The notes below the pieces were generated by a model. That model ran no database searches. It was not told where the DNA came from and was given only the letters and a program-made list of their open reading frames with translations. The position numbers were made by a program, and so were the translations under genes. Shown one piece after another: positions 1 to 64,000 of a DNA stretch of 64,000 nt. The stretch lies in IMG/VR virus record IMGVR_UViG_3300049793_000366, positions 310,865-374,864 of that record. One strand, given 5' to 3'. The DNA comes from a virus. The first letter of the stretch is position 1; the number at the start of each line of letters is the position of its first letter.

Positions 1-1
1 C

Positions 2-190
2 TTACGTATTCGATTACGAAAACTCAAAAAAAGAAGAGACGAGGCGATGGCCAAACTCATTTCAGCTCACCCAAGTAGGGCCGCTAAAATGGATAGACCT
101 GAGGACTTAGACTCGAAATTATTTGAGGAAATAGACAGACAGATAGTAAAGTATAAAAGACTTATAGAAAAAGCAAAAAAAGAGAGTTAA
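2..190 (+). CDS. C-terminal end of an unknown protein (partial)
   Basis: This reading frame is open from the window edge and ends at TAA 188-190. It encodes about 62 residues of a strongly basic, helical C-terminus containing RLRKLKKRRDEAM and ending KYKRLIEKAKKES. The start lies outside the window. A symmetrical terminator begins inside the last codons and serves this gene and the convergent one. I do not recognise a family; the charge suggests nucleic acid or protein binding only in a general way. Confidence 0.7.
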   Translation, partial: LRIRLRKLKKRRDEAMAKLISAHPSRAAKMDRPEDLDSKLFEEIDRQIVKYKRLIEKAKKES

Positions 191-206
191 TTAACTCTCT
201 TTTTTT
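176..206. terminator. Bidirectional terminator between convergent genes
   Basis: A perfect inverted repeat of AAAGAGAGTTAA with its complement is flanked by an A-tract on the left and a T-tract on the right, so it can terminate both the partial plus-strand gene and the minus-strand gene ending at 205. Confidence 0.85.
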
Positions 207-777
207 ATAGTAGCATATTTAAGCTTATAATTCTTTCCAGTGATGCTATCTCATTTCGAATATCTTCTCTATCTATAACAGGAACACGACTAGTATTTTG
301 ATGGAAAATATTACCACCTGGATAAGCATATCTTGTACTCTTCACTAAATCCTTTTCTATTTTAGGATATAACTCTCTGAATAAATCGAGAGCATTATGT
401 ATTTTAATGTAGTCAGTTAGTATTTGAAAAAAATCAACATCGTGTTTACTAAATGTATCGTGTATCTTTGGATTCATAGCGTATGTTTTAACCGCATTTA
501 ATATATCCTCTTTGACTATCTCTTCACCTCTCTTATTGAGTAAGAGAAGTCTTCTATCTGGCTTAGAGAAGTTTTTTACAAAATAAAATGGCTTATCTAA
601 TTTATGTAGATGTGTTATTATTTTCTTAATCTCGGTATAGTACCCAATGTCAAAATTTATAAGATAGCTATCGGAATTTGATTCGTATCTAAGTATTGGT
701 CTTGTGTGTATATTGAAACAATACAAACAATCATCCTTTATACTCCAGCTATTATTTAATATTAATTTATCAAGCAT
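205..777 (-). CDS. Unknown phage protein, 190 aa
   Basis: This is a full-length minus-strand ORF from ATG at 777 to a stop inside the shared terminator. The protein is mixed in charge, with no membrane segment or recognisable catalytic motif. The C-terminal third has a proline- and glycine-containing segment (YAYPGGNIFHQ) followed by a helix. It is divergent from the virion-type gene at 860, with 82 bp between them. Function is not known. Confidence 0.7.
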   Translation of the reverse strand: MLDKLILNNSWSIKDDCLYCFNIHTRPILRYESNSDSYLINFDIGYYTEIKKIITHLHKLDKPFYFVKNFSKPDRRLLLLNKRGEEIVKEDILNAVKTYAMNPKIHDTFSKHDVDFFQILTDYIKIHNALDLFRELYPKIEKDLVKSTRYAYPGGNIFHQNTSRVPVIDREDIRNEIASLERIISLNMLL

Positions 778-816
778 CTATATTTTACTACTAAAAGTAA
801 GAATGTTTAAATATAA

Positions 817-829
817 TAATAATATATAG
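817..829 (+). promoter_or_regulatory. AT-rich promoter-like element (second class)
   Basis: TAATAATATATAG lies 30 nt before the ATG at 860. It resembles the TTAATATATA element found before several virion and replication genes in this window. It is a weaker match than the others. Confidence 0.35.
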
Positions 830-859
830 TAATAAGAAATAAAAATACTAAAATACTAG

Positions 860-2203
860 ATGTCAGGAATAATTCAGGGTAAAAATGATATAAACGCTGT
901 TGAGGTGCCTACTGATAAGTATCACATTGTTGTGGATTTAGATGGTAAGCTTAAGAAGAAGTCATTCGATGGATCAATTGTTGATTTAGAGACTGGTGCC
1001 GCATATACAAGTGTTGAGAAGGTTTTCGAGTGTAATATAAACTATGATTTTGATGCAGGATTCACCGCAACAAATCTAACGAGTTTAATGGAACATAAGA
1101 ATAGTCACATAGGTGCAAGTTTTTCTCATTATCAGAATATGCTATGGACTCTATTTGGTGGTAACTTTGATGATGGTGGTTCTGCTTTATTTGAAGGTAT
1201 GACTTTTTCATCATATGATGAATTAGCAGCTGAGATTCAATCTGTTGCTGAAGGTGTTACAAATACTACGGTATTAATATGTTATTATCTAATAGATGGT
1301 TCATTACCAAAAGTTAGTTTTCAAGGTAGAAATTCAACTTATTGGAGACTAAAAGGTGGTGATAACTATTATGGTAATACAGACTTTAAAACACTTAAAT
1401 CAATAACACCTACTGGTCAAACATTATCATCAGTAGCAAGCTTTGTGACTGCTGTTCAAGCACAGTCAGAATTTCCAAATTATACAATGGAAACATTATG
1501 GATAACAAATGGTAGGAATTTATATGTAAATGAATCTAAAGTATCAAGTGACCATCCATTCAAAGGTATGTATGAACTTGGTGGTCCAAGTAGAAGTACT
1601 ATGAATTTAGCACAGACAGTAGCTACACCACTATCCACTTTTCAAGGTGAGTGTACACCTACAAATTATTGGAAATTATTTGCATTAGATAGATTTGGTA
1701 GTGGTAACCCTACGGTTGAGCTTAATCTAAGTTTCAGAGGTAGAGTATATGTTAGAAAATATAGTGTTAATAGTAGTTACTTCGCAATGGTTAGACCATG
1801 TGGTATAGATACGTTATTAATTGACTATATTGATATTCCAGTTGGGTATAAACTATATGCAGTTTATACTAACTCAAATAATGTAACTAAGAAGGTTAAA
1901 GAGATTACATCAGCGGATCTTAAAACAAGACCAATAGAGGAAGTGAGAGATTTTGAAGGTGGTGGTCAAGGAAATAGTCAGTATTCAACTGGTAGACTTG
2001 GTTCTATATTTTTAGAAGAATTCATGACTACTGATTTAATATCTCGTAACAATACAAGAGCAGTAACAGAAAGAAAAGCATTAAGAGTACATCTGGTTTA
2101 TGGTAAAGATGGTGTATTTAGTAATTATAGTGATTCATACCTTACATTTAATCAAGAGTCATATAAAGGCGTAGGTTACTTTATGGTAAATAAAATTAAA
2201 TAA
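860..2203 (+). CDS. Putative virion structural protein, 447 aa
   Basis: The protein is rich in Gly, Ser, Thr, Asn and Tyr and looks like a beta-rich secreted or virion protein. There is no signal peptide, membrane segment or enzyme motif. The N-terminus (GKLKKKSFDGSIVDLETG, residues about 30-47) reads like a short N-terminal attachment segment followed by a long beta region, as in phage fibre or head-decoration proteins. It has its own AT-rich upstream element and is followed by the structured region at 2207-2520. Assignment as a structural protein is inferred from composition and context, with no family match. Confidence 0.45.
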   Translation: MSGIIQGKNDINAVEVPTDKYHIVVDLDGKLKKKSFDGSIVDLETGAAYTSVEKVFECNINYDFDAGFTATNLTSLMEHKNSHIGASFSHYQNMLWTLFGGNFDDGGSALFEGMTFSSYDELAAEIQSVAEGVTNTTVLICYYLIDGSLPKVSFQGRNSTYWRLKGGDNYYGNTDFKTLKSITPTGQTLSSVASFVTAVQAQSEFPNYTMETLWITNGRNLYVNESKVSSDHPFKGMYELGGPSRSTMNLAQTVATPLSTFQGECTPTNYWKLFALDRFGSGNPTVELNLSFRGRVYVRKYSVNSSYFAMVRPCGIDTLLIDYIDIPVGYKLYAVYTNSNNVTKKVKEITSADLKTRPIEEVRDFEGGGQGNSQYSTGRLGSIFLEEFMTTDLISRNNTRAVTERKALRVHLVYGKDGVFSNYSDSYLTFNQESYKGVGYFMVNKIK

Positions 2204-2206
2204 AAT

Positions 2207-2520
2207 AAAAACTCTAATAAATTTTTAGAGTATAAAGATAGTAGTGGCGCAAAACAGTTACGCGTATATGGAAGTCGTAACGCAAAACAGTTGCTCGTAT
2301 ATGGAAGTAGCAACGCAAAACAGCCACTCATGGGGATTATCAAGTAGATAAGGAGTAATCCGAGGTTCGTTACCTCAATTCCCACAAAATTGACAGACGT
2401 TGTGTAAAAAATCCTGCTTAGGTCAGTGAACCGTACAGCACACTCGATAGAAAGTCCACTTATTACATTAAGTTGTAGTTGCAGAGAAGTAGAGGTAAAA
2501 ACGGGTAATCCTCTTGTTTG
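2207..2520 (+). ncRNA. Candidate ornate structured RNA with covarying hairpins
   Basis: This 310-nt non-coding interval lies between convergent genes and is full of stems. AGTGGC (2243-2248) pairs with GCCACT (2323-2328) and encloses two hairpins, GTTACG/CGTAAC (2257-2262/2276-2281) and GTTGCT/AGCAAC (2290-2295/2309-2314). Both have the identical 13-nt loop CGTATATGGAAGT. The three strands between stems are the identical octamer GCAAAACA. Stems differ by compensatory changes while loops and linkers do not. Downstream, TGGG/CCCA (2331-2334/2381-2384) encloses GATTA/TAATC and GAGGT/ACCTC, then TGTGT/GCACA (2401-2405/2438-2442) and AGAGG/CCTCT (2491-2495/2510-2514). A short hairpin (2211-2231) follows the upstream gene. 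The strand is not certain and the family is unknown. Confidence 0.6.
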
Positions 2521-2532
2521 TCATTTATTACT

Positions 2533-3240
2533 TTAGAAATCAATCGGCATCTCAATATACAAGTTTATAATTCTTGTTCTGAAACCAATTTCCGTTAAGG
2601 GTCCAATTACTTTGAAATCGTCAACAATTTGTTTGATTAAACTTTTAGTTTCATCATCCTGACCAGCAGTTGTTAATTTATTGGTAGCTTTTATATAATT
2701 AGATACACCAAAGTTAACATCGTTTAAATATAACGAAACCTGACTGTATGGATTACCATCTTTGTCTTCATCGTGCTTTATATCAATATTATCAATATCA
2801 ATACCATATTTATCATTGACTAACTTTTCTAACTTATACTTATTGATATACATAGTGAAGTCTTCTTCTTGTTCTATGAATATATCTTCTATTTTAATAT
2901 CATCAAATGCTGATTTATAATAAAGCTTAAATTGTATTGAGTAATTACGAACAACCATTAAGTCATCCATTACAAACTCTTCTTCAATCTTCTTAAGGTT
3001 TCTATTAACAAGTAATAATATATCTGAGATATCTCTATATCTCTTAGCTTTCAATTCAATAGTTTCAGTAAGTTCGGTCTTAAAATTTATGGATATAGAA
3101 AGAAAATCACTTGAATTCTCATTGTAGTTAATGTCGATATCGTCAGAATACGTATCTTCAATATTAAAGAAATATTCCTTTAAATCATCTATTTTAGAGT
3201 TTGTTGATTCGAATAATCTGAATGACTTTAACTTTTTCAT
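2533..3240 (-). CDS. Putative capsid-targeted internal protein, 235 aa
   Basis: The N-terminus MKKLKSFRLFES fits the layout of the T4 capsid-targeting peptide, MK, a few residues, F, then L-x-E. LFE followed by S is a plausible prohead-protease site after residue 11. The rest is acidic, with many Asp, Glu and Ile residues, and has no recognised fold. The start codon sits 3 nt after TTAATATATAG, the same element and spacing seen before three other genes with this N-terminus (22268, 32075, 60027). Packaging inside the head is inferred by analogy with T4 internal proteins. Confidence 0.5.
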   Translation of the reverse strand: MKKLKSFRLFESTNSKIDDLKEYFFNIEDTYSDDIDINYNENSSDFLSISINFKTELTETIELKAKRYRDISDILLLVNRNLKKIEEEFVMDDLMVVRNYSIQFKLYYKSAFDDIKIEDIFIEQEEDFTMYINKYKLEKLVNDKYGIDIDNIDIKHDEDKDGNPYSQVSLYLNDVNFGVSNYIKATNKLTTAGQDDETKSLIKQIVDDFKVIGPLTEIGFRTRIINLYIEMPIDF

Positions 3241-3243
3241 TTA

Positions 3244-3254
3244 CTATATATTAA
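3244..3254 (-). promoter_or_regulatory. TTAATATATAG element before a capsid-targeting-type gene
   Basis: On the minus strand TTAATATATAG ends 3 nt before the ATG at 3240. It overlaps the intergenic gap after the upstream gene ending at 3255. It is a member of the second promoter-like class in this window. Confidence 0.5.
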
Positions 3255-3938
3255 TTAAAAGGATTTGATTTTGTTTACAGCTATCGTTTTTATGATAGGT
3301 AGAAGCGTTAAATCTATTGGGTAGTATTCTGACTCGATTGCTAGTGTAAGTGGCGCTGGTAAGTCTGTTTCCCTCATTAATTTCAATTTTAAAGACTCAT
3401 ACACACCCAATCCATATTCCTCTTTAGATATCTCCGTAAAAGATATGTCGGAATTTGGTATACTATCTAAAATAACAGAATTTAAGCCATATCTATAAAC
3501 TCTGACTTCTTTACCAGTTCTGAGCATAATAAAGCCCTCTTGTTTATATTGTGGTATGATACCAATCGTGTACCACTTCATTTGTGACTCAACTTCACGC
3601 CATATATCCTTACCAAAGTTAAATGCTTTTTTAAACATAGATATTGAGTATTTAGTGATGTCATCCAATTCAGACATTTCGGGAGAATTCTCCGGAGTAT
3701 CATAAATGAGTGTCATTTTCTCAAAATCAAAACCCTTGAGTTCTTTTTTGATATAAAGCTCTCTGGTTGTTGACCATTTTTCGAGATTTTGTATATGATA
3801 CTTAATATCAGGTAGGTGAGGATATAATATCCTATTATCGAAGTCATGTTTAACATCTCTTAAAGCGGCTAATAATATCCACTTTTTATGTTCACAATCA
3901 ACTGGGTATTCAATAAACCAATCAGGACTTAACTTCAT
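3255..3938 (-). CDS. Conserved-looking phage protein, 227 aa
   Basis: I use the ATG at 3938 (MKLSPDWFIEYPVDCEHKK). The ORF is open for another 22 codons, but those would overlap the divergent gene and read like non-coding sequence. The N-terminal WFIEYPVD and HKKWILLAALRDV segment is followed by helices and a C-terminal half with alternating strands. No catalytic motif or membrane span is evident. It lies head to head with the clamp-like gene at 3998, with a TATATA element between them. Function is unknown; the position suggests replication or late transcription. Confidence 0.6.
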   Translation of the reverse strand: MKLSPDWFIEYPVDCEHKKWILLAALRDVKHDFDNRILYPHLPDIKYHIQNLEKWSTTRELYIKKELKGFDFEKMTLIYDTPENSPEMSELDDITKYSISMFKKAFNFGKDIWREVESQMKWYTIGIIPQYKQEGFIMLRTGKEVRVYRYGLNSVILDSIPNSDISFTEISKEEYGLGVYESLKLKLMRETDLPAPLTLAIESEYYPIDLTLLPIIKTIAVNKIKSF

Positions 3939-3997
3939 AGTAAACTTTGAAACATTTTTAATTATAAGTATATATTCCAAATTACGGCTCAACAAAT

Positions 3998-4789
3998 ATG
4001 GCAAAGAAAGACAAGATTAAACTAAAAGTAAATGGTGATAAATTCTCAGAGTTTATCGGTAAACTAAGCGACCTTACTGATATCGGTAATATCGTAAAGC
4101 TAAAGATGGATAGAGATAACATTCTCATATATTCTTTGGTTGGTGAAACTGCGGTATTAGCTTTCAAATCATATCTATTAAACACATCAGATTATTTTGA
4201 GTTCGAAGATTTCGAATTCACACTTGATTATGTTATTAATGATGCTAAGAAGTTCGTAAAGAAATTTGGTTTCTTAAACACATCCAGTTTAGAGCTTGAA
4301 ATATCGTTTAAAGATGCACCGGAAGATGAAAATATTAAACACGTTAGAGCTATCACCGCGAATGATGGTATATTGAAATTAGCGGCTGTCGGTGCTGAAC
4401 AATTTAAAATAAGAGATATGTCCAAAGATAGATTAGCTAAAACTTTGGATTTAAATAATTCTAAATGGTCATTTAATGTTCACAAGGATTCTTTTACTCA
4501 GGTTAAGAAGTTATCAGCTATTGGTGATGATAAAATACTCAATATAAACATTGATGATAACCAAGTTAAGTTTTCAGAGTTGGGTAACTGGGAAATGTGT
4601 GTCTCTACAATTGATGGTAGTAAAAAATACAACAACCTGGTATTTGGTAAGAAATATTTAAAGTCGGTTAACCTAAATGATGATTATGTTAGCTTTAATA
4701 TCTTCGAGACGTTTATTCTGATTAAGGATAATGAGTCAAATTTTATGATGAGTTTTGAACAGAATTTTCAAGACGATGATACAGAATAA
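3998..4789 (+). CDS. Possible DNA sliding clamp-like protein, 263 aa
   Basis: The protein begins KIKLKVNGDKFSEFIGKLSDL and has two broadly similar halves, each of about 110 residues with alternating strands and one helix. This is the arrangement expected of a gp45/PCNA-type clamp subunit. The second half starts near KWSFNVHKDSFTQVKKLSAI. The length is slightly above the T4 clamp (228 aa). The C-terminus is acidic (FQDDDTE). No enzymatic motif is visible. The next gene starts inside its last codons, so the two are translationally linked. The assignment is from domain shape only and needs a structure prediction. Confidence 0.4.
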   Translation: MAKKDKIKLKVNGDKFSEFIGKLSDLTDIGNIVKLKMDRDNILIYSLVGETAVLAFKSYLLNTSDYFEFEDFEFTLDYVINDAKKFVKKFGFLNTSSLELEISFKDAPEDENIKHVRAITANDGILKLAAVGAEQFKIRDMSKDRLAKTLDLNNSKWSFNVHKDSFTQVKKLSAIGDDKILNINIDDNQVKFSELGNWEMCVSTIDGSKKYNNLVFGKKYLKSVNLNDDYVSFNIFETFILIKDNESNFMMSFEQNFQDDDTE

Positions 4790-5120
4790 TATACCATTAA
4801 ATAGTCTTCAACGGTTTACTTTAGAACTTCTTGATATACTTGAATTAAAAAATCAATGTATATTAATGGATGATTATGGTTCTGCTGATGAATGTAGAAA
4901 CCGAGAGAAAAAGTTATTAGATTCAACAGATGATTCTATTATAAAGGCTTTTAACTCTGATTTAAGATTTATAGCAAATAATACCGGAATACAATTAGAT
5001 GAAAGTCGCACATCTGGTTTCTCAACAGTAAAGAATATTAAAAACATACGAAACCTTCTCACATATTATCAATCACTAAGAAACAATAAGATTAACCAAA
5101 TACTTAAAAAAGATGAATAA
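4776..5120 (+). CDS. Small protein with UVR-like helical motif, 114 aa
   Basis: I place the start at ATG 4776 (MIQNNIPLNSLQRF), overlapping the clamp-like gene by 14 nt. A TTG seven codons upstream is also possible. Residues about 18-46 read LKNQCILMDDYGSADECRNREKKLL, which resembles the UvrB/UvrC-type hairpin helix (L-x-x-C...DY-x-x-A-x-x-x-R...E-x-L). The rest is helical. It may be a protein-interaction module linked to replication or repair; the role is inferred from the motif and the neighbour. Confidence 0.55.
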   Translation: MIQNNIPLNSLQRFTLELLDILELKNQCILMDDYGSADECRNREKKLLDSTDDSIIKAFNSDLRFIANNTGIQLDESRTSGFSTVKNIKNIRNLLTYYQSLRNNKINQILKKDE

Positions 5121-6057
5121 TCAACTATTAGATTTCATTAAAGAATTATCTATCAGAGATAAGAAAACACTATCACAAAAAGCACTTAAAAATTCGGAAG
5201 AATGTGGAGAATTAGCTAAAGCGGTTTTACCATATGACGGTGCTTATTGCACAAATCACCGATTCACTGATAAGACTAAGATATTAGAAGAAGTAGCTGA
5301 CGTTATATTAACGTCAATTTCAATTGCATATCATTTAGGATATACAACCGATGATATAGAAGAAATGCTTGACCATAAATCAAATAAATGGTCAGAGCTT
5401 CAAGCAAAAGAAGATAAAATAAAAGCACCAATTCCATATGAGATTCATGTTACCGTTAAAAGGCCAACTGATATCGACAAGTATAAAATGGATTGTCAAT
5501 CAATACAAGTTAAGCCCATTGTGCTGGATCTTGAAAATAGTAAAGGTAATATAACTGATGTTATGACCTCTTCTAAATTTGTTGGTGATAACAGAGGTGC
5601 ATATGAAAAGACAAAAGAGATATCTGCTTTTATGAAGTCGATGGGTTATGAAGTTTTGAGAGAGAAAATCGAAACTATACCTTGGCACCCAGCCGCACCG
5701 ACGAAAAAGGGTGAGATGCCTAAGGATTGCTACTTCGAAAGTCATGTTGGTGTAAAAGTTAATGGTTCTGATAATAGAGATAGATTAACAGAGATTGCTA
5801 AGTTATACAATGCTCATATTTCGCGCAACTTCTTCAAGAAATTGGATAGTGGTGAGTATGTATTGATGTTAACACTAAGAGATTATGATTCCACATCAGA
5901 ACTATTTAAGGGTCAAGTAGATAGTCTATTAAAAGCATTATCATCCAATGATTTTGAGTATGAGAAAGAAATAATAGAGTTCTCTATATTTGACACTAAA
6001 GTATCACATGATTTTAATTGGTTAAATAATACAGCTACCAAAGCTGAGTTAGTATAA
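5113..6057 (+). CDS. MazG-like N-terminal domain fused to an unknown domain
   Basis: Residues about 20-85 contain KNSEECGELAKAV and EEVADVILT, the two acidic Mg-binding halves of the MazG/all-alpha NTP pyrophosphohydrolase fold. Such proteins hydrolyse nucleoside triphosphates, and phage versions are thought to alter nucleotide pools or alarmones. From residue about 105 a separate domain of about 200 aa begins at IPYEIHVTVK and later has CYFESHVGVK. I do not recognise this domain. The start overlaps the upstream gene by 8 nt. The fusion is the unusual feature. Confidence 0.65.
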   Translation: MNNQLLDFIKELSIRDKKTLSQKALKNSEECGELAKAVLPYDGAYCTNHRFTDKTKILEEVADVILTSISIAYHLGYTTDDIEEMLDHKSNKWSELQAKEDKIKAPIPYEIHVTVKRPTDIDKYKMDCQSIQVKPIVLDLENSKGNITDVMTSSKFVGDNRGAYEKTKEISAFMKSMGYEVLREKIETIPWHPAAPTKKGEMPKDCYFESHVGVKVNGSDNRDRLTEIAKLYNAHISRNFFKKLDSGEYVLMLTLRDYDSTSELFKGQVDSLLKALSSNDFEYEKEIIEFSIFDTKVSHDFNWLNNTATKAELV

Positions 6058-6061
6058 TTTT

Positions 6062-6092
6062 TTTGTAAAGTCCATAATTATTTATATCTTTG
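6062..6092 (+). promoter_or_regulatory. Bacteroidota-type promoter P1
   Basis: TTTG at 6062-6065, a 19-nt spacer and TATCTTTG at 6085-6092. The ATG at 6094 is only 1 nt downstream, so either translation starts further in or the mRNA is essentially leaderless. Confidence 0.65.
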
Positions 6093-6093
6093 T

Positions 6094-6483
6094 ATGAATA
6101 TACCAGAAGAGTTAACTAAATTTATCACAGATTGGGTTTACAATTTACACAATCTGAATAATATTTCGCTTGAGAGTTTGATGAAGTTTACATCTGATTT
6201 AAATTATATTAATGATAGATATAAAACTACGTTTAGTTATGATGATGATACTGTTTGGTTATTTATTGTTGAAATGAAGGAGTGGGAACCAATAGCTTCT
6301 GCTGAGAAAGGATTAGTATTCAATGAGGATAACTATATACTTGATTCAGATGGTAGAGTGATTGCTATGAGAGGACAAGGTGATTCAAAAATTAAATCAT
6401 CTGGGTGTATATGTTTTGAGGTTAAACAACTTAAAAGAGAACTGAGTATAAATGAAATTACAGATACAGAATCATCCACTTGA
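6094..6483 (+). CDS. Unknown protein, 129 aa
   Basis: The ORF starts one base after a good promoter -7 box, so the true start may be an internal ATG at residue 30 (MKFTSDLNY). The protein has a helical N-terminus and a beta-type middle ending in an RVIAMRGQGDSK segment. No family is recognised. The next gene overlaps its 3' end by 32 nt. Confidence 0.6.
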   Translation: MNIPEELTKFITDWVYNLHNLNNISLESLMKFTSDLNYINDRYKTTFSYDDDTVWLFIVEMKEWEPIASAEKGLVFNEDNYILDSDGRVIAMRGQGDSKIKSSGCICFEVKQLKRELSINEITDTESST

Positions 6484-6721
6484 GGGTCGTCAAATAACTG
6501 ATGGTAAAGAAGTGTATGGTATACAATCAGTGTTTGAAATGGGATTAGAGGGTCAAAAGTATATATGCTTATTGACATGGACTCCTGGTAATGTACCACC
6601 AGAATATAAGTCACACGGTCAAGTTGAGTGGGAGAATATTTCTCTCGATGAGTCAACTTTAGTTGGAAAAACACTATTGAATATAATAAACGGAAATAAA
6701 CAAATTTATAAACTAATATAA
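6452..6721 (+). CDS. Unknown small protein, 89 aa
   Basis: It starts at ATG 6452 inside the upstream gene in a different frame. The composition is ordinary and coding-like (ICLLTWTPGNVPPEYKSHG), and it ends 2 nt before the next start. Probably a small beta-rich protein in the same transcript; function unknown. Confidence 0.55.
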   Translation: MKLQIQNHPLEGRQITDGKEVYGIQSVFEMGLEGQKYICLLTWTPGNVPPEYKSHGQVEWENISLDESTLVGKTLLNIINGNKQIYKLI

Positions 6722-6723
6722 AC

Positions 6724-7074
6724 ATGGCAACAGCGAAGAACAGAAGTAATATCAATACATTTGATGATATATACGAAGATTTAAAAAATAGATTGAGTAA
6801 TGCTAAGAAAGGCGAAGGTCTTAAGTTTTCAGAATTACCTTCTGAGAGTCTTATCGAGTACTTAAAGAATGTTGGTATTCCGGTTAATCAACTTGAGAAC
6901 GCTGTCAGCTTTTTGAATGATAAATTTAAAGGTATTAAGAAAAAGGTAGTTGAGACTCAAGAAGAGCATCACTTTAGCGAACCAATTATTCATATGGGTG
7001 AGCATCCTTTTGTAGAAACAAAACACAAACCGAGAAAAACAGTTTTCGGTCAAATAGTTAAAATAACCAAATAA
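6724..7074 (+). CDS. Unknown protein, 116 aa
   Basis: It begins MATAKNRSNINTFDDIYEDLKNRL and is helical up to residue about 75, with an HH-containing, basic tail (TKHKPRKTVFGQIVK). No enzyme motif is visible. It is the third gene of the P1 transcript. The basic tail could bind nucleic acid. Confidence 0.55.
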   Translation: MATAKNRSNINTFDDIYEDLKNRLSNAKKGEGLKFSELPSESLIEYLKNVGIPVNQLENAVSFLNDKFKGIKKKVVETQEEHHFSEPIIHMGEHPFVETKHKPRKTVFGQIVKITK

Positions 7075-7150
7075 ATATAAAGCCGCAGAAAATTATTCAA
7101 ATAATCCGGTCCTACATGGACAGTATTGGGAAGACTTACATAAGCAGGGA

Positions 7151-7354
7151 TTGCCTAACTATATAAAGTTAGGTGATGAACTTGTTATTATAGTAGAAGT
7201 TCTCAATAAGAAGCGTAGTGGTAAAGGTACTGCTACGCAAGTTTACTATAAGATAGAAGATGGTAGATGTTATCATGCTTCCAGATTCAGAAAGATGTCA
7301 ATCGCAGATTTAAAGGTAATAAACAGAGATAATAAATTAAAACAACTACTATGA
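7151..7354 (+). CDS. Small protein with coding sequence extending upstream of its only possible start
   Basis: The frame is open from 7067, just after an in-frame stop. Between 7082 and 7150 it reads like genuine protein (NNPVLHGQYWEDLHKQGL) and continues into PNYIKLGDELVIIVEVLNKK. There is no ATG or GTG, and the only usual start is TTG at 7151. The protein may use an unusual start or a frameshift from the gene ending at 7074. It is a beta-rich, SH3-like small protein by appearance. The next gene overlaps its last codon. Confidence 0.5.
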   Translation: MPNYIKLGDELVIIVEVLNKKRSGKGTATQVYYKIEDGRCYHASRFRKMSIADLKVINRDNKLKQLL

Positions 7355-7959
7355 GAAAAGGATTTGTCGTAAGAGAAAAAGGCTACGAATACAATGATAA
7401 TTGGTATGACCACGATCCAGGTCAAGATAAATATACTGAGCTTTTTAATGATAGGGAAACCGCATTGAAACACGCACAGAAATATACATCTGATTTTCTT
7501 GAGGGTCGAAGAGTATATGATTACTTCAACGAGAAAGACTACTTAGGTAAGTTAAAGAATATTTTAAATAGTGATGAATTCAACATCACACCAGGTACCG
7601 ATGAATTCAATCAAGTTTGGGAACTTATCAAAGAAGACATTGGTGAGGTTCTTGAAGTAGAGATTGAAGACGGTGACCCATGTGTAGTTAGTTACTCAGA
7701 TGGTACTAAAATGTATTACAAAGATAATGTATTACATCGTATTGGTAAACCAGCAATTGAAAGACCTGATGGAACTTGGTCATACTTTTACAAAGGTGCA
7801 AAACATCGCGTTGATGGTCCTGCTGAATACAGTGAATATTCTGATGAAGGATATTACATAGATGGTGAGTATTACTGGAATATGGATGAGTTTAAAGCAG
7901 CAGCACACCAGTGGTTACAAGAACACAGAGATTATCAAATAGAGAGCGTTATTAAATAA
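7351..7959 (+). CDS. Protein with HR-x-DGPA-type repeats, 202 aa
   Basis: The C-terminal half carries two copies of a tryptophan/tyrosine-rich repeat of the form LHR-x-G-x-PA...DG-x-W followed by KHRVDGPA...YYIDGEYYW (residues about 128-180). Repeats of this kind occur in many phage and giant-virus proteins and probably form a beta-hairpin array. The N-terminal half is helical. It overlaps both neighbours by a few bases, so it belongs to the P1 operon. Molecular role is unknown. Confidence 0.6.
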   Translation: MRKGFVVREKGYEYNDNWYDHDPGQDKYTELFNDRETALKHAQKYTSDFLEGRRVYDYFNEKDYLGKLKNILNSDEFNITPGTDEFNQVWELIKEDIGEVLEVEIEDGDPCVVSYSDGTKMYYKDNVLHRIGKPAIERPDGTWSYFYKGAKHRVDGPAEYSEYSDEGYYIDGEYYWNMDEFKAAAHQWLQEHRDYQIESVIK

Positions 7960-8576
7960 TGATAACTACTGATGATATCTTAACCGAAGATTACCTATTA
8001 AAGATTATTAGGGATCCTTCGCTTATAAAAGCTGATTGGAGAGATTTAAAACTGAGGTTGATGTTATCAGACATCGACTCTCAGTTAATTCCTGATATAG
8101 ATAGTATAAGGTATAAACAAGATTCTTTCTTTAAGAGAGAAGAACACTATTGGAGTATAGCATCGAAAGTTCGTATTGGTATTATAACTGGTTCTCTATC
8201 ATTGAAAGCATTTGGATTTATCAGCAGAGCGGCTAAAGATGTTGATATTATAGTAAGTGATAGAGTAAAGGTAAAAGATTTAAATTTGAATCAACATAGA
8301 TATCCAGAATCAGATAGTGATTTAGAATCATTGGGTTATATATCATTTACGAAGTCTGGAATCTTCGGTAGTGTTAAGGGAATGTACGAAGTTGACTTCT
8401 TCGAGAATAAAAATGCAACGTTCATTGAGAAAGATGGTTTAAAATTTCATCACCCATTTGAAGTAATGGATAAGAAATTACAAATATTACAGAACAGAGG
8501 AACTAGCGATAGAGTTAAAGATATACAGGACTTTTATAGCTTTCGTAATGTTTTAAGAAAAAAATATTTAGTCTGA
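7959..8576 (+). CDS. Nucleotidyltransferase-like protein, 205 aa
   Basis: Residues about 73-95 read GSLSLKAFGFISRAAKDVDIIV. This is the G-S...D-x-D signature of minimal nucleotidyltransferases such as the AbiEii type. The second part has HHPFEVMDKKLQIL and SDRVKDIQDF, similar to the lysine-rich second half of those enzymes. Such proteins transfer nucleotides to proteins or tRNA. The gene lies immediately before the tRNA island, so a tRNA-directed role is possible but inferred. It starts at the stop of the upstream gene. Confidence 0.55.
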   Translation: MITTDDILTEDYLLKIIRDPSLIKADWRDLKLRLMLSDIDSQLIPDIDSIRYKQDSFFKREEHYWSIASKVRIGIITGSLSLKAFGFISRAAKDVDIIVSDRVKVKDLNLNQHRYPESDSDLESLGYISFTKSGIFGSVKGMYEVDFFENKNATFIEKDGLKFHHPFEVMDKKLQILQNRGTSDRVKDIQDFYSFRNVLRKKYLV

Positions 8577-8578
8577 AA

Positions 8579-8594
8579 CCTTTGTGTACAAAGG
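8579..8594 (+). terminator. Weak hairpin after the nucleotidyltransferase gene
   Basis: CCTTTG, a 4-nt loop TGTA and CAAAGG form a perfect 6-bp stem 2 nt after the stop codon. There is no T-tract, so it may be an mRNA 3' end or processing hairpin and not an intrinsic terminator. Confidence 0.35.
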
Positions 8595-8630
8595 AAAGTC
8601 CAAAAAAGATTGAATAAAATTGAAAATAAA

Positions 8631-8662
8631 TTTGCAAAACGTATTTTAGTGTTGTATATTTG
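8631..8662 (+). promoter_or_regulatory. Bacteroidota-type promoter P2 (tRNA-Met)
   Basis: TTTG at 8631-8634, a 20-nt spacer and TATATTTG at 8655-8662, 85 nt before the first tRNA gene. Confidence 0.75.
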
Positions 8663-8747
8663 TACTCAGAAAGAAAAAAATAAAAATTTTATTTTTCTTC
8701 ATTAAACAACAAAAGGGAGAAATAAAATATAATATATATAAACATAT

Positions 8748-8819
8748 TGCGGGATAGAGCAGGGGTAGCTCGCTAGGCTCATAACCTAGAGGTCGGGTGT
8801 TCGAATCACCCTCCCGCTA
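8748..8819 (+). tRNA. tRNA-Met (CAT), initiator-like
   Basis: A complete cloverleaf with anticodon loop CTCATAA. Acceptor positions 2-7 pair fully but 1-72 is a T-T mismatch, a feature of initiator tRNAs. The anticodon stem lacks the usual run of three G-C pairs. CCA is not encoded. Confidence 0.85.
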
Positions 8820-8880
8820 CAAAGAATACAAAAATATCAGTCTGGGAATCAGGACTTTAAAAGAAAAAGTAAAATTTTTC

Positions 8881-8911
8881 TTGACAATCTGAAACTTTCA
8901 CCTTATATTTG
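8881..8911 (+). promoter_or_regulatory. Bacteroidota-type promoter P3 (translation island leader)
   Basis: TTG at 8881-8883, a 20-nt spacer and TATATTTG at 8904-8911. It drives the leader region with the small Thr/Asn-rich ORF and, beyond the terminator at 9181-9212, the tRNA and synthetase genes. Confidence 0.75.
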
Positions 8912-9024
8912 CGTAAAAATAAAGAAGTTGTTTACCTCACAAACATCAGATATAGTACGAGGTCTTGATTGAAAAAACAACTCTTAAGGAATTTAATAAC
9001 AAAAACTGAATAAATAAAATAGTA

Positions 9025-9156
9025 ATGAAAACTCTAACAGTAAATATGAATCTAAATAATACCATGACAACGGTGGTGAATATTACGTTATGTAATATTA
9101 GACCGGAATCTGGGTTAGTTCCTATTTGCCTAAAAGAGAAAGATATCATGCGATAA
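9025..9156 (+). CDS. Thr/Asn-rich leader peptide, 43 aa
   Basis: ATG 9025 to TAA 9154. The first 24 residues contain six Thr and six Asn. All four Thr codons are used and all Asn codons are AAT. ORFs of this type act as leader peptides where ribosome stalling at scarce amino acids selects antitermination. Genes downstream of the terminator include tRNA-Asn, three tRNA-Thr, ThrRS and AsnRS. The peptide itself has no other recognisable feature. Confidence 0.5.
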   Translation: MKTLTVNMNLNNTMTTVVNITLCNIRPESGLVPICLKEKDIMR

Positions 9157-9180
9157 CTTATTCACAAGCAAAAAGCTCTA

Positions 9181-9212
9181 AACCCAGATTCATAAAGAAT
9201 CTGGGTTTTTTT
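9181..9212 (+). terminator. Strong intrinsic terminator in the leader
   Basis: AACCCAGATTC (9181-9191), a 5-nt loop, GAATCTGGGTT (9197-9207) and a run of seven T. It ends 2 nt before the next tRNA gene, so tRNA expression from P3 must pass it. Confidence 0.85.
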
Positions 9213-9214
9213 AT

Positions 9215-9290
9215 GCCTATATAGTCCAACAAGAGCAGAGACAGTCGGCTTAAAATCGACACAGTAAGGGTTCGAACCCCTTTATAGGCA
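9215..9290 (+). tRNA. tRNA with Leu anticodon TAA, short variable loop
   Basis: Acceptor GCCTATA pairs with TATAGGC and A73 follows. The anticodon loop is CTTAAAA. The variable region is only 5 nt, unlike normal class II Leu tRNAs. The D-stem is GTC/GAC, shared with the tRNA at 10155. Confidence 0.75.
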
Positions 9291-9300
9291 CAACATATAA

Positions 9301-9372
9301 GGATCAGTAGCTCAGTGGTAGAGCAAGTGACTGTTAATCACTAGGTCGTAGGTTCAAGCCCTACCTGGTCCT
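9301..9372 (+). tRNA. tRNA-Asn (GTT)
   Basis: A canonical class I cloverleaf with anticodon loop CTGTTAA and T-loop TTCAAGC. Base 73 is T, unusual for Asn. Confidence 0.9.
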
Positions 9373-9380
9373 CAAAAAAT

Positions 9381-9459
9381 AGGTATGTACCGAGCCACAC
9401 TGATAATGTGGATATTCGTAGCGGTGTTGTAAACGTGGGTTCAAATCCCACCTTACCTA
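9381..9459 (+). tRNA. Aberrant tRNA, apparent anticodon GAT
   Basis: Acceptor (with one mismatch) and T-arm are good. The arm CCACA-CTGATAA-TGTGG is the same as in the canonical tRNA-Ile at 9819. Only about 4 nt remain where the D-arm should be, and about 23 nt lie between the anticodon and T-arms. It may be a rearranged or decayed tRNA, or an unusual D-arm-less form. Confidence 0.5.
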
Positions 9460-9467
9460 CAAAAAAT

Positions 9468-9540
9468 GCCTGAATAGCTCAGTTGGTAGAGCGTCTGATT
9501 TGTAATCAGAAGGTCGTCGGTTCGAACCCGGCTTTAGGCT
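9468..9540 (+). tRNA. tRNA-Thr (TGT)
   Basis: A canonical cloverleaf with anticodon stem TCTGA/TCAGA and loop TTTGTAA. Confidence 0.9.
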
Positions 9541-9550
9541 CAAGTTAAAT

Positions 9551-9630
9551 GCCCAGATGGTGGAATGGTAGACACGCTGGTCTAAGAAGCCAGTGCTTTT
9601 AGCGTGAGAGTTCAAGTCTCTCTTTGGGTA
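9551..9630 (+). tRNA. tRNA-Leu (AAG)
   Basis: Anticodon loop CTAAGAA, a class II variable arm of about 12 nt with GCT/AGC stem, and A73. Confidence 0.85.
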
Positions 9631-9643
9631 CGAAATAAAATAT

Positions 9644-9717
9644 GCACTCGTGGTCTAACGGACAAGGGCGAGAGTTTTCTAAACTCTAAGGTGGGGGTTC
9701 GATTCCCTCCGAGTGTA
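9644..9717 (+). tRNA. tRNA-Arg (TCT)
   Basis: Anticodon stem AGAGT/ACTCT with loop TTTCTAA; acceptor GCACTCG pairs with CGAGTGT. A cognate ArgRS is encoded at 14036. Confidence 0.9.
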
Positions 9718-9724
9718 CAAAAAT

Positions 9725-9813
9725 TGATGATTTGCCGTAGTTGGCCGAACGGTCCAGACTGTTAATCTGGTGAGCGTTATGCTCCGTCACAGGTTCGAAT
9801 CCTGTATCATCAG
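9725..9813 (+). tRNA. Class II tRNA with Asn anticodon GTT
   Basis: Acceptor TGATGAT pairs perfectly with ATCATCA and is followed by G73. Anticodon stem CCAGA/TCTGG carries loop CTGTTAA (GTT). The variable region is 18 nt with a GAGC/GCTC stem, as in Ser, Leu or Tyr tRNAs. Long arm plus G73 is a seryl-type body, while the anticodon is Asn. Charging identity is therefore uncertain. Confidence 0.8.
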
Positions 9814-9818
9814 CAAAT

Positions 9819-9892
9819 AGTCGGGTAGCTCAGTTGGTTAGAGCGCCACACTGATAATGTGGAGGTCGTGGGTTCAAGTCCCGCTCCGACTA
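9819..9892 (+). tRNA. tRNA-Ile (GAT)
   Basis: A canonical cloverleaf with D-arm GCTCAGTTGGTTAGAGC and loop CTGATAA. Confidence 0.92.
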
Positions 9893-9898
9893 CTAAAT

Positions 9899-9981
9899 GA
9901 CACCATGGCCGAGTGGAGCTGAAAAGCGATAGGCATCAGTCTGCAAAACTGATTACGGGGGTTCAAATCCCTCTGGTGTCT
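9899..9981 (+). tRNA. tRNA-Cys (GCA)
   Basis: Acceptor GACACCA pairs with TGGTGTC; loop CTGCAAA. The D-loop is unusually long (about 21 nt). Confidence 0.8.
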
Positions 9982-9988
9982 CAATGGG

Positions 9989-10052
9989 TTCGGTTTTAGT
10001 CCGAATATGATAAGATTACCTGAGGTAGAAATACTAATCAAGGGGCACCGAA
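9989..10052 (+). other. Structured spacer between tRNA genes
   Basis: TTCGGT (9989-9994) can pair with ACCGAA (10047-10052), enclosing GATTA/TAATC (10014-10018/10035-10039) with an inner TACC/GGTA. Alternatively TTCGG pairs with CCGAA at 10001-10005 to give a 5-bp, 7-nt anticodon-like hairpin. No T-arm is present, so it is not a tRNA. Confidence 0.35.
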
Positions 10053-10062
10053 AGAATTGAAT

Positions 10063-10147
10063 GGTTGGGTGGCGAAATTGGCAGTACGCGGTAGACTTAA
10101 AATCTACTGGTTTTAACACCGTGAGGGTTCAAGTCCCTCCCCGACTA
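10063..10147 (+). tRNA. tRNA-Leu (TAA), class II
   Basis: Anticodon stem GTAGA/TCTAC with loop CTTAAAA, variable arm of about 15 nt with GGT/ACC, and A73. A normal Leu body, in contrast to the short-arm TAA tRNA at 9215. Confidence 0.88.
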
Positions 10148-10154
10148 CAAATGC

Positions 10155-10229
10155 GCCTTCGTAGTCCAAACGCGCAGAGACATACGCCTTAGAAGCGTAG
10201 TGTTGTGGGTTCGAATCCCACCGAAGGTA
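10155..10229 (+). tRNA. tRNA with Leu anticodon TAG, short variable loop
   Basis: Anticodon stem TACGC/GCGTA with loop CTTAGAA and a 5-nt variable loop. D-stem GTC/GAC as in the tRNA at 9215. It decodes CUA and is not a suppressor. Confidence 0.78.
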
Positions 10230-10240
10230 CAAACATAAAT

Positions 10241-10312
10241 GCCCTGATGGCGTAACGGCAAGCGTTATTCTTTTACATGGAATAGGTAGTGGTTCGATTC
10301 CACTTCGGGGTA
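10241..10312 (+). tRNA. tRNA-Val (TAC)
   Basis: Acceptor GCCCTGA pairs with TCGGGGT; anticodon stem ATTCT/GGAAT with loop TTTACAT. Confidence 0.75.
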
Positions 10313-10318
10313 CAAAAT

Positions 10319-10393
10319 AGTTGCATAGCTCAGTTGGTTCAGAGCATCTGCCTTACAAGCAGAGGGTCGTTGGTTCGAATCCAACTGTGACTA
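10319..10393 (+). tRNA. tRNA-Val (TAC)
   Basis: A canonical cloverleaf with anticodon stem TCTGC/GCAGA and loop CTTACAA. Second Val TAC isoacceptor, unlike the one at 10241 in body sequence. Confidence 0.9.
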
Positions 10394-10401
10394 CAAAAAA
10401 T

Positions 10402-10474
10402 GCCCGTATGACGTAATCGGCAGTCGTACTTGTCTCAAAAGCAAGGTGTCTTGGTTCGAATCCAAGTATGGGTA
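10402..10474 (+). tRNA. tRNA with Leu anticodon CAA, short variable loop
   Basis: Acceptor GCCCGTA pairs with TATGGGT; loop CTCAAAA; variable loop of 4-5 nt; A73. A class I body for a Leu anticodon. Confidence 0.75.
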
Positions 10475-10477
10475 CTA

Positions 10478-10649
10478 AACCGAAAGAGATATGTAAGGAA
10501 TGACATATTCTTTCACATCAATGAAGTAATGAAGAATATTCGAATAGTTCGGATTTACTTTGAATGTGTGGGGTGATGAGAGTGGTTAAAGACCACAAGG
10601 GATGGAAACAGTCCTGATGTTTGACAAAGCTCATCGTACTCTTTTGGTT
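10478..10649 (+). ncRNA. Candidate structured RNA inside the tRNA array
   Basis: An 11-bp closing stem, AACCGAAAGAG (10478-10488) with CTCTTTTGGTT (10639-10649), has one G-T pair and encloses about 150 nt. Inside are ATATGT/ACATAT (10489-10494/10503-10508), AAGTAA/TTACTT (10524-10529/10555-10560) with an inner CGAA/TTCG, and GATGAG/CTCATC (10575-10580/10630-10635) holding GTGGT/ACCAC (10582-10586/10592-10596). It has no ORF and no tRNA features. Probably co-transcribed with the flanking tRNAs. Family unknown. Confidence 0.55.
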
Positions 10650-10653
10650 ATTT

Positions 10654-10727
10654 AGTCACATAGCTCAGTTGGTTAGAGCATTCCCTTGACATGGGAAAGG
10701 TCACAGGTTCGAATCCTGTTGCGACTA
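10654..10727 (+). tRNA. tRNA-Val (GAC)
   Basis: Anticodon stem TTCCC/GGGAA with loop TTGACAT; one acceptor mismatch. It starts 4 nt after the structured RNA. Confidence 0.88.
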
Positions 10728-10753
10728 CAAACATACATGAAGTACAAGTGTAT

Positions 10754-10828
10754 GGCGCAGTAGCTTAACTGGATATAGAGCATCTCTGTTTTAGGAGAAA
10801 GGTTTGGGTTCAAATCCCTTCTGTGTAA
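10754..10828 (+). tRNA. Degenerate tRNA, anticodon uncertain (Lys-like)
   Basis: D-arm AGCTTAACTGGATATAGAGC and T-loop TTCAAAT are present. The T-stem has only three pairs, the acceptor has mismatches, and the anticodon stem TCTCT/GGAGA leaves a 6-nt loop GTTTTA. It could be a decaying tRNA-Lys (TTT). Confidence 0.45.
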
Positions 10829-10835
10829 AATATTA

Positions 10836-10919
10836 GCCGATGTGGCTCAGTGGCGACAGCACTTGCCTTGTAAGCAAGTCGTGATAAACGCATCGGGGGT
10901 TCGAGTCCCTCCATCGGCT
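10836..10919 (+). tRNA. tRNA-Thr (TGT) with long variable region
   Basis: Acceptor GCCGATG pairs perfectly with CATCGGC, T73. Anticodon stem CTTGC/GCAAG with loop CTTGTAA. The variable region is about 16 nt, long for Thr, and contains CGT/ACG. Confidence 0.8.
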
Positions 10920-10934
10920 CATAAGAAGTGTAGT

Positions 10935-11007
10935 GCTGATATAGTTCAGTTGGTAGAACGCATCCTTGGTAGGGATGAGGTGACAGGTTCGATTCCCGTT
11001 ATCAGCT
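10935..11007 (+). tRNA. tRNA-Thr (GGT)
   Basis: A canonical cloverleaf with anticodon stem CATCC/GGATG and loop TTGGTAG. Confidence 0.92.
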
Positions 11008-11019
11008 CAAAGTAAAAAT

Positions 11020-11101
11020 GCCGTTGTGAACAGATGTGGTAATTGTGTTCGGCTCATATCCGAATTGGAAACTATTGTAGGTTCGAGTCCTACCAGCGGT
11101 A
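11020..11101 (+). tRNA. tRNA with CAT anticodon (Met or Ile2)
   Basis: Acceptor GCCGTTG pairs with CAGCGGT; anticodon stem TTCGG/CCGAA with loop CTCATAT. The variable region is about 12 nt. Elongator Met, or Ile if C34 is modified to lysidine. Confidence 0.75.
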
Positions 11102-11208
11102 CTAACAAATAAAAATAAACAAATAAAAAACAAGAAGACAATGGGAACGAAAATTTAGACCATAAGGAACTCGGAAAGCAATTAAATCTTTTTTGCTTTT
11201 CAGAAGAT

Positions 11209-12336
11209 GTGGGTAAGGGTCTACCACTATGGTTACCGAAAGGTGCTATAATAAGAGAGGAATTAATTTCTTATCTTAAAAAGATACAACTCAAAATGGG
11301 TTATCAAGGAGTAGTAAGTCCACATATAGCAAATGTTAAGCTATATAAAATATCAGGACACTACGACAAGTATAAGGATCACGCATTTGGAGAGATATGT
11401 TGTCCTGGTGAAGAAAGTTATATGCTTAAACCCATGAACTGCCCTCATCATTGTCAGATTTATAAAAGTGAACCTCGTTCTTATAGAGATTTACCTTTAA
11501 GATTTGCTGAGTTTGGACAAGTATATCGGTATGAAGATAGTGGTGCTGTTAATGGTTTATTACGAGTGCGAGGATTTTGTCAAGATGATGCTCACTTATT
11601 TTGTAGACCTGACCAAGTGAAGGTTGAAATTAACAACATAATTAAACTCGTTCTTTATGTACTGAATGAATTTGACTTTAAAGATTTTAAAGCTCAAATA
11701 TCTCTAAGAGATAGTTCTGATGATAAGTATATTGGGTCAGATGAAGTTTGGGAACAAGCGGAGTCAGCACTAATAGAAGCGGCTAAAGATAATGGATTAA
11801 ACTACAATATCGAAAAAGGTGAAGCCGCGTTTTATGGTCCTAAGATAGACTTCATGGTTAAGGATTGTTTGAATAGAGAATGGCAATTAGGGTCAATACA
11901 ATTAGACTATAACTTACCAGATAAGTTTGAGTTAGAATATATTGATTCGGAAGGGAAGCCGAGTAGACCAGTTATGATTCATAGAGCGCCATTTGGTTCT
12001 TTAGAAAGATTTATAGCAATTTTACTCGAACACTATCAAGGTAGATTACCATTTTGGTTATCACCAGAACAAGTGATGATTTTACCAATATCAGAAAAGT
12101 TTAATGATTTTTCAGATAGTATAAAGTCAAGATTATTTGATAGCGATATCAGAGCAGTTGTAGATAGTAGGAATGAAAGATTGCCTAAAAAAATAAAAGA
12201 TGCTCAATTAAATTATATCCCGTATATGATTGTGATTGGTCAGAAAGAAGTAGATAGTGGAATTTTATCAATTCGTTCAAGAGAAGGAAAAGAAGAAAAG
12301 ATTGATATTGATAGTTTCATTAAAAGTGTAAAATAA
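11209..12336 (+). CDS. thrS: Threonyl-tRNA synthetase, catalytic and anticodon domains only
   Basis: Class II synthetase core: motif 2 region RFAEFGQVYRYEDSG, then RVRGFCQDDAHLF, zinc ligands in KPMNCPHHCQIY, motif 3 GSLERFIAILLEHY, and a C-terminal anticodon domain (PEQVMILPISEKF onward). The N-terminal TGS and editing domains of cellular ThrRS are absent. The only standard start is GTG 11209, but the frame is open from 11119. It encodes LDHKELGKQLNLFCFSEDVG at 11155-11214, which matches the start of the conserved ThrRS core, with no ATG, GTG or TTG. An ATG at 11141 lies one frame off. Three tRNA-Thr genes lie just upstream. Confidence 0.88.
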   Translation: MGKGLPLWLPKGAIIREELISYLKKIQLKMGYQGVVSPHIANVKLYKISGHYDKYKDHAFGEICCPGEESYMLKPMNCPHHCQIYKSEPRSYRDLPLRFAEFGQVYRYEDSGAVNGLLRVRGFCQDDAHLFCRPDQVKVEINNIIKLVLYVLNEFDFKDFKAQISLRDSSDDKYIGSDEVWEQAESALIEAAKDNGLNYNIEKGEAAFYGPKIDFMVKDCLNREWQLGSIQLDYNLPDKFELEYIDSEGKPSRPVMIHRAPFGSLERFIAILLEHYQGRLPFWLSPEQVMILPISEKFNDFSDSIKSRLFDSDIRAVVDSRNERLPKKIKDAQLNYIPYMIVIGQKEVDSGILSIRSREGKEEKIDIDSFIKSVK

Positions 12337-12340
12337 TAAT

Positions 12341-12356
12341 TCCACCGAAAGGTGGA
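12341..12356 (+). terminator. GAAA-tetraloop hairpin after thrS
   Basis: TCCACC, loop GAAA, GGTGGA forms a 6-bp stem 5 nt after the stop. No T-tract, so it may be a processing or stability hairpin before the next tRNA. Confidence 0.45.
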
Positions 12357-12359
12357 TAT

Positions 12360-12432
12360 GCTCTCGTAGTTTAATGGAAAGAATCACACTTTCCTAAAGT
12401 GGCGGGTAGGGGTTCGAATCCCTTCGAGAGTA
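12360..12432 (+). tRNA. tRNA-Arg (CCT)
   Basis: Acceptor GCTCTCG pairs with CGAGAGT; anticodon loop TTCCTAA; stem has one outer mismatch. Confidence 0.8.
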
Positions 12433-12436
12433 CAAC

Positions 12437-12536
12437 GCCTGGGGAAGCTCTTAGTGGTAGGTAGCACTTCAGTAGCTTATATAACAGTCGGTTATGTGAC
12501 AGGAAGAGGGTGTCGGTTCAATCCCGACCTTGGGCG
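12437..12536 (+). tRNA. tRNA-like gene, about 100 nt, anticodon unresolved
   Basis: Acceptor GCCTGGG pairs with CTTGGGC and the T-arm GTCGG-TTCAATC-CCGAC is perfect. The anticodon part is expanded: CTTC/GAAG could enclose an inner ATAAC/GTTAT hairpin (12481-12495). It could be a tRNA with an insertion or a tRNA-like RNA. Confidence 0.5.
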
Positions 12537-12592
12537 CAATAAAAATAGAAGATTAAATAAATTAATGTCTAATAAAAATAAAAATAGAAACA

Positions 12593-13771
12593 ATGAAAGG
12601 TTGGATAAAATCAATCAGAGAGTCCAAAGGACTACAATTTCTCGCAGTGACGGATGGGCAACATGACCACCAGCTTACAATTAAAACAGGTGAAGCATTC
12701 ATTGAGGGAAATCCGAAAGTGGGTGCTTCTTTTTTTGCAGAAGGTTTTGATTCTGTAACGCCAAGAGGTCTACCGGAGTTCGTAGTGACTAAGCTGACAA
12801 TAGTTGGTGAATCAGATGATACATTTCCGATTCAACCTAAGCATCATACGCCTGAGTTCTTAAGAAGTATTCCTGAGTTAAGGGGTAAAGCAAAAGGATT
12901 TCAAGCAACATGGAAAATCAGACATCACCTAACACAAGCGATTCATCGTTTCTTAGAAGATGAAGGTTTCTATCAGTACTACACACCGATAGTTACACAC
13001 GCTGATTGTGAAGGAGCTGGTGAGACATTTGATGTAAAGAGTGATTGGATGTCAGAGAAACTAACGGTGTCTGGACAGTTACATGGTGAAGTTGGTATGA
13101 TGTCTTTAGGAAAGATTTATACATTCTCACCTTGTTTCAGAGCAGAGAAGTCTTTAACTAAAAAGCACTTATCTGAATTCTGGATGATTGAACCAGAAAT
13201 TGCGTTCTGTGAATTAGATGAGACAGTTGAATTTGCCGAGAAATTTGTAAAGTCAATAATTAAATATGTACTCACTAAATCAGAGTATGAATTTAAGCAA
13301 CTCGGAATCGACCATCAACACCTCGAACCTCTCCTGGATAAGGATTGGAAGAAAGTAAAATATGATGAAGTATGTGAAACATTTAAGCTCACTTGGGGTC
13401 ACGATATTTCATCTGAAACGGAAAAAAAGATAGTCGAGAAATGGGGACCAACATTCGTTACTGAATACCCAGAAGGATTGAAACCCTTCTATATGAAGAA
13501 AGATGGTAGAGTAGCAAAATGTTTTGATTTAATTTTCCCAGAAGTGGGTGAGTTAATCGGAGGGTCACAACGAGAAGAAGACTATGATAAAATAGTTGAG
13601 CAAATGACTCAAGCACACTTGGATCTGGATAAGATGCACTGGTATTTAGCAACACGAAAATGGGGAACAGTTCCACATTCAGGGTTCGGATTAGGTTTTG
13701 AACGTTTATTAATGTTCATCACCAAAGCAACTAAAATTCACGATGTTATTCCTTTTCCGGTGAGCTATTAA
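12593..13771 (+). CDS. asnS: Asparaginyl-tRNA synthetase, compact form
   Basis: A class II aaRS with an N-terminal OB-fold (MKGWIKSIRESKGLQFLAV, residues 1-95) followed by the catalytic core. AsnRS signatures are DCEGAGETF, KLTVSGQLHGE, CFRAEKSLTKKHLSEFWMIE, ELIGGSQREEDY and TVPHSGFGLGFERLLMF (motif 3). 392 aa against about 465 in bacteria; the shortening lies in the core's insertions. It would charge the tRNA-Asn genes at 9301 and perhaps 9725. The start follows the tRNA-like gene by 56 nt. Confidence 0.93.
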   Translation: MKGWIKSIRESKGLQFLAVTDGQHDHQLTIKTGEAFIEGNPKVGASFFAEGFDSVTPRGLPEFVVTKLTIVGESDDTFPIQPKHHTPEFLRSIPELRGKAKGFQATWKIRHHLTQAIHRFLEDEGFYQYYTPIVTHADCEGAGETFDVKSDWMSEKLTVSGQLHGEVGMMSLGKIYTFSPCFRAEKSLTKKHLSEFWMIEPEIAFCELDETVEFAEKFVKSIIKYVLTKSEYEFKQLGIDHQHLEPLLDKDWKKVKYDEVCETFKLTWGHDISSETEKKIVEKWGPTFVTEYPEGLKPFYMKKDGRVAKCFDLIFPEVGELIGGSQREEDYDKIVEQMTQAHLDLDKMHWYLATRKWGTVPHSGFGLGFERLLMFITKATKIHDVIPFPVSY

Positions 13772-13788
13772 AAAATAGTAAACTAAAA

Positions 13789-14055
13789 ATGAATAATATT
13801 AATATAACAGAAATAGTAAAGAACGGAAAAACAGAATTAACACACGCAGTAGCAGGAGTACTCTATTATAGAACTGATACCAATACACACAGTTATATCT
13901 ATGTGATTGATATGAATGATAGAGAAGATGTAGGTACTGCTACATTCGAAGCAAGGCCAAAAACCTTATATTTGATGCGTTGGATTCGAAAGTCCATAGA
14001 GAATAATACAATAATCGTAATTAAAAAGAAATACAATGAAACTGAATCTAAATAA
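13789..14055 (+). CDS. Unknown small protein between two synthetase genes, 88 aa
   Basis: It begins 17 nt after asnS and overlaps the start of the ArgRS gene by 20 nt. The sequence looks like a small alpha/beta protein (VLYYRTDTNTHSYIYVIDM) with a basic C-terminus. Function unknown; expression must be coupled to the synthetases. Confidence 0.6.
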   Translation: MNNINITEIVKNGKTELTHAVAGVLYYRTDTNTHSYIYVIDMNDREDVGTATFEARPKTLYLMRWIRKSIENNTIIVIKKKYNETESK

Positions 14056-15211
14056 AATAAAAACAACTCCGAAAGGAATGCCCTTTGGCTTCTGTGTGTA
14101 TGGGAAACCTACACCAGAAGTCCAAGCATGGGCTTCGCATTGGAATATCAAAGAGCAAGAGTCGGGTCCATATACGAATTTCATCTTACCTGATGGCTTA
14201 AGTATCGAAGAGATTTTTGAAGAAGCAAAAACATATGAGTGGGTCGATGGTTTTAGTCCAAATTTAAATAAACATTTGCACTTAGGTCACTTATCTAATC
14301 TGATTATAGCCAAAGCAATGCAGTCAATGAGTGTAGGTAAAAACTACATAGCGATATTGGGTGATACGCTGTCTGGTCAGGTTGATAAAACAGATGCCTT
14401 GAAGAAGTATAATGAATATTGTCAGAACTTCGGGTATAATATCAATCAACTCATTTTCGCCTCAGAACAAAAATTATCAAATGATATTTTAGTTGATGGT
14501 GATGGTGAATATACGGGAACGAAAATATTCAATATCAATGAAGACAAAGTTGTAGGAATTAAAAGCGATGGTTCAACATCCTATTTCTATCAAGATGTCT
14601 CACTTGCTCAAAAGTTAAACGCACCAACGTTGTATTTAACTGGATTTGAACAAGTGGGGCATTTTTCGTTATTGAAACAATTATTCCCGCATATAGAACA
14701 CATTGGTCTTGGATTGGTAACAGTAGATGGTAAAAAGATGTCTTCATCTGAGGGTAATGTAATCTTCGCAGAGGATATTTTCAATCAACTACTTGATAAA
14801 TTTAGTGGTGATGAAAAATTAGTTTGGAATGTAATAGCTGGGCAAATTTTAAAATCTACACCAAATTCTGTTAAGAATATCGATATGAAGCAAATTGAAA
14901 ATGTAAAACAATCTGCTGGGTTGTATATCTCTTATACGATGGCACGTATGTGGTCAGCGGGTATTGAATACATTGAAACTGATACTATCGAGGATCCTGC
15001 TCTTCTTTTTAAATCAATGAAAGCGAAGTTTAACTTACAACCGAATATTCTATTCGAAGAGGTAATTGAACATTGTAAGAAAATTAATAACTTATATATA
15101 ACACACAAAATAAAAGACAACGATGCTAATACAAAATTATTTCAATCACTCACCAACGATTTGGTGACAACGACTAAAAAATTAGGATTATTTAAAATAA
15201 ATAAATTATGA
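14036..15211 (+). CDS. argS: Arginyl-tRNA synthetase-like class I synthetase
   Basis: HLGH occurs in SPNLNKHLHLGHLSNLI (residues about 78-94), a variant of the ArgRS SPN-x-x-K-x-x-H-x-GH motif. DGKKMSSSEGNV (residues about 231-242) is the KMSKS loop. TSYFYQDVSLAQ and the C-terminal SAGLYISYTMARMWSA resemble ArgRS segments. 391 aa compared with 550 or more in cells; the N-terminal Add-1 domain and other parts are missing. Cognate tRNA-Arg genes lie at 9644, 12360 and 15671. TrpRS was considered and rejected because of the SPN and ARM motifs. Confidence 0.75.
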   Translation: MKLNLNKIKTTPKGMPFGFCVYGKPTPEVQAWASHWNIKEQESGPYTNFILPDGLSIEEIFEEAKTYEWVDGFSPNLNKHLHLGHLSNLIIAKAMQSMSVGKNYIAILGDTLSGQVDKTDALKKYNEYCQNFGYNINQLIFASEQKLSNDILVDGDGEYTGTKIFNINEDKVVGIKSDGSTSYFYQDVSLAQKLNAPTLYLTGFEQVGHFSLLKQLFPHIEHIGLGLVTVDGKKMSSSEGNVIFAEDIFNQLLDKFSGDEKLVWNVIAGQILKSTPNSVKNIDMKQIENVKQSAGLYISYTMARMWSAGIEYIETDTIEDPALLFKSMKAKFNLQPNILFEEVIEHCKKINNLYITHKIKDNDANTKLFQSLTNDLVTTTKKLGLFKINKL

Positions 15212-15459
15212 AAAACAAGGATGATAATTGGTATGAAAACCAAGTCCAGGATATAAAAAAGCGTAAAAGAGCTATGTGTAAAGCCATAAGTTCATTTGCG
15301 TATGGAACTGACTTTATGGGTGGAAAACTTACTAACAAGAGAATCAAGGAGTTAAAGAATTCACTCACAAAAGAAAAGCGAGCTGCTAAACGTTCTAATA
15401 AACAATTCGTGGAAAAATTAATAGAAGATGAGATAGAAAATTTTGAGAATTCAAAATAG
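15208..15459 (+). CDS. Basic small protein, 83 aa
   Basis: Start ATG overlaps the TGA of argS. It is very rich in Lys and Arg (IKKRKRAMCKAISSFAYG, KEKRAAKRSNKQF) and helical, so nucleic acid or ribosome binding is plausible. No family recognised. Confidence 0.6.
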   Translation: MKNKDDNWYENQVQDIKKRKRAMCKAISSFAYGTDFMGGKLTNKRIKELKNSLTKEKRAAKRSNKQFVEKLIEDEIENFENSK

Positions 15460-15472
15460 TTTTTTATCTTTG
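15442..15472 (+). promoter_or_regulatory. Bacteroidota-type promoter P4 (structured RNA and tRNA-Arg)
   Basis: TTTG at 15442-15445, a 19-nt spacer and TATCTTTG at 15465-15472, followed directly by TCCG. The first transcribed region is non-coding. Confidence 0.7.
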
Positions 15473-15500
15473 TCCGGAAATGATGAATAAAAAAGAATAA

Positions 15501-15663
15501 ACCGATTGGAGGATGCGTAATTTGGTGAGCTGGGAGAGCAGCTCCGCAAGGGTACACACTTAGGATAAGTAGAAATACTCGTCTCTATCATGGTGTGTGA
15601 AGCAGGGTTAAAACAGTTTAAGACACCCACAACCAGATTCCTGATAAAACCAAATCCATCGGT
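15501..15663 (+). ncRNA. Candidate structured RNA with its own promoter
   Basis: ACCGAT (15501-15506) pairs with ATCGGT (15658-15663), extended by GGA/TCC. Inside are GAGCT/AGCTC (15527-15531/15540-15544), ACACAC/GTGTGT (15554-15559/15593-15598) enclosing AGTA-GAAA-TACT with a GNRA tetraloop, and GGGT/ACCC (15605-15608/15625-15628). It is followed 8 nt later by tRNA-Arg, which would share the transcript. No ORF of note. Family unknown. Confidence 0.55.
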
Positions 15664-15670
15664 ATATTTT

Positions 15671-15742
15671 GGTCTCATAGTTAAATGGATATAACAGTAG
15701 CCTTCTAAGCTTCTATTCCAGGTTCGATTCCTGGTGAGACCA
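15671..15742 (+). tRNA. tRNA-Arg (TCT)
   Basis: Acceptor GGTCTCA pairs with TGAGACC; T-arm CCAGG-TTCGATT-CCTGG; loop CTTCTAA. Its 3' half is overlapped on the other strand by the end of the HNH endonuclease gene. Confidence 0.85.
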
Positions 15743-16235
15743 CAAAACCAGAGTGTATTTCTCTGTGACAATTTGAACAGACTAACGCACATTTATCAAG
15801 TTCTATTTTGGCGTTGTTGTCAAATTTCCAAAGTCTTCGGTGTGCTATTGTGAAATCTTTATGTTCTGGTTCAATGTGATGAAATTCAAGTGATGCGTAA
15901 CACCTATTGTAACCACACAACACGCAATTACCACCTTTGTATTCAAGACATTTTATTTTAAAAGCTCTCTGTCTTTCGATAGTTTGTTCAGTGGTACAAA
16001 TTTTACAATATGTTAATAGCTTATTAGAGTTTTTTCTTTTATAAAACTCATCGACTGGTAAATGTGAGTCACATCTTTTGCAATATTTAATATCAGTATA
16101 ATTAACCGGATTCGTCTTAAGTTCATATTTATTTAGCCAGTATTTTACTGTACCATATGAGCATTTCAATTCTTTAGCAATTTTACGTATTGATATATTT
16201 TTATCCACTAATTTTTGTAAATCTTCTTTAAGCAT
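15705..16235 (-). CDS. HNH homing-type endonuclease with N-terminal HTH
   Basis: I start at ATG 16235 (MLKEDLQKLVDKN); the 22 codons upstream look non-coding. Residues about 14-38 (ISIRKIAKELKCSYGTVKYW) form a helix-turn-helix. Two CxxC pairs follow (YCKRC, YCKIC), then a His-Cys HNH core CVLCGYNRCYASLEFHHIEP and CALVCSNCHREIH. The last 14 residues (from about FVVSPGIEPG) are encoded by the antisense strand of tRNA-Arg. The gene ends inside the tRNA. This fits a mobile endonuclease inserted next to a tRNA site. Confidence 0.85.
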   Translation of the reverse strand: MLKEDLQKLVDKNISIRKIAKELKCSYGTVKYWLNKYELKTNPVNYTDIKYCKRCDSHLPVDEFYKRKNSNKLLTYCKICTTEQTIERQRAFKIKCLEYKGGNCVLCGYNRCYASLEFHHIEPEHKDFTIAHRRLWKFDNNAKIELDKCALVCSNCHREIHSGFVVSPGIEPGIEA

Positions 16236-16291
16236 TAAACAAACATCATTTATTTGTATATATTTGTATCTCAAAATGAAAAAAATATATT

Positions 16292-16323
16292 TTTGGCACA
16301 TTGTCCGAAAATGTTTAATTTTA
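16292..16323 (+). promoter_or_regulatory. Bacteroidota-type promoter P5
   Basis: TTTG at 16292-16295, a 20-nt spacer containing ATTGTCCG, and TAATTTTA at 16316-16323, 5 nt before the ATG at 16329. Confidence 0.5.
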
Positions 16324-16328
16324 CAAAT

Positions 16329-16538
16329 ATGACAAACAAAGATTTACAAAAAGTAGCATTCATATCATTTATAGTTTGCTTTCTTGGTATAACATTCTTT
16401 TTCGGGATGTTAGCATCAATACATCCAGCCGTTAAAGTAACATTAACGGCTTTCTTTATGCAGATGCTTATGATATCACTAACATGGTCAGCATTTATGA
16501 CCTTAACTTATAGAATTGCATATGGAAAAAAGAAGTAA
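16329..16538 (+). CDS. Small membrane protein, 69 aa
   Basis: I use ATG 16329 (MTNKDLQKVAF) after promoter P5. Two hydrophobic segments, about residues 9-29 and 36-60, are joined by a short turn. Probably an inner-membrane protein expressed early. It overlaps the Pth2 gene by 17 nt. Role unknown. Confidence 0.6.
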   Translation: MTNKDLQKVAFISFIVCFLGITFFFGMLASIHPAVKVTLTAFFMQMLMISLTWSAFMTLTYRIAYGKKK

Positions 16539-16923
16539 ACAAATAATCGTAATGCGTAAAGACCTTAATATGCGTAAAGGTAAAATGGTCGCTCAAGGCG
16601 CACACGCATCTATGAAAGCAGTTTTAGACATGGGTAATTTTAAACGTGAGTCTAAATTAAACTTCGTTCTGGAAATTGAAGAAGAGTCTGCTGTGATGAA
16701 TTGGTTAGAAGGTAAGTTTACTAAAATTTGTGTATCAGTTGATTCGGAAGAAGAATTGATGGCAGTTTATGAACAGGCTAAAAATGTTGGTCTTCCTGTT
16801 GGTCTTATTACGGACTCTGGACTTACTGAATTCAATGGTGTTCCAACCTTAACTTGTTGTGCTATCGGACCCGCCTGGGCAGAAGATATTGACAAAGTTA
16901 CCAACAATCTAAAACTTCTATAA
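16522..16923 (+). CDS. pth2: Peptidyl-tRNA hydrolase, Pth2 family
   Basis: The protein (133 aa from ATG 16522) has the Pth2 hallmarks: QIIVMRKDLNMRKGKMVAQGAHAS near the N-terminus, with the conserved Lys, Gln and His, GLITDSGLTEFNGVPTLT in the middle and CCAIGPAWAEDIDKVT at the end. Pth2 releases peptides from peptidyl-tRNA that drops off the ribosome. It is typical of archaea and eukaryotes, so its presence in a phage of bacteria is notable. It fits the tRNA and synthetase island as a recycling enzyme. Confidence 0.92.
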   Translation: MEKRSKQIIVMRKDLNMRKGKMVAQGAHASMKAVLDMGNFKRESKLNFVLEIEEESAVMNWLEGKFTKICVSVDSEEELMAVYEQAKNVGLPVGLITDSGLTEFNGVPTLTCCAIGPAWAEDIDKVTNNLKLL

Positions 16924-17081
16924 TGAAACTTCTAATAATGCAGTGTACACATAGTAATTTTTGGTATGCTGACTTAATCGGAATTGAATTCGATATAGTT
17001 AGTGAATCTGTTAGAGATTACAATGTAGTACACAATGGTACTATTAAGAGTATTCTCAAAATAGATGCTGTAAACATATAA
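16923..17081 (+). CDS. Small unknown protein, 52 aa
   Basis: ATG 16923 overlaps the stop of pth2 and the TAA at 17079-17081 touches the next tRNA. The sequence (MQCTHSNFWYADLIGIEF) is coding-like with a beta pattern. Function unknown. Confidence 0.5.
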   Translation: MKLLIMQCTHSNFWYADLIGIEFDIVSESVRDYNVVHNGTIKSILKIDAVNI

Positions 17082-17153
17082 GGGCAGGTGGACGAGAGAA
17101 ATAGTCGGAAGCCCGCAAAGCTTCATACGGTGGTTCAATTCCATCCCTGCCCT
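17082..17153 (+). tRNA. tRNA-Cys (GCA)
   Basis: Acceptor GGGCAGG pairs perfectly with CCTGCCC; D-stem GAC/GTC; anticodon stem GAAGC/GCTTC with loop CCGCAAA, where position 33 is C instead of the near-universal T. Confidence 0.75.
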
Positions 17154-17167
17154 CTAAATTTAACGCA

Positions 17168-17443
17168 ATGTTTTTAAGCTTTAATGAATTAAACTTCACT
17201 GACCAAGTTATAATTGACTCATATATAAATATGGGATATACACAACTGAATGGTGTTACCGCAAGTAACCCACATCTTTCTAAACAAGAATCCGGTAAGG
17301 AACTTATTCTAATGAGAGATTATAGTGGTATGTGGACAGAAGCAATAGTTGATAATACACAGCAATTTAAATTACCAATACCGACTATATCATATACACC
17401 ACAAGAGCTTTTAAGAAAATTACAAATCGATAAATTAATATAA
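17168..17443 (+). CDS. Unknown protein, 91 aa
   Basis: It begins MFLSFNELNFTDQVIIDSY and ends with a helix PQELLRKLQIDKLI. Coding-like, no recognised motif. It ends 1 nt before the SCM-family gene and is probably co-expressed with it. Confidence 0.55.
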   Translation: MFLSFNELNFTDQVIIDSYINMGYTQLNGVTASNPHLSKQESGKELILMRDYSGMWTEAIVDNTQQFKLPIPTISYTPQELLRKLQIDKLI

Positions 17444-17444
17444 A

Positions 17445-18452
17445 ATGGAATTTAGTAAACTATTAGTGGACAAAATCTCAGCAATTAAGGATAACAAAAT
17501 TGCAACTATCATACTTGATAAGTATGATGATATCTATGACGCACCATTTGATTATATCAATACAGGGTCGCGTAATGATTTGATTTCATTTTTACCGGAG
17601 AGTAAGCAAGAGAAGGCTTCTGAGAATGGTGATGAATGGTCAGACTATCGCAATGAAGTTAAAGTTGGTAGATTTGTAAAACAATTCTTACACGAATTAG
17701 GTGATATTACTATATCATATACCGACCAGGACGTTGAAGATTTTGTAAATAAGTTTAAAGCCGCATCCACTAATGAGAACTATAAATTTGAAATAGTAGA
17801 GGGTGAAGATATCAGAACATGGTATTTAGATGATAACTACGTTGAGTGTGGATATGGTTCCTTAATGGACTCGTGTATGAAAGATGAATACAAACAAAAG
17901 TATTTATCGCTATATGCTAAAAATAAAAAACAAATTAAATTAGTTTGTTTAATTGATAAAGAAAGTGACCTATTAATGGGTAGAGCATTATTATGGACAT
18001 TAGATGAAAGTCCAAGTCCAAGTAAATTATTTATGGATAGAGTTTATGTAGCAGAAGAATATTTATTCGAGCTATTTAAACAAAAGGCAGAAGAAGAAGA
18101 GTGGATGTATAAAGCTAATCAGTCAAATGATATAGCAAGAGGACAAGAATTTATCCACAAAGGTAAAAAATATCAAGGCTTAGCTAAAGTAAAATTATCA
18201 AAGTGGAGATTAAGCTACTATCCATATGTTGACTCTATGACCTTCTTTAACGAGAAGAAAGGTGTCCTATTAAACAGAGGATTTAAAAATGCATTTCAAT
18301 TACGCTCAGTAGATGGTGACGGATCTAATTGTTGTGACTCATGTTCCGGTAAATGGGAATATGATTGTGACGACTGTTATGGTGAAGACACAAGCTGTGA
18401 AAACTGTGAGGGTAAAGGTGTGATTAAATGTGAAGAGTGTAACTTTGGATAA
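17445..18452 (+). CDS. SCM-motif paralog 1 with DnaJ-type cysteine tail
   Basis: One of three paralogs in the window (with 22268 and 52656). The shared core runs ISFLPESKQ, KVGRFVKQFL, VEGEDIRTWY, then LMDSCMKDEY (residues about 142-151), MGRALLWTL, LFMDRVY and YYPYVDSMTF. The invariant C and M after S, the RAL-x-W and the MDR-x-Y segments suggest one catalytic or binding fold. The C-terminus adds CCDSC, CDDC, CENCEGKG and CEEC, a zinc module like the DnaJ central domain. No capsid-targeting N-terminus is present here. Function unknown. Confidence 0.6.
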   Translation: MEFSKLLVDKISAIKDNKIATIILDKYDDIYDAPFDYINTGSRNDLISFLPESKQEKASENGDEWSDYRNEVKVGRFVKQFLHELGDITISYTDQDVEDFVNKFKAASTNENYKFEIVEGEDIRTWYLDDNYVECGYGSLMDSCMKDEYKQKYLSLYAKNKKQIKLVCLIDKESDLLMGRALLWTLDESPSPSKLFMDRVYVAEEYLFELFKQKAEEEEWMYKANQSNDIARGQEFIHKGKKYQGLAKVKLSKWRLSYYPYVDSMTFFNEKKGVLLNRGFKNAFQLRSVDGDGSNCCDSCSGKWEYDCDDCYGEDTSCENCEGKGVIKCEECNFG

Positions 18453-18453
18453 G

Positions 18454-19395
18454 TTAGAAACAACTTAGATATCTTTCACCACGGTCAGGCAGAACAGTAA
18501 TAACATTACCTTTCATATCTGGGTACATTTTAAGTAGCTTCTCAGCCGCTAAAACGTTTGCACCAGAACTTATACCAACAAATAATCCGGACTCGGTAGC
18601 AAGTCTAATAGCTCTTTCTTTAGCTTCTTGTGTAGATACAACTATTACATCATTTACTTCTTCAAGATTGACTAAGAATTTGCTACCGTCACCGATACCT
18701 TGTATTCCATGTAATCCTGGTTGACCACCACTCATAACCGGAGATTCTGCTGGTTCAACAGCAACGATTCTCATATTTGGATGATATTGTTGTAGTAATC
18801 TTGAACAACCCATTAGCGTACCACCAGTTCCAGTACCAGCTAAAAATGCGGCTATCTCTGATGTGTGTTGATGAAGAATCTCAACAGCAGTTCCTTCGTA
18901 ATGTGCTTTTATGTTTTGTGGATTGGCAAATTGGTCAGTATTGAAATAACCATTTTGTTTTGATAATTGGTCGCGTAATGAAATAGCCGCTTCGAAATCA
19001 CCAGCACCTACTTCAATTAATTCAGCACCATAAAACCTAAGCATTTGCTTTCTCTCATCACTCATATTAGATGGCATAACAATTTTTACTTTATAGCCTC
19101 TCTCTGCACCCAAAAAAGCAAAAGCAATACCCGAATTACCAGATGTTGCTTCTATTATTGTATCTCCTTTGTGAAGTAGTCCGTTTTGTTCCGCATCATT
19201 AAGAATATAAGATGCCATTCTGTCTTTTATAGAGCCACTTGGATTACATCCTTCAAATTTAGCCCAAACTCTATCGCTGACTTTTAATAATGGTGTTTTC
19301 CCAACACAATTTGATAATTTATTCACGCTTCGTAAACTACTTTTTTGCGGGCATAGAAGGGAGCGAATCTTCATATGCCCATGGCTTGTAACCAT
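18454..19395 (-). CDS. cysK: Cysteine synthase (O-acetylserine sulfhydrylase)
   Basis: A PLP fold type II enzyme: NPSGSIKDRMASY holds the PLP lysine, EATSGNSGIAFAF binds the substrate, and AAFLAGTGTGGTLMG binds the PLP phosphate. It makes cysteine from O-acetylserine and sulfide. The family match starts at KLSNCVGKTPLLKV. The ORF opens at ATG 19395, but ATG 19374 or GTG 19326 (290 aa) fit the family better. The GTG lies 10 nt after the stop of a 26-codon upstream ORF. A metabolic gene of this sort is rare in phages and may supply cysteine or affect sulfur metabolism in infected cells. Confidence 0.9.
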   Translation of the reverse strand: MVTSHGHMKIRSLLCPQKSSLRSVNKLSNCVGKTPLLKVSDRVWAKFEGCNPSGSIKDRMASYILNDAEQNGLLHKGDTIIEATSGNSGIAFAFLGAERGYKVKIVMPSNMSDERKQMLRFYGAELIEVGAGDFEAAISLRDQLSKQNGYFNTDQFANPQNIKAHYEGTAVEILHQHTSEIAAFLAGTGTGGTLMGCSRLLQQYHPNMRIVAVEPAESPVMSGGQPGLHGIQGIGDGSKFLVNLEEVNDVIVVSTQEAKERAIRLATESGLFVGISSGANVLAAEKLLKMYPDMKGNVITVLPDRGERYLSCF

Positions 19396-19417
19396 TGCAC
19401 GGTCCTAAGACGTACAT
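19337..19417 (-). CDS. Upstream ORF before cysK, 26 aa
   Basis: ATG 19417 to TAG 19337, overlapping the first codons of the longest cysK ORF in another frame. The peptide contains LGPCNGYKPWAYEDSLP and looks coding. It is the first ATG after the TTAATATATA element at 19431. It may be a small gene or a leader controlling cysK from GTG 19326. Confidence 0.4.
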   Translation of the reverse strand: MYVLGPCNGYKPWAYEDSLPSMPAKK

Positions 19418-19430
19418 AAAAATTATTTAT

Positions 19431-19440
19431 TATATATTAA
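19431..19440 (-). promoter_or_regulatory. TTAATATATA element upstream of cysK
   Basis: On the minus strand TTAATATATA precedes the upstream ORF by 13 nt and lies just past the end of dnaJ, giving cysK a start site separate from the chaperone operon. Confidence 0.5.
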
Positions 19441-19441
19441 T

Positions 19442-20470
19442 TTAACTAAAGCCTTTAGAAGATTTTAATGATTTAACTATTTCAATCTCTTCATCAGAGA
19501 GATTTTTTGGTATTTTGACGTTTACTTTTACATAGAAATCGCCACGATTTCCATAATTAACATCCGGTAATCCCTTACCTGGTAGTCTATATAACTTACC
19601 AGATTCAATACCATTTTCGACAGTTACTTTGAATTGAGATTCAACACCATCGATTAATAGTTCACAACCAAGAATAGCATCTGGTATTGATATGTATTCT
19701 TCAACCATTAAATCATTACCGTTTCTTTTAATAGTCGGGTGTTTTTCCTCTTCTATTAAAATTTGTAAATCACCAGCAGCTGCATTCGCGGCGTAATTAC
19801 CATAACCAGCCATACTCAACATAAGACCATTATAAACACCTGGTGGTATTCTAATGTCGATTGTTTCTGTTACCGATTTAACTCCACTACCAACACAAGT
19901 TTTACACTTATTAATAATGTTTTCACCAGTTCCACTACAAGATGAACAAGTATATGCTTGATTTATTCTACCATATGGTGTAGATTGAACTTTAACTTGT
20001 TGCCCAGATCCACCACACATAACACAAGCTCTGATATCAGAACCACCTCTACCGCTACAATCATTACACGGTGTATTGCGATTATACTTTATCTTTTTCT
20101 CACAACCATTTAATATATCAGATAAATCAACAGTTACTTTAACTCTTAAACCCTGTCCTTTTCTTTGTTGCTGTCTACCTCTTTGTTGACCAAATATGTC
20201 ACCAAACTGACTAAATATATCACCCATATCGAATCCACCACCAAAGCCACCACTTCTACCATCTGCTGTTCCGAATGTATCGTAATTTTGCTTTTTCTCA
20301 GGGTCAGATAATACCGAATATGCCTCTGCTACTTGTTTAAATTTCTCTTCGGCTTCTTTATTATCTGGATTTTTATCAGGATGATACTTAATAGCTAATT
20401 TTCTATATGACTTTTTAATTTCATCCTCAGTAGCTCCTTTTTTTAATCCTAATGTCTCGTAATAATTCAT
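19442..20470 (-). CDS. dnaJ: DnaJ (Hsp40) co-chaperone
   Basis: A full type I Hsp40 of 342 aa. J-domain [18 protein letters not shown] with HPDKNP (residues about 32-37), a Gly/Phe region [13 protein letters not shown], four CxxCxGxG zinc repeats ([32 protein letters not shown], residues about 133-200) and two C-terminal substrate domains. It stimulates DnaK ATPase and delivers clients. No dnaK is in the window, so it probably recruits host DnaK. It is the last gene of a six-gene minus-strand operon that also holds grpE. Confidence 0.96.
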
Positions 20471-20664
20471 ATCAATAACGTATTTATTTGTTTTCGCCTA
20501 TGTTCGGCTTTTATTTCTTCTGGTGTCATTACTTCAACCAATGGTGAACCACATGAACCCATATTAGTCCTAATATCTATTAATGAACCTAAATTCCCTA
20601 TCCAAATATTTGGATCTGCGGTGGGTATCATCGGAGCGCCAAGATTATCAATTATTTGTGGCAT
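20467..20664 (-). CDS. Unknown small protein between grpE and dnaJ, 65 aa
   Basis: Start taken at [14 protein letters not shown] (20664), overlapping the upstream gene by 17 nt; its end overlaps the dnaJ start. Contains [19 protein letters not shown] and a basic helix [11 protein letters not shown]. No family recognised. Confidence 0.5.
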
Positions 20665-20983
20665 CGACTTCACTTGGTTCTTCTTCATCCTCTTTACTAC
20701 GTAGCATCTCTAATAAGTTCTCATAGTTAATCGAAAACAATTCAGACACTTCATCAACGCTTAATTGTAAGTTTAAATCACTTAAAATCTCGTTAATGCT
20801 TATTATAATGTCTGTATTTACTTCACCATTAGTTTCAATAACATACAAATCAGGGTTTGTATCTATCTCTATTTGGAAATCATCCTCAGTCATTTGACCT
20901 TGGTCTAGTAACCAGCTTAGATTAAGAAAGTTATTTTTCTTCATAAGATTCTTAACCATTGATTTGTATAGTTCTTCTTTCAT
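20648..20983 (-). CDS. Unknown acidic protein in the chaperone operon, 111 aa
   Basis: Helical, strongly acidic at the C-terminus ([13 protein letters not shown]). It starts 5 nt after grpE. No motif seen. Confidence 0.5.
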   Translation of the reverse strand: MKEELYKSMVKNLMKKNNFLNLSWLLDQGQMTEDDFQIEIDTNPDLYVIETNGEVNTDIIISINEILSDLNLQLSVDEVSELFSINYENLLEMLRSKEDEEEPSEVDATNN

Positions 20984-20988
20984 TTGAT

Positions 20989-21489
20989 TTATTTTTTTCC
21001 TAAAATTATTTTTGGATAGCGAATTACTTTACCATTTAAAATATATCCTTTAGAAAGGACTTCAACTATTCTATCTTCACCAACAGGTAAAACAGATACT
21101 ACTTCGTGTAAATCAACGTCATATACATCTGTCTGTACCTCTTGTATACCTTGACTAGTTATGAACTTTGTCAATTTATCAAAGATTAGGTTTAAACCAC
21201 TTCTCTGTGATTCATCAAGTTTATTTATTTCAGACTTAGCATACTTTAAATCATTATCCAAGTCAAGAACACCGTTTAATGCTTTTATTTTAGCATATTC
21301 GACAGCATCTTCTTTGTCTTTCTGAGAACGCTTTTTATAGTTCTCAAATTCAGCGTATAATCTAACGTATTTATCGTTAGCTTCATCTCTATCCTTCTTA
21401 AGTGTTGAGATGGTTTCTTTACAAGAGCATTTTTTTACTTCTGTGGCTTCATCCTTGTTACAGCCACAATTTTCACCGCAATTACTCAT
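20989..21489 (-). CDS. grpE: GrpE nucleotide-exchange factor with cysteine-rich N-terminus
   Basis: A GrpE of 166 aa: coiled-coil YAEFENYKKRSQKDKEDAVEY (residues about 45-66) and beta-domain HEVVSVLPVGEDRIVEVLSKGY, ending KVIRYPKIILGKK. GrpE releases ADP from DnaK. The first 25 residues hold six cysteines (CGENCGC and KKCSC), a possible metal site not usual in GrpE. It overlaps the next operon gene upstream (21482-21712) by 8 nt. Together with DnaJ it could redirect host DnaK. Confidence 0.92.
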   Translation of the reverse strand: MSNCGENCGCNKDEATEVKKCSCKETISTLKKDRDEANDKYVRLYAEFENYKKRSQKDKEDAVEYAKIKALNGVLDLDNDLKYAKSEINKLDESQRSGLNLIFDKLTKFITSQGIQEVQTDVYDVDLHEVVSVLPVGEDRIVEVLSKGYILNGKVIRYPKIILGKK

Positions 21490-21712
21490 TTATACCAAGC
21501 ATTTTTTTTAAATATTCCATACTGACCATAGGTTCCCCCATTTTAGCAAGCTCCATCATTATCTTAATCTTCTCAGCTTCCATCTCATTTTCTTTTAGGC
21601 TATCGATATTCCGAATAGCCCTATTAAACAAGATTCTTTGTTTATCAGATAAATATGAATACTGCTGTATCATCCTATCCAATTTCAATTGGTCTAAGTC
21701 AACTTCGTTCAT
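21482..21712 (-). CDS. Small helical protein in the chaperone operon, 76 aa
   Basis: Entirely helical (QLKLDRMIQQYSYLSDKQRI), likely a coiled coil. ATG overlaps the stop of the upstream gene. Unknown role. Confidence 0.5.
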   Translation of the reverse strand: MNEVDLDQLKLDRMIQQYSYLSDKQRILFNRAIRNIDSLKENEMEAEKIKIMMELAKMGEPMVSMEYLKKMLGINE

Positions 21713-22203
21713 TAGTAGTTATGAAAACTTAAGCATTTTTTAACAGCATTTGAAACATAAAACTCGTGAGTTCCAGTTTGGTCAGTGATGTTTAATATTT
21801 GAAGACCAGCTAAATCAACCTTTAATTCGTCTACATAAGCTTGTAAATCAGCTAATCCTTTAGCATATCCTGTTTCTGGTACCCAGAATTTTGTTGGAAA
21901 TTTGTCAAAAAACTTATCAACCAATAAATCGATAACTTTCTTTTTAATAACAACGTCATCACTACATTTCACAGACTTAACAGTAAGGTAGTGATACATA
22001 TAGTCATTGAATTTGTGGATAAGGTTATCCGACTCAATTACCTTCAATAAGCCACAAACAAGAGCATCCCTTTCAGATAATTCCACTTCTTTGTCTTCTT
22101 TAATCAACTGTTCGATATTCTTGTCGGATCCTAATACGTAATGTACGTAGGTGTCCCATACGCAGCGTTTTATTAATCCAGTTGGGCAAATTTGTATTTT
22201 CAT
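21712..22203 (-). CDS. First gene of the chaperone operon, unknown, 163 aa
   Basis: A helical protein with a TKFWVPETGYAKGLADLQAY segment and three Cys residues near the N-terminus and middle. It starts the minus-strand operon running to 19442. Upstream sequence has no clear consensus promoter, only an AT-rich TATAATTTCA. Function unknown. Confidence 0.5.
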   Translation of the reverse strand: MKIQICPTGLIKRCVWDTYVHYVLGSDKNIEQLIKEDKEVELSERDALVCGLLKVIESDNLIHKFNDYMYHYLTVKSVKCSDDVVIKKKVIDLLVDKFFDKFPTKFWVPETGYAKGLADLQAYVDELKVDLAGLQILNITDQTGTHEFYVSNAVKKCLSFHNY

Positions 22204-22252
22204 ATGATTACAATAATTTTTATGAAATTATATCCCTTATTAGCAATAAGTT

Positions 22253-22263
22253 TTAATATATAC
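22253..22263 (+). promoter_or_regulatory. TTAATATATAC element before SCM paralog 2
   Basis: TTAATATATAC ends 4 nt before the ATG at 22268, the same geometry as before 2533, 32075 and 60027. Confidence 0.55.
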
Positions 22264-22267
22264 TTAA

Positions 22268-24397
22268 ATGAAACATCTTAACCAATTTTATAACCACTTA
22301 TTACTTGAATCCGTAATATTAGCATCCGACGAGGTTTCTGAGATTCTGTCAAAATGTATCAAAACCAAAGTCGGCTTAGAGCTTTGGCTAATAATTGGTG
22401 ATAAAAAAGATGTAACTACTGATTTTAACACACTTGGGTTAAGCGATAAGAATGATGAGTTATTCTTCCTTCCTGACGCTAAAACGCAGAAATTGGTTGA
22501 TGCTGGTGAAACACCATTTGGTAAAAACAAGCAGGCTATGAAGATTGGTAGAATTGCTAGAGCAATTTTATCAAAAAATGGTATAACCGTAAGCGATAAG
22601 GATATTGAAGAATTTGTTAATGAGTATAAAGCTCAATTCGATATACAGAAGAATAAGGAATCAAATGTAGAAGTAATAAAGCTTGTAGAAGGCGAAGATA
22701 TTAGATTCTGGTATAACGAAGATAATTATCAAGATGATGGTTTATATGGCACTGAATTGGGTCAATCTTGTATGAGATACAACCGTTGTCAAGAATATCT
22801 TGACATATATGTTGAGAATCCTGGTCAATGTAAATTATTAATATACCTAAATACTGATAATCAACTAAAAGCAAGAGCTTTGGTTTGGAAATTACATTAT
22901 CCAGATGAGCATTACTTTATGGATAGACCATATACTATTAATAGCTCAGATGCTTTAGTTATGGCTCAATGGTTATGTGAGAACTTACCAGGTGATGAAC
23001 CGATAATATTTTATAGTAAAAGACCAACACATGATAGAGTAGCGCAACGTTCAATTAGTGGTGCTGAGGTAATTTTATCAAAATCTGAATTTGATTACTA
23101 CCCATATATGGACACTTTTATGTATTTATCAACCAATGATGATAGAATATCTACACAAGAAGACGAAGGTGATTATGAATTACAATCGACTGATGGGTAT
23201 CGTACTGAAACAGGAATTTATTGTGAATACGAAGGTGATAACTATCCAGAGAGTGAAGTTGTTTACTCTGATTATCATAATGTAAGTATGCGTGAGTCTA
23301 ATGCTACTTATTCTGATTATCACGATACATATATATGGAGTGATGATGCAGTTCGTTCTGAAAAGTTGGATGATTACATACATAAAGATGTAGCAGTATA
23401 TTCAGAACACTTAAATGACTACTTAGTAGGAGATGATTCAGTTAAAGTTTATTTAGATGCTGATGATGATACATCTGATTACTACCCAGAGGATGATAAA
23501 GATATATTTGCTGAAGATGGTTACAGTGGTAATAATTATTTACTTGATTTACTAATTGAACAAGATGAAGTTTTTATACTTAAGAAATATGCTATAAAGG
23601 TATATTCATCATCTGATAATAAACCAGAGATGTTATTAGATCCTGTTATCTCAGAATTAGATGCTAAGTTATTTAGAGTTAAGGTTAATATATCAAGTGA
23701 GAAGATAATGGATAAAAGAGAATACTATGACTTTAAAATTAAAAATCATGGTCCATATGACGCTTGGATAGAACTTGTGAATAACACCAAAGCTTCTAAG
23801 ACATTAAAGAATAGAAAGATATCTGAATTAGTAGAAGCACACCAAGCACTGATGCTTGATACTGATTATAAATTTGAATACCTTATCAGTAAAGAGGGTG
23901 GTGTAGAAGAGATTTTAAGTAAGTGGAAAAATAAGATAGCTGACTTTGCTAAAACAATAAAGAGAAAAGATATTACCGATGCTGCTAAAGAAGCATTAAG
24001 TTATCGTACTGCATTGTTTGGTAATTATTATTACACTGAGAAGAAAGATTTCATCGAAGCTGATGAAGATACTAAGAAGAGATTAAATGAATTGGTTACA
24101 ATTATGTTTAAATGTTTACCAAGTTATTTAGGTGCCTATAAAAGAAAGGGTTTCTTACACTCATACACAAGTGGTTCATTAGGTGATAGAGATATTCTAT
24201 ACTCTATATTGAAGCCTACATTACAAGATAATCTTCCGGAAGTTAGTAAAGATGAACTATCAAGACAAGGTTCTAAAATAGTAAACACATTTAGAGCCGT
24301 TTATAGTCAATTATTGAGTCCTGTTTTTGAAGATGGTGGTAATGATTTAGCGAAACTATTACAGTACGCTCACAGTAAAGGTGAATTAAAAATCTAA
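22268..24397 (+). CDS. SCM-motif paralog 2 with capsid-targeting-type N-terminus, 709 aa
   Basis: N-terminus MKHLNQFYNHLLLES fits the T4 capsid-targeting layout with an L-x-E cleavage-type site (LLE, then S). The SCM core follows: LFFLPDAKT, MKIGRIARAIL, VEGEDIRFWY, LGQSCMRYNR (residues about 162-171), ARALVWKL, YFMDRPY and YYPYMDTFMY. Residues about 315-400 hold tandem units of about 15-17 aa built on YSDYHDTYIW and YSEHLNDYLV. The C-terminal 300 residues are helical. Possibly a packaged effector; no enzymatic family is recognised. Confidence 0.6.
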   Translation: MKHLNQFYNHLLLESVILASDEVSEILSKCIKTKVGLELWLIIGDKKDVTTDFNTLGLSDKNDELFFLPDAKTQKLVDAGETPFGKNKQAMKIGRIARAILSKNGITVSDKDIEEFVNEYKAQFDIQKNKESNVEVIKLVEGEDIRFWYNEDNYQDDGLYGTELGQSCMRYNRCQEYLDIYVENPGQCKLLIYLNTDNQLKARALVWKLHYPDEHYFMDRPYTINSSDALVMAQWLCENLPGDEPIIFYSKRPTHDRVAQRSISGAEVILSKSEFDYYPYMDTFMYLSTNDDRISTQEDEGDYELQSTDGYRTETGIYCEYEGDNYPESEVVYSDYHNVSMRESNATYSDYHDTYIWSDDAVRSEKLDDYIHKDVAVYSEHLNDYLVGDDSVKVYLDADDDTSDYYPEDDKDIFAEDGYSGNNYLLDLLIEQDEVFILKKYAIKVYSSSDNKPEMLLDPVISELDAKLFRVKVNISSEKIMDKREYYDFKIKNHGPYDAWIELVNNTKASKTLKNRKISELVEAHQALMLDTDYKFEYLISKEGGVEEILSKWKNKIADFAKTIKRKDITDAAKEALSYRTALFGNYYYTEKKDFIEADEDTKKRLNELVTIMFKCLPSYLGAYKRKGFLHSYTSGSLGDRDILYSILKPTLQDNLPEVSKDELSRQGSKIVNTFRAVYSQLLSPVFEDGGNDLAKLLQYAHSKGELKI

Positions 24398-24726
24398 AGT
24401 AATTTTCTTTCGATAACGTAAGAGTTTTCTTCACTTAATAATTTATAAGTGTAGTGTATGTGTTCACACGTTTCTGAAAATTGTGATACATCATCAACAC
24501 TTAAATTAAACCACTCACCGCTTATTCTTTTTTCTTTAAATCTTCTTTTCAATGAAGATTCTATTTTCGTTCCCCACTTAGATTGAAAGGTATCAATTAA
24601 TGTCAAGTTAGATGCATTACCTGTTTGGAATTCTCGCATTCTATCTTCTGGTGTTCTTCTAGTCCAACCAATTTTATATACAATCGTATCTTGTAATTCA
24701 GCAGATACTAAATAAACTGTTATCAT
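24394..24726 (-). CDS. T5orf172 / GIY-YIG superfamily protein
   Basis: MITVYLVSAELQDTIVYKIG opens with the short strand-turn-strand of this group, followed by WTRRTPEDRMREFQTGNAS, the usual motif of the T5orf172 domain, and an EWF near the end. These are small nuclease-like domains related to GIY-YIG. It ends in overlap with the convergent SCM gene and overlaps the RuvC-like gene by 4 nt, suggesting joint expression. Confidence 0.7.
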   Translation of the reverse strand: MITVYLVSAELQDTIVYKIGWTRRTPEDRMREFQTGNASNLTLIDTFQSKWGTKIESSLKRRFKEKRISGEWFNLSVDDVSQFSETCEHIHYTYKLLSEENSYVIERKLL

Positions 24727-25421
24727 TTAACATTATGAATTGATTTTAGGTGTAAGTAAAGCAAGTGAGCATCATTACAATCTTCAAGTGGTTTCTTAAT
24801 ATCTTTATTACAAAGAACATCACCACTTATTGTTTTTAGAAATGTTGAATAAGAGTCTGTGAAATTATTATTCTCTATAATAGCTTTAAACATATCAGTC
24901 TTGGTGAATTTACCACCAGATGTACCTTCGTTGTTTCTCCATTCTAATTTTGGCTTCTTCTTACCAACATCTATTGGTTGATATGTTAACTTACAAGCTT
25001 CGAGTTTCAATGAGAGTGGTGATATAACCAATAGGTCAGCAGATACTCTCTCCATTATCTTTCTTCTTAGTAGTGTACCAAAAGTAACTAAGTCAATTAA
25101 GTCACCAGCTTCCGAACCAAATGAGTAACCTTCAATTGCTACTTTTGTTTCTTCATTTGGATTTATATTATCTAAAATATCAGAAATTATTTGATTAGTT
25201 ACCAAATCATAATCTGACATCTTTATCAATTCACCCTCAGAATAACTTTCATATCTTCTTAAGTTAATGAACTTATAATCTATGTGTTGCTCACATAATT
25301 TAAACCATTTAGACATCCCTGTTTTACCATAAGCAGTTGATTCTCTGCAATAGTTTAGCATTTTCCCATTAACATTAACGGCTGTTGATATAATTGATGG
25401 GTCTAACGCGACTAAATTCAT
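24723..25421 (-). CDS. RuvC-like Holliday junction resolvase
   Basis: The RNase H fold is indicated by an N-terminal strand with an acidic residue (MNLVALDPSIISTAVNV), then VAIEGYSFG (Glu, residue about 95), and a C-terminal DCNDAHLLYLH that supplies further acidic residues. RuvC-type enzymes cut four-way junctions during packaging and recombination, and Bacteroidota phages often use a RuvC version in place of T4 endonuclease VII. The promoter region has a TATATATA core shared with the divergent gene at 25480. Confidence 0.65.
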   Translation of the reverse strand: MNLVALDPSIISTAVNVNGKMLNYCRESTAYGKTGMSKWFKLCEQHIDYKFINLRRYESYSEGELIKMSDYDLVTNQIISDILDNINPNEETKVAIEGYSFGSEAGDLIDLVTFGTLLRRKIMERVSADLLVISPLSLKLEACKLTYQPIDVGKKKPKLEWRNNEGTSGGKFTKTDMFKAIIENNNFTDSYSTFLKTISGDVLCNKDIKKPLEDCNDAHLLYLHLKSIHNVK

Positions 25422-25479
25422 TAAAACTTATTTATTTTAGAAGTATATATAGAAGAATACTAACTTCATCGATAACTTT

Positions 25480-25860
25480 ATGGAAAAATTATACAGCATA
25501 TACAAGCAATTATTTGGCATGGAAAACCAAAAAACACCAGAGGCACCAACGACTGATAACGAATGGACTATGTTAGATGAAGGTGATTACGAAAAAGTTA
25601 AGCATAAGCTTGATAAAATGATTAAAGACTACAATTTAAGTAGACATGAGACCGAAACCGAAATTGACGGACAAAAATATACGGTAGAAAGTTGGTTGAC
25701 TGATAAGGGTGAAATGGTCATACAGCGCATCTATCAGGCAAAACCAAAAGAAAAACCAGATTTAATCAAAGAACTGCAAGATAAACTAAATCAAGCAGTT
25801 ACGGATGAGAATTACGAAGAAGCCGCTAGAATTCAATCAGAATTAAATAAACTTCTGTAA
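25480..25860 (+). CDS. Protein with C-terminal UVR motif, 126 aa
   Basis: Residues about 95-126 read LQDKLNQAVTDENYEEAARI plus QSELNKLL, a clear UVR (UvrB/UvrC, McsA, ClpC) interaction hairpin. The middle is a small beta domain (HETETEIDGQKYTVESW). It may bind a host or phage partner in repair or proteolysis; the partner is not known. Divergent from the RuvC-like gene. Confidence 0.65.
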   Translation: MEKLYSIYKQLFGMENQKTPEAPTTDNEWTMLDEGDYEKVKHKLDKMIKDYNLSRHETETEIDGQKYTVESWLTDKGEMVIQRIYQAKPKEKPDLIKELQDKLNQAVTDENYEEAARIQSELNKLL

Positions 25861-25863
25861 ATA

Positions 25864-25895
25864 TTTGCACAGTTCAAATATTGTCCGTATATTTG
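25864..25895 (+). promoter_or_regulatory. Bacteroidota-type promoter P6
   Basis: TTTG at 25864-25867, a 20-nt spacer ending TTGTCCG, and TATATTTG at 25888-25895, 20 nt before ATG 25916. Confidence 0.8.
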
Positions 25896-25915
25896 TGTTA
25901 TATTAAAAAACACGG

Positions 25916-26389
25916 ATGCACGGAGCTAAACTATCAAACGACACAGCATTAAAATTCATCATGGCGGGTAAAGCTATCTTTACTGCGTTGAATAGTGTTT
26001 CATATAATCGTTTTACATTCAAAGTAAATAAGAAGAAAAACCATGACGTGTGGTTCGTATCTGTTCTTCGTGGACAAGATAATTCAAAAGACTATACATA
26101 CTTCGGTGCTATCGTTAATGGTGTTTTCAAACACTCTCCGAAATCAACCATTACACCTGATGCTCAATCAGTAAAGGTGTTCGCATATCTTTATAGTAAA
26201 CTTGTTACGGGTACATTACCTGAAACAATTGAAATATGGCACGAAGGTAAGTGCGGTAAGTGTGGTAGAATGCTTACTGTACCAGAATCAATCGCAACTG
26301 GAATGGGTCCTGAGTGTGGACACAGAAACAAACCGAAGACGAAGCGTGAAGAAAGACAAATCAAACTTGATATCTTAATTAAAGACTAA
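25916..26389 (+). CDS. Zinc-ribbon phage protein of the DUF6011 type
   Basis: The C-terminal part has HEGKCGKCGRMLTVPESI and GMGPECGHR, a four-Cys zinc knuckle, preceded by a domain with TYFGAIVNGVFKHSPKS. This layout matches a family common in phages of many bacteria. Molecular role not established; nucleic acid binding is likely. First gene of an operon from P6. Confidence 0.7.
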   Translation: MHGAKLSNDTALKFIMAGKAIFTALNSVSYNRFTFKVNKKKNHDVWFVSVLRGQDNSKDYTYFGAIVNGVFKHSPKSTITPDAQSVKVFAYLYSKLVTGTLPETIEIWHEGKCGKCGRMLTVPESIATGMGPECGHRNKPKTKREERQIKLDILIKD

Positions 26390-26574
26390 TGCAAAATATA
26401 GTAATACTTTTAATATTAATATTATGTGTGCTGAGTATGTTTGTGATAGCATTTCTATTAGCACCAATTATTAACGCGATATTAGCCTCATTTGCTGGGC
26501 TATTTGTCGGGCTTGCTTTACTGATAAGTATCGGTAATAGTAGCAGGGTCAATACATTAATAAGCAAAATCTAA
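26389..26574 (+). CDS. Small membrane protein, 61 aa
   Basis: Two long hydrophobic segments (residues about 3-25 and 28-50). ATG overlaps the stop of the upstream gene. Probably inner membrane. Confidence 0.6.
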   Translation: MQNIVILLILILCVLSMFVIAFLLAPIINAILASFAGLFVGLALLISIGNSSRVNTLISKI

Positions 26575-26605
26575 ACAAACAATTAAAAACAAAAACAAAA
26601 AACAC

Positions 26606-27160
26606 ATGGGAAAATTAGGAGCATTAATCTTAACAGGAACAATTTTAGTTCTGGGTATCTTTGGTATGATTTGGTACTTCGGTGTACAAAATGATGAAGT
26701 AGGACTTCGTAACAGATACAACAAACAAGAGAAGAACGTAGACCTTTGCTTTGACGAAATGTTCAAAGTATTGAAAACAAATGCCGGTATCACTGACAAA
26801 GCAAAAGACGCTTTCAAGGAAATCTATATTCCTATGATTGAGGGTCGATATTCAAAAGGTGATGGTTCACTTATGAAATGGGTACAAGAGCAAAATCCTA
26901 CCTTCGACCAGTCAATGTATACCAAGCTTATGAATCAAGTAGAAGCTATGCGTAGAACATTTAAAGATGAACAAAGCAAATTACTTTCTATTAAAGAAGA
27001 ACACGATAATTTACGAACAAAGAAACCATCGAGTTTTGTTGTAGGTTCTGTTCCTGAACTTGAAGTTAAGCTAATTACATCTGCTGAACAGAAAGAAGTA
27101 AGACGTACTGGTGAAGAAAATGACTTCGAATTATTCGATAAGAAAGAAGATAAGAAGTAA
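26606..27160 (+). CDS. LemA-like membrane-anchored protein, 184 aa
   Basis: An N-terminal membrane span (residues about 5-26) is followed by NDEVGLRNRYNKQEKNVDLC, the LemA-type start of a long helical hairpin, and a charged tail. LemA proteins are membrane-bound helical bundles of uncertain function in bacteria. It is followed by a strong terminator, so it ends the P6 operon. Confidence 0.7.
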   Translation: MGKLGALILTGTILVLGIFGMIWYFGVQNDEVGLRNRYNKQEKNVDLCFDEMFKVLKTNAGITDKAKDAFKEIYIPMIEGRYSKGDGSLMKWVQEQNPTFDQSMYTKLMNQVEAMRRTFKDEQSKLLSIKEEHDNLRTKKPSSFVVGSVPELEVKLITSAEQKEVRRTGEENDFELFDKKEDKK

Positions 27161-27176
27161 CTCTAAATAAAATCAG

Positions 27177-27211
27177 AGAAACCCTATCAAGCTAAGATAG
27201 GGTTTCTTTTT
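27177..27211 (+). terminator. Intrinsic terminator after the lemA-like gene
   Basis: AGAAACCCTATC, a 7-nt loop and GATAGGGTTTCT followed by TTTT. The -33 element of promoter P7 overlaps its end. Confidence 0.88.
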
Positions 27212-27240
27212 GGTTATCTCGAATTTTGTCCGTATATTAG
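27209..27240 (+). promoter_or_regulatory. Bacteroidota-type promoter P7
   Basis: TTTG at 27209-27212, a 20-nt spacer ending TTTTGTCCG, and TATATTAG at 27233-27240, 19 nt before ATG 27260. Confidence 0.75.
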
Positions 27241-27259
27241 TCAACACAAAAAACACACT

Positions 27260-28540
27260 ATGGAATATTTTTCGCTATTCATACCAGTTATACTAATTGC
27301 TGTTCTGTTTTTCTTCTTTAAGAGACAAACTGCAATATGGGAATACTTCATACCGACAGTATCAACAGTCATTGTCGTACTATGTATGCACGGTTGTATG
27401 CAGTCCTCAAGAACAACCGATAATGAATTCTTAACTGAGAAAATTACACAATGCGCCCATGAGGATCCTTGGGACGAAGAGGTTTCATGTCGCCACGAGA
27501 TACCATGCTCTCACCCAAAGTACTGTGAAGACAGCGATGGTAAGGGTGGTACACATCAATGTGGTTACGAACATTCAAATGATGGTTACTACCATTTATA
27601 TGATGTTGACTTTCACGACCACCAATGGTACTTCATAACAGAGAGTGGTAATAGTGAATCATGTTCAGAAGCATATTATAATAAATTAAAAAAAGAGTGG
27701 AGCAACGAATCATTCGTAGAAATGAATCGTAGAAATGTTCACTCTATCGATGGTGATAAACAAGTCACTAATTGGAAAGGAGAATTTGCTCTTACTGAAA
27801 CTTATACATGGGAAAGAACCTATGAGAATAAAGTACAAGCATCCGATAACATTGTAAACTTCCCTGATGTTGATACAAGCGATGTTAGTAGATATGGTTT
27901 ATTTGAATATCCTTCTGTTTCAAATCTTAATCACAAATTCATATTATCAAGTGGGTTCTATGTATCACAAGCAGACCAAGACCACTTACGAAAAGTAAAC
28001 GCACATATCGGTCCCACTAAGCAATGCCAAATATTTGTATTACTATTCAAAAACAAATCGGCTCAGTCAGCACTGAAACAGAGGTGGTATTGGAAAGGTG
28101 GTAACATGAATGAATTCATTGTATGTATTGGTGTTGATGATTTAGGCAACGTACAGTGGAATGAAAACATTACTTGGACAGAAAAACCAATGTGTGATAT
28201 TCAAGTGCGTGACTTCGTTCTCTCTCAGAAGAAATTAAATCTTAGTAAAGTAATTGACTTTGCTTATACTGAAATGAACACTGAATTTAAACGCAAAGAT
28301 TTTAAAAAAGATTTTGACTACTTACAAATTGAATTAACAAGCGGACAAGTATCTGGTATCTACTGGACAATAGTAATCATCAATATATTAATGGGTATAT
28401 GGATTATTATGAACGAGTTTGGTAACGAAGAAGCAGAGGCAACTAGTGTATCATTTTTTAATAAACAAAGAAGACAGGGAACAACAACATACAGAAGTAA
28501 AAACCGAATAAAAGAAATATTCGATAGATTTAATTTATAA
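27260..28540 (+). CDS. Large membrane protein with Cys/His-rich external region, 426 aa
   Basis: Two hydrophobic segments at residues about 5-19 and 29-46, then a Cys/His-rich stretch (ITQCAHED, SCRHEIPCSHPKYCED, HQCGYEH) and a C-terminal span around residues 375-390 (GIYWTIVIINILMGIWI). The central domain between the spans probably lies in the periplasm. The family appears in large phages but I know no function. It heads the envelope operon 27260-30806. Confidence 0.6.
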   Translation: MEYFSLFIPVILIAVLFFFFKRQTAIWEYFIPTVSTVIVVLCMHGCMQSSRTTDNEFLTEKITQCAHEDPWDEEVSCRHEIPCSHPKYCEDSDGKGGTHQCGYEHSNDGYYHLYDVDFHDHQWYFITESGNSESCSEAYYNKLKKEWSNESFVEMNRRNVHSIDGDKQVTNWKGEFALTETYTWERTYENKVQASDNIVNFPDVDTSDVSRYGLFEYPSVSNLNHKFILSSGFYVSQADQDHLRKVNAHIGPTKQCQIFVLLFKNKSAQSALKQRWYWKGGNMNEFIVCIGVDDLGNVQWNENITWTEKPMCDIQVRDFVLSQKKLNLSKVIDFAYTEMNTEFKRKDFKKDFDYLQIELTSGQVSGIYWTIVIINILMGIWIIMNEFGNEEAEATSVSFFNKQRRQGTTTYRSKNRIKEIFDRFNL

Positions 28541-28541
28541 C

Positions 28542-29015
28542 ATGACCATTAACGAATTCTTCAAGCGAAATAAATATGCGATAATCGCACTACTATCATA
28601 CATACTAACGGTTGTATTATTTACTGACCTAACCAATCGGTTTCAGTTAGCAACACTATTGATAGCAATCTTAACGATGCCACCATTGTTTAATTTTAAA
28701 ATAACAGTGCGTAGCTTTTGGATTAGTTTATTAACAGGTTCTTTCATCAGTATCTATCTTATGCCACCGGGATTTCATAGTATAGCAGTAGATAGTCAAC
28801 CAGTAAACGCATTCATCACATTTCCAAATCAAGGTGTGGTTATGTTTTGGGTTATGATAGTTGTATTAAACGTAATGAATGGTTTACATAGAAGTATCAA
28901 TCTAACACGATTGACTGCTGTGAAGGAAAATTTAGCAGATAAGCGCGATGATGTTCTTGATGAATTATTGACCCCTATCAAGCGAAGACTTAAAGACATT
29001 AATTATTTTTTATGA
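28542..29015 (+). CDS. Multi-pass membrane protein, 157 aa
   Basis: Three to four hydrophobic segments between residues 12 and 115, then a charged cytoplasmic tail (ADKRDDVLDELL). It starts 1 nt after the upstream stop and overlaps the M23 peptidase gene by 4 nt, so a role with it at the envelope is plausible. Confidence 0.6.
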   Translation: MTINEFFKRNKYAIIALLSYILTVVLFTDLTNRFQLATLLIAILTMPPLFNFKITVRSFWISLLTGSFISIYLMPPGFHSIAVDSQPVNAFITFPNQGVVMFWVMIVVLNVMNGLHRSINLTRLTAVKENLADKRDDVLDELLTPIKRRLKDINYFL

Positions 29016-29476
29016 CCCATCCACTGAACCCAATGCCGAGTATCATACCATCAGGATTTCATCCTGGTGCTTTTGGTGCTTTGAGAAAACACGATGTACA
29101 CACTGGTATAGATTTATATTGTAACGATGGTGAGTCTGTTTATGCTATCGAAGATGGTGTTGTGGTAAATATATGTGACTTCACGGGGCCTAAGGTTAAT
29201 CTACCTTGGTGGAATGATACACGAGCTATTCTTATTGAAGGAAAAAGTGGTGTTATTCTATACGGTGAATTATTGGAGTGTGTTAAGTTAGGTGATAGCG
29301 TAAAAGAAGGTCAGCTTATCGGTAATATCAAAAGGGTTTTGAAAACTGATAAAGGCTTACCAATGGATATGCTTCATCTTGAATTATACGACACTGGTTA
29401 TAGAGGTGATGGTGAAATATGGAAACACGATGAACTGAAACCAGAAGCTCTTAAAGACCCTTTAATTTTATTATAA
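29012..29476 (+). CDS. M23-type metallopeptidase (lytic enzyme candidate)
   Basis: HTGIDLYCNDGESVYAIEDG has the first zinc His and Asp of the LytM/M23 fold, and MLHLELYD supplies the H-x-H-like second motif, here with L-H-L. The H-x-H is not fully present, so activity is likely but not certain. 154 aa, no signal peptide. M23 enzymes cut peptidoglycan cross-links. Neighbouring membrane proteins suggest a lysis or envelope cassette. Confidence 0.7.
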   Translation: MTHPLNPMPSIIPSGFHPGAFGALRKHDVHTGIDLYCNDGESVYAIEDGVVVNICDFTGPKVNLPWWNDTRAILIEGKSGVILYGELLECVKLGDSVKEGQLIGNIKRVLKTDKGLPMDMLHLELYDTGYRGDGEIWKHDELKPEALKDPLILL

Positions 29477-29604
29477 TGCTTGACGGAATAGACATACCTG
29501 AACCACCAAACCCAAGAGAAAATCCAGGGTGTTTCATTTTGTGGTTACTTCTTGTTGGTGTAATAATATTTATTGTAGTAGTAGGATTGAAATGTACAAT
29601 GTAA
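29476..29604 (+). CDS. Tiny membrane protein after the M23 gene, 42 aa
   Basis: ATG 29476 overlaps the upstream stop. A proline-rich N-terminus (IPEPPNPRENPG) is followed by one membrane span (FILWLLLVGVIIFIVVVG). Size, topology and position fit a holin- or spanin-like lysis component. Confidence 0.5.
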   Translation: MLDGIDIPEPPNPRENPGCFILWLLLVGVIIFIVVVGLKCTM

Positions 29605-29616
29605 TTTGAATATAAA

Positions 29617-30051
29617 ATGGGCAATGATAAAAAATGGTTAGATAAAACAAACGAGGAACTTGAAGCAGAATACTTTCGAGCATACTATGATTTGCGTAAA
29701 TATAAAACCAGCGACACTGATTGGGAAATTTCATTTGGCTTACATAGCCCAGGTGGTGGTACAATCGGTGAGATAATAATGCACTGGGTACATCTTGGTG
29801 ACAGGATGGTACCACAGTTACAAGCATTTGATGATTCTTGGCGAATATTAAGTTGTTTTTCGGATTTAATGGCTATATTAGCCAAACACGATTCTGATAA
29901 TATTACACCAGATGATTTTATTAAAATACTCAAAGAGAATAATTTTCTTAACCCACAAGAAATGTGGGATGGTGATTTTATTTCCGATGAAATGTTTAAG
30001 CAGTACCAAATACAAAGGCAACGAAATAATAATTTAAAACAATTAATATGA
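29617..30051 (+). CDS. Unknown protein, 144 aa
   Basis: Helical, with a WEISFGLHSPGGGTIGEIIM segment in the middle. No recognised motif. Overlaps the next gene by 4 nt. Confidence 0.55.
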   Translation: MGNDKKWLDKTNEELEAEYFRAYYDLRKYKTSDTDWEISFGLHSPGGGTIGEIIMHWVHLGDRMVPQLQAFDDSWRILSCFSDLMAILAKHDSDNITPDDFIKILKENNFLNPQEMWDGDFISDEMFKQYQIQRQRNNNLKQLI

Positions 30052-30422
30052 TAAATTTAGAATACGGTGATGGTACATATGATATGACATGGTTCATTGT
30101 CGATTTAGATAATAACATTGCTCAATTAACCACAAATGGTTTTGGATTCATACCAAAAAATGATGAGAGCGGTGAAGTATTATTCGACTGGGTTGAGAAA
30201 CTAAACAGCGATAAAAAAGTAAACAAAGCAACACCAGTACCGAATGGCTATTGGTATGAGTTAGCTCAGAAAGGTTTATTTGCTTTTGATTATGAAGATG
30301 ATAACTATACATTAGTTGCTCTTCCCGCTGAACCAATAAAATATCAAAACAACTGCCCTAACATTGTTAGAGTCAATTTCAGATTCGAGGATAGAACAAC
30401 TATAAACTCTTCTGATTTCTAA
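30048..30422 (+). CDS. Unknown protein, 124 aa
   Basis: A beta-rich small protein (MTWFIVDLDNNIAQLTTNG) with a WYELAQKGLFAFDYE segment. Similar in appearance to immunity or accessory proteins in bacteria, with no firm match. Same operon as 29617. Confidence 0.5.
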   Translation: MINLEYGDGTYDMTWFIVDLDNNIAQLTTNGFGFIPKNDESGEVLFDWVEKLNSDKKVNKATPVPNGYWYELAQKGLFAFDYEDDNYTLVALPAEPIKYQNNCPNIVRVNFRFEDRTTINSSDF

Positions 30423-30436
30423 TACTATAATTACAT

Positions 30437-30616
30437 ATGAATTACAATAAGATACGAAATAACATCAGACAAATCATGTTTCAAAACAGATTTACACTGA
30501 GAAATAGAAACCAAATAATAGCCAAGTTTAATAAACGATACCCAGCTACCAGAATCAACAGTGGTGTGTTTGTGAAAGCTATTATCGAAGTATCTAACAC
30601 ATCAGGCGCATTATAG
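30437..30616 (+). CDS. Basic small protein, 59 aa
   Basis: ATG 30437 to TAG 30614. Very rich in Asn, Arg, Ile and Lys (NKIRNNIRQIMFQNRF). Nucleic acid binding is possible. It ends 1 nt before the next start. Confidence 0.45.
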   Translation: MNYNKIRNNIRQIMFQNRFTLRNRNQIIAKFNKRYPATRINSGVFVKAIIEVSNTSGAL

Positions 30617-30617
30617 T

Positions 30618-30806
30618 ATGAATATATCAAACAGTCACGGAGCAATGATAGTGTGTTGGTTTGACACACCATTTGATAAAATAAATCAACCAGCAATAGA
30701 TGAATTCAAACAAGCTGGATTATTAATTGAATCTAATGGTGAACTATCATGGCATCAAGATGCAATAAAGCACTACAATGAATACCAAGAATGGTTAAGA
30801 AAATAA
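30618..30806 (+). CDS. Unknown small protein, 62 aa
   Basis: Contains HGAMIVCWFDTPFDKI and a C-terminal helix ending YQEWLRK. Last gene before a terminator shared with the convergent glutamine synthetase gene. Confidence 0.5.
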   Translation: MNISNSHGAMIVCWFDTPFDKINQPAIDEFKQAGLLIESNGELSWHQDAIKHYNEYQEWLRK

Positions 30807-30811
30807 AAAAA

Positions 30812-30836
30812 GCCGCTTTGATTAAAGCGACTTTTT
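30812..30836. terminator. Shared terminator
   Basis: CGCTTT, loop GATT, AAAGCG with an A-tract before and a T-tract after; it can serve both convergent operons. Confidence 0.75.
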
Positions 30837-30838
30837 GT

Positions 30839-31891
30839 TTATTGACAAATAGTTCTTATAATTCTCTCACAAGCTTCATATGGATCTACATTCGATGCTG
30901 GTCTTCTATCTTCTAAATAACCAGGTGTCGTTGTATCATTAATAGTAGATGGAATACGAATAGATGCAGTTCTATCACCAATGCCATACTTGAACTGATT
31001 GATACTACAAGTCTCATTAGCACCAGTTAAACGTAATTCATTGTGTTTACCATAAACAGCAATGTGTTCAGCTACAACTCTTCCCATCTTCTCACAAGCT
31101 TCAAATACTAAATTCTTTTTATTAGCAATATCTTCTCTCATTTGTTTAGTAGAGAAGTTGATGTGCATACCGCTACCATTCCAATCTTTACCTTCATAGG
31201 GTTTAGGATGTAATTCAACATAATAACCCATATCTTCTGATAATCTTTCAGCAATGTAACGAGCTACCCATAATTGGTCACAACCATCTAAGTCATATCC
31301 GGAAATTTGATATTCCCATTGACCCAATGTTACTTCAGCATTAATTCCATCAATTCCAATATTCGCGTATTCGCATAAATCAGCGTGTTTCTCAACGAAG
31401 TCTCTTCCTTTTACATTGTTACCACCAACAGCGCAGTAATAGTCTCCCTGAGGGCGAGGGAATGTACCATTTTCAGTTGGCCAACCAGCAGGCTTCTTAC
31501 TATATGAATCATATAAGAAATATTCTTGCTCCATACCCCATCTCATTTCTGGATTGTATTTAGCAACAGTCTCAGCTAATTTAGCACGTTTATTAGTAGC
31601 GTGTGGTGTCATGTCAGTATTATAAACCTCAGCAACGATAATCAATCCCTTGTCTTGTTTAAAAGGATCTCTGAAAACGTTAACTGGCTTAAGCAACAAT
31701 TCCGATTTAGAAGTCTCTGCCTGATTCGTAGATGAACCATCGAAATTCCAAATCGGAAGCTTACTAACGTCTTTTTTATATTCTTCGAATAAAGAAGATA
31801 AATCAGTGTCTTTTGATATTATTTTCGTTTTAGACCTGATGTGTTGTGGACTATTTCCATCCAACCAAATGTATTCTAAGTGAATATTCAT
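30839..31891 (-). CDS. glnII: Glutamine synthetase, type II (eukaryote-like)
   Basis: I start at ATG 31891 (MNIHLEYIWLDG); 17 upstream codons are not family-like. GSII hallmarks: LPIWNFDGSSTNQA, RWGMEQEYFLYD (metal-binding Glu), GSGMHINFSTK, RLTGANETCSINQFKYGIGD and TASIRIPSTI. 350 aa, as in type II enzymes, with no adenylylation loop. It makes glutamine from glutamate and ammonia. Such a gene in a phage is rare. It may sustain nitrogen supply for nucleotide synthesis. A TCTATATATAGA element lies 28 nt upstream. Confidence 0.93.
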   Translation of the reverse strand: MNIHLEYIWLDGNSPQHIRSKTKIISKDTDLSSLFEEYKKDVSKLPIWNFDGSSTNQAETSKSELLLKPVNVFRDPFKQDKGLIIVAEVYNTDMTPHATNKRAKLAETVAKYNPEMRWGMEQEYFLYDSYSKKPAGWPTENGTFPRPQGDYYCAVGGNNVKGRDFVEKHADLCEYANIGIDGINAEVTLGQWEYQISGYDLDGCDQLWVARYIAERLSEDMGYYVELHPKPYEGKDWNGSGMHINFSTKQMREDIANKKNLVFEACEKMGRVVAEHIAVYGKHNELRLTGANETCSINQFKYGIGDRTASIRIPSTINDTTTPGYLEDRRPASNVDPYEACERIIRTICQ

Positions 31892-32060
31892 ATTTAATAT
31901 TATTTTTTGATTATAGTCTATATATAGAGGGTAGTTTGCCAAAAAACCACACTTTTTTACAAAAGTTGCTCAAAAAATAGGGGGTATAACCCGGAAATGT
32001 AGTGTTTTTCAGAAACTCACTCAATTTTTAATTTTTAAAAAATTTTTAAAAATAATCAAT

Positions 32061-32071
32061 TTAATATATAA
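32061..32071 (+). promoter_or_regulatory. TTAATATATAA element before a capsid-targeting-type gene
   Basis: TTAATATATAA ends 3 nt before the ATG at 32075, in a very AT-rich 130-nt intergenic region. Confidence 0.55.
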
Positions 32072-32074
32072 CGA

Positions 32075-32944
32075 ATGAAACATTTAATGCTATTCGAGAA
32101 TTTCGAAGTGAATGATAAAATACAAGCAATTATTGACACAATCAATACAAATGAAGGCTTCGAAGTTATTCATACTAAAGCTCTAAATGATACTCTCTTC
32201 TTAAAGGTTAAGATACCAAGAGTAGAAAGACCAGACTATGGTTTTATGTCTGAGGTTAATAGAATACCTTACGTTAAAGGTGTTTATGGTAAAGGTTTCT
32301 TTATGGGTAAGAAAGTAGACAACTGTGCCTATATTCAATTCAACTTATTATTGAAGCATGGTGTAACTGATGTAAGTCTATCAGCAGGGTTCGGTAGAAT
32401 AATAGCATTCCTACAAAAGTATAATATTAAAAGCATCGATGAGTTCAATGATATAATAGCAAGATCCGCAAATGACTTAAATAAGTACATAAAGATATGC
32501 GATAAACCAAAAGCAGAAAAAGTGAAACTATACTCACTTAAAAGTTCTGCTGTTAAATTCTTAGTAAAAAATGGTGGTATCAGTGATGTGAAATTTCATA
32601 AGGGAGAATACGAAGACTTAGTATTATTCATTACAAATACTGATAATATATCATTTCATATGCAAGCAAGAAAATTCTTCGATAAGTTTGGAGTCTATCC
32701 TGAAAGTTTAGATAAGATAGAAGATGATGTGTATAAGTCAAAACAATACACAGAAGAAGATATTCAAGACCAAGATAGAATGTTTGATGCTATGAAAATA
32801 TTAGCATTGATAAATCAGAATATACTTCAAATATACAACTACTTCAATGAGAAGATATTTGACTTGAATAATTATTTCTATAACCCAAGTCATATTGGTG
32901 GTAATGATATGCTACCAGAAGATGGTTATGAACCATATCTATAA
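32075..32944 (+). CDS. Putative capsid-targeted internal protein, 289 aa
   Basis: N-terminus MKHLMLFEN has MK, F and an L-x-E site (LFE, then N), as in T4 internal proteins. The next region (FEVIHTKALNDTLFLKVKI) starts an alpha/beta domain, with GKGFFMGKKVDNCAY, SLSAGFGRIIAFLQKYNI and a helical C-terminal third. No enzyme family is recognised. It shares promoter element and N-terminal layout with 2533, 22268 and 60027. Packaging is inferred. Confidence 0.5.
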   Translation: MKHLMLFENFEVNDKIQAIIDTINTNEGFEVIHTKALNDTLFLKVKIPRVERPDYGFMSEVNRIPYVKGVYGKGFFMGKKVDNCAYIQFNLLLKHGVTDVSLSAGFGRIIAFLQKYNIKSIDEFNDIIARSANDLNKYIKICDKPKAEKVKLYSLKSSAVKFLVKNGGISDVKFHKGEYEDLVLFITNTDNISFHMQARKFFDKFGVYPESLDKIEDDVYKSKQYTEEDIQDQDRMFDAMKILALINQNILQIYNYFNEKIFDLNNYFYNPSHIGGNDMLPEDGYEPYL

Positions 32945-33985
32945 AGACATATCTAATATCATCGGTATCTTATCCGCTTCGTAATAAGAGATTCTAATTA
33001 ATTCAATATTATTCTGTAAACACCAACTAGTTTTAATAGCATCATTAGCTTTTAAATTAGCAAACGCCTGTTGACCACCAAAGTGTTCATTAGCCTTGAA
33101 GTGTTGCTCACCATCATACTCAATCAATACCTTCTTAGAAGGAATCCAAAAGTCAAACGGCAATTCAAATACATTACGACACGTAGTAAATTTCTTCTGC
33201 CTTATAAATGGTATGTGATTATCTTTTAAATACTTTGCAATAGTTTTCTCACCACGAGATTCACTACAATGCGGGCAACCATACCCTCTTATATGTGATA
33301 ATGGTGTTTGTTTAAATTCACCATGTATAGGACATAAAATAATTACTTTAATCTGACTTTTAAAATACTCTACTTTTGAATAGTCATATTTACTCGAATG
33401 AACCAATACTGACTCTCTTATAAAAGTTTCAGTAGTTTTTCTTATAGATAGATGTATATTCTCTGGTCTTGCCCCACTTAAGTGGGTAGTAGGTGTTTGT
33501 TCATATATTTTATTTTTATGAATTATCTTTACCTTACTATTTGCATTTATATATTCAACTAGAGAGTAATCATAACGGTCACCATGAATATTGGTAGCAA
33601 GTTCAATGAAGTTATCGGTGTCTGATTTATTATTCTCAGGAGCATATCTTAAATGTGATGTTGCTACTTGTTCATATACCTTATCGTTGTATATTATTTT
33701 AATTTTAGATAATGCATTTTTATATTCAACCAAAGAGTAATCATATTTATCACCCCATTTTTCACGAGCTTCTGTGATGAATTGTTCAGTTGTTTTTCTT
33801 GCTGTATTTTTCTCAGGGCATCTACCCATTAAATGTTTATGTGGTGTTTGTTCATATACAATACCATCTAATATAATCTTCACTTTCGTATCATAGTTCA
33901 CATATACTACTTGTGAGTAATCATACTTATCACCATGTATTTCTTTAGATTTTGATATAAATAAATCTGTTGTCCATTTCTCCAT
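32939..33985 (-). CDS. Vsr/DUF559-like homing endonuclease with four N-terminal repeats
   Basis: Residues 1-225 are four tandem units of about 55 aa built on GDKYDYS-x-V-x-Y, K-V-K-I-I and Y-E-Q-T-P-x-x-H-L. The last unit has a zinc site (LCPIHGEF and GYGCPHCSES). The C-terminus (residues about 240-348) is a Vsr-like nuclease: GEKTIAKYLKDNHIPF, FELPFDFWIPSKKVLIEYDG, EQHF and a late Asp-Lys. The repeats probably read DNA along the groove. It is like I-Bth0305I-type free-standing homing enzymes. It is next to uvsX, a usual target of such elements. Confidence 0.82.
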   Translation of the reverse strand: MEKWTTDLFISKSKEIHGDKYDYSQVVYVNYDTKVKIILDGIVYEQTPHKHLMGRCPEKNTARKTTEQFITEAREKWGDKYDYSLVEYKNALSKIKIIYNDKVYEQVATSHLRYAPENNKSDTDNFIELATNIHGDRYDYSLVEYINANSKVKIIHKNKIYEQTPTTHLSGARPENIHLSIRKTTETFIRESVLVHSSKYDYSKVEYFKSQIKVIILCPIHGEFKQTPLSHIRGYGCPHCSESRGEKTIAKYLKDNHIPFIRQKKFTTCRNVFELPFDFWIPSKKVLIEYDGEQHFKANEHFGGQQAFANLKANDAIKTSWCLQNNIELIRISYYEADKIPMILDMSL

Positions 33986-34085
33986 CTATATTATACGCCC
34001 TCCCTTTAGAAAGTTTTTAGGTTATTTTATAAGTAGCTTTTCACCGCTTATATATATGTTATAAAATAAAAATAATTTTACGAAA

Positions 34086-35312
34086 ATGGCTAAAAAGCAA
34101 CAAGAAGACAAGAAACCTGGATTCTCATTCTCCAAAGTAGGAGACTTAATGAGTAGCATATCCAAAAATGTACCTATCTTAATTGATAGAGAATCAAAAG
34201 AAAGAAAATTCATTTCGACTGGTGTTTATTTACTAGACGCTGCTATGTCATCACACTTATTAGGTGGTGGTATTCAATCAAATCGTATTACAGTATTAGC
34301 TGGTGAATCTGGTTCTGGTAAATCATTTATCGCATATTCTGTATGTAAGAATGCTCAGAAACAAGGTTACTGTGTTATCTACATTGATACTGAATATTCA
34401 GTTGAGTTAGATGAGTTACCAAAATTCGGATTAGATAATAGCCCAGATAAATTCATGTTAGTTAGAACTAATAAGGTTGAAGATATTAACATCGCATTAA
34501 CACAATTAATTGACCAATTAAAAGAAGAAAAAATGTCTGGTAACACAATTCAACCAATGATAATTGTATTAGACTCAGTTGGACAATTAGCATCTAACAA
34601 AGAGCGAAATGATTTGATTAAAGGAGAAGTTAAACAAGATATGACTAAGGCTAAGGCCATCGGATCATTATTTCGTTCAATTAACACTGACCTTGGATAC
34701 CTTGATATACCTATGATTTGTTGTAATCACACATATCAAACAATGGACCTTTTTCCACAGGAAGTATTAAAGGGCGGAAGGGCCATCGTATATACAGCAA
34801 GTGTTATAGGGCTTATGTCTAAGTCAAAATTTAAAACTGGTGAAGAGGATGAGATGGATTTAGGTCAGTCAGGTATCACAGTTTTATTTAAGACTATGAA
34901 GAATCGTTTAGCTAAACCAAAGAAGATTAGATTTGACATTTCATTTACAACTGGTATGAATCCATATTCTGGTTTAGATGCGTTCTGTCGTCCAGAATTC
35001 TTCGAACAAGTTGGTGTTGCTCAGGGTAAAATGGAAGTTGATAAGAAAACTGGTGAGATTAAATTTACACCAGGTGGTAATAGATGGTATGTTCGTCACT
35101 TAGATAAATCAGTAACAACAAAACAATTATTGACAGCAACCGTATTTACACCAGATGTATTGAAGGCGATGGAACCAATTGTGAATAATTATTTCTCTTA
35201 TAAATCACTTGATGAGATTGAAGAAGTAGAAAGACAATTAGAAGCATTAGATGAAGAGATAGGTATTGACCCAACTGATATTGATGCTGACAACTTTTTC
35301 GATAAAGAGTAA
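34086..35312 (+). CDS. uvsX: UvsX/RecA-type recombinase
   Basis: Walker A GESGSGKSF (residues about 77-85), Walker B in MIIVLDSVGQLAS, a MICCNHTYQ strand near the DNA-binding loops, and C-terminal GGNRWYVRHLD. Acidic tail (DADNFFDKE) as in UvsX. 408 aa against 391 in T4. It forms filaments on single-stranded DNA and drives recombination-dependent replication. Promoter: TTATATATATG at 34050-34060. A strong terminator follows. Confidence 0.93.
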   Translation: MAKKQQEDKKPGFSFSKVGDLMSSISKNVPILIDRESKERKFISTGVYLLDAAMSSHLLGGGIQSNRITVLAGESGSGKSFIAYSVCKNAQKQGYCVIYIDTEYSVELDELPKFGLDNSPDKFMLVRTNKVEDINIALTQLIDQLKEEKMSGNTIQPMIIVLDSVGQLASNKERNDLIKGEVKQDMTKAKAIGSLFRSINTDLGYLDIPMICCNHTYQTMDLFPQEVLKGGRAIVYTASVIGLMSKSKFKTGEEDEMDLGQSGITVLFKTMKNRLAKPKKIRFDISFTTGMNPYSGLDAFCRPEFFEQVGVAQGKMEVDKKTGEIKFTPGGNRWYVRHLDKSVTTKQLLTATVFTPDVLKAMEPIVNNYFSYKSLDEIEEVERQLEALDEEIGIDPTDIDADNFFDKE

Positions 35313-35344
35313 TAGAACTCTCGAAATAGCTTATAATACTAAAG

Positions 35345-35376
35345 GCCGCTCAAAATAGAAAAAGAGCGGCTTTTTT
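35345..35376 (+). terminator. Intrinsic terminator after uvsX
   Basis: GCCGCTC, a 12-nt loop, GAGCGGC and six T residues. Confidence 0.9.
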
Positions 35377-35394
35377 ATTTGATATATAGCTATT

Positions 35395-35550
35395 ATGAAT
35401 ATGAAAATGAAAACAAAACCTAGCAGAACAACACCTAAGAAACAGGAGCAAAATGTTCCTAAGTGGGTAAAGAAACCATCATGGTTTAGAACGACTGATA
35501 GAAAAATCAAAGAAGTGATTAAGATTCAGTCTTCACATCAAATCCAATAA
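35395..35550 (+). CDS. Basic small protein, 51 aa
   Basis: MNMKMKTKPSRTTPKKQEQN start, then a VPKWVKKPSWF repeat-like segment. Overlaps the end of the convergent gene by 32 nt. A TATATAG element lies 8 nt before ATG. Likely nucleic acid or membrane binding by charge only. Confidence 0.4.
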   Translation: MNMKMKTKPSRTTPKKQEQNVPKWVKKPSWFRTTDRKIKEVIKIQSSHQIQ

Positions 35551-35971
35551 CAATATTAGTAGGTAGAATTATGGGTGTAGCTATTAGCTTACACCCTGCT
35601 TCTATTATGGAATCAAGTGTTCTGCCTTGAGCAGTAGCTAATGTATTTATGTTTATGGATTCAATTCGAATTTCCTCTGTATCAATATTAAATGTATAAT
35701 TTATACTTGATACGATGTGTGATATATCGGAAAGTGATATGATACTTCTATCATTGTTATCATCATGTAATCTTCCATACACTGATGATTTATTACCAAC
35801 TTTTCCGGAAATGACTACTTCTTCTAATATATCTGATAGTTTACGATGTCTATTATTCTCGCTATATAGTAGCTTTTCAAGCTTAAGGTCTCTAACAATA
35901 ATTGGATCTAAAATAGCTTCAAGTCTACTCAACTTAAAATCCGTTATATCACATGGTAATGTTAAATCCAC
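35519..35971 (-). CDS. Possible prohead protease-like fold protein, 150 aa
   Basis: The order VYGRLHDDNNDRSIISLSDI, SHIVSSI, INTLATAQGRTLDSIIEAG and VIGFDVKTE mimics gp21-type (S77) prohead proteases. There VYGELxHP carries the His, SHIV and NTxxGK follow, and the nucleophile Ser lies in VSSRG. Here the Ser segment reads KLIATPIIL, so the nucleophile is not obvious. It may be an inactive relative, a scaffold protein or an unrelated structural protein. If right, it would fit with the capsid-targeting peptides. Low certainty. Confidence 0.3.
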   Translation of the reverse strand: MDLTLPCDITDFKLSRLEAILDPIIVRDLKLEKLLYSENNRHRKLSDILEEVVISGKVGNKSSVYGRLHDDNNDRSIISLSDISHIVSSINYTFNIDTEEIRIESININTLATAQGRTLDSIIEAGCKLIATPIILPTNIVIGFDVKTES

Positions 35972-36019
35972 AACTTTCTTCTTTTTTGGTTATATCATAT
36001 TTATCTTAAATGTTCGCAT

Positions 36020-36160
36020 ATGTTATTATTAAAAATATTCGGTGCTATTAATTTATTAGCAATTATCGTTATTATCATCCGTAGTGTAAGGGTTAGACCT
36101 GCTAAAAAGCACTGTGAGAAATGTGAAAATAAGTTCACTCTTTATTGTAGGCACAAATGA
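36020..36160 (+). CDS. Small membrane protein with Cys/His tail, 46 aa
   Basis: ATG 36020; one membrane span (residues about 3-20), then KKHCEKCENKF and CRHK, a possible zinc site. ATGA overlap with the next gene. Confidence 0.5.
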   Translation: MLLLKIFGAINLLAIIVIIIRSVRVRPAKKHCEKCENKFTLYCRHK

Positions 36161-36411
36161 TTAAGGTAGAAACTATACGTGATATAGATGACTCTACCAA
36201 AGAGGGTAAAATGTTAATGTCGGCATTGGCTGTATTAACGTCTATAACACATGAACAAATAAATGATAATGAATATGGTGGTAATACTCATCCAGATGAG
36301 GTTACTGAGCGCATAGCTGATTTAACGAATCGTATTTACTATGAGTTTGAATATAAACAGTTACAAGAAATTAACAAGCGCGATAACGCTATAAACCAAA
36401 TATGTCAATAG
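36157..36411 (+). CDS. Unknown protein, 84 aa
   Basis: Helical (KMLMSALAVLTSITHEQIN), with no recognised motif. Overlaps the following SLOG-type gene by 10 nt. Confidence 0.5.
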   Translation: MIKVETIRDIDDSTKEGKMLMSALAVLTSITHEQINDNEYGGNTHPDEVTERIADLTNRIYYEFEYKQLQEINKRDNAINQICQ

Positions 36412-36980
36412 ATAATATCTTCGGTGAAATAAGTCTTGATACGAATAAAATCATATGTCATTCTGGTGGTGCTGATGGTTCAGATACCGAGTGGAGTAAT
36501 GCGTGTAAAGAGCTTGGTATAAAAACCAATGCTTATTCCTATAAAACAAAGTATCATAATTCAGAAGATAAGATTGAGATATCAGAGGAAGATTTTCAAG
36601 AGGGTATTCGTGAAGTACATCGTGCTAATAAATATTTAAAGCGACATGGTATTAGTAAGTATATTAATTTATTAGCTCGTAACTGGGCGCAAGTTAAGTA
36701 TTCAACACAAGTGTTTGCTATTGGTACTATCAATGAGTCACAATTAGTAAATGGTGGTACTGGATGGGCTGTGATGATGGCTATATTGAATGAGCGAGAG
36801 GTGTTTGTATTTGAACAGGATAAGAATAAATGGTTTATTTGGTCTGATGCTCAGAATAAATTCATTGAATATGATACACCGAAAATATCCAGTTATAATT
36901 TTGCGGGTATTGGTACCAGAGAGATAAATTCTAATGGTGTGAAAGCGATACACGATGTTGTCAATTTACTAAGAACATAG
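36402..36980 (+). CDS. SLOG/Rossmann-type nucleotide-binding protein, 192 aa
   Basis: IICHSGGADGSDTEWSNACK (residues about 17-36) is the glycine-rich start of the SLOG/YspA-like fold, VNGGTGWAVMMAI (about 115-127) is its second signature, and FAGIGTREINSNG is the third segment. These proteins bind nucleotide-derived ligands and include stress and defence sensors. The role in this phage is not known. Confidence 0.65.
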   Translation: MSIDNIFGEISLDTNKIICHSGGADGSDTEWSNACKELGIKTNAYSYKTKYHNSEDKIEISEEDFQEGIREVHRANKYLKRHGISKYINLLARNWAQVKYSTQVFAIGTINESQLVNGGTGWAVMMAILNEREVFVFEQDKNKWFIWSDAQNKFIEYDTPKISSYNFAGIGTREINSNGVKAIHDVVNLLRT

Positions 36981-37003
36981 TGTAAATTTTTAATATAAAA
37001 ACA

Positions 37004-37345
37004 GTGAAAAATTTGATATCAGTTATTGCAATATTTATTCTTGCTCAGTTGTGTGTTTGGTTACAAACATATGGTCAGTATAAGTGGGCATGGATGGCTA
37101 AGAATGATTGGTTCTTATTGATAGCGGCTGTTCCTATATCTTGGTTGTGGTTAACTGCTACGAGAATGGGTATGGTAACATTTGATAATCAGAGTTGGCC
37201 ATTGAGGTTTCTTGGGTTCTCTACTGGTATTATAGTTTTCACAATATGTTCCCGGTTCATTTTAAATGAACCAATAACACTCAAATCTTTAGTATCAGTT
37301 GGACTGTGTTTATTGATTGTGTGCATACAAATATTATGGAAATAA
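37004..37345 (+). CDS. Four-helix membrane protein, DUF486-like
   Basis: Starts at GTG 37004. Four hydrophobic segments and a WLWLTATRMGM loop resemble the small DMT-superfamily proteins annotated as DUF486. Possibly a small-molecule transporter or membrane modulator. TTAATATAAA precedes the start by 3 nt. Confidence 0.55.
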   Translation: MKNLISVIAIFILAQLCVWLQTYGQYKWAWMAKNDWFLLIAAVPISWLWLTATRMGMVTFDNQSWPLRFLGFSTGIIVFTICSRFILNEPITLKSLVSVGLCLLIVCIQILWK

Positions 37346-37348
37346 ACA

Positions 37349-37696
37349 ATGACAAATTTGCAAATCGACTACAAAAAGCCTATATTCGTATATTATATTA
37401 ATATAGAAGGATTATCTCGTCAAAGGGCGGAAGAAGAAATACAAGCGATAACGGATAATATGCTTCAACAAGATGTACAGATGTGGTTTGTACCATGTGG
37501 TAGTAGACCAGCAACTATTGAATGTGTATATCCTGGTATGAAAGATGCTGAGTTCAATGATAGAATGAAAGCTCTGATTGATAAGATGATTAGTATATTG
37601 GATGGATTTATGGATGGTTCGAGTAAGGATGATATCATAATGAAGTTGAAAATGCAAGTAAAAGACATCTTGATAGATGGTATTATAAATGGCTAA
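37349..37696 (+). CDS. Unknown protein, 115 aa
   Basis: Contains PIFVYYINIEGLSRQRAEEE and WFVPCGSRPATIECVYPG, a layout I have seen in phage proteins without known function. Overlaps the next gene by 8 nt. Confidence 0.5.
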   Translation: MTNLQIDYKKPIFVYYINIEGLSRQRAEEEIQAITDNMLQQDVQMWFVPCGSRPATIECVYPGMKDAEFNDRMKALIDKMISILDGFMDGSSKDDIIMKLKMQVKDILIDGIING

Positions 37697-38132
37697 CATA
37701 GATAAAATATTAGAAAAGGTTAAGCAAGAGGGTGACTATAAAAAGTTTATCCACCGTGGTTTATTTTGCGAAATTCGAAGGAATGGCGACCTTGGTAATC
37801 TATGTGGTTATGTTACTATACCTATGTATTCCAAGCTTTTGGAAGGTAGCCTTCTTGAAGAAGGTGCTATTGATAATATAGTTAGCCCTCATGGTGGTGT
37901 TACGTTTAATAACGTATCGAAGAATGGTGATTACATTATTGGATTTGACTGTGGTCACTCTGGTGATTTAATACCAGGTATGGCTAAATTCTCATCATTC
38001 ACAAATGGTGTATATCGTGATATGGAATATGTAGAGAATGAAGTTCGTCAAATGGCGAATGATATCGCTGATGCTGATAAAACAATTGAAATTCAGTTCA
38101 GAGAAGATAAAATTGATGATATAATAAATTGA
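37689..38132 (+). CDS. Conserved phage protein with GFDCGH-x-x-D motif, 147 aa
   Basis: Key segments: CEIRRNGDLGNLCGYVTIP, SPHGGVTFN, YIIGFDCGHSGDLIP and a YRDMEYVENEVRQMAND helix. This arrangement (CGYV, HGG-x-T, GFDC-x-H, Y-x-D-x-x-Y-V) is widespread in phages of many hosts. The conserved Cys and His suggest metal binding. No activity is known to me. Confidence 0.6.
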   Translation: MANIDKILEKVKQEGDYKKFIHRGLFCEIRRNGDLGNLCGYVTIPMYSKLLEGSLLEEGAIDNIVSPHGGVTFNNVSKNGDYIIGFDCGHSGDLIPGMAKFSSFTNGVYRDMEYVENEVRQMANDIADADKTIEIQFREDKIDDIIN

Positions 38133-38455
38133 CCAATGAACACTATAAAGTTGTAGCAAATAACTACAACGGATCCATGTCTATTAACATAGACCCAACT
38201 ACTGTCACTCATTCTTTTTGGGTATTAGACAAACTCATAACAGTTAATATAAATTCAGTTGATGTATTACCACTCGCTAATATAGTGACTATGGTAAATA
38301 CATTTGGTGAAAAATATTGGCATCAGTTTGATGCTCAGATAGTTATGGATAGAATTCCATTTGAAATAAGAGCTTATATCGATGAGTATATAAGAGCCTA
38401 TTCGCGTGAGCTTAAAATAGATGATGTTTTAGAAGAGCCGGAAAAAGCGGATTAA
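38129..38455 (+). CDS. Unknown protein, 108 aa
   Basis: The longest frame starts at TTG 38129, overlapping the upstream stop; ATG 38177 is the first ATG. Beta-type N-terminal half, helical C-terminus with acidic tail (LEEPEKAD). Function unknown. Confidence 0.5.
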   Translation: MTNEHYKVVANNYNGSMSINIDPTTVTHSFWVLDKLITVNINSVDVLPLANIVTMVNTFGEKYWHQFDAQIVMDRIPFEIRAYIDEYIRAYSRELKIDDVLEEPEKAD

Positions 38456-38456
38456 A

Positions 38457-38488
38457 TTTGCATAATTAGATTTTTGTCCGTACATTTG
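38457..38488 (+). promoter_or_regulatory. Bacteroidota-type promoter P8
   Basis: TTTG at 38457-38460, a 20-nt spacer ending TTTTGTCCG, and TACATTTG at 38481-38488, 21 nt before ATG 38510. Confidence 0.8.
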
Positions 38489-38509
38489 TTTAAACTAAAA
38501 CAAAAATCT

Positions 38510-38701
38510 ATGAGCTTAACAAAACGTCATTACGAATCTCAGCGAGAAAATCTAATTGAAAGTGGTTCAGATTGTGTGAGTGATTTAGACCTTATGTACA
38601 ATGATTGGTTACAATCACAAGAGTATCAAAAGTTAGTTGAATCTGGTGAACTTGTACCAGTATCAGTTAAACAAAAAGAGTTCTGTGATTTACCATTTTA
38701 A
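38510..38701 (+). CDS. Small protein, 63 aa
   Basis: I start at ATG 38510 because longer frames run into promoter P8. MSLTKRHYESQRENLIESG, then a helix and a short tail. A single-gene transcript between P8 and a terminator. Function unknown. Confidence 0.6.
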   Translation: MSLTKRHYESQRENLIESGSDCVSDLDLMYNDWLQSQEYQKLVESGELVPVSVKQKEFCDLPF

Positions 38702-38707
38702 TAATAC

Positions 38708-38733
38708 AAGACTGTTAATAGCAGTCTTTTTTT
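38708..38733 (+). terminator. Intrinsic terminator
   Basis: AAGACTG, a 7-nt loop, CAGTCTT and a T-tract. P9 begins inside the T-tract. Confidence 0.85.
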
Positions 38734-38761
38734 GTTTTTAACAATTAATGTCCTATATTTG
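38731..38761 (+). promoter_or_regulatory. Bacteroidota-type promoter P9
   Basis: TTTG at 38731-38734, a 19-nt spacer ending ATGTCC, and TATATTTG at 38754-38761. ATG follows after 4 nt, suggesting a leaderless mRNA. Confidence 0.75.
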
Positions 38762-38765
38762 TATA

Positions 38766-39137
38766 ATGAATTCAACCGATGATAAACCAGTAGAAAAGAC
38801 TTTCGTTGAATGGGCTAAGAATCCCATTTCAAAAAAAGCTGAGAAATTGCTTGTATTAATAAACAAATTTAATAAAGCAACTGATTTAGAAAGTAAATAT
38901 TCACTTACATATCGTATAGTTAAGTTATACCCACAGTTATCTGTTGGAGAAGCTACCACAGCAGCTAAGAGCTTAGGATATACATTGAGTGTTATGAATG
39001 ATTCAATCACTTCTTTGTCTACATTCAATGAAGCATATCGTAGTCTAAAGAAGTGGAAAGTATTGAGACCGAATAGCTCGGTTAATATGTTCTTCAATAA
39101 TATAAACACAAATAAAACCCAAAAAACAAATCGATGA
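38766..39137 (+). CDS. Unknown protein, 123 aa
   Basis: Start at ATG 38766, since the six codons before it are promoter P9. Helical throughout (KLLVLINKFNKATDLESKYS), with a C-terminal NNINTNKTQKTNR tail. First gene of an operon reaching about 40976. Function unknown. Confidence 0.55.
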   Translation: MNSTDDKPVEKTFVEWAKNPISKKAEKLLVLINKFNKATDLESKYSLTYRIVKLYPQLSVGEATTAAKSLGYTLSVMNDSITSLSTFNEAYRSLKKWKVLRPNSSVNMFFNNINTNKTQKTNR

Positions 39138-39526
39138 AAAAGGAAAATGTAAAATTTATTTTATTAGTTGCATTAGCACTTACTTGTATATTAATGGTTG
39201 CTAATGTAGAGAGGTTCGTAGCTTTTTTAGAGCGTATTTCCTCAAGAGAAGCTGTCGCAAGTATGTCAATGTATATACTCGGTGCTATGCTATTGGGTAT
39301 GGTTGGTTATATTGCGTATGGTATCATACGAATGATTAAGTTCGAGCGTAAATCATCTAAGTTTAGAAAAGAGCTTAAGTTGGGTGATGCTGTTGAGATT
39401 AGTTCTCCGACTTCATATAGACTCGCTGGTGATGTTACTGTCATAGATGATGAATTCGTTACTGTTTCTGTTAAGGTTCGTAAGGGAACTATTTATCCAC
39501 AAACTGAGAAGAAGAATGAAATTTAA
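39134..39526 (+). CDS. Membrane protein with C-terminal beta domain, 130 aa
   Basis: Two membrane spans (residues about 6-24 and 42-64), then a KLGDAVEISSPTSYRLAGDV domain that looks like a small cytoplasmic beta-barrel, as in NfeD-type proteins. Overlaps the upstream stop. Confidence 0.55.
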   Translation: MKKENVKFILLVALALTCILMVANVERFVAFLERISSREAVASMSMYILGAMLLGMVGYIAYGIIRMIKFERKSSKFRKELKLGDAVEISSPTSYRLAGDVTVIDDEFVTVSVKVRKGTIYPQTEKKNEI

Positions 39527-39755
39527 ATTTGAGATAGAAGCTGGTTTTATTGTTAGAAATACAATAAGAACTGAATTGAATAATTCTAAGCTAAAGCTTG
39601 AGTATGCTTATCCTAATTGTTCGGTAACGATACACGAAGAGAAGACTGTGTTCGAATCTGTATTTAAGATACAAGGTGTTAATCTACCTGACACTGATGA
39701 AGTAGAACGAGTGATTAGAAAATGGTTCAAACAAATTGAAAACGCAACAAATTAA
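39516..39755 (+). CDS. Unknown protein, 79 aa
   Basis: Start at ATG 39516 (MKFKFEIEAGFIV), overlapping the upstream gene by 11 nt. Beta strands then a helix (EVERVIRKWFKQIE). Ordinary coding sequence; function unknown. Confidence 0.5.
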   Translation: MKFKFEIEAGFIVRNTIRTELNNSKLKLEYAYPNCSVTIHEEKTVFESVFKIQGVNLPDTDEVERVIRKWFKQIENATN

Positions 39756-39771
39756 TCTATAATAAATAAAC

Positions 39772-40356
39772 ATGATAACTTTTCTATTAATTGCCCTTAC
39801 TGGTGTTACATCCTATGTTGGATTCAACAATCAAACATTTTTCAATAAGTATTTATATCGACCATATGCTATTAAGCAGAATAAAGAAGTGTGGCGGTTT
39901 GTTACATCTGCTTTCTTACACGCTGATTGGATGCACTTCATATTTAATATGTTGTCTCTATTCTTCTTCGCACCGATTGTTGAAGCAGAAATCGGTATAC
40001 TTGGTTTTCTAACACTATACATTAGTGGTTGCGTGATGTCTTTAGTTCCTAATTTCTTGAAGAATAAAAGATTCAGTGGATATACTGCGATTGGTGCCTC
40101 TGGTGCTGTATCATCTGTTGTATTCGCTGCTATTATGATTGCGCCATTTAGTAAGATGTCACTATTGTTTTTACCAATACCAATGTCTTCATGGTTATTC
40201 GGTCTTATTTACTTATTTATTTCGTGGTATATGTACAAACGAGATACGGATAATGTTGGACATGATGTTCACATTTATGGTGCGCTATGGGGATTGTTAT
40301 TTATGATTCTTGTAGACTATCATTATATTATTAACCTAATAACAAATTTTATTTAA
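39772..40356 (+). CDS. Rhomboid intramembrane serine protease
   Basis: Multi-span protein of 194 aa. FLHADWMHFIFNMLSLFF (residues about 43-60) is the L1/TM2 signature, AIGASGAVSSVVFAA holds the GxSG nucleophile Ser, and VHIYGALWGLLF holds the catalytic His. Rhomboids cut membrane proteins within the bilayer. The phage enzyme could process a host surface protein or a phage membrane protein. The next gene starts 1 nt downstream. Confidence 0.92.
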   Translation: MITFLLIALTGVTSYVGFNNQTFFNKYLYRPYAIKQNKEVWRFVTSAFLHADWMHFIFNMLSLFFFAPIVEAEIGILGFLTLYISGCVMSLVPNFLKNKRFSGYTAIGASGAVSSVVFAAIMIAPFSKMSLLFLPIPMSSWLFGLIYLFISWYMYKRDTDNVGHDVHIYGALWGLLFMILVDYHYIINLITNFI

Positions 40357-40357
40357 T

Positions 40358-40792
40358 ATGAATTGGAATTGGATCAAACGATTGCTTGGGATTAAAGATA
40401 AACCACAAGCAAAGCAAACAACTAAACCGTTACCACACAAAAAGACAATTAGTGGTAGTAGTTATACATCAAGTAATAATAACAATACTAACAATGATGA
40501 TTATTTAACTAATCCATCAAATCCGTATAGTATGATGAACCCGATGAACCCGATTAATCAAATGAATGATGAATCAGAGTCTAACCACTCAAATCACTCT
40601 CATTCACATAATGATTATCAGGCACCAGAGAACAACGATTATCATTCGCACTCGAATCATTCCAATAACGAGTATCACTCAAATGATAATAACAACAATA
40701 ATGATTATAACTCTGGTTCGAGTAACTATGACTCCGGTAGTTCTAATGATTATAGTTCATCACCTGATACTACATCATTCAACAGTGACTAA
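40358..40792 (+). CDS. Asn/Ser/His-rich low-complexity protein, 144 aa
   Basis: A basic N-terminus (MNWNWIKRLLGIKDK) is followed by about 110 residues of Asn, Ser, His, Asp, Tyr and Pro, with NHSNHSHSHND and HSHSNHSNN stretches. It should be disordered, and the His clusters could bind metal. Directly downstream of the rhomboid gene, it might be a partner or substrate. No homology claimed. Confidence 0.6.
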   Translation: MNWNWIKRLLGIKDKPQAKQTTKPLPHKKTISGSSYTSSNNNNTNNDDYLTNPSNPYSMMNPMNPINQMNDESESNHSNHSHSHNDYQAPENNDYHSHSNHSNNEYHSNDNNNNNDYNSGSSNYDSGSSNDYSSSPDTTSFNSD

Positions 40793-40976
40793 GTACTGTA
40801 AACGGTGTCTAATGACTATGAGTGCATTTTTCAGTGATGGGACCAAACTTCATCACGATTATTTATATTGCAGTAGATGTGATAGAACATGGCGAAGCTA
40901 TGAGTGCGTTACTCCGCATAAAATAAGGAGCCGTAGGTTACACGACCTTCTACATGGTGTGCGTTTGGATAATTAG
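40785..40976 (+). CDS. Small zinc-ribbon protein, 63 aa
   Basis: GTG 40785 overlaps the upstream stop; ATG codons nine and eleven codons later are alternatives but lose the first CxxC. YCKRC and YCSRC pairs are spaced for one zinc. Basic C-terminus (KIRSRRLHDLLH). Likely nucleic acid binding. Confidence 0.55.
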   Translation: MTKYCKRCLMTMSAFFSDGTKLHHDYLYCSRCDRTWRSYECVTPHKIRSRRLHDLLHGVRLDN

Positions 40977-40995
40977 ATTTTTTTCACTATATTTG
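40964..40995 (+). promoter_or_regulatory. Bacteroidota-type promoter P10
   Basis: TTTG at 40964-40967, a 20-nt spacer and TATATTTG at 40988-40995, 17 nt before ATG 41013. It overlaps the end of the upstream gene. Confidence 0.78.
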
Positions 40996-41012
40996 TTGTA
41001 AAGTAAATAACT

Positions 41013-41657
41013 ATGCCCGTATATAATAAATACCGTTATCTTTTTCCACCTCGACCAGAGAATGCTATTCCTATCGATGATATTGAAACGTATGATAACG
41101 ATTCAATGATTGCTCAACCTAAGTTGAATGGCTCTAACTGTGTAATATTTACTAATGGTATTGAAATGCACATTATGAATAGACATAATGAGTATATCAC
41201 TAACTTTCAGCTATCGAAAGAAGAGCTTATTACCACTCTTTTCAAATCACAACCAGGTAACTGGCAGATTATTAATGGTGAGTATTTGAATAAGTCTAAG
41301 AAAGACGAGAATAATCAAACGTTTAATCACAAGCTGGTTATTTTTGATATACTTACATTCAATTCTGATTATCTTGTTGGTAAAACATTCACAGAGCGCA
41401 TAGAGTTACTGGATGAATTGTATGGTCAACAAGAATGCGAGAAAGACTACCTATATAAAGTTACAGACAATGTATATCGCGTAAAAAGCTATAATAGCGA
41501 TTTTAAAGCACTATACGAAAGCTTATCGAAGATTGACATGATTGAGGGTCTTGTGATGAAGAGGAAGTCTGCTAAACTCGAATTGGGTGTATCTCAAAAG
41601 AATAATACCAAGTCACAAGTAAAAGTTCGTAAACCAACAAAAAATTATAAATTCTAA
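41013..41657 (+). CDS. ATP-dependent RNA/DNA ligase-type nucleotidyltransferase
   Basis: Motif I AQPKLNGSN (Lys is the AMP acceptor, residue about 36), motif III-like WQIINGEYLN, motif IV IEGLVMKRK (residues about 176-184) and motif V KSQVKVRKPTKNYKF. 214 aa: only the adenylation domain, with no OB or C-terminal domain visible. It could seal RNA breaks, such as tRNA cut by host anticodon nucleases, or DNA nicks. The large tRNA set makes RNA repair appealing but this is inference. Confidence 0.78.
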   Translation: MPVYNKYRYLFPPRPENAIPIDDIETYDNDSMIAQPKLNGSNCVIFTNGIEMHIMNRHNEYITNFQLSKEELITTLFKSQPGNWQIINGEYLNKSKKDENNQTFNHKLVIFDILTFNSDYLVGKTFTERIELLDELYGQQECEKDYLYKVTDNVYRVKSYNSDFKALYESLSKIDMIEGLVMKRKSAKLELGVSQKNNTKSQVKVRKPTKNYKF

Positions 41658-41863
41658 TGGAATTTTCTGACAAAAAGTTAGATAGATATACTAATGCTGT
41701 AACTACTTTTGGAACAAGTGGTAGTAGATACGTTGAGGGTAAGCAACTACAACGTGATTTAGCCTTCATGAATAAAAAATACGAAGAAGGTGGTAAATGG
41801 GAAGAAGGTAAGAAACACGCTATTAAAGAACTATTTAAAAAGATTTTTAAAACTAATGGCTAA
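41657..41863 (+). CDS. Unknown small protein, 68 aa
   Basis: Starts at the stop of the ligase gene. Basic and helical in the C-terminal half (EEGKKHAIKELFKKIFK). Unknown. Confidence 0.5.
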   Translation: MEFSDKKLDRYTNAVTTFGTSGSRYVEGKQLQRDLAFMNKKYEEGGKWEEGKKHAIKELFKKIFKTNG

Positions 41864-42437
41864 TCACGCGAAGGTATGTACTGGTAAAACTCTTGACCCA
41901 AATGAGGTTAATGATATAGTACAGAAACTAAATAAAGAAAAACTCAATGGTATATTCACACTTAAATATGATGTGAATTACCCAGGTGGTTGGGCTGACC
42001 ATCAATGGACTCTTCAATATAAAAACGAAGACTACATTGCTCTTCAATTTTGGTTATCAGATGATGTAGAATATGGCGAAGAGAAAGATGGTGAATACAC
42101 TGAGTATGATGAACCAAAAATTCTATCTAAACAAAGTTGTATTGAATTCAGACATGGGCATTCATATAACTTCATGTGGTGGGTTGAAGGTGTATTCAGA
42201 GAGAATCTTGGTAAACACTACGATGCTCGTATGTGGGATGATGGTTGTGGTTGGATAGAAGAAGAGCGTAGATTGGATAGATACGAATCATTCGAGTCGT
42301 ATGTGCGAACATTATGTAAAGATCCTAAGAGTAAAAAACTTGTGAAGGAAATGAAAGATTTTAAATTTCCTGATTGGCAAGTAGAAGATATCCCGAAGGA
42401 ACTTATTGATGCACTTAACTTAGATTTTAAAGTATAA
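41856..42437 (+). CDS. Unknown protein, 193 aa
   Basis: I start at ATG 41856 (MANHAKVCTGKTLDPNEV), overlapping the upstream gene by 8 nt. Trp- and Asp-rich segments (YPGGWADHQWTLQYKNED and RMWDDGCGWIEEERRLD). No recognised motif. Confidence 0.55.
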   Translation: MANHAKVCTGKTLDPNEVNDIVQKLNKEKLNGIFTLKYDVNYPGGWADHQWTLQYKNEDYIALQFWLSDDVEYGEEKDGEYTEYDEPKILSKQSCIEFRHGHSYNFMWWVEGVFRENLGKHYDARMWDDGCGWIEEERRLDRYESFESYVRTLCKDPKSKKLVKEMKDFKFPDWQVEDIPKELIDALNLDFKV

Positions 42438-42793
42438 TGGAAATTGTTCTATCTAAAACAGAATTCGAAACAGCTAACGCTCTGAGTAATTACAGAGAGT
42501 GTTCTGTTGCTAATTTAAAATTACCAATTGGTGATGAACGCTATGAGCTTATACGCGAAGGTAATGATAGAGCGCGAATTACTAATGAAAGATTTAAATT
42601 CACTATTGTTATTGATAAACCAAAAGCTGGGTATAGCCGATACAATGAGTGTATTAGATTTATAGATTGTGTTCTTTGTTCTTATGGTCAATACAACGGG
42701 TTTGAAAACATTCAGATTAATTTCTGGGCTACCGAAAAATTAAGCGAAGAAGATAGACGCAATGTTTTATTACATCATGTTCTTGAAGTATGA
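42437..42793 (+). CDS. Unknown protein, 118 aa
   Basis: ATG overlaps the upstream stop. Alpha/beta composition, with IRFIDCVLCSYGQYNGFENI in the middle. Unknown. Confidence 0.5.
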   Translation: MEIVLSKTEFETANALSNYRECSVANLKLPIGDERYELIREGNDRARITNERFKFTIVIDKPKAGYSRYNECIRFIDCVLCSYGQYNGFENIQINFWATEKLSEEDRRNVLLHHVLEV

Positions 42794-43074
42794 TTGAACA
42801 CTATAAATATTATCTCTTACGTGAAACGAGTCGCATTTATAAAAAAAATAAAGACGACAGTAAGAATAATGTGTTCAACAATACAATAACCGATTTACTT
42901 AGTGACCCTATAAAGTTTGGCTACTCTCTAAGAGAAGCGTGTAGTCGAGCGCATGAAATACTACTCACCGTAAAATCTAATTCACCAGTAATGAATTATG
43001 ATGATTTTCTATCAGCAAGTAGAATTCAAAAGATTGATAGAATAAATAACCCAGAACCTAAACATGGCTTGTAA
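42790..43074 (+). CDS. Unknown protein, 94 aa
   Basis: Helical, basic start (YYLLRETSRIYKKNKDD). Overlaps both neighbours. Unknown. Confidence 0.5.
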   Translation: MIEHYKYYLLRETSRIYKKNKDDSKNNVFNNTITDLLSDPIKFGYSLREACSRAHEILLTVKSNSPVMNYDDFLSASRIQKIDRINNPEPKHGL

Positions 43075-43414
43075 CTCAATGGGTGCAACTTACAGTTATA
43101 ATTATTTAAATAGTGAGAAGCTTATCAATTGCTTTATGTACGTAGGTAAAGAAGATGATAACTTCAACGGTGATTCATACTACGAAGATTATAATTTATT
43201 TATTCAGATAATGAATTCATGTGGTTCAGCTAAAACAACTGGTCTAAGATATAGACGGGAAAGCTGGTTTCACAAGCTATTCAGATACGAGCCACAATTT
43301 TTCATTAAGAATAAGTGGTACAATCAAAAAGATTTCGTATCACTCAAAGTAAAAGATACTGATTTCAAAGCTAATCAGAGGCACGATAAATTAAATAGCT
43401 TAATCAACTCTTAG
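43064..43414 (+). CDS. Unknown protein, 116 aa
   Basis: Starts MACNSMGATYSYNYLN; basic aromatic middle (YRRESWFHKLFRYEPQFF). Last gene of the P10 operon; overlaps the convergent gene end by 15 nt. Unknown. Confidence 0.5.
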   Translation: MACNSMGATYSYNYLNSEKLINCFMYVGKEDDNFNGDSYYEDYNLFIQIMNSCGSAKTTGLRYRRESWFHKLFRYEPQFFIKNKWYNQKDFVSLKVKDTDFKANQRHDKLNSLINS

Positions 43415-43558
43415 TAGTTCATCTATTTTCTCTAATCTACTCTGCATTTTCTTTCTCTGTAATTCAGCGTCACTCGTGATGTTTACGCTAATGGTAGCAC
43501 AATGAAAGCCTGGTGACATTACGATATCATAAGTGAATATTTCTTTAACTGTTACCAT
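43400..43558 (-). CDS. Small protein on the opposite strand, 52 aa
   Basis: Start taken at ATG 43558 (MVTVKEIFTYDIV). A beta-type N-terminus and a coiled C-terminus (LQRKKMQSRLEKIDELL). A lone minus-strand gene within a plus-strand region. Confidence 0.45.
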   Translation of the reverse strand: MVTVKEIFTYDIVMSPGFHCATISVNITSDAELQRKKMQSRLEKIDELLRVD

Positions 43559-43582
43559 TTTAATTATATTTAATAAACTTCT

Positions 43583-43614
43583 TTTGGTTTTGTCCATAAA
43601 TGATTATATATTTA
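43583..43614 (+). promoter_or_regulatory. Bacteroidota-type promoter P11
   Basis: TTTG at 43583-43586, a 20-nt spacer with TTTTGTCC, and TATATTTA at 43607-43614. ATG follows after 4 nt. Confidence 0.72.
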
Positions 43615-43618
43615 CATT

Positions 43619-44074
43619 ATGATAATTTTTGATTTATTTATAGTGGTGATGTCTTTAGCTATGCTATTGATATTTATGCCAAGAGTTAGAAAAAAATTTA
43701 AAGAAGGATCTTCTGGGATGTGCGCTGGATGCGGCATTAACTTAGCTGAGTTATTTACACAATCTATTACTGAAAAAGAAATGGATGATGCAATGAAAGC
43801 ACATAGAAGAGGTACTTGTGATGCTTGTCAGACGCAAATAGAGCGAGAAGAACAGCTAAATGAAGTATTCACACCTAAGATTGTGTCCACAATAAAGCGG
43901 AAATCCGCAAAAATTGTCCAATATAAGTTCACAACAACGATTTTATTTTTCTCGTCCGCAATCTTTGGAGTGATGCCTGTTTCCGGCGATATTAAGCTGG
44001 TTTTCAAGCTGTTACAGGTGATTACATTAGGTCTTGGGTGGACAATTCTTTTTATCTCATTAAAAAAAAGATAA
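43619..44074 (+). CDS. Membrane protein with zinc ribbon, 151 aa
   Basis: An N-terminal span (residues about 2-20), a zinc pair MCAGCG (residues about 34-39) and CDACQ (about 67-71), and one or two C-terminal spans. Likely an inner-membrane protein with a cytoplasmic zinc domain. Unknown role. Confidence 0.6.
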   Translation: MIIFDLFIVVMSLAMLLIFMPRVRKKFKEGSSGMCAGCGINLAELFTQSITEKEMDDAMKAHRRGTCDACQTQIEREEQLNEVFTPKIVSTIKRKSAKIVQYKFTTTILFFSSAIFGVMPVSGDIKLVFKLLQVITLGLGWTILFISLKKR

Positions 44075-44090
44075 AATAATTGCTAAAAAA

Positions 44091-44122
44091 TTTGGATAAT
44101 ACAAAAAGATGTATTACATTTG
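44091..44122 (+). promoter_or_regulatory. Bacteroidota-type promoter P12 (MoxR gene)
   Basis: TTTG at 44091-44094, a 20-nt spacer and TACATTTG at 44115-44122, 36 nt before ATG 44159. Confidence 0.75.
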
Positions 44123-44158
44123 TAGAGTAAATTATTAAAACACTATAAAAAAGCAGAT

Positions 44159-45301
44159 ATGAGTAAACTCGAAGAAAAATCAAAACAGTCGGCACATTTT
44201 AACGCTGACCAATTCGCAACCTTATCAGAGCGCGAGAAAACCTACTTCTCTATTATGAGAGGTAAATCTGGTGTACTTTACATTACATCAAAACCTGGAA
44301 TTGCTAAGTCCAGTATTGCGCGTTCAATCGCGACAAAAATGGGGTATAAATACATGGATATTCGTTTATCTATGGTTGATGAAACAGACGTAGGTTTGTT
44401 CCCAAATTTGTCAAACATGACAATTAATAATCAAGAAGTGAAAGTGCTTGATTTCGCTATCCCGAAATGGGCTGTGAAATCAAATCAAGCACCGACAATC
44501 ATTCACTTTGAAGAGCTTAACCGTGCTTCTTTACCTGTACGTAACGCGGCACTTCAAATCTTACTTGAGCGTTGTATCGGTACTGAATTTGAGTTCGGTA
44601 AAGACGTTCTAATGATGTGTTCTGGTAACTTAGGTGAAGAAGATGGAACTGACGTTGAAGAGTTCGATAATGCGCTTAACAACCGTCTTATCCACTACAA
44701 ACACAGTCTTTCAACTCCTGAGTGGATTGAGAACTACGCGAAAGATAATGTACACCCAACAATTGTGTCGTACATCAAAGCTAATCCTGAGAGGTTATAC
44801 CAAGAGCCTGCTGAAGGTGTAAAAGCTTTCGCTACTCCGCGTTCTTGGACTTTCTTGTCCGACTTCATCATCGCTAACTTCGGTCACGATGCGACACCAA
44901 GCCAATTCATTCCTTTGGTACAGAAAGTAGCTGGTGGGTATGTGGGTAACTCCGCTCTGAAATTCGTACAGTATTGCGAAGATATGATTAAGATTAACAT
45001 CAACGATGTAATCAATCGCTTCGATGATATCAAGGACGACTTGAAGAAATACAACCGTGATAAGAACTCTGAGCTTATCGGTGCCTTCAAAGAAATCGAC
45101 ATCAAGAACTTGAAAGAGAAACAACTTCAAAATGCTGCAAAGTGGTTGAAGACTGTTGGTGAAGATGAATTAACTGGTTACTTGTTACACTTACTTGACA
45201 CAGTTGATGTGGGTGACAAGCGAATCAAAGGCTTCATGCTTGAGTTCAAAGAAGTGTTAATGACTATCAAGAAAATTAACAAGCCTGGTCAGACTAAGTA
45301 A
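44159..45301 (+). CDS. MoxR-type AAA+ ATPase
   Basis: Walker A TSKPGIAKSSIAR (residues about 47-59) and Walker B IIHFEELNRA (about 118-127) with the NRA extension usual in MoxR proteins, then sensor 1 MMCSGN and ALNNRLIHYKHS with the arginine region. 380 aa including a helical C-terminal part. MoxR ATPases act as chaperones on VWA-domain partners. A VWA metalloprotein is encoded at 49020, so the two likely work together. Codon use looks richer in GC than its neighbours. A UUCG terminator follows. Confidence 0.88.
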   Translation: MSKLEEKSKQSAHFNADQFATLSEREKTYFSIMRGKSGVLYITSKPGIAKSSIARSIATKMGYKYMDIRLSMVDETDVGLFPNLSNMTINNQEVKVLDFAIPKWAVKSNQAPTIIHFEELNRASLPVRNAALQILLERCIGTEFEFGKDVLMMCSGNLGEEDGTDVEEFDNALNNRLIHYKHSLSTPEWIENYAKDNVHPTIVSYIKANPERLYQEPAEGVKAFATPRSWTFLSDFIIANFGHDATPSQFIPLVQKVAGGYVGNSALKFVQYCEDMIKININDVINRFDDIKDDLKKYNRDKNSELIGAFKEIDIKNLKEKQLQNAAKWLKTVGEDELTGYLLHLLDTVDVGDKRIKGFMLEFKEVLMTIKKINKPGQTK

Positions 45302-45324
45302 TTAGTCTCTCAATATCAAAAATA

Positions 45325-45351
45325 AAAAAGGGACTTCGGTCCCTTTTTTTT
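45325..45351 (+). terminator. UUCG-tetraloop terminator after the MoxR gene
   Basis: AAAGGGAC, TTCG, GTCCCTTT and a long T-tract. Confidence 0.9.
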
Positions 45352-45364
45352 ATATTTTTACATA

Positions 45365-45449
45365 GACTATTCCAGGGTAAAGGTCACGAACTTACATATC
45401 TAATATATGCAAAGTGTGTCAAGTGGAGTTCGAGTCTCCATATAGTCTC
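45365..45449 (+). tRNA. Isolated tRNA-like gene, anticodon unresolved
   Basis: Six acceptor pairs (GACTAT/ATAGTC) and a good T-arm (TGGAG-TTCGAGT-CTCCA). The central arm ACATA-TCTAATA-TATGC would give TAA with C at position 33, and the variable region is about 14 nt. It is a divergent or decaying tRNA outside the main array. Confidence 0.5.
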
Positions 45450-45451
45450 AC

Positions 45452-45622
45452 ATGAAACAATTTATTAAACGATTATTTTGTAAGCATACTAACTATGTCT
45501 TATCAGGTGATTTCATAGATGATAGTGAAGCTTATAGAGGTGGTAGTGGTAAGTGTGTGAAGATGGCTAAATGTAATAGCTGTGATAAAGAATTTAAGAA
45601 AACCTGGTTTATATTCACATAA
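45452..45622 (+). CDS. Small Cys/His protein, 56 aa
   Basis: ATG 45452. FCKH near the start, then KCVKMAKCNSCDKEF, the pattern of a small zinc-binding protein. Overlaps the start of the next gene by one base. Confidence 0.5.
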   Translation: MKQFIKRLFCKHTNYVLSGDFIDDSEAYRGGSGKCVKMAKCNSCDKEFKKTWFIFT

Positions 45623-46095
45623 TGTTTATAGGTAAAATAAACATATTATTATTCACTAGTATGAGTTCAACTGGTGTAACGCGACAAGAAGTGAAGTATA
45701 ATATACTTAGCATACTTAGTCGTGCAAATAAAGTATTATCACTTGACTCAATCAACCTAAATAAAAGAAATTCAAACAACAACATTGATTTAGAAAATCT
45801 TAAGCAAATTAATCCAGTATCTAATGACTTCACTATATATGAACCATATTTTGATTTCATTTTTGTTGGTGATTGGAGTAAACCATTAATATCAAACAAT
45901 AGGACATACTTCGGTATTTCGGACAGTAAATTCCCACTGGCTCTGAAAGATGATGAAAGATATAATATCGTAAAAGTTTATAACAATCATCAGATGATTT
46001 TTGTTAATAACTTAGAAACGATAGAGATATCAGAGTATTACAGTCTACTGGAACAAGATATTCGTGATTATAATATCAATAAACTTGTAAATTAG
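45622..46095 (+). CDS. Unknown protein, 157 aa
   Basis: Begins MFIGKINILLFTSMSSTG; alpha/beta with several Asn-rich turns. No motif recognised. Confidence 0.5.
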   Translation: MFIGKINILLFTSMSSTGVTRQEVKYNILSILSRANKVLSLDSINLNKRNSNNNIDLENLKQINPVSNDFTIYEPYFDFIFVGDWSKPLISNNRTYFGISDSKFPLALKDDERYNIVKVYNNHQMIFVNNLETIEISEYYSLLEQDIRDYNINKLVN

Positions 46096-46115
46096 GAAAA
46101 AAGTCCGTATATTTA
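46085..46115 (+). promoter_or_regulatory. Bacteroidota-type promoter P13
   Basis: TTG at 46085-46087, a 20-nt spacer ending AAGTCCG, and TATATTTA at 46108-46115, 33 nt before ATG 46149. Confidence 0.7.
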
Positions 46116-46148
46116 TACACTAAATTAAAAAACACTAAATTATAAAAT

Positions 46149-48959
46149 ATGATAAATTCAAAAACACAGCAAGGATCAATCTATTTTCACGGAACCAATG
46201 GTCAACTATTTAATGGTTGTGCTTATATCGAAATTGGTCAGATATTAGGTACACTATATGCTAAGATGATAGCACAAGTAGACTTAATCAACGGTGTGAT
46301 TCGAATGTCTCTTACTGATGAAACTATTTCTAAATTCTCATTAGACGAGAGTGATACAGCAAGAATAAATTCTGAGCTAAGTGATGTAGCAGATAAAGTG
46401 AATGATGGTTCTATCGAAGAAGATAGTAATCACACTACTTGGGATTTCTATGAGTCAAGCGACTGCACTCAAGATAGATATAGTGTTACTGATGTTGAAT
46501 ACACAGCTAATAAAATATTACAAGCTAATCTTGGTAATTCAAGTACACCTCCTCCGGGTTTAATGTCAACAGCAATGGGCATTCATAATCAAAGTGCTTC
46601 ACAAAATTTAAAAAATAATTTAGGTAATCCATTCTCTAAGATAGATGATATCTTAGGTCAAGATACTGAGAAGAAAACCACTGAGCGTGATGATGCAATT
46701 GATAAAGTGCGTGATGTAGCAAACACTGGTTTAAAGATTGGTAGAACCAGTAGAGGTGAATTAGCAGAAGTTGTTTTGAAGCTTTATAGCTTAGATGATT
46801 TATGCTATTCTATCCCAGGTACTCGTGTAGTAATGGTTGAAAGAAAAAAAGCAAACAATCGTGTTGGTAGTAATGAGTTCTATGTAGTTGAAGAAATTAT
46901 TGAGAACACAGAAGTATATTTAGTTTTATCAAACAGTGATGATGAAGCAACACCGCGTAAAATACTTTACTCAGATATGAGACAAGACTCAATGAACGGT
47001 ACTGCTATGCTTAAACACGAAGCATTAGAAGTAGGCGACTTGATGGATATTCATTTATTAAAAGTTGAACAAAAACCAATCAGCAAACTTATGTCATTAT
47101 TCGAAGATGAACCAAAAGAAGAAGAGATTGAAGTGAACGATACTCACTTAGATAAGTTAAATTCATTATTCGGTGACGATGATGAAACAGAAACACACGA
47201 AGAAGAGAAAGAAGAAGAACAACACGAAGAGAATGAAAGTTCTGTAAATAAAATTGATGAACTTCTTGCGGGTATCGAAGAAAAAGCAGAAGAGAAAGAA
47301 ACACACGAAGAAGAAGTAAAAGAAGAACCTAAAATATCATATGCTGCTCAGATGATTGCTGAGTCTATGAATACAATGAACGCTGATAAAATCGCTGAAT
47401 TAAAAGAGCGTATCGCAGAGAAACAAAAAGATATTAAAAAATATCAATACGAAGCTAAATTAGCTGAACAGAGAGCTAAACAATCTGAGACTGATTTAGA
47501 AGTTTTATATTCTCGTCTTGGTCAAATGGAACCTAAGAAACCAGCAAATGGTTATGGCTTCGCAGTTGGTGTAATGAATGAAGAAAATGCAAGCATGGAA
47601 GTATTAATCATACGTGCTGCTGATTCATATACACAAGATGATTTCAAAAACACAGTTATACCAGAAGACGTGAAGAAAGAATTAGCTGAGCTAGGGCTTG
47701 AAATCGCAAGTGCTGGTTTAGGTGAGTCTACATGGAAGCAACCAGGTATCGATGCTGAAACTATTGAGAAGTTAAAAAATGGCGCTCGTATTTCATTGAA
47801 AGGTATGTACAAAGCATACCACGAATTAAAACTTGACTTAACTAAAGCAGGGTTTGTTCACGATGCTAATCTTGAGTTATACATCGATAAGAAGAAAGAA
47901 GAATTATGTGCTTCTATTCAAACTGGTTCAAGTGAAATGGATAACGAAATTCGTCAATCAATCGGATTATTCGATGCTGTGAATGAAGTTGCTCCGATGG
48001 GAATGGGTGGTAACACTCAAGTGGGACCAAACACAGTAATGCCATTTGGTAATCCTTACACTACTAATCCAGTGAATGTAAACCCAAATAGTAATGGGAT
48101 GCAGATTAATCAACAAGGAACACAAACTGTGAAAACAGATGATGGCTCTCTTGAAGTAGCAGTTGGTTCATATAGCAACATCGCTGATTTAATTAATTCA
48201 TCACCTGAGTTACAGAAAGCATGGAATGACGACCAAGGTGGAATGATTTCTATCGAAGACTTCATGGATGATTCAGATAAAGAAGATATCGAATTAGCTA
48301 TTCTTATTGACCTTGGCTTTAATCAAGCAACAGGTAAGAATAACATCACTGTAACAAATACTACTGATAGTGATTGGAGAAATCATAGAGTTATTGTTAC
48401 TACAACCAATCAGTATTTCAATAAAACAAAAACAGTAGCAACAGAAGATGCGAATAAATATTCACACATCACTGATTCAACTAAGTTAGAAACTAATAGT
48501 GATTATACTACTGTTATCACTAATGATTATAGCGATGTTGAAGTATCTGAGAATTTTGATGTTAGAGTTCAACTATTAAATAAGATTAAGTCTAATAGCG
48601 AATTTACTAACGGTATCACAGAAGATAACATCAGTAACTTTGTATATGAGCTACAAGAGTTAAAAGGTTGGCCACAGATAGACCAATTCGATGGGAATGA
48701 GTGGTCTGGTGCTGAAAATTTAGACTTAGAGAACTACGAAATCGTAGAAGTGTCCAAAAATCGCGTATCTATCTCTTGTGGTGGAGATTGGCAGTCACCT
48801 GCACTTGTCCATATTGGATGTGACGAAAAGGGTAATCCAATCGTGTATAATGCTGAGTATCAGGAATATACAGATGGTATGTCGGATAGCGACATTGTGG
48901 ACGCTTTTTCAATATCCAACATTCGTGACCAAAAAATAACGGATATTTCAAAAAATTAA
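46149..48959 (+). CDS. Large linker/scaffold-type protein between MoxR and VWA genes, 936 aa
   Basis: No overall family match. An N-terminal ordered region (residues 1-110) is followed by a low-order stretch and a folded part with LCYSIPGTRVVMVERKK. Four copies of a short amphipathic motif occur: FSKIDDILGQD, ISKLMSLFEDE, LDKLNSLFGDD and VNKIDELLAGIEE (residues about 157-385), between Glu-rich linkers. A coiled coil (residues about 415-460) and a C-terminal acidic domain of about 250 residues come next. The repeats look like docking peptides. Position between the MoxR and VWA genes suggests an adaptor. Confidence 0.55.
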   Translation: MINSKTQQGSIYFHGTNGQLFNGCAYIEIGQILGTLYAKMIAQVDLINGVIRMSLTDETISKFSLDESDTARINSELSDVADKVNDGSIEEDSNHTTWDFYESSDCTQDRYSVTDVEYTANKILQANLGNSSTPPPGLMSTAMGIHNQSASQNLKNNLGNPFSKIDDILGQDTEKKTTERDDAIDKVRDVANTGLKIGRTSRGELAEVVLKLYSLDDLCYSIPGTRVVMVERKKANNRVGSNEFYVVEEIIENTEVYLVLSNSDDEATPRKILYSDMRQDSMNGTAMLKHEALEVGDLMDIHLLKVEQKPISKLMSLFEDEPKEEEIEVNDTHLDKLNSLFGDDDETETHEEEKEEEQHEENESSVNKIDELLAGIEEKAEEKETHEEEVKEEPKISYAAQMIAESMNTMNADKIAELKERIAEKQKDIKKYQYEAKLAEQRAKQSETDLEVLYSRLGQMEPKKPANGYGFAVGVMNEENASMEVLIIRAADSYTQDDFKNTVIPEDVKKELAELGLEIASAGLGESTWKQPGIDAETIEKLKNGARISLKGMYKAYHELKLDLTKAGFVHDANLELYIDKKKEELCASIQTGSSEMDNEIRQSIGLFDAVNEVAPMGMGGNTQVGPNTVMPFGNPYTTNPVNVNPNSNGMQINQQGTQTVKTDDGSLEVAVGSYSNIADLINSSPELQKAWNDDQGGMISIEDFMDDSDKEDIELAILIDLGFNQATGKNNITVTNTTDSDWRNHRVIVTTTNQYFNKTKTVATEDANKYSHITDSTKLETNSDYTTVITNDYSDVEVSENFDVRVQLLNKIKSNSEFTNGITEDNISNFVYELQELKGWPQIDQFDGNEWSGAENLDLENYEIVEVSKNRVSISCGGDWQSPALVHIGCDEKGNPIVYNAEYQEYTDGMSDSDIVDAFSISNIRDQKITDISKN

Positions 48960-48969
48960 CGAAACTTCC

Positions 48970-49000
48970 TTGCACAATCGGATAAAATAACTTATATTTG
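48970..49000 (+). promoter_or_regulatory. Bacteroidota-type promoter P14 (VWA gene)
   Basis: TTG at 48970-48972, a 20-nt spacer and TATATTTG at 48993-49000, 19 nt before ATG 49020. Confidence 0.75.
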
Positions 49001-49019
49001 TAACAAATAAAAAAACACT

Positions 49020-50585
49020 ATGATAGTAAAAGACATACACGAGAAATTATTAGCTGGTATTCAGCAAATGTTAATTGATTTAAAAGTTAATTTACCGTAC
49101 TACGGTGAGTTTAACCTCTTCGTTAACTTTCACGAACAAGAGAGTGTGGGTACTTGTGGAGTAAACGTATCAGCTAAAGGTATGAACTTCTATTACAACC
49201 CAAAGTTTTTAGATAAGCTTTCTCAGAAAGAAGTTAACTTCATCACTCTTCACGAAGATTTCCACTTACTATTTAATCACCCTCGTCGTACTGTAACCGG
49301 ACAGTACAATCCGAAGCTTGCGAATATCGCTCAAGATATGATTATCAATCATATCATCTGGGAAGATATCAACCACGACTTCGTTGAAATTCCTAAAGAC
49401 GATAAAGGTAAGAACATGGCTTTGTTCGTACCAAAAGAATATCAAGATAAATTAATCTTTGAACCATTATACGAGTGGTTGAAAGATAAGAAAGAAGAAC
49501 ACGACAAGAAGAAAAAGTGCGATAGCAACTGTAAGTCTTGTAATGGTTCTGGTAAGCAACAACAGCAACAGGGTCAAGGACAAGGTCAACAAAACCAACA
49601 AGGTCAAGGACAGCAGGGACAAGGACAAGGTCAGGGTCAAGATGGCCAAGACCCACAAAATGGTCAAGGTCAAGGTCAAGGACAGGGCGAAGGTCAAGGT
49701 GATGGTCAAGGTGATGGTCAACACAATCATAACCAAAATCAAAGCCAAGGTGGTGGTGGAGGTACTCAACAACCATGCCCAGACTGTAATGGTTCTGGTC
49801 AAGGTGAGACTGATAGCTCTGGTAAACCATCTTACGGTCCTTACGGTAAAAACCCTAAGAACGAAAAAGGAAATATGGACACTCACTCTTTAGAGTCTAT
49901 CTTTGACTCTATGGATAACAATGATGGTCAATATCTTGATAATCACATGGTAGACGAAATTCCTGAGGAATTGCGTGAGACAATGGTGAAAGACATCATG
50001 GAACGTCTTGCCGCTCGTGGTCTTGCTTCCGGTAACATGGAGACAACTCTTAACAAGCTTCGTAAGCAACGTAAAGATTACTTACGTGAGATTAAACGTT
50101 CTATCTCAAGTGTAATCTTTGGTACTACTAAACAAAGAACTATCACTAAGCCTAACCGCCGTGGTATCTCTGGTCTGAAAGGTAACCGTAAGGTTAAAAC
50201 TAAGATTAACTGTATTCTTGATACATCAGGATCTATGGGTGGTACATTTGAGAAAGTACTTTCTTACATCTACCGTAACGATATCGAGGTAAACTTGATT
50301 GAAGCTGATACTGATGTAAAATGGATTCAAACCATTAAGAACAAACGTAAGCTTGCTTCTTTACCTATCAAGGGACTTGGTGGTACGGTTTTACAACCAG
50401 CTATCAACTTAGTAGCAGAGCGATTCAATGAGTTCAACACAGTTGTATTAACTGATGGTTACTGCGATAGTTTAGACTTATCAAAAATCAAAGGTCGAGT
50501 GCTTATGATTTCAATTGGAACTAAAGTACCAATCACTAAGACGAATGGTAAAGTCAAACAAATACAAGTTGACCCAACCCAATAA
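49020..50585 (+). CDS. VWA-domain metallopeptidase-like protein (DUF2201 type)
   Basis: N-terminal zincin motif LHEDFHLLFNHP (HExxH, residues about 77-88), a middle zone with two DnaJ-like motifs CKSCNGSG and CPDCNGSG separated by about 75 residues of Gln/Gly repeats, and a C-terminal VWA domain with MIDAS ILDTSGSMGG (residues about 400-409). This order (metallopeptidase-like then VWA) is typical of proteins paired with MoxR ATPases. The MoxR gene lies at 44159. Substrate unknown. Confidence 0.85.
   Translation: MIVKDIHEKLLAGIQQMLIDLKVNLPYYGEFNLFVNFHEQESVGTCGVNVSAKGMNFYYNPKFLDKLSQKEVNFITLHEDFHLLFNHPRRTVTGQYNPKLANIAQDMIINHIIWEDINHDFVEIPKDDKGKNMALFVPKEYQDKLIFEPLYEWLKDKKEEHDKKKKCDSNCKSCNGSGKQQQQQGQGQGQQNQQGQGQQGQGQGQGQDGQDPQNGQGQGQGQGEGQGDGQGDGQHNHNQNQSQGGGGGTQQPCPDCNGSGQGETDSSGKPSYGPYGKNPKNEKGNMDTHSLESIFDSMDNNDGQYLDNHMVDEIPEELRETMVKDIMERLAARGLASGNMETTLNKLRKQRKDYLREIKRSISSVIFGTTKQRTITKPNRRGISGLKGNRKVKTKINCILDTSGSMGGTFEKVLSYIYRNDIEVNLIEADTDVKWIQTIKNKRKLASLPIKGLGGTVLQPAINLVAERFNEFNTVVLTDGYCDSLDLSKIKGRVLMISIGTKVPITKTNGKVKQIQVDPTQ
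49553..49755 (+). repeat. Gln/Gly low-complexity repeat inside the VWA gene
   Basis: Imperfect repeats of GGTCAA and GGACAA encode QGQGQ-type sequence between two CxxCxGxG halves. Such DNA repeats are prone to length change. Confidence 0.8.
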
Positions 50586-50590
50586 TAACA

Positions 50591-50616
50591 AGCCCTCTTA
50601 ACGGAGGGCTTTTTTT
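50591..50616 (+). terminator. Intrinsic terminator after the VWA gene
   Basis: AGCCCTC, loop TTAACG, GAGGGCT and a T-tract of seven. Confidence 0.9.
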
Positions 50617-50632
50617 CTTCTTTCATTTTCAC

Positions 50633-50953
50633 ATGATAGCAATCAAAGCAAAGTTTATAGGTAGCGATAGTCTTGGGTTTAAACATGGCTATGACTATGA
50701 TTTACATATACGACCAATACAACTCGTAGCGAATGATGTTAATGCTATGAGCATACAACCATTTCCGTTAAACAAAGCTCAAGCTTGTGAATATCAAAGC
50801 TGGAATTCATTCACAAAAAATTGGAAAGTCACTGATGTAAACGAAGCCGATTTAGCAGAGGGTGTTAAGATTTTTAAAAGTACTTATCATTCAATATTTG
50901 AAAATCTAAAATCGGAAATAAGAAACCTCAAAATAATTAGGATAATTGATTAA
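50633..50953 (+). CDS. Unknown protein, 106 aa
   Basis: Begins MIAIKAKFIGSDSLGFKHGY, a small beta domain like those of other phage accessory proteins, then a helix. Unknown role. Confidence 0.5.
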   Translation: MIAIKAKFIGSDSLGFKHGYDYDLHIRPIQLVANDVNAMSIQPFPLNKAQACEYQSWNSFTKNWKVTDVNEADLAEGVKIFKSTYHSIFENLKSEIRNLKIIRIID

Positions 50954-50968
50954 TTGTCCGTATATTTA
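50937..50968 (+). promoter_or_regulatory. Bacteroidota-type promoter P15
   Basis: TTAG at 50937-50940, a 20-nt spacer ending AATTGTCCG, and TATATTTA at 50961-50968; ATG 50974 follows after 5 nt. Confidence 0.6.
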
Positions 50969-50973
50969 TTAAC

Positions 50974-52104
50974 ATGGATATCAAGAAAACATTTATAAAG
51001 CTTACTTCTAAAACGTATCCGTACGGCACTGAGGATCAATTATTGAGCTTCTTACCTAAAGACATCAAGATAGATGAACACGGTAATTACTATACCAAGA
51101 TTGGTAAAGACAGTAAAACTATTTTTGCTTGTCACTTAGATACAGCGTGTAAAGAAGAAGTTAAAGTAAAACATATTTTCAGAAACAACTTCATTGAGAC
51201 AGATGGTAAATCTATTCTCGGTGCTGATGATAAAGCTGGTGTAACAATATTACTTTGGTTACATAAACACAAAGTACCAGGTACATACTATTTCTTCATT
51301 GGTGAAGAAGTTGGTTGTATTGGTTCGGGTCAAGCATCTAAAGATGTAAAGCAATTTAAAAAGTATGACAGAATCATTTCATTTGATAGAAAAGATACTT
51401 GTTCTGTAATTACTCACCAATCTTGGTCTCGTAGCTGTTCAGACGCATTTGCTGACGGTTTAATAAACGAACTTAAAAAAGGTGACTTACATCTTAAGAA
51501 AGATGATGGTGGTGTTTACACCGACTCTGCTGAGTTTGTAAATGTTATTCCTGAGTGTACTAACTTATCTGTTGGTTATTATTCAGAACACACACATAAC
51601 GAAAGACAAGATATAGTTTTCTTAGAAAAATTATGTCACGCTCTATTACTCGTTGATTGGGAATCATTACCAACTGAAAGAGATCCTAAGAAAACAGAAT
51701 ACAAATCATATGCTAACGATGATTATGAATATGGTTATGGTTGGGGTGGTAGCTATCACACAACCGCTAATAAAAACTCTTCTGGTTTCAACGAAGGTTA
51801 TGGTTTAGAAGACTTCTCTGTTGACCCATATACATTCAACGTAACTAAAAAAACAAGACGCTCTACCAAAAAGAAAAAAGGTGATGATGATTTCTTCATC
51901 AATGATAGAGACTTTTTCGAACCATTAAGTGATAATGATTATGTCGTACCGGCTAAGAAATTTCACTATGGTATTTTGAAAGAAATTTACTTCGATGATA
52001 GATTAACTGAAGAAGAAATATCTATCGTTAAAGAACAATACTTAGATATGGAAAATCCAGATGATGTAGCCTTTGCTAACCATTTAGATTTAATTCGTAG
52101 ATAA
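50974..52104 (+). CDS. M20/M28-like zinc metallopeptidase with unusual C-terminus
   Basis: Co-catalytic zinc site residues in order: FACHLDTA (His, Asp), LGADDKAGV (bridging Asp), FIGEEVGCIGS (general base Glu-Glu), ISFDRKD and YYSEHTHNE (last His). Residues 1-235 form the peptidase. From about 245 a Gly/Tyr-rich and then Lys-rich segment (KKTRRSTKKKKGDDDF) leads to a helical end. It is likely an aminopeptidase or amidase of small substrates. Phage copies of this family are uncommon. Confidence 0.8.
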   Translation: MDIKKTFIKLTSKTYPYGTEDQLLSFLPKDIKIDEHGNYYTKIGKDSKTIFACHLDTACKEEVKVKHIFRNNFIETDGKSILGADDKAGVTILLWLHKHKVPGTYYFFIGEEVGCIGSGQASKDVKQFKKYDRIISFDRKDTCSVITHQSWSRSCSDAFADGLINELKKGDLHLKKDDGGVYTDSAEFVNVIPECTNLSVGYYSEHTHNERQDIVFLEKLCHALLLVDWESLPTERDPKKTEYKSYANDDYEYGYGWGGSYHTTANKNSSGFNEGYGLEDFSVDPYTFNVTKKTRRSTKKKKGDDDFFINDRDFFEPLSDNDYVVPAKKFHYGILKEIYFDDRLTEEEISIVKEQYLDMENPDDVAFANHLDLIRR

Positions 52105-52105
52105 A

Positions 52106-52459
52106 ATGTTTGAGAGACTAAATATATTTTCCAATAAAACAATTTTTGATTTAGTTCAATCATTGAAGGACTATGATGTTGATTTTAGTATCAACATGAA
52201 TCTTGTTCAAGTTTCGTCCACAAATATACCCAAAGATAAAATAATTTTATATTCCAAACTAGTTGATAGACAGGTAGCTAAGTATGAATTTAGTTTTAGA
52301 AAGGAATCTTTCGACAACAATAGCACGATAAAAATATATCATGAACTGAACGTGTTATTGAAAAAGCTAAAATCTATTGGTTGCGATGCGGAAATCTCAG
52401 AAAACGATAAATTAATTATTGTTCTTGCGATTCCTGTAGATGTCGATAATTTGGTTTGA
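52106..52459 (+). CDS. Unknown protein, 117 aa
   Basis: Starts 1 nt after the peptidase gene. Alternating strands and helices with a basic/acidic mix. It converges on the small gene at 52412 with a 48-nt overlap. Unknown. Confidence 0.5.
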   Translation: MFERLNIFSNKTIFDLVQSLKDYDVDFSINMNLVQVSSTNIPKDKIILYSKLVDRQVAKYEFSFRKESFDNNSTIKIYHELNVLLKKLKSIGCDAEISENDKLIIVLAIPVDVDNLV

Positions 52460-52642
52460 TTTAATCTTCTGCTCAGGAGCATTCCAAATTTTGGATTCCT
52501 TGATGTTATGAGAGACGGTGATATATCCACCTTTCTTGCTTAATATCTTCACAGGGGTTATCATATCGTTATACCAGTACTTTATTAGTACAATAGCACC
52601 TACTTCATGACGAAATGAATTAAACTCTAATATTAACCTCAT
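52412..52642 (-). CDS. Small beta protein, 76 aa
   Basis: Start at ATG 52642 (MRLILEFNSFRHEVGAIVLI). The long frame beyond it is antisense to the neighbouring gene. The middle (GAIVLIKYWYNDMITPVKIL) resembles an SH3/KOW-type barrel. Divergent from SCM paralog 3 over a shared TATATATTAA element. Confidence 0.5.
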   Translation of the reverse strand: MRLILEFNSFRHEVGAIVLIKYWYNDMITPVKILSKKGGYITVSHNIKESKIWNAPEQKIKSNQIIDIYRNRKNNN

Positions 52643-52645
52643 AGC

Positions 52646-52656
52646 ATATATATTAA
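52646..52656. promoter_or_regulatory. Shared ATATATATTAA element between divergent genes
   Basis: On the minus strand TTAATATATAT ends 3 nt before the ATG at 52642. On the plus strand the TATATA core lies next to the ATG at 52656. Confidence 0.45.
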
Positions 52657-53732
52657 TGATGAAACTCCAAATTGACAACAATTTCAAAAAATTTTTAGAA
52701 GTAAACGCAAATAGAAGCATAATCTGTGCTTTACTGAGCCACGGCGGTCCGGAATATCTCAATTTAAATGATTTTAACTGGATTAGGAAGTCGATTGTAA
52801 AAGATGATATGGTTTCATACCTACCATTAAAGAAATACGAGCAGTACAAGAATGAACCAGGATTCGAACCATTCGATGGTTATGGTAGAATGCAAGTAAA
52901 AGCTGGTAAGTTCGTGAATAAGATTCTAAAGCCGAATACATTTACTGAATTTAAAATTAATGATGTTGAAATTGAAAAGTTTGTCAATCTATTAAAGTCA
53001 GATTCATATAAATACGAAAACTGCAAATTGGAAATTGTAGAAGGGTCTGATATAAATAAATATTATTCAGAGAATACATACTTCATCGATGATACATCGA
53101 ATCAAAGAGGTACATTGTGGTCTTCTTGTATGAGACATACACATATGCACGAGTTATTCAACATCTATCGCGATAGTGCTAAGATGTTGGTTCTATTCAC
53201 ACCAGAGAAAACAGTTAGAGGCAGAGCTTTATTATGGGATGCGTTTAATCCTATTACCAATGTTACTTATAAGGTAATGGATAGAATCTATCACTATGAC
53301 GAATCTGACACTGAGCTATTCTTAAAATGGGCAAATGAAAATGGTTACATAACCAAATCACATCAAGATGCACATAACTATAACCTATTTGATGTAAATG
53401 GTGTCAGTACGCCACTTGAACTACAAGTTAATCTACCAGTTGGTAGTTACGAGTTCTACCCGTATTTAGATACGTTTAAATTCTTTTGTTCAAATCTTAA
53501 GTGTGTTAGAAATTTCAATCGCTTAGGTCAAACCTATTGTTTAATACAAACAAATGGTACGGCACAAGAAAGTTGTCCTTCCGAAGAAGAGGGAATCGAT
53601 GAAAATTACACATATGATTATGAACCGAGTGCTGCTTACGATGATGAATTAGAATTAGTCGAAGAGGCTCCATCAGAACCAATCACAATTCAAATGACAC
53701 TCGATAACCTTAGCGATATGATAGAGATATAA
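52656..53732 (+). CDS. SCM-motif paralog 3, 358 aa
   Basis: The same core as 17445 and 22268: MVSYLPLKKY, MQVKAGKFVNKIL, VEGSDINKYY, LWSSCMRHTHMH (residues about 152-163), RGRALLWDA, KVMDRIYHY and EFYPYLDTFKFF. The N-terminus MMKLQIDNNFKKFLEV has the MK...F pattern and a looser F-x-x-F-L-E site, so it may also be capsid targeted. Acidic C-terminal tail. Function unknown. Confidence 0.6.
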   Translation: MMKLQIDNNFKKFLEVNANRSIICALLSHGGPEYLNLNDFNWIRKSIVKDDMVSYLPLKKYEQYKNEPGFEPFDGYGRMQVKAGKFVNKILKPNTFTEFKINDVEIEKFVNLLKSDSYKYENCKLEIVEGSDINKYYSENTYFIDDTSNQRGTLWSSCMRHTHMHELFNIYRDSAKMLVLFTPEKTVRGRALLWDAFNPITNVTYKVMDRIYHYDESDTELFLKWANENGYITKSHQDAHNYNLFDVNGVSTPLELQVNLPVGSYEFYPYLDTFKFFCSNLKCVRNFNRLGQTYCLIQTNGTAQESCPSEEEGIDENYTYDYEPSAAYDDELELVEEAPSEPITIQMTLDNLSDMIEI

Positions 53733-53734
53733 AA

Positions 53735-54493
53735 TTAAATTTTATATCTCTTCATTACCTCAATTAGAAATGGATCTCTAACGATATCATCTTCGGTGAA
53801 TTGCATAAATTCAATACCAGATATACCTTGAAATCTATTAAAAGCATCTTCCAAACCAGATTTATCACTTTTACTAAGCTTTAAGTCTGACTGCTCTATA
53901 TCACCCATTATAATCAATTTGGTGCCTTCTCCCATACGAGAGATGAATAACTTCATCTCATCTATTGTGCAGTTCTGAGCCTCGTCTAAAACGCAAATAC
54001 AACCAAGTGGGTTACCTTCATCATCATAGTGGCCAAATGTATTACCTCTTAAATAGTTTAAGGGTACTTCTTTAACCAATTCATTACTCTTAAAATAAGT
54101 AACACTTTCTGAGCCAGCTAATTTTTTAAGGTTAGCCCAAAATGAGAACATATAGGGACTTAATTTCTCTTCTAATGTACCAGGTAAATGACCCATAGTT
54201 TTAGCAGCTTCAATTGAAGGTTTTGTTATGATGATTTGGTTTATTTTAAACTTATCATCCTTTAGCATTTTCAGAGCAGCCATCAAAGCAATATAAGTCT
54301 TACCTGTACCAGGCGCACCAGCGATAAACGTGATCCTACTTGATATGATTTTAGTAAATAATTCTTTTTGTTTTTGATTTTTAAACTTCGACTGAAATGT
54401 AAATGTTTTGTCTACTTTTTTATCAGCTTTTTTACCGTGTTCACCTGAATCCTCATTGGATTTCTTCTTGTGATTTTGACGTGGTTTGGTCAT
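53735..54493 (-). CDS. phoH: PhoH-like ATPase
   Basis: Walker A FIAGAPGTGKTYIAL (residues about 54-68), then IIITKPSIEAAKTMGHLPGT, Walker B ICVLDEAQNCT and GDIEQSDL, all as in the PhoH P-loop family. Lysine-rich N-terminus of about 30 residues. 252 aa. PhoH proteins are probably RNA or DNA helicase-like ATPases and are common in T4-like phages. The upstream TCAATATATAC element lies on the same strand. Confidence 0.93.
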   Translation of the reverse strand: MTKPRQNHKKKSNEDSGEHGKKADKKVDKTFTFQSKFKNQKQKELFTKIISSRITFIAGAPGTGKTYIALMAALKMLKDDKFKINQIIITKPSIEAAKTMGHLPGTLEEKLSPYMFSFWANLKKLAGSESVTYFKSNELVKEVPLNYLRGNTFGHYDDEGNPLGCICVLDEAQNCTIDEMKLFISRMGEGTKLIIMGDIEQSDLKLSKSDKSGLEDAFNRFQGISGIEFMQFTEDDIVRDPFLIEVMKRYKI

Positions 54494-54623
54494 GTAATCG
54501 GTTTTTTTTTAATTCCTAAAAAAGAATATAAAGTATATATTGATTTCCTGCTTCTTTATTGGTATATATGAAAAACCTCATCACAATCTGTTTTATATAT
54601 ACTCTAAAATGTAATGCACACCA

Positions 54624-54839
54624 ATGAAAGACAGGGAAGCACTGATATATGACCTAATTTTTTCCGAAAAAACTGACTATGAAATTAACGTGGCAGAATA
54701 CATTGTGGATATTTATAAATACGATTATTTTATTTCAGATATAAAGAAAATACTTAAAAAGTCAAAAGTTTCAATACTTTCAGATAAAATCGACCTTGAA
54801 CCTAAAAAAGTTATGTGGAAAATCAAGGTTAAAAAGTAA
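54624..54839 (+). CDS. Small protein, 71 aa
   Basis: Helical, acidic then basic (ISDIKKILKKSKVSIL). A TTATATATACT element lies 30 nt upstream. Unknown role, next to the large adhesin-type gene. Confidence 0.5.
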   Translation: MKDREALIYDLIFSEKTDYEINVAEYIVDIYKYDYFISDIKKILKKSKVSILSDKIDLEPKKVMWKIKVKK

Positions 54840-54854
54840 GCATAGACGAACATT

Positions 54855-54865
54855 TTAATATATAC
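54855..54865 (+). promoter_or_regulatory. TTAATATATAC element before the 1693-aa gene
   Basis: TTAATATATAC lies 20 nt before ATG 54886, the cleanest spacing of this class for a normal short leader. Confidence 0.55.
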
Positions 54866-54885
54866 TTCAAAGTTAATAAATTAGA

Positions 54886-57800
54886 ATGTGGTCACAGAAT
54901 ATCGATACTAAGCAGTGGACTCGTCAAGAAGATACACTACCGAAACAAGATTATGAGCTATTAAAGCAAGAATTGGAGAAGACTAGATACTACTCCAAAT
55001 GTCTTCATGGTACCACATATTTACCAATAAACAGATTAGATGATGCCTATGATATATTAGGCTATACCAATGAATCGGGATATTACGTTGGTATTGGTAC
55101 ATCACCATACGCTCCGGCGGTTTCTGCCGCGCCATATGAAATCGAGATTAACAACTCGACAAATGATGCATTTACAAAGTATAAAGCTGAATATGGTCAT
55201 ACACTTAAAAATCTATTTACACCTGAGAAGATAATTGACGAATCCGTTAAAAATTACGTATTTGTAGATGTTGCTACAACTGATGCTATACCTGGTGGTT
55301 TAACTGGTCAAAAGATAAATTTAGTAATAGATGGTATACGAATTAGAGAAGGTCATAGAATTTTAGTAAAAAACCAGAAAACATTCGTTGTATTAAGCAA
55401 TTTTGTTGACCCTGATACATATTTTACTGGTAATTACTACATCAATAGAACTGACGCATTAAACACAGAATACTACTATTTTGGTAGTGATAATGGTATC
55501 TATATCTACAAAGATAGAACCTTAGTTAGAGAATCTGACTTAGATACTTATGAAGATTGTATCAGATATTCAATCGCTTGTAAAATGGGTGATGTGAATG
55601 CTGATAAACAATGGCATTTATCAAGACTTAAGAATGGATTCTATCCATTATATGTTAATGGTGACTATATCGAATTTACTGAGAAACACAACTGGATATT
55701 AAGAAATAGAGTTGATTACAATAACGTATTGGATATTAATTATTACGATATCATCAGAATACCAGCAGAAACAATGAAGATTTTAGGTTATACCTATTCT
55801 ATTCCTGAGAGAAAAATTTCAGTTGGTGAGTTCGGTGTTATATTAAATGTTCAGAATAATGTTCCAAACATAATACAGAATAAATATAAAGTTAACTTAA
55901 GGTCTATCTCTAAAACTAATAACTACTATTGGGTAGTGGGTGATGAGGGAACTTTATTGAGAGTTAATAAACTTACATATGAAATTGATAAAATTTCACT
56001 TAATACATTTAATAATTTATGTTCAATTAGCTTCTTCAATAATCTTAGAGGATTTATTGTTGGTGAGTATAACACAATCTTCGAAACGATAGATGGTGGT
56101 ATTTCTTGGACACCTATTGTAATTGATGAATTCGAAGGATTCAAATACAACAAGGTTATTTATTACAACTTCAATAAGGTTTATATTGGTGGTGATACTG
56201 GTATCTACTTAGAGCTTGAATTCGCTAATGGCGAGTGGTCAGTTTATAAACGTACAGTTAAGAAAATTGTTGATGATGATGACGAGTTTGATTTAGTTGA
56301 TGACATCAATGACATTATACCATATACATGGGGTACAACAAATCCTTGGTCATTAACTTGGTCAGGTAGTGCTTCATTTGGAACTATATCTACTACGAAA
56401 GAATCTATGATACTTGTTACTAATAGAGACAATATCATTGTACACAACATCAATAACTTTATTGAACATGAGTATTTATATTTAGATTACAATCAACCAG
56501 TTGGTAAGGTTAATACTATCGCGGCTAACACTGCGTCTTTCTACTTCGCATCAATTGATGATTTATTCTATTTCAATATAAACCAATTCCAAACAGTTGG
56601 TAGTGTTTCTAATATTATATCTATGAGTGGTTCTTATGCTACTGCATTTGGTTCTGCTATTCCTAATATTAATAAACTATATAACTTTAATAATCAATCA
56701 TTGGAAATTGCTGGTGATAACTCTGAATTATTCAGTGCTACTTATTCAGCAGCTACTCAATCAATATTAACAACTGCGTTTATCGATTCATTAAAGTCTA
56801 AATTACTTTTCTTAGATTATGAAATTGCGGGTAAGCTAAACTTCTTTGATGACAATCAGATTTATAGAATACCAAACTCAATTGATATTACTGCGGCTAC
56901 TACATCTATTACTATAACAGCATCTACTAATGAATACAACTGGTTATCTTATTACAAGGACAGTTTGAAAACTTGGAGCTACTATACATATTCAGCATTA
57001 TTCCAATTGGATGATACTAATAAAATAGAATTCTCTAGTACGTTTAGAAAAATTGGTTCTACTAATACATTATCATTTACATCAAGTTCAATGACAATGG
57101 ATCCAGCTATCGTAGTTGATTTAGCACCTACTATTAATAAATATAAAGTATCAAATTTCATAGTTGGTTCTGCTTCTATAACAGCACCAAGCTCACCATA
57201 CACAATATATGCGTGTGATGATATATTAGTAGTAGCATCAAATACATTAGATGCATTAGTTGGTGAGATATTACTATTAGAATCTTCTGTTGTTAAAGCT
57301 AACTTTATGGTTAATAGAATTGATATCATTTCTGGTATAAGATATTTCTATTGCTATACTAAACTTGCTCAGAATATATTAACTGAATTAAAAGCATCAA
57401 CTGATACAATTACAATTACGAATTTAAATACATTTAACAATTTACTTATTGATTTCAGTACAAGATTCAATGACCACCCAGTTGGTGTTGGTTATGTAAC
57501 AGTTGTTAAGGGTAGTTTATTAACACTATCACCAATTTTCAATAACTTCACCGCATATTATAATATGGGTACTGAAGTTGTTATTGATGCGATACCATAT
57601 AGTATGTATTATCAGGATTCATTCCTTGATTTTGGATTCAAACCTACGTATAATTTATTAGGCTATTTAAATAATATAGACCCTATTACATTTACAGCTA
57701 GTAAAGAGTTCAAAGCATTACCAAGATATTCAAGCGTACCATTTAGTGATTTATCTGGTGGTACATCATCATTCAACGGTATTTATATCGATACGAATGT

Positions 57801-59967
57801 TGGTACAAATAAGATTTACTTTAGTCCAAGTCTTAAAAATGAATGGGAAACATTCTACAAGTGGACTTTCTTAGATGTTGATGTTAACTACTCAGCAAAC
57901 CCAACAGTGAACAGCGAGAAATTATTAATTACTGATAAGTTCTATGATGAGTCACAAGATTGGTATGTATTAGAGTTTCATAAAAAGGTTAACTACTCAA
58001 CAGGTATTACTATTTCAACATTTAATGTGTTATCAAGAAATAGACTTGACCAAATATCACATGACTTAGAAGAGTTAAGTAATATTCAAAAGACCAAATC
58101 ATTTAAGAATTACAATATGAAGTTCGGTCAAGATGATACGACTACTATTCCAAATTCATGGAGCTTTAGTAATCTTCAAGGAGAGCTTAATTTTAAATTT
58201 CCTACTGATTCATATGCTTTAGCTTTTACTGCTGACCATGATATAAAAGAATCTATTTCTGGTATCGTATATGTTGATGATAACAATCACTTAGCGTTCA
58301 ATACTGTAAGATTAACTCAGCAAATTTTGGCTGATATAAATTACTTATCACAGGATGTTAATGGATATCTTATTGTAAATACATTACAAGAACATAGACT
58401 ATCTGTAATGGATGGATTCCTATTGACATTGAAACCTGCACCGGGTTCTTCTTATTATCTGAACCCGCAATATAATGGTTATCTAACTGTTAAATCAATT
58501 ATTGATAAGTTCACATTTGTTGTTGACATTCTATCTGGTTCGTTTACAGTTGGTGATATCGGTACAATAGAACACTTTAAGAAAGATCCATTCTTTAATT
58601 ATCAACCAGTAGATATTATTGATGTTGGTATTGATAAGAAAACAAAACGTTCAGTTGCAATTCTTCCTGAGAATGTAATCTTAGAAGGATTCAAATATAA
58701 ATTAGTAAACATCGACTTAACTAAATTCAAATTTAATTTGGTTGATGGATTGAGCTTAGAAACAATTGTGAAGAAATATTCATGGTTGCTTGAAGCTGAG
58801 ATTGACAATGCAATTATTGGTGAAGATGAAAATGGACTTGTGTGGTACATGGGTACTTGGTTCTGTGGTCGTTGGTTTGGTGGTACTTGGTACTCTGGTG
58901 AATGGCTTGGTGGTGACTGGTATGGTGGTACATGGGATTCGACGAAGGTTGATAATAAGATACTATCAGCTAAAGTTGATACGATAGTTAAAGATAGAAA
59001 ATATTCGTTATGGAAGTCTGGTCATTGGTACGCTGGTGATTGGAAAGAAGGTACTTGGTATAATGGCACTTGGTATAACGGTAATTGGTCAGATGGTGAA
59101 TGGTTTAACGGTATCTGGAATGATGGTGTTTGGACTAAAGGTTCATTCATTGGTGGAACTTGGGTTGAAGGTATATGGAATGATGGTCTATTCTCATCAA
59201 GAAATAAACCGGCTTACTGGTTACATGGTAAATGGTACGGTGGTGATTTTGAAAATGGTATTTGGTACGGTGGTACTTGGGCTCAAAATAGAGGAAAAGT
59301 ATCAAGATTTGGTACGAAGCCATCTAATTCGCGACCTGCAATTTGGCATGGTGGTAAATGGTTTGCTGGTCAATTCCACTCAGTATTGAATTTAGATGAG
59401 AACGGTAAACCACAAGTTTCAGACAGACATAGTTATTCTATATGGAATACTGGTATCTGGATGGGTGGTGATTTCTATGGTGGTAAAGCTTATAATATCG
59501 ATATGCGTAACGGTAAGTGGTATGGTGGTATTATGGAAGAATTACCGATATATGGTATAGTTGCAAGTACAGCATCGACACCAGCTACGAATGCGTTCGA
59601 ATTCTACGGTGAGTGGAGATTTAATAATTTAGATACTCTTTGGATAGTAGATAACTATATAAATGGAACATCTTCATTGGGAACTACTGAAGCTCCGAAA
59701 GCTTATCAAGTTCGAGATGTTGATATTGATTATACTGTACCTGGTAAGAAAACGACAGTTTATGTATTCTATCAAGATAACACTGTTGCACTTCCTGTAA
59801 CGCCTGTATTATTCAGTACCCTACCAACGGGATATAGAATCGTTTCTCACGTCTCTAAATCAAAATGGTACTCCGGTATATGGGAGAATGGAATCTTCTC
59901 GGAGAGTGAATTCTGGGGTGGTATATGGTATAATGGAGTGTTTGATAACTCCAAATGGTATACATAA
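54886..59967 (+). CDS. Giant tail/adhesin-type protein with tryptophan repeats, 1693 aa
   Basis: The largest gene in the window. Residues about 330-430 look like a beta-propeller of the Ycf48/BNR type (YWVVGDEGTLLRV, GFIVGEYNTIFETIDGG). A long beta-rich middle follows. Residues about 1315-1470 and blocks up to 1693 carry repeats of W-Y-x-G-x-W-x-x-G-x-W, for example WYNGTWYNGNWSDGEW. The Trp/Gly repeats probably form stacked beta-turns. A receptor-binding or baseplate role is likely from size and composition. It has an upstream TTAATATATAC element. Confidence 0.65.
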   Translation: MWSQNIDTKQWTRQEDTLPKQDYELLKQELEKTRYYSKCLHGTTYLPINRLDDAYDILGYTNESGYYVGIGTSPYAPAVSAAPYEIEINNSTNDAFTKYKAEYGHTLKNLFTPEKIIDESVKNYVFVDVATTDAIPGGLTGQKINLVIDGIRIREGHRILVKNQKTFVVLSNFVDPDTYFTGNYYINRTDALNTEYYYFGSDNGIYIYKDRTLVRESDLDTYEDCIRYSIACKMGDVNADKQWHLSRLKNGFYPLYVNGDYIEFTEKHNWILRNRVDYNNVLDINYYDIIRIPAETMKILGYTYSIPERKISVGEFGVILNVQNNVPNIIQNKYKVNLRSISKTNNYYWVVGDEGTLLRVNKLTYEIDKISLNTFNNLCSISFFNNLRGFIVGEYNTIFETIDGGISWTPIVIDEFEGFKYNKVIYYNFNKVYIGGDTGIYLELEFANGEWSVYKRTVKKIVDDDDEFDLVDDINDIIPYTWGTTNPWSLTWSGSASFGTISTTKESMILVTNRDNIIVHNINNFIEHEYLYLDYNQPVGKVNTIAANTASFYFASIDDLFYFNINQFQTVGSVSNIISMSGSYATAFGSAIPNINKLYNFNNQSLEIAGDNSELFSATYSAATQSILTTAFIDSLKSKLLFLDYEIAGKLNFFDDNQIYRIPNSIDITAATTSITITASTNEYNWLSYYKDSLKTWSYYTYSALFQLDDTNKIEFSSTFRKIGSTNTLSFTSSSMTMDPAIVVDLAPTINKYKVSNFIVGSASITAPSSPYTIYACDDILVVASNTLDALVGEILLLESSVVKANFMVNRIDIISGIRYFYCYTKLAQNILTELKASTDTITITNLNTFNNLLIDFSTRFNDHPVGVGYVTVVKGSLLTLSPIFNNFTAYYNMGTEVVIDAIPYSMYYQDSFLDFGFKPTYNLLGYLNNIDPITFTASKEFKALPRYSSVPFSDLSGGTSSFNGIYIDTNVGTNKIYFSPSLKNEWETFYKWTFLDVDVNYSANPTVNSEKLLITDKFYDESQDWYVLEFHKKVNYSTGITISTFNVLSRNRLDQISHDLEELSNIQKTKSFKNYNMKFGQDDTTTIPNSWSFSNLQGELNFKFPTDSYALAFTADHDIKESISGIVYVDDNNHLAFNTVRLTQQILADINYLSQDVNGYLIVNTLQEHRLSVMDGFLLTLKPAPGSSYYLNPQYNGYLTVKSIIDKFTFVVDILSGSFTVGDIGTIEHFKKDPFFNYQPVDIIDVGIDKKTKRSVAILPENVILEGFKYKLVNIDLTKFKFNLVDGLSLETIVKKYSWLLEAEIDNAIIGEDENGLVWYMGTWFCGRWFGGTWYSGEWLGGDWYGGTWDSTKVDNKILSAKVDTIVKDRKYSLWKSGHWYAGDWKEGTWYNGTWYNGNWSDGEWFNGIWNDGVWTKGSFIGGTWVEGIWNDGLFSSRNKPAYWLHGKWYGGDFENGIWYGGTWAQNRGKVSRFGTKPSNSRPAIWHGGKWFAGQFHSVLNLDENGKPQVSDRHSYSIWNTGIWMGGDFYGGKAYNIDMRNGKWYGGIMEELPIYGIVASTASTPATNAFEFYGEWRFNNLDTLWIVDNYINGTSSLGTTEAPKAYQVRDVDIDYTVPGKKTTVYVFYQDNTVALPVTPVLFSTLPTGYRIVSHVSKSKWYSGIWENGIFSESEFWGGIWYNGVFDNSKWYT

Positions 59968-60011
59968 GTAATATATCATGATGTTGCATGAATGAAATTT
60001 AATATCGATTA

Positions 60012-60022
60012 TTAATATATAC
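60012..60022 (+). promoter_or_regulatory. TTAATATATAC element before a capsid-targeting-type gene
   Basis: TTAATATATAC ends 4 nt before ATG 60027. Confidence 0.55.
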
Positions 60023-60026
60023 AAAT

Positions 60027-60443
60027 ATGAAAAACTGGAAACAATTTAACGAAGATTTAAACGAGCAACCAAATGTTGACGCTGAGAAACCATCAGAAGA
60101 TGAAATTAACAGCGACCAAGAGTTTAAAGATGCTATTGTTGAAATAGTTCAGAAGTCAGTTAATTCTACTGAGGAATCAGTTATAAGCGAGTTTATAGAC
60201 TCATATTTAAAGGATCCTGAAACAACAAATATAGAAGGGTTAATTAATGACTCTGATGTTTGGGATTTCTATGTGAAATGGACATCAGAAATTGATGAAG
60301 TTTTAAATGGTATTAAATGGTTTGATGAGATTCCATCGGAGAATAACACATATGGTGTTTATGACTATGTTGTTAAATCTACCAGACGTGCTGTTAAAGA
60401 AGCAATAAGTGATATTAAAGAAGAGAAGTCTAAGACGCAATAG
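60027..60443 (+). CDS. Putative capsid-targeted internal protein, 138 aa
   Basis: N-terminus MKNWKQFNEDLNEQ fits MK-x(4)-F with an L-x-E site (LNE, then Q). The remainder is acidic and helical, with no catalytic motif, much like small T4 internal proteins. The TTAATATATAC element is 4 nt before ATG. It converges on the gene at 60430 with a 14-nt overlap. Confidence 0.5.
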   Translation: MKNWKQFNEDLNEQPNVDAEKPSEDEINSDQEFKDAIVEIVQKSVNSTEESVISEFIDSYLKDPETTNIEGLINDSDVWDFYVKWTSEIDEVLNGIKWFDEIPSENNTYGVYDYVVKSTRRAVKEAISDIKEEKSKTQ

Positions 60444-60876
60444 TTTTAATCTTTCTATCTCTAATGAATATTTCTACTGGTGCGTTCAATTGTTCCTTAC
60501 TTTCTATTTCATATTCAACTATCCAAGAATCTGTATCAATACTATTGTGTGAGTAAGTAACTTCAATCCTAGTAAACTTTAAATTAAAAAATGATGATTG
60601 TATAGTCACATCTTTTTTATCGTGTAGATTCATCGATAAGTATTTAAGCTCTTGCACAGCATCAAAGTATAATGGATTCGAAGAATCGTTGTATATTTTC
60701 AATACAACTGATTCTGAATCTTTATGTATGTGGAAAGATACGCTATGTATTCCAGCAGAACATATGTGGATATTTACATCCTTATCATAAAGCTTCGCAT
60801 CAAATAGATTACTATAAATTGGTTCATAGTTAACTAATTGTGATGCGGCACTATTTGTGAAGAAAGGTAGTGGCAT
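60430..60876 (-). CDS. Possible virion or tail protein, 148 aa
   Basis: The start MPLPFFTNSAASQLVNYEPI with YSNLFDAKL resembles the N-terminal arm of phage tube-like proteins. The rest alternates strands (VSFHIHKDSESVVLKIYND). Overlaps the topoisomerase gene end by one base. Tail tube or related role is a weak inference. Confidence 0.4.
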   Translation of the reverse strand: MPLPFFTNSAASQLVNYEPIYSNLFDAKLYDKDVNIHICSAGIHSVSFHIHKDSESVVLKIYNDSSNPLYFDAVQELKYLSMNLHDKKDVTIQSSFFNLKFTRIEVTYSHNSIDTDSWIVEYEIESKEQLNAPVEIFIRDRKIKTIAS

Positions 60877-62714
60877 TATTTAAGCAATTCATTTTTACGC
60901 AAGTCTGAGTCTTTACCAAACCATATGTTTAATGATTGTGATGATAACTCATCTCTTGTTAATAATGTCAATCGAGGGTTATTGATAATCTCTTTATACT
61001 CATCATCAACAAGAGCCGCAAGACCCTTTTTATATTTAATTTCCCATTCCTTCGTAGTCGCATTAACTAACCAGTCATTATATTCCGTTTGTGAATAGAA
61101 CGGCATTTTCTTTTTAGTTTTATAATGTTGAGCAACCACAATCGGTGTTTCAGCTTTGAATACCATTTTGTGTTCAAATAATTCTGGCCAATATTTATAT
61201 AAGAAATTAACTAATAGAGCTACGATTGAATAACCATCATAATCCTGGTCACAATAGAATAAAATTCTACCATACCTTAGCGTACCTGGTATAACCTTCT
61301 GTCCTAATTTTAATCCCAACGCACCCATTAAGTTTACAACTTCATTATTAGCAACAAGCTTAACGTTAGTCATCTCTGTTGCGTTTACGAATTTACCGCG
61401 TAAAGAAAAGGCACCTTGGTATTGTGGGTCTCTGTATTTTCTAAATGCTGATGATGCTGAATCACCCTCGAATAAAGCTAAACTACATTTCCATCTATCT
61501 TTAGCTTTAGCATCAATTAACTTATCTACTTTTATTTTAGATAAATTTTTATTAAGTTCTCTTGCCAATTTATTATCATCAGCCGCTTTCTTTTGTTGAA
61601 TCCAATCTAAAATTAAATCTACAATTTCGGATTTTAAAATATCCTTAATCATTTTATCAGTAACTTCGAATTGATATCCGAAATCTTTTATCTCTGTGAT
61701 TAATTTCTCTTTAGTCTGTGAAGAGAATGCCGGGTTGACAACCGTAGCATTTAAGAAAATAAATAAATGGTTCTTCAATTCAGATGGCTTAACATCAACT
61801 TTATGTTTCTTCTGAAAGTATTCTCTTAGCTTGGTTAATATTTGGTTTAAAACATAATCAGTATGTGTACCACCGTCATATGTATCAGTAGAGTTAACAA
61901 AACTTATTTGTCTGAATCCATCATCAGATGGAGCAACCGCTAAAGACCATGATTTATCTTTTGTTGTTTCAAAGAAATACTTTGGTGTGTAATACTTAAC
62001 GTAATCCTCAAATGTTTTAATCTGAATTAATTTATCATTGAAATATACTTTTATACTTGGATTACAACCAGCGATATCAAGTACACGCTTATGCAACAAA
62101 CGCATATGTGATTCATCTATACCATTCATACCGAATTTTTCATAATCAGGTGTGTATGATATTTGTGTGAAATTCTTAGTTGCCTTTTTAACCTTAGGTT
62201 GAGTCCTGTCTCTCATATTATTAGAGAACGCCTGACTGTACTGGTTCTCACCATCACAGGTATCAATGATGAATTGTTTAGAATAGATATTAGTTAATGT
62301 AGAACCTACACCATTTGTACCAGCACCAGTCCTAGATTCATCATCATTAAAGTTTGAACCAGCTTTCAGATTTGAAAATATCATTTCTGGAATCCACTCT
62401 TTATGTTCTTTATGTTTTACTACTGGTATACCACCATTATCCCAAATAACAATAGTACCATTATTTATTGATACTTTAATTGTATTCAATTTTGAACCAG
62501 AACGTTTGTGTTCATCGACTGAGTTTGTAATAATTTCGTCGAATACTTTTAAAAATCCTGGATTATAAGTAATTGTAGTTAGCTCCATTTTACTTTCCTT
62601 GTTAGGAAGGTATTTGTTAGCCGTGTGTGGCTTAATAGACCCGATATACATTCCTGGTCTCTTCAATACGTGTTCTATATCATCTAACTTCTTAAATTTG
62701 CTCTCAATGCTCAT
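60876..62714 (-). CDS. DNA topoisomerase II large subunit (ATPase and TOPRIM)
   Basis: GHKL ATPase: HVLKRPGMYIGS, FDEIITNSVDEHKRSG, VIWDNGGIPV and GAGTNGVGSTLTNIYS. Transducer domain next, then TOPRIM with ALFEGDSASSA (Glu) and ILFYCDQDYDGYS (Asp-x-Asp). 612 aa, like the fused T4 gp39/gp60. It pairs with the DNA-cleavage subunit on the opposite strand. It relaxes supercoils and supports replication initiation. A CATATATAA element lies upstream. Confidence 0.94.
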   Translation of the reverse strand: MSIESKFKKLDDIEHVLKRPGMYIGSIKPHTANKYLPNKESKMELTTITYNPGFLKVFDEIITNSVDEHKRSGSKLNTIKVSINNGTIVIWDNGGIPVVKHKEHKEWIPEMIFSNLKAGSNFNDDESRTGAGTNGVGSTLTNIYSKQFIIDTCDGENQYSQAFSNNMRDRTQPKVKKATKNFTQISYTPDYEKFGMNGIDESHMRLLHKRVLDIAGCNPSIKVYFNDKLIQIKTFEDYVKYYTPKYFFETTKDKSWSLAVAPSDDGFRQISFVNSTDTYDGGTHTDYVLNQILTKLREYFQKKHKVDVKPSELKNHLFIFLNATVVNPAFSSQTKEKLITEIKDFGYQFEVTDKMIKDILKSEIVDLILDWIQQKKAADDNKLARELNKNLSKIKVDKLIDAKAKDRWKCSLALFEGDSASSAFRKYRDPQYQGAFSLRGKFVNATEMTNVKLVANNEVVNLMGALGLKLGQKVIPGTLRYGRILFYCDQDYDGYSIVALLVNFLYKYWPELFEHKMVFKAETPIVVAQHYKTKKKMPFYSQTEYNDWLVNATTKEWEIKYKKGLAALVDDEYKEIINNPRLTLLTRDELSSQSLNIWFGKDSDLRKNELLK

Positions 62715-62833
62715 ATAATTGGTGAAGTGTCTTTTTTATTATATATGCCATTACGCATTTTACCTTTCTAAACTTTTGTCGGGAAAGGGAATAAAAGTGT
62801 AAAAGTTATATTTTTAAAAAATAAAAAGTTTGA

Positions 62834-64000
62834 ATGTTAGAATCCAAGAGTATTTCACAGTTTTTAGCGGATGAGTATAAAGAGTTTTCTCTCTACACAA
62901 TAGAATCGAGAGCTATTCCATCAGTAATTGATGGATTTAAACCAACGCAAAGAAAAATCATACACGTATCAAGTGGTATATGGAAAACCGGATCTGAGAA
63001 GACCCTTAAAGTGTTTCAATTAGCCGGTAAAGTAGCCTCAGATGCATTCTATCATCACGGTAATGCTTCACTTGAGAGTTCAATAATAACAATGGCTCAG
63101 AAGTTTAAAAACAATATGCCATTATTAGAAGAAGACGGACAGTTTGGTTCTCTTCGCGCCCCTGAGCCTGGTGCGCCACGTTATATTGGTACTAAATTAA
63201 ATAAAAACTTCCGATTACTTTATAAGGATTTCGAATTACTTAAATTCAAAGAAGAAGAGGGTGAAGTAATTGAACCAAGATATTTCTTACCAATTATTCC
63301 AACCGTTTTATTAAATGGTTCTTCTGGAATTGCGGTAGGGTTTTCATCAAACGTATTGAATAGAAATCCTAAGGACATCATCGAAGCTTGTCAAAATGTA
63401 TTGAGAGATAAAAAAGTAGGTAGTATAAAACCATTTATACCTGACTTCAAAGGAACATACATACAAGATACTGATAACCCGAAGCGTTGGATTATCAGAG
63501 GTATTTACGAAATTGTTAATACATCAACGGTTAAAATATCAGAACTTCCACCATCAATGACATATGAAAAGTATGAAGAGATATTGGATGAATTAGTTGA
63601 GAAGAAAGCAATTGCTGGTTACGATGATAACAGTAAAGATAAAGTTGATTACACTATTAAGTTCAACAGAGAATCTTTAGCTAAATATCTTGAAGAAGAT
63701 AGACTATGGAAATTACTAAGATTAGAAGAAGCAGAAACAGAAATCTACACAACATTGGATGAGTTTGGTAAATTAAAAATATTTGACTCACCTGACCAAA
63801 TAGTAAAATACTTTGTTGACTTTAGATTAATATACTATCACAAGAGAAAGAAATTTATGTTGGATAAATTACAACATGAAGTAAATGTTTTATCGAATAG
63901 AGGTAAATTTATAAAAGCAATTTTAGATGGTAAGTTAGAAATAAAGAATAGAAAGAAGGAAGAACTTATTAATGATATTGCTAGTTTAGAATTAGCAAAG
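62834..64000 (+). CDS. DNA topoisomerase II medium subunit (gp52 type), partial
   Basis: ATG 62834, open to the window edge. YTIESRAIPSVIDGFKPTQR, HHGNASLESSIITMAQKF and GAPRYIGTKLNKNF (the Tyr attacks DNA), then FLPIIPTVLLNGSSGIAVGF are standard GyrA/ParC-type signatures. Residues 1-389 are present, covering the winged-helix and tower regions. Divergent from the large subunit; the 119-nt gap between them is AT-rich without a clear consensus promoter. Confidence 0.94.
   Translation, partial: MLESKSISQFLADEYKEFSLYTIESRAIPSVIDGFKPTQRKIIHVSSGIWKTGSEKTLKVFQLAGKVASDAFYHHGNASLESSIITMAQKFKNNMPLLEEDGQFGSLRAPEPGAPRYIGTKLNKNFRLLYKDFELLKFKEEEGEVIEPRYFLPIIPTVLLNGSSGIAVGFSSNVLNRNPKDIIEACQNVLRDKKVGSIKPFIPDFKGTYIQDTDNPKRWIIRGIYEIVNTSTVKISELPPSMTYEKYEEILDELVEKKAIAGYDDNSKDKVDYTIKFNRESLAKYLEEDRLWKLLRLEEAETEIYTTLDEFGKLKIFDSPDQIVKYFVDFRLIYYHKRKKFMLDKLQHEVNVLSNRGKFIKAILDGKLEIKNRKKEELINDIASLELAK

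Follow-up and report, generated by a model that had tools for sequence, protein, structure and literature searches.

What would a phage gain from a short reading frame and a strong terminator placed directly in front of its tRNA genes? The question is raised by a stretch of 64,000 nucleotides (the window), bases 310865-374864 of a 507,910-base IMG/VR virus record (G000 below). The promoter, leader and terminator described below, and the operon behind them, are on the plus strand of the window. A promoter (8881-8911), with TTGACA at 8881 and a -7 box, TATATTTG, at 8904-8911, precedes a 43-codon ORF (9025-9156) encoding the peptide MKTLTVNMNLNNTMTTVVNITLCNIRPESGLVPICLKEKDIMR. A terminator with a perfect 12-bp stem (9180-9208) comes after it. 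An earlier note on this DNA had described promoter, ORF and terminator, and all three are where it had placed them. It had also pointed to the repeat GAATCTGGGTT, which indeed occurs at 9106-9116 and again at 9197-9207, each copy being complementary to 9181-9191. Compared with shuffled versions, the leader RNA has a fold that is better by 4.4 sd. TAnnTTTG is the form that the -7 promoter element takes in Bacteroidota; the box makes it probable that the host of the phage belongs to the Bacteroidota. Further upstream (8631-8820) there is a tRNA-Met gene with a TATATTTG promoter of its own, outside the control of the leader, and lone tRNA-Met and tRNA-Arg(tct) genes in related phages are likewise without leader units.

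The terminator is followed by a tRNA array (9215-11102; ARAGORN and the Rfam tRNA family) in the order Leu, Asn, Ile-like, Thr, Leu, Arg(tct), Asn, Ile(gat), degenerate Cys, Leu, Leu, Val, Val, Leu, Val, one unassigned, Thr, Thr, Met. Two odd members were missed by ARAGORN and added by Rfam: the Ile-like gene, which has extra bases (9381-9459), and the degenerate Cys(gca) gene (9899-9982, Rfam match 9917-9973). Clear tRNA-Cys(gca) genes are found in the corresponding operon of three relatives. Behind the array lie a short form of threonyl-tRNA synthetase, aligned from profile position 189 (11209-12336; TIGR00418, E 4e-155), tRNA-Arg(cct) (12360-12433; ARAGORN), asparaginyl-tRNA synthetase (12593-13771; TIGR00457, E 3e-116) and an ArgRS-like class I synthetase (14036-15211; PF00750, and TIGR00456 argS at E 1.5e-11, which is under the family cut-off). 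The earlier inventory of tRNA-Asn, three tRNA-Thr, ThrRS and AsnRS was therefore correct in what it named, with tRNA-Asn as two genes, and incomplete: the first tRNA is Leu, and more Leu, three Val, Ile, Arg, Met and the degenerate Cys had been omitted.

On the strength of six Thr and six Asn among the first 24 residues of the leader, that note had taken the unit for an attenuator sensing these two amino acids. The count is right, and at the composition of the window's proteins at least 12 Thr or Asn in 24 residues have a probability of 5.5e-6, uncorrected for the fact that these two residues were singled out. Thr and Asn are simply the most frequent letters of a broader set. All 24 residues of codons 3-26 (TLTVNMNLNNTMTTVVNITLCNIR; the regulatory codons T3-R26, 9031-9102) are T, N, L, V, I, R, C or M, and all belong to the amino acid set of the downstream tRNAs. 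These eight amino acids make up a fraction of 0.40 of the residues in the window's proteins, among whose 14,372 residues the longest run within the set is 10. A run of 24 has a probability of about 3e-10 at that composition. A sensor of Thr and Asn alone was dropped, the L, V, I, M, C and R codons also having their tRNAs downstream. What is strongly supported is the other half of the claim, a leader-peptide attenuator of tRNA and synthetase genes. Judged from sequence, the unit is very probably a ribosome-mediated transcription attenuator of a phage tRNA/synthetase operon, sensing the supply of charged tRNA for all the operon's amino acids at once.

The window's leader, of a class that we call TNL, is not alone in its genome. 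Five further leader-terminator units are present in G000, each before its own tRNA cluster: YIGAE (with MNTLIYIGYIAEGGYEAG; its cluster has Glu, Tyr, Gly, Ile(tat) and Ala tRNAs), QPD (MKTLINIQVQPDPQ, before Asp, Glu and Pro), Q (MNNLVQQVQQQQ, before four Gln tRNAs), HKFWS (MLVISSHKHFSKSNKWF, before His, Lys, Trp, Phe and Ser(gct)) and RS (MKTTMTITISRSRSSRS, before Ser(tga, gga) and Arg(acg, gcg)). Jointly the six leaders cover all 20 amino acids. The synthetase genes follow the same rule, since all 11 seen in the G000 operons match their own leader (by operon: ThrRS, AsnRS and ArgRS-like; GlyRS-like, AlaRS-like and TyrRS; ProRS; GlnRS; LysRS and TrpRS; SerRS). In a related genome (G002) a GluRS gene (L031:11466-12000) lies downstream of a TNL operon whose leader is without Glu; it is either an exception to this rule or a separate transcription unit.

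Two other observations deserve mention. G000 encodes a tRNA with anticodon CTA (G000:C1:121630-121701, L017:1631). Going by its anticodon, it would read UAG, and stop-codon recoding or suppression in this phage is possible. Homing-endonuclease-like or similar mobile inserts, recognised by eye only, are seen inside tRNA/synthetase operons at L051:2307-2927, L008:3869-4645 and L016:2633-3199.

Conservation in related phages, the absence of which would have spoken against an attenuator, was looked for and found: ORF and terminator are kept, and leaders alignable with that of the window stand in the same place in nine relatives. Nine related phage records (LR756502 and LR745206, of 642 and 635 kb, and IMG/VR contigs) contain 46 leader-terminator units, with additional units in G007, G008, G010 and others. 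The distance from stop codon to terminator is 17-35 nt in all 46, and in 38 of them TAnnTTTG occurs within 160 nt upstream of the ATG. A recurrent motif, TTTAATATATAA, is seen just 5' of most leader ATGs (e. g. L002:5938-5955 and L031:8874-8891). Several genomes have the YIGAE operon divided into a YE and an IGA operon, and there the leader is divided too, for example into MNTITNIASYESYYEEG and MKNLNNISIAVIGNGAGA.

When leaders and tRNA sets are paired in all possible ways, the true pairing ranks best in each of eight related genomes (1/720 in four, 1/120 in three and 1/24 in one), with the proviso that where a terminator had several candidate ORFs one was chosen, so that selection, there as for the GTG-started B leader of phi4:1 described below, was not fully blind. 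The match extends to synonymous codons. For Ile, the ratio of ATA to other codons is 16:3 in IGA and YEIGA leaders, whose operons have tRNA-Ile(tat), versus 0:16 in TNL leaders, which use ATY and precede tRNA-Ile(gat). The AGR:CGN ratio for Arg is 9:0 in TNL leaders (tct, cct) versus 1:10 in RS leaders (acg, tcg, gcg). Ser is encoded by AGY rather than TCN 22:14 in HKFW leaders (gct), and by TCN rather than AGY 21:9 in RS leaders (tga, gga). Matching is also confined to one part of the leader: 378 of 549 residues belong to the tRNA set before the point where a stall frees the antiterminator arm, and 88 of 485 after it. Same-class leaders of different genomes are homologous and hence are not independent samples; therefore the strength of these comparisons rests on the number of classes and on independent partitions of the code.

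Such partitions exist. Matching leaders were found in the megaphages LR756504 and LR756501 and in the cultured Cellulophaga phage phi4:1, and each divides the code differently. LR756504 has IAIVEIAVIGGAEEG before Glu, Ala, Ile, Val and Gly tRNAs, LSLCLSLSLSL before Leu, Ser and Cys, IAMIIRMRIIR before Arg, Ile and Met, and both KQDKQYQPQYD and KKQQYKQYQPQYK before Asp, Tyr, Gln and Lys. LR756501 has TPAPAVAFRRGTGTGTGT before Arg, Thr, Val, Ala, Gly and Pro, YNDYCIND before Ile, Cys, Asp, Asn and Tyr, IINMIQEQMQQIQ before Met, Gln, Ile and Glu, a Leu-rich leader before five Leu tRNAs, and SKHSKHFSSSSKWF before Trp, His, Phe, Lys and Ser. In phi4:1, QRLHLQELEQP precedes Pro, Glu, Gln, His, Leu and Arg, the B leader TKTGITVIDKTKGARA, which needs a GTG start, precedes Ala, Lys, Ile, Gly, Met, Asp, Thr, Val and Arg(tct), and NYCTYNNSNWSFSY precedes Tyr, Ser, Asn, Trp and Phe. 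The true pairing is again the best of all permutations (1/120 in LR756504, 1/120 in LR756501 and 1/6 in phi4:1). The three phi4:1 units are at L101:2128-2196, 3088-3171 and 4834-4932; in the deposited annotation the second overlaps a hypothetical protein (3052-3171), whereas the first and the third are left without any gene. By the same scan, phi17:2 has two of the phi4:1 leaders and phi38:1 has one unit.

Bacillus phage G possibly offers a case outside phages of Bacteroidota. At L131:1382-1577 an ORF with MMKCSWFEFDTDFTDVFYCEYTFYSLYTF and a terminator stand directly before tRNAs for Cys, Asp, Phe, Tyr, Glu, Thr and Ser; the composition of this candidate fits the rule, and its antiterminator is without support. 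No leader-terminator unit matching the array was found in the tRNA-rich controls, Vibrio phage KVP40 and Bacteroides phage crAss001, or in Sphingomonas phage PAU, and the HKFW leader pattern had no match in bacterial genome contigs.

Could the RNA of these leaders switch? In the window, four segments can be distinguished. Segment 1 (9040-9063) is predicted to pair with 9113-9129 when free of the ribosome; the helices predicted for the full transcript are 9040-9046:9123-9129, 9048-9050:9119-9121, 9052-9054:9116-9118 and 9061-9063:9113-9115, and in this predicted fold they can form together with the terminator. Segment 2 (9106-9129), the 5' arm of the antiterminator, consists of GAATCTGGGTT and an extension, and is complementary to 9168-9191; the 2:3 duplex has a dG of -18.6, and none of 200 shuffles is as good. 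Segment 3 (9180-9191) is the 5' arm of the terminator and is also used by the antiterminator. Segment 4 (9197-9208) is the terminator 3' arm and is followed by a U run. Within the leader another hairpin is predicted (9071-9105; 9079-9086 with 9092-9099, extended by 9071-9074 with 9102-9105). Its loop, GTTAT, and flanks are conserved in most of the TNL class, and it is possibly a pause hairpin for RNA polymerase.

The same design recurs elsewhere. In most leaders the regulatory codons are closely followed by a second copy of the terminator 3' arm, which is complementary to the terminator 5' arm. The 2:3 duplex is matched by 10 or fewer of 200 shuffles in 33 of the 46 units and in 14/15 units of the other phages. 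In a minority of units the antiterminator is weak or absent: these include the RS unit of G000 (98/200 shuffles as good), the IGA units of W02, G002 and G004, the Q unit of W01 and the QPD unit of G001. When antiterminators are permuted among classes, the true arrangement has rank 8 of 40320. Covariation, which the earlier note had proposed as a check, is seen between antiterminator and terminator in the HKFW class: the 2:3 and 3:4 helices covary, with four pairs each changed on both sides, and none of 500 shuffles reaches the score (segment triplets ATTCGA/TCGAAT/ATTCGA, GTTCGG/CCGAAC/GTTCGG and ACTTGG/CCAAGT/ACTTGG). It was counted on this class, and not on the window's TNL class, because the MAFFT alignment of the latter shifts segment 2 of the window by about five columns. 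The window has ATCTGGGTT in all three segments, and most relatives have CTGAGGGTT.

We also folded each leader with a ribosome on each codon in turn and a transcript ending in the terminator loop, i. e. before segment 4 exists. In nearly all units segment 3 is captured by segment 2 for stalls at regulatory codons and is released beyond them. In equilibrium folding with a moving ribosome boundary, the terminator mostly beats the antiterminator at any position, with dips at the regulatory codons in some units only. Since the terminator usually wins at equilibrium, the switch must be kinetic. Segment 2 ends 7 nt or less from the stop codon in 28/46 units, and the classical geometry would fit those. 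The earlier note had cautioned that a ribosome parked at the stop codon would leave 9106-9116 uncovered. This holds for the leader of the window and the TNL class, and not for the 28 units just mentioned: the window's segment 2 ends 33 nt upstream of the stop, exposed behind such a ribosome, and static folding re-forms the 2:3 duplex.

How, then, might the unit work? We infer the following sequence of events. RNA polymerase would transcribe the leader with a ribosome following. If any one of the eight cognate aminoacyl-tRNAs were scarce, because of phage codon demand or destruction by host or phage action, the ribosome would stall on codons 3-26; the leader would thus act as an OR-gate. The stall would leave segment 2 free to pair with 9168-9191 before segment 4 is made, no terminator would form, and the tRNAs would be transcribed along with the ThrRS, AsnRS and ArgRS-like genes. 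If all were plentiful, the ribosome would mask segment 2, or segment 1 would re-pair with it, the 3:4 terminator would form and transcription would stop. The products of the operon would themselves close a negative-feedback loop. For the window there may be two ways out of the stop-codon difficulty: a ribosome trailing by roughly 70-105 nt could mask segment 2 during terminator synthesis, aided by a pause at 9071-9105, or segment 1 could take up segment 2. With six such units in G000, the genetic code would be split into separately controlled sets.

The same attenuator may have a different trigger. It could sense host tRNA cleavage by anti-phage nucleases of the PrrC, retron or PARIS type, or phage-driven loss of host tRNA. 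We regard this as a possibility to be held tentatively. Phage tRNAs have been reported to evade tRNA-cleaving defences (PMC10264068, PMC11555353), and leaders covering all 20 amino acids in one genome fit general tRNA loss better than starvation for a single amino acid. The mechanism would be identical with that under codon-demand depletion, and sequence does not separate the two triggers. A more radical alternative is that the short ORFs encode functional peptides, for instance tRNA- or ribosome-binding ones, and that the terminator only insulates the array from upstream transcription. The core VVNxTLC(N)IRP of the TNL leaders, conserved across phages, would suit this. Yet the seven classes, unrelated in sequence, follow their respective tRNA sets even in the choice of synonymous codon box, the ORF contains a copy of the terminator arm, and the tail past segment 2 diverges freely; we find such a role very improbable. 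Even less likely is direct sensing of uncharged tRNA by the RNA, as in a T-box, with an incidental ORF. Synthetases are typical T-box targets in Firmicutes, but in a Rfam search of 8600-12500 at E up to 5 there was no match to a T-box or other riboswitch, only tRNA passing the cut-off, and a T-box would not be expected to contain an open frame with such long stretches of matched codons. That the Thr/Asn bias and the repeats arose by chance in AT-rich DNA, which yields many Asn codons, and that the terminator belongs to an upstream gene, is hardly credible given the 24-residue run (longest elsewhere 10) and is contradicted by conservation in many genomes with best-of-all permutations.

We thus return to the attenuator, a known class of mechanism. 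Attenuation by leader peptides is classical, in trp, in the multivalent ilv and thr operons and, for a synthetase, in pheST. The leaders of E. coli ilvGMEDA (Leu/Val/Ile) and thr (Thr/Ile) resemble the phage units in their short ORF, clustered cognate codons, antiterminator and terminator, and OR-type sensing of several amino acids. Their output, however, is biosynthetic enzymes, whereas that of the phage units is tRNA genes and synthetases; a single phage leader reads as many as eight or nine amino acids, the whole code is shared out among the leaders of a genome, and the units are phage-borne. E. coli pheST, with its pheM leader peptide, shares attenuation of a synthetase gene and feedback through charging, but it concerns one amino acid and a host gene, without tRNA genes in the operon and without a paralogous set of attenuators. 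T-box leaders of Firmicutes likewise switch a charging operon on when its own charged tRNA is short; in contrast to the phage units, which would sense through the codons of an ORF, they bind uncharged tRNA without translation.

The tRNA arrays already described in huge phages have the same content, many tRNAs and several synthetases, and have been discussed as codon compensation and defence evasion (PMC10264068, PMC7162821). When these two papers were searched for the terms, neither a leader peptide nor an attenuator or terminator before the arrays came up. Nor did we find a report of attenuation of phage tRNA operons in the literature searched, which lay outside subscription papers and most preprints; as far as the papers searched go, this use of the mechanism has not been reported.

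We think it likely that this is an undescribed regulatory layer of phage translation. Phages that are rich in tRNAs and unrelated to one another (huge phages, cultured Cellulophaga podoviruses and perhaps Bacillus phage G) would each have divided all 20 amino acids between a small number of operons under polyspecific leaders that read the codons of their own tRNAs. The phage would in this way monitor the charged-tRNA pool of its host separately for each codon box, and make good any shortage or destruction. If correct, the leaders would reveal, from sequence alone, the groups of tRNAs that a phage supplies together. The proposed OR-gate, with as many as eight or nine amino acids as inputs, can be tested in cultured phi4:1 on Cellulophaga baltica, and the attenuator would be a ready part for building sensors of tRNA supply. 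The reason for which phages encode tRNAs has been under debate for decades (PMC10264068). If the proposal is true, the phages themselves would show the purpose of these tRNAs, namely production on demand whenever cognate charged tRNAs become scarce.
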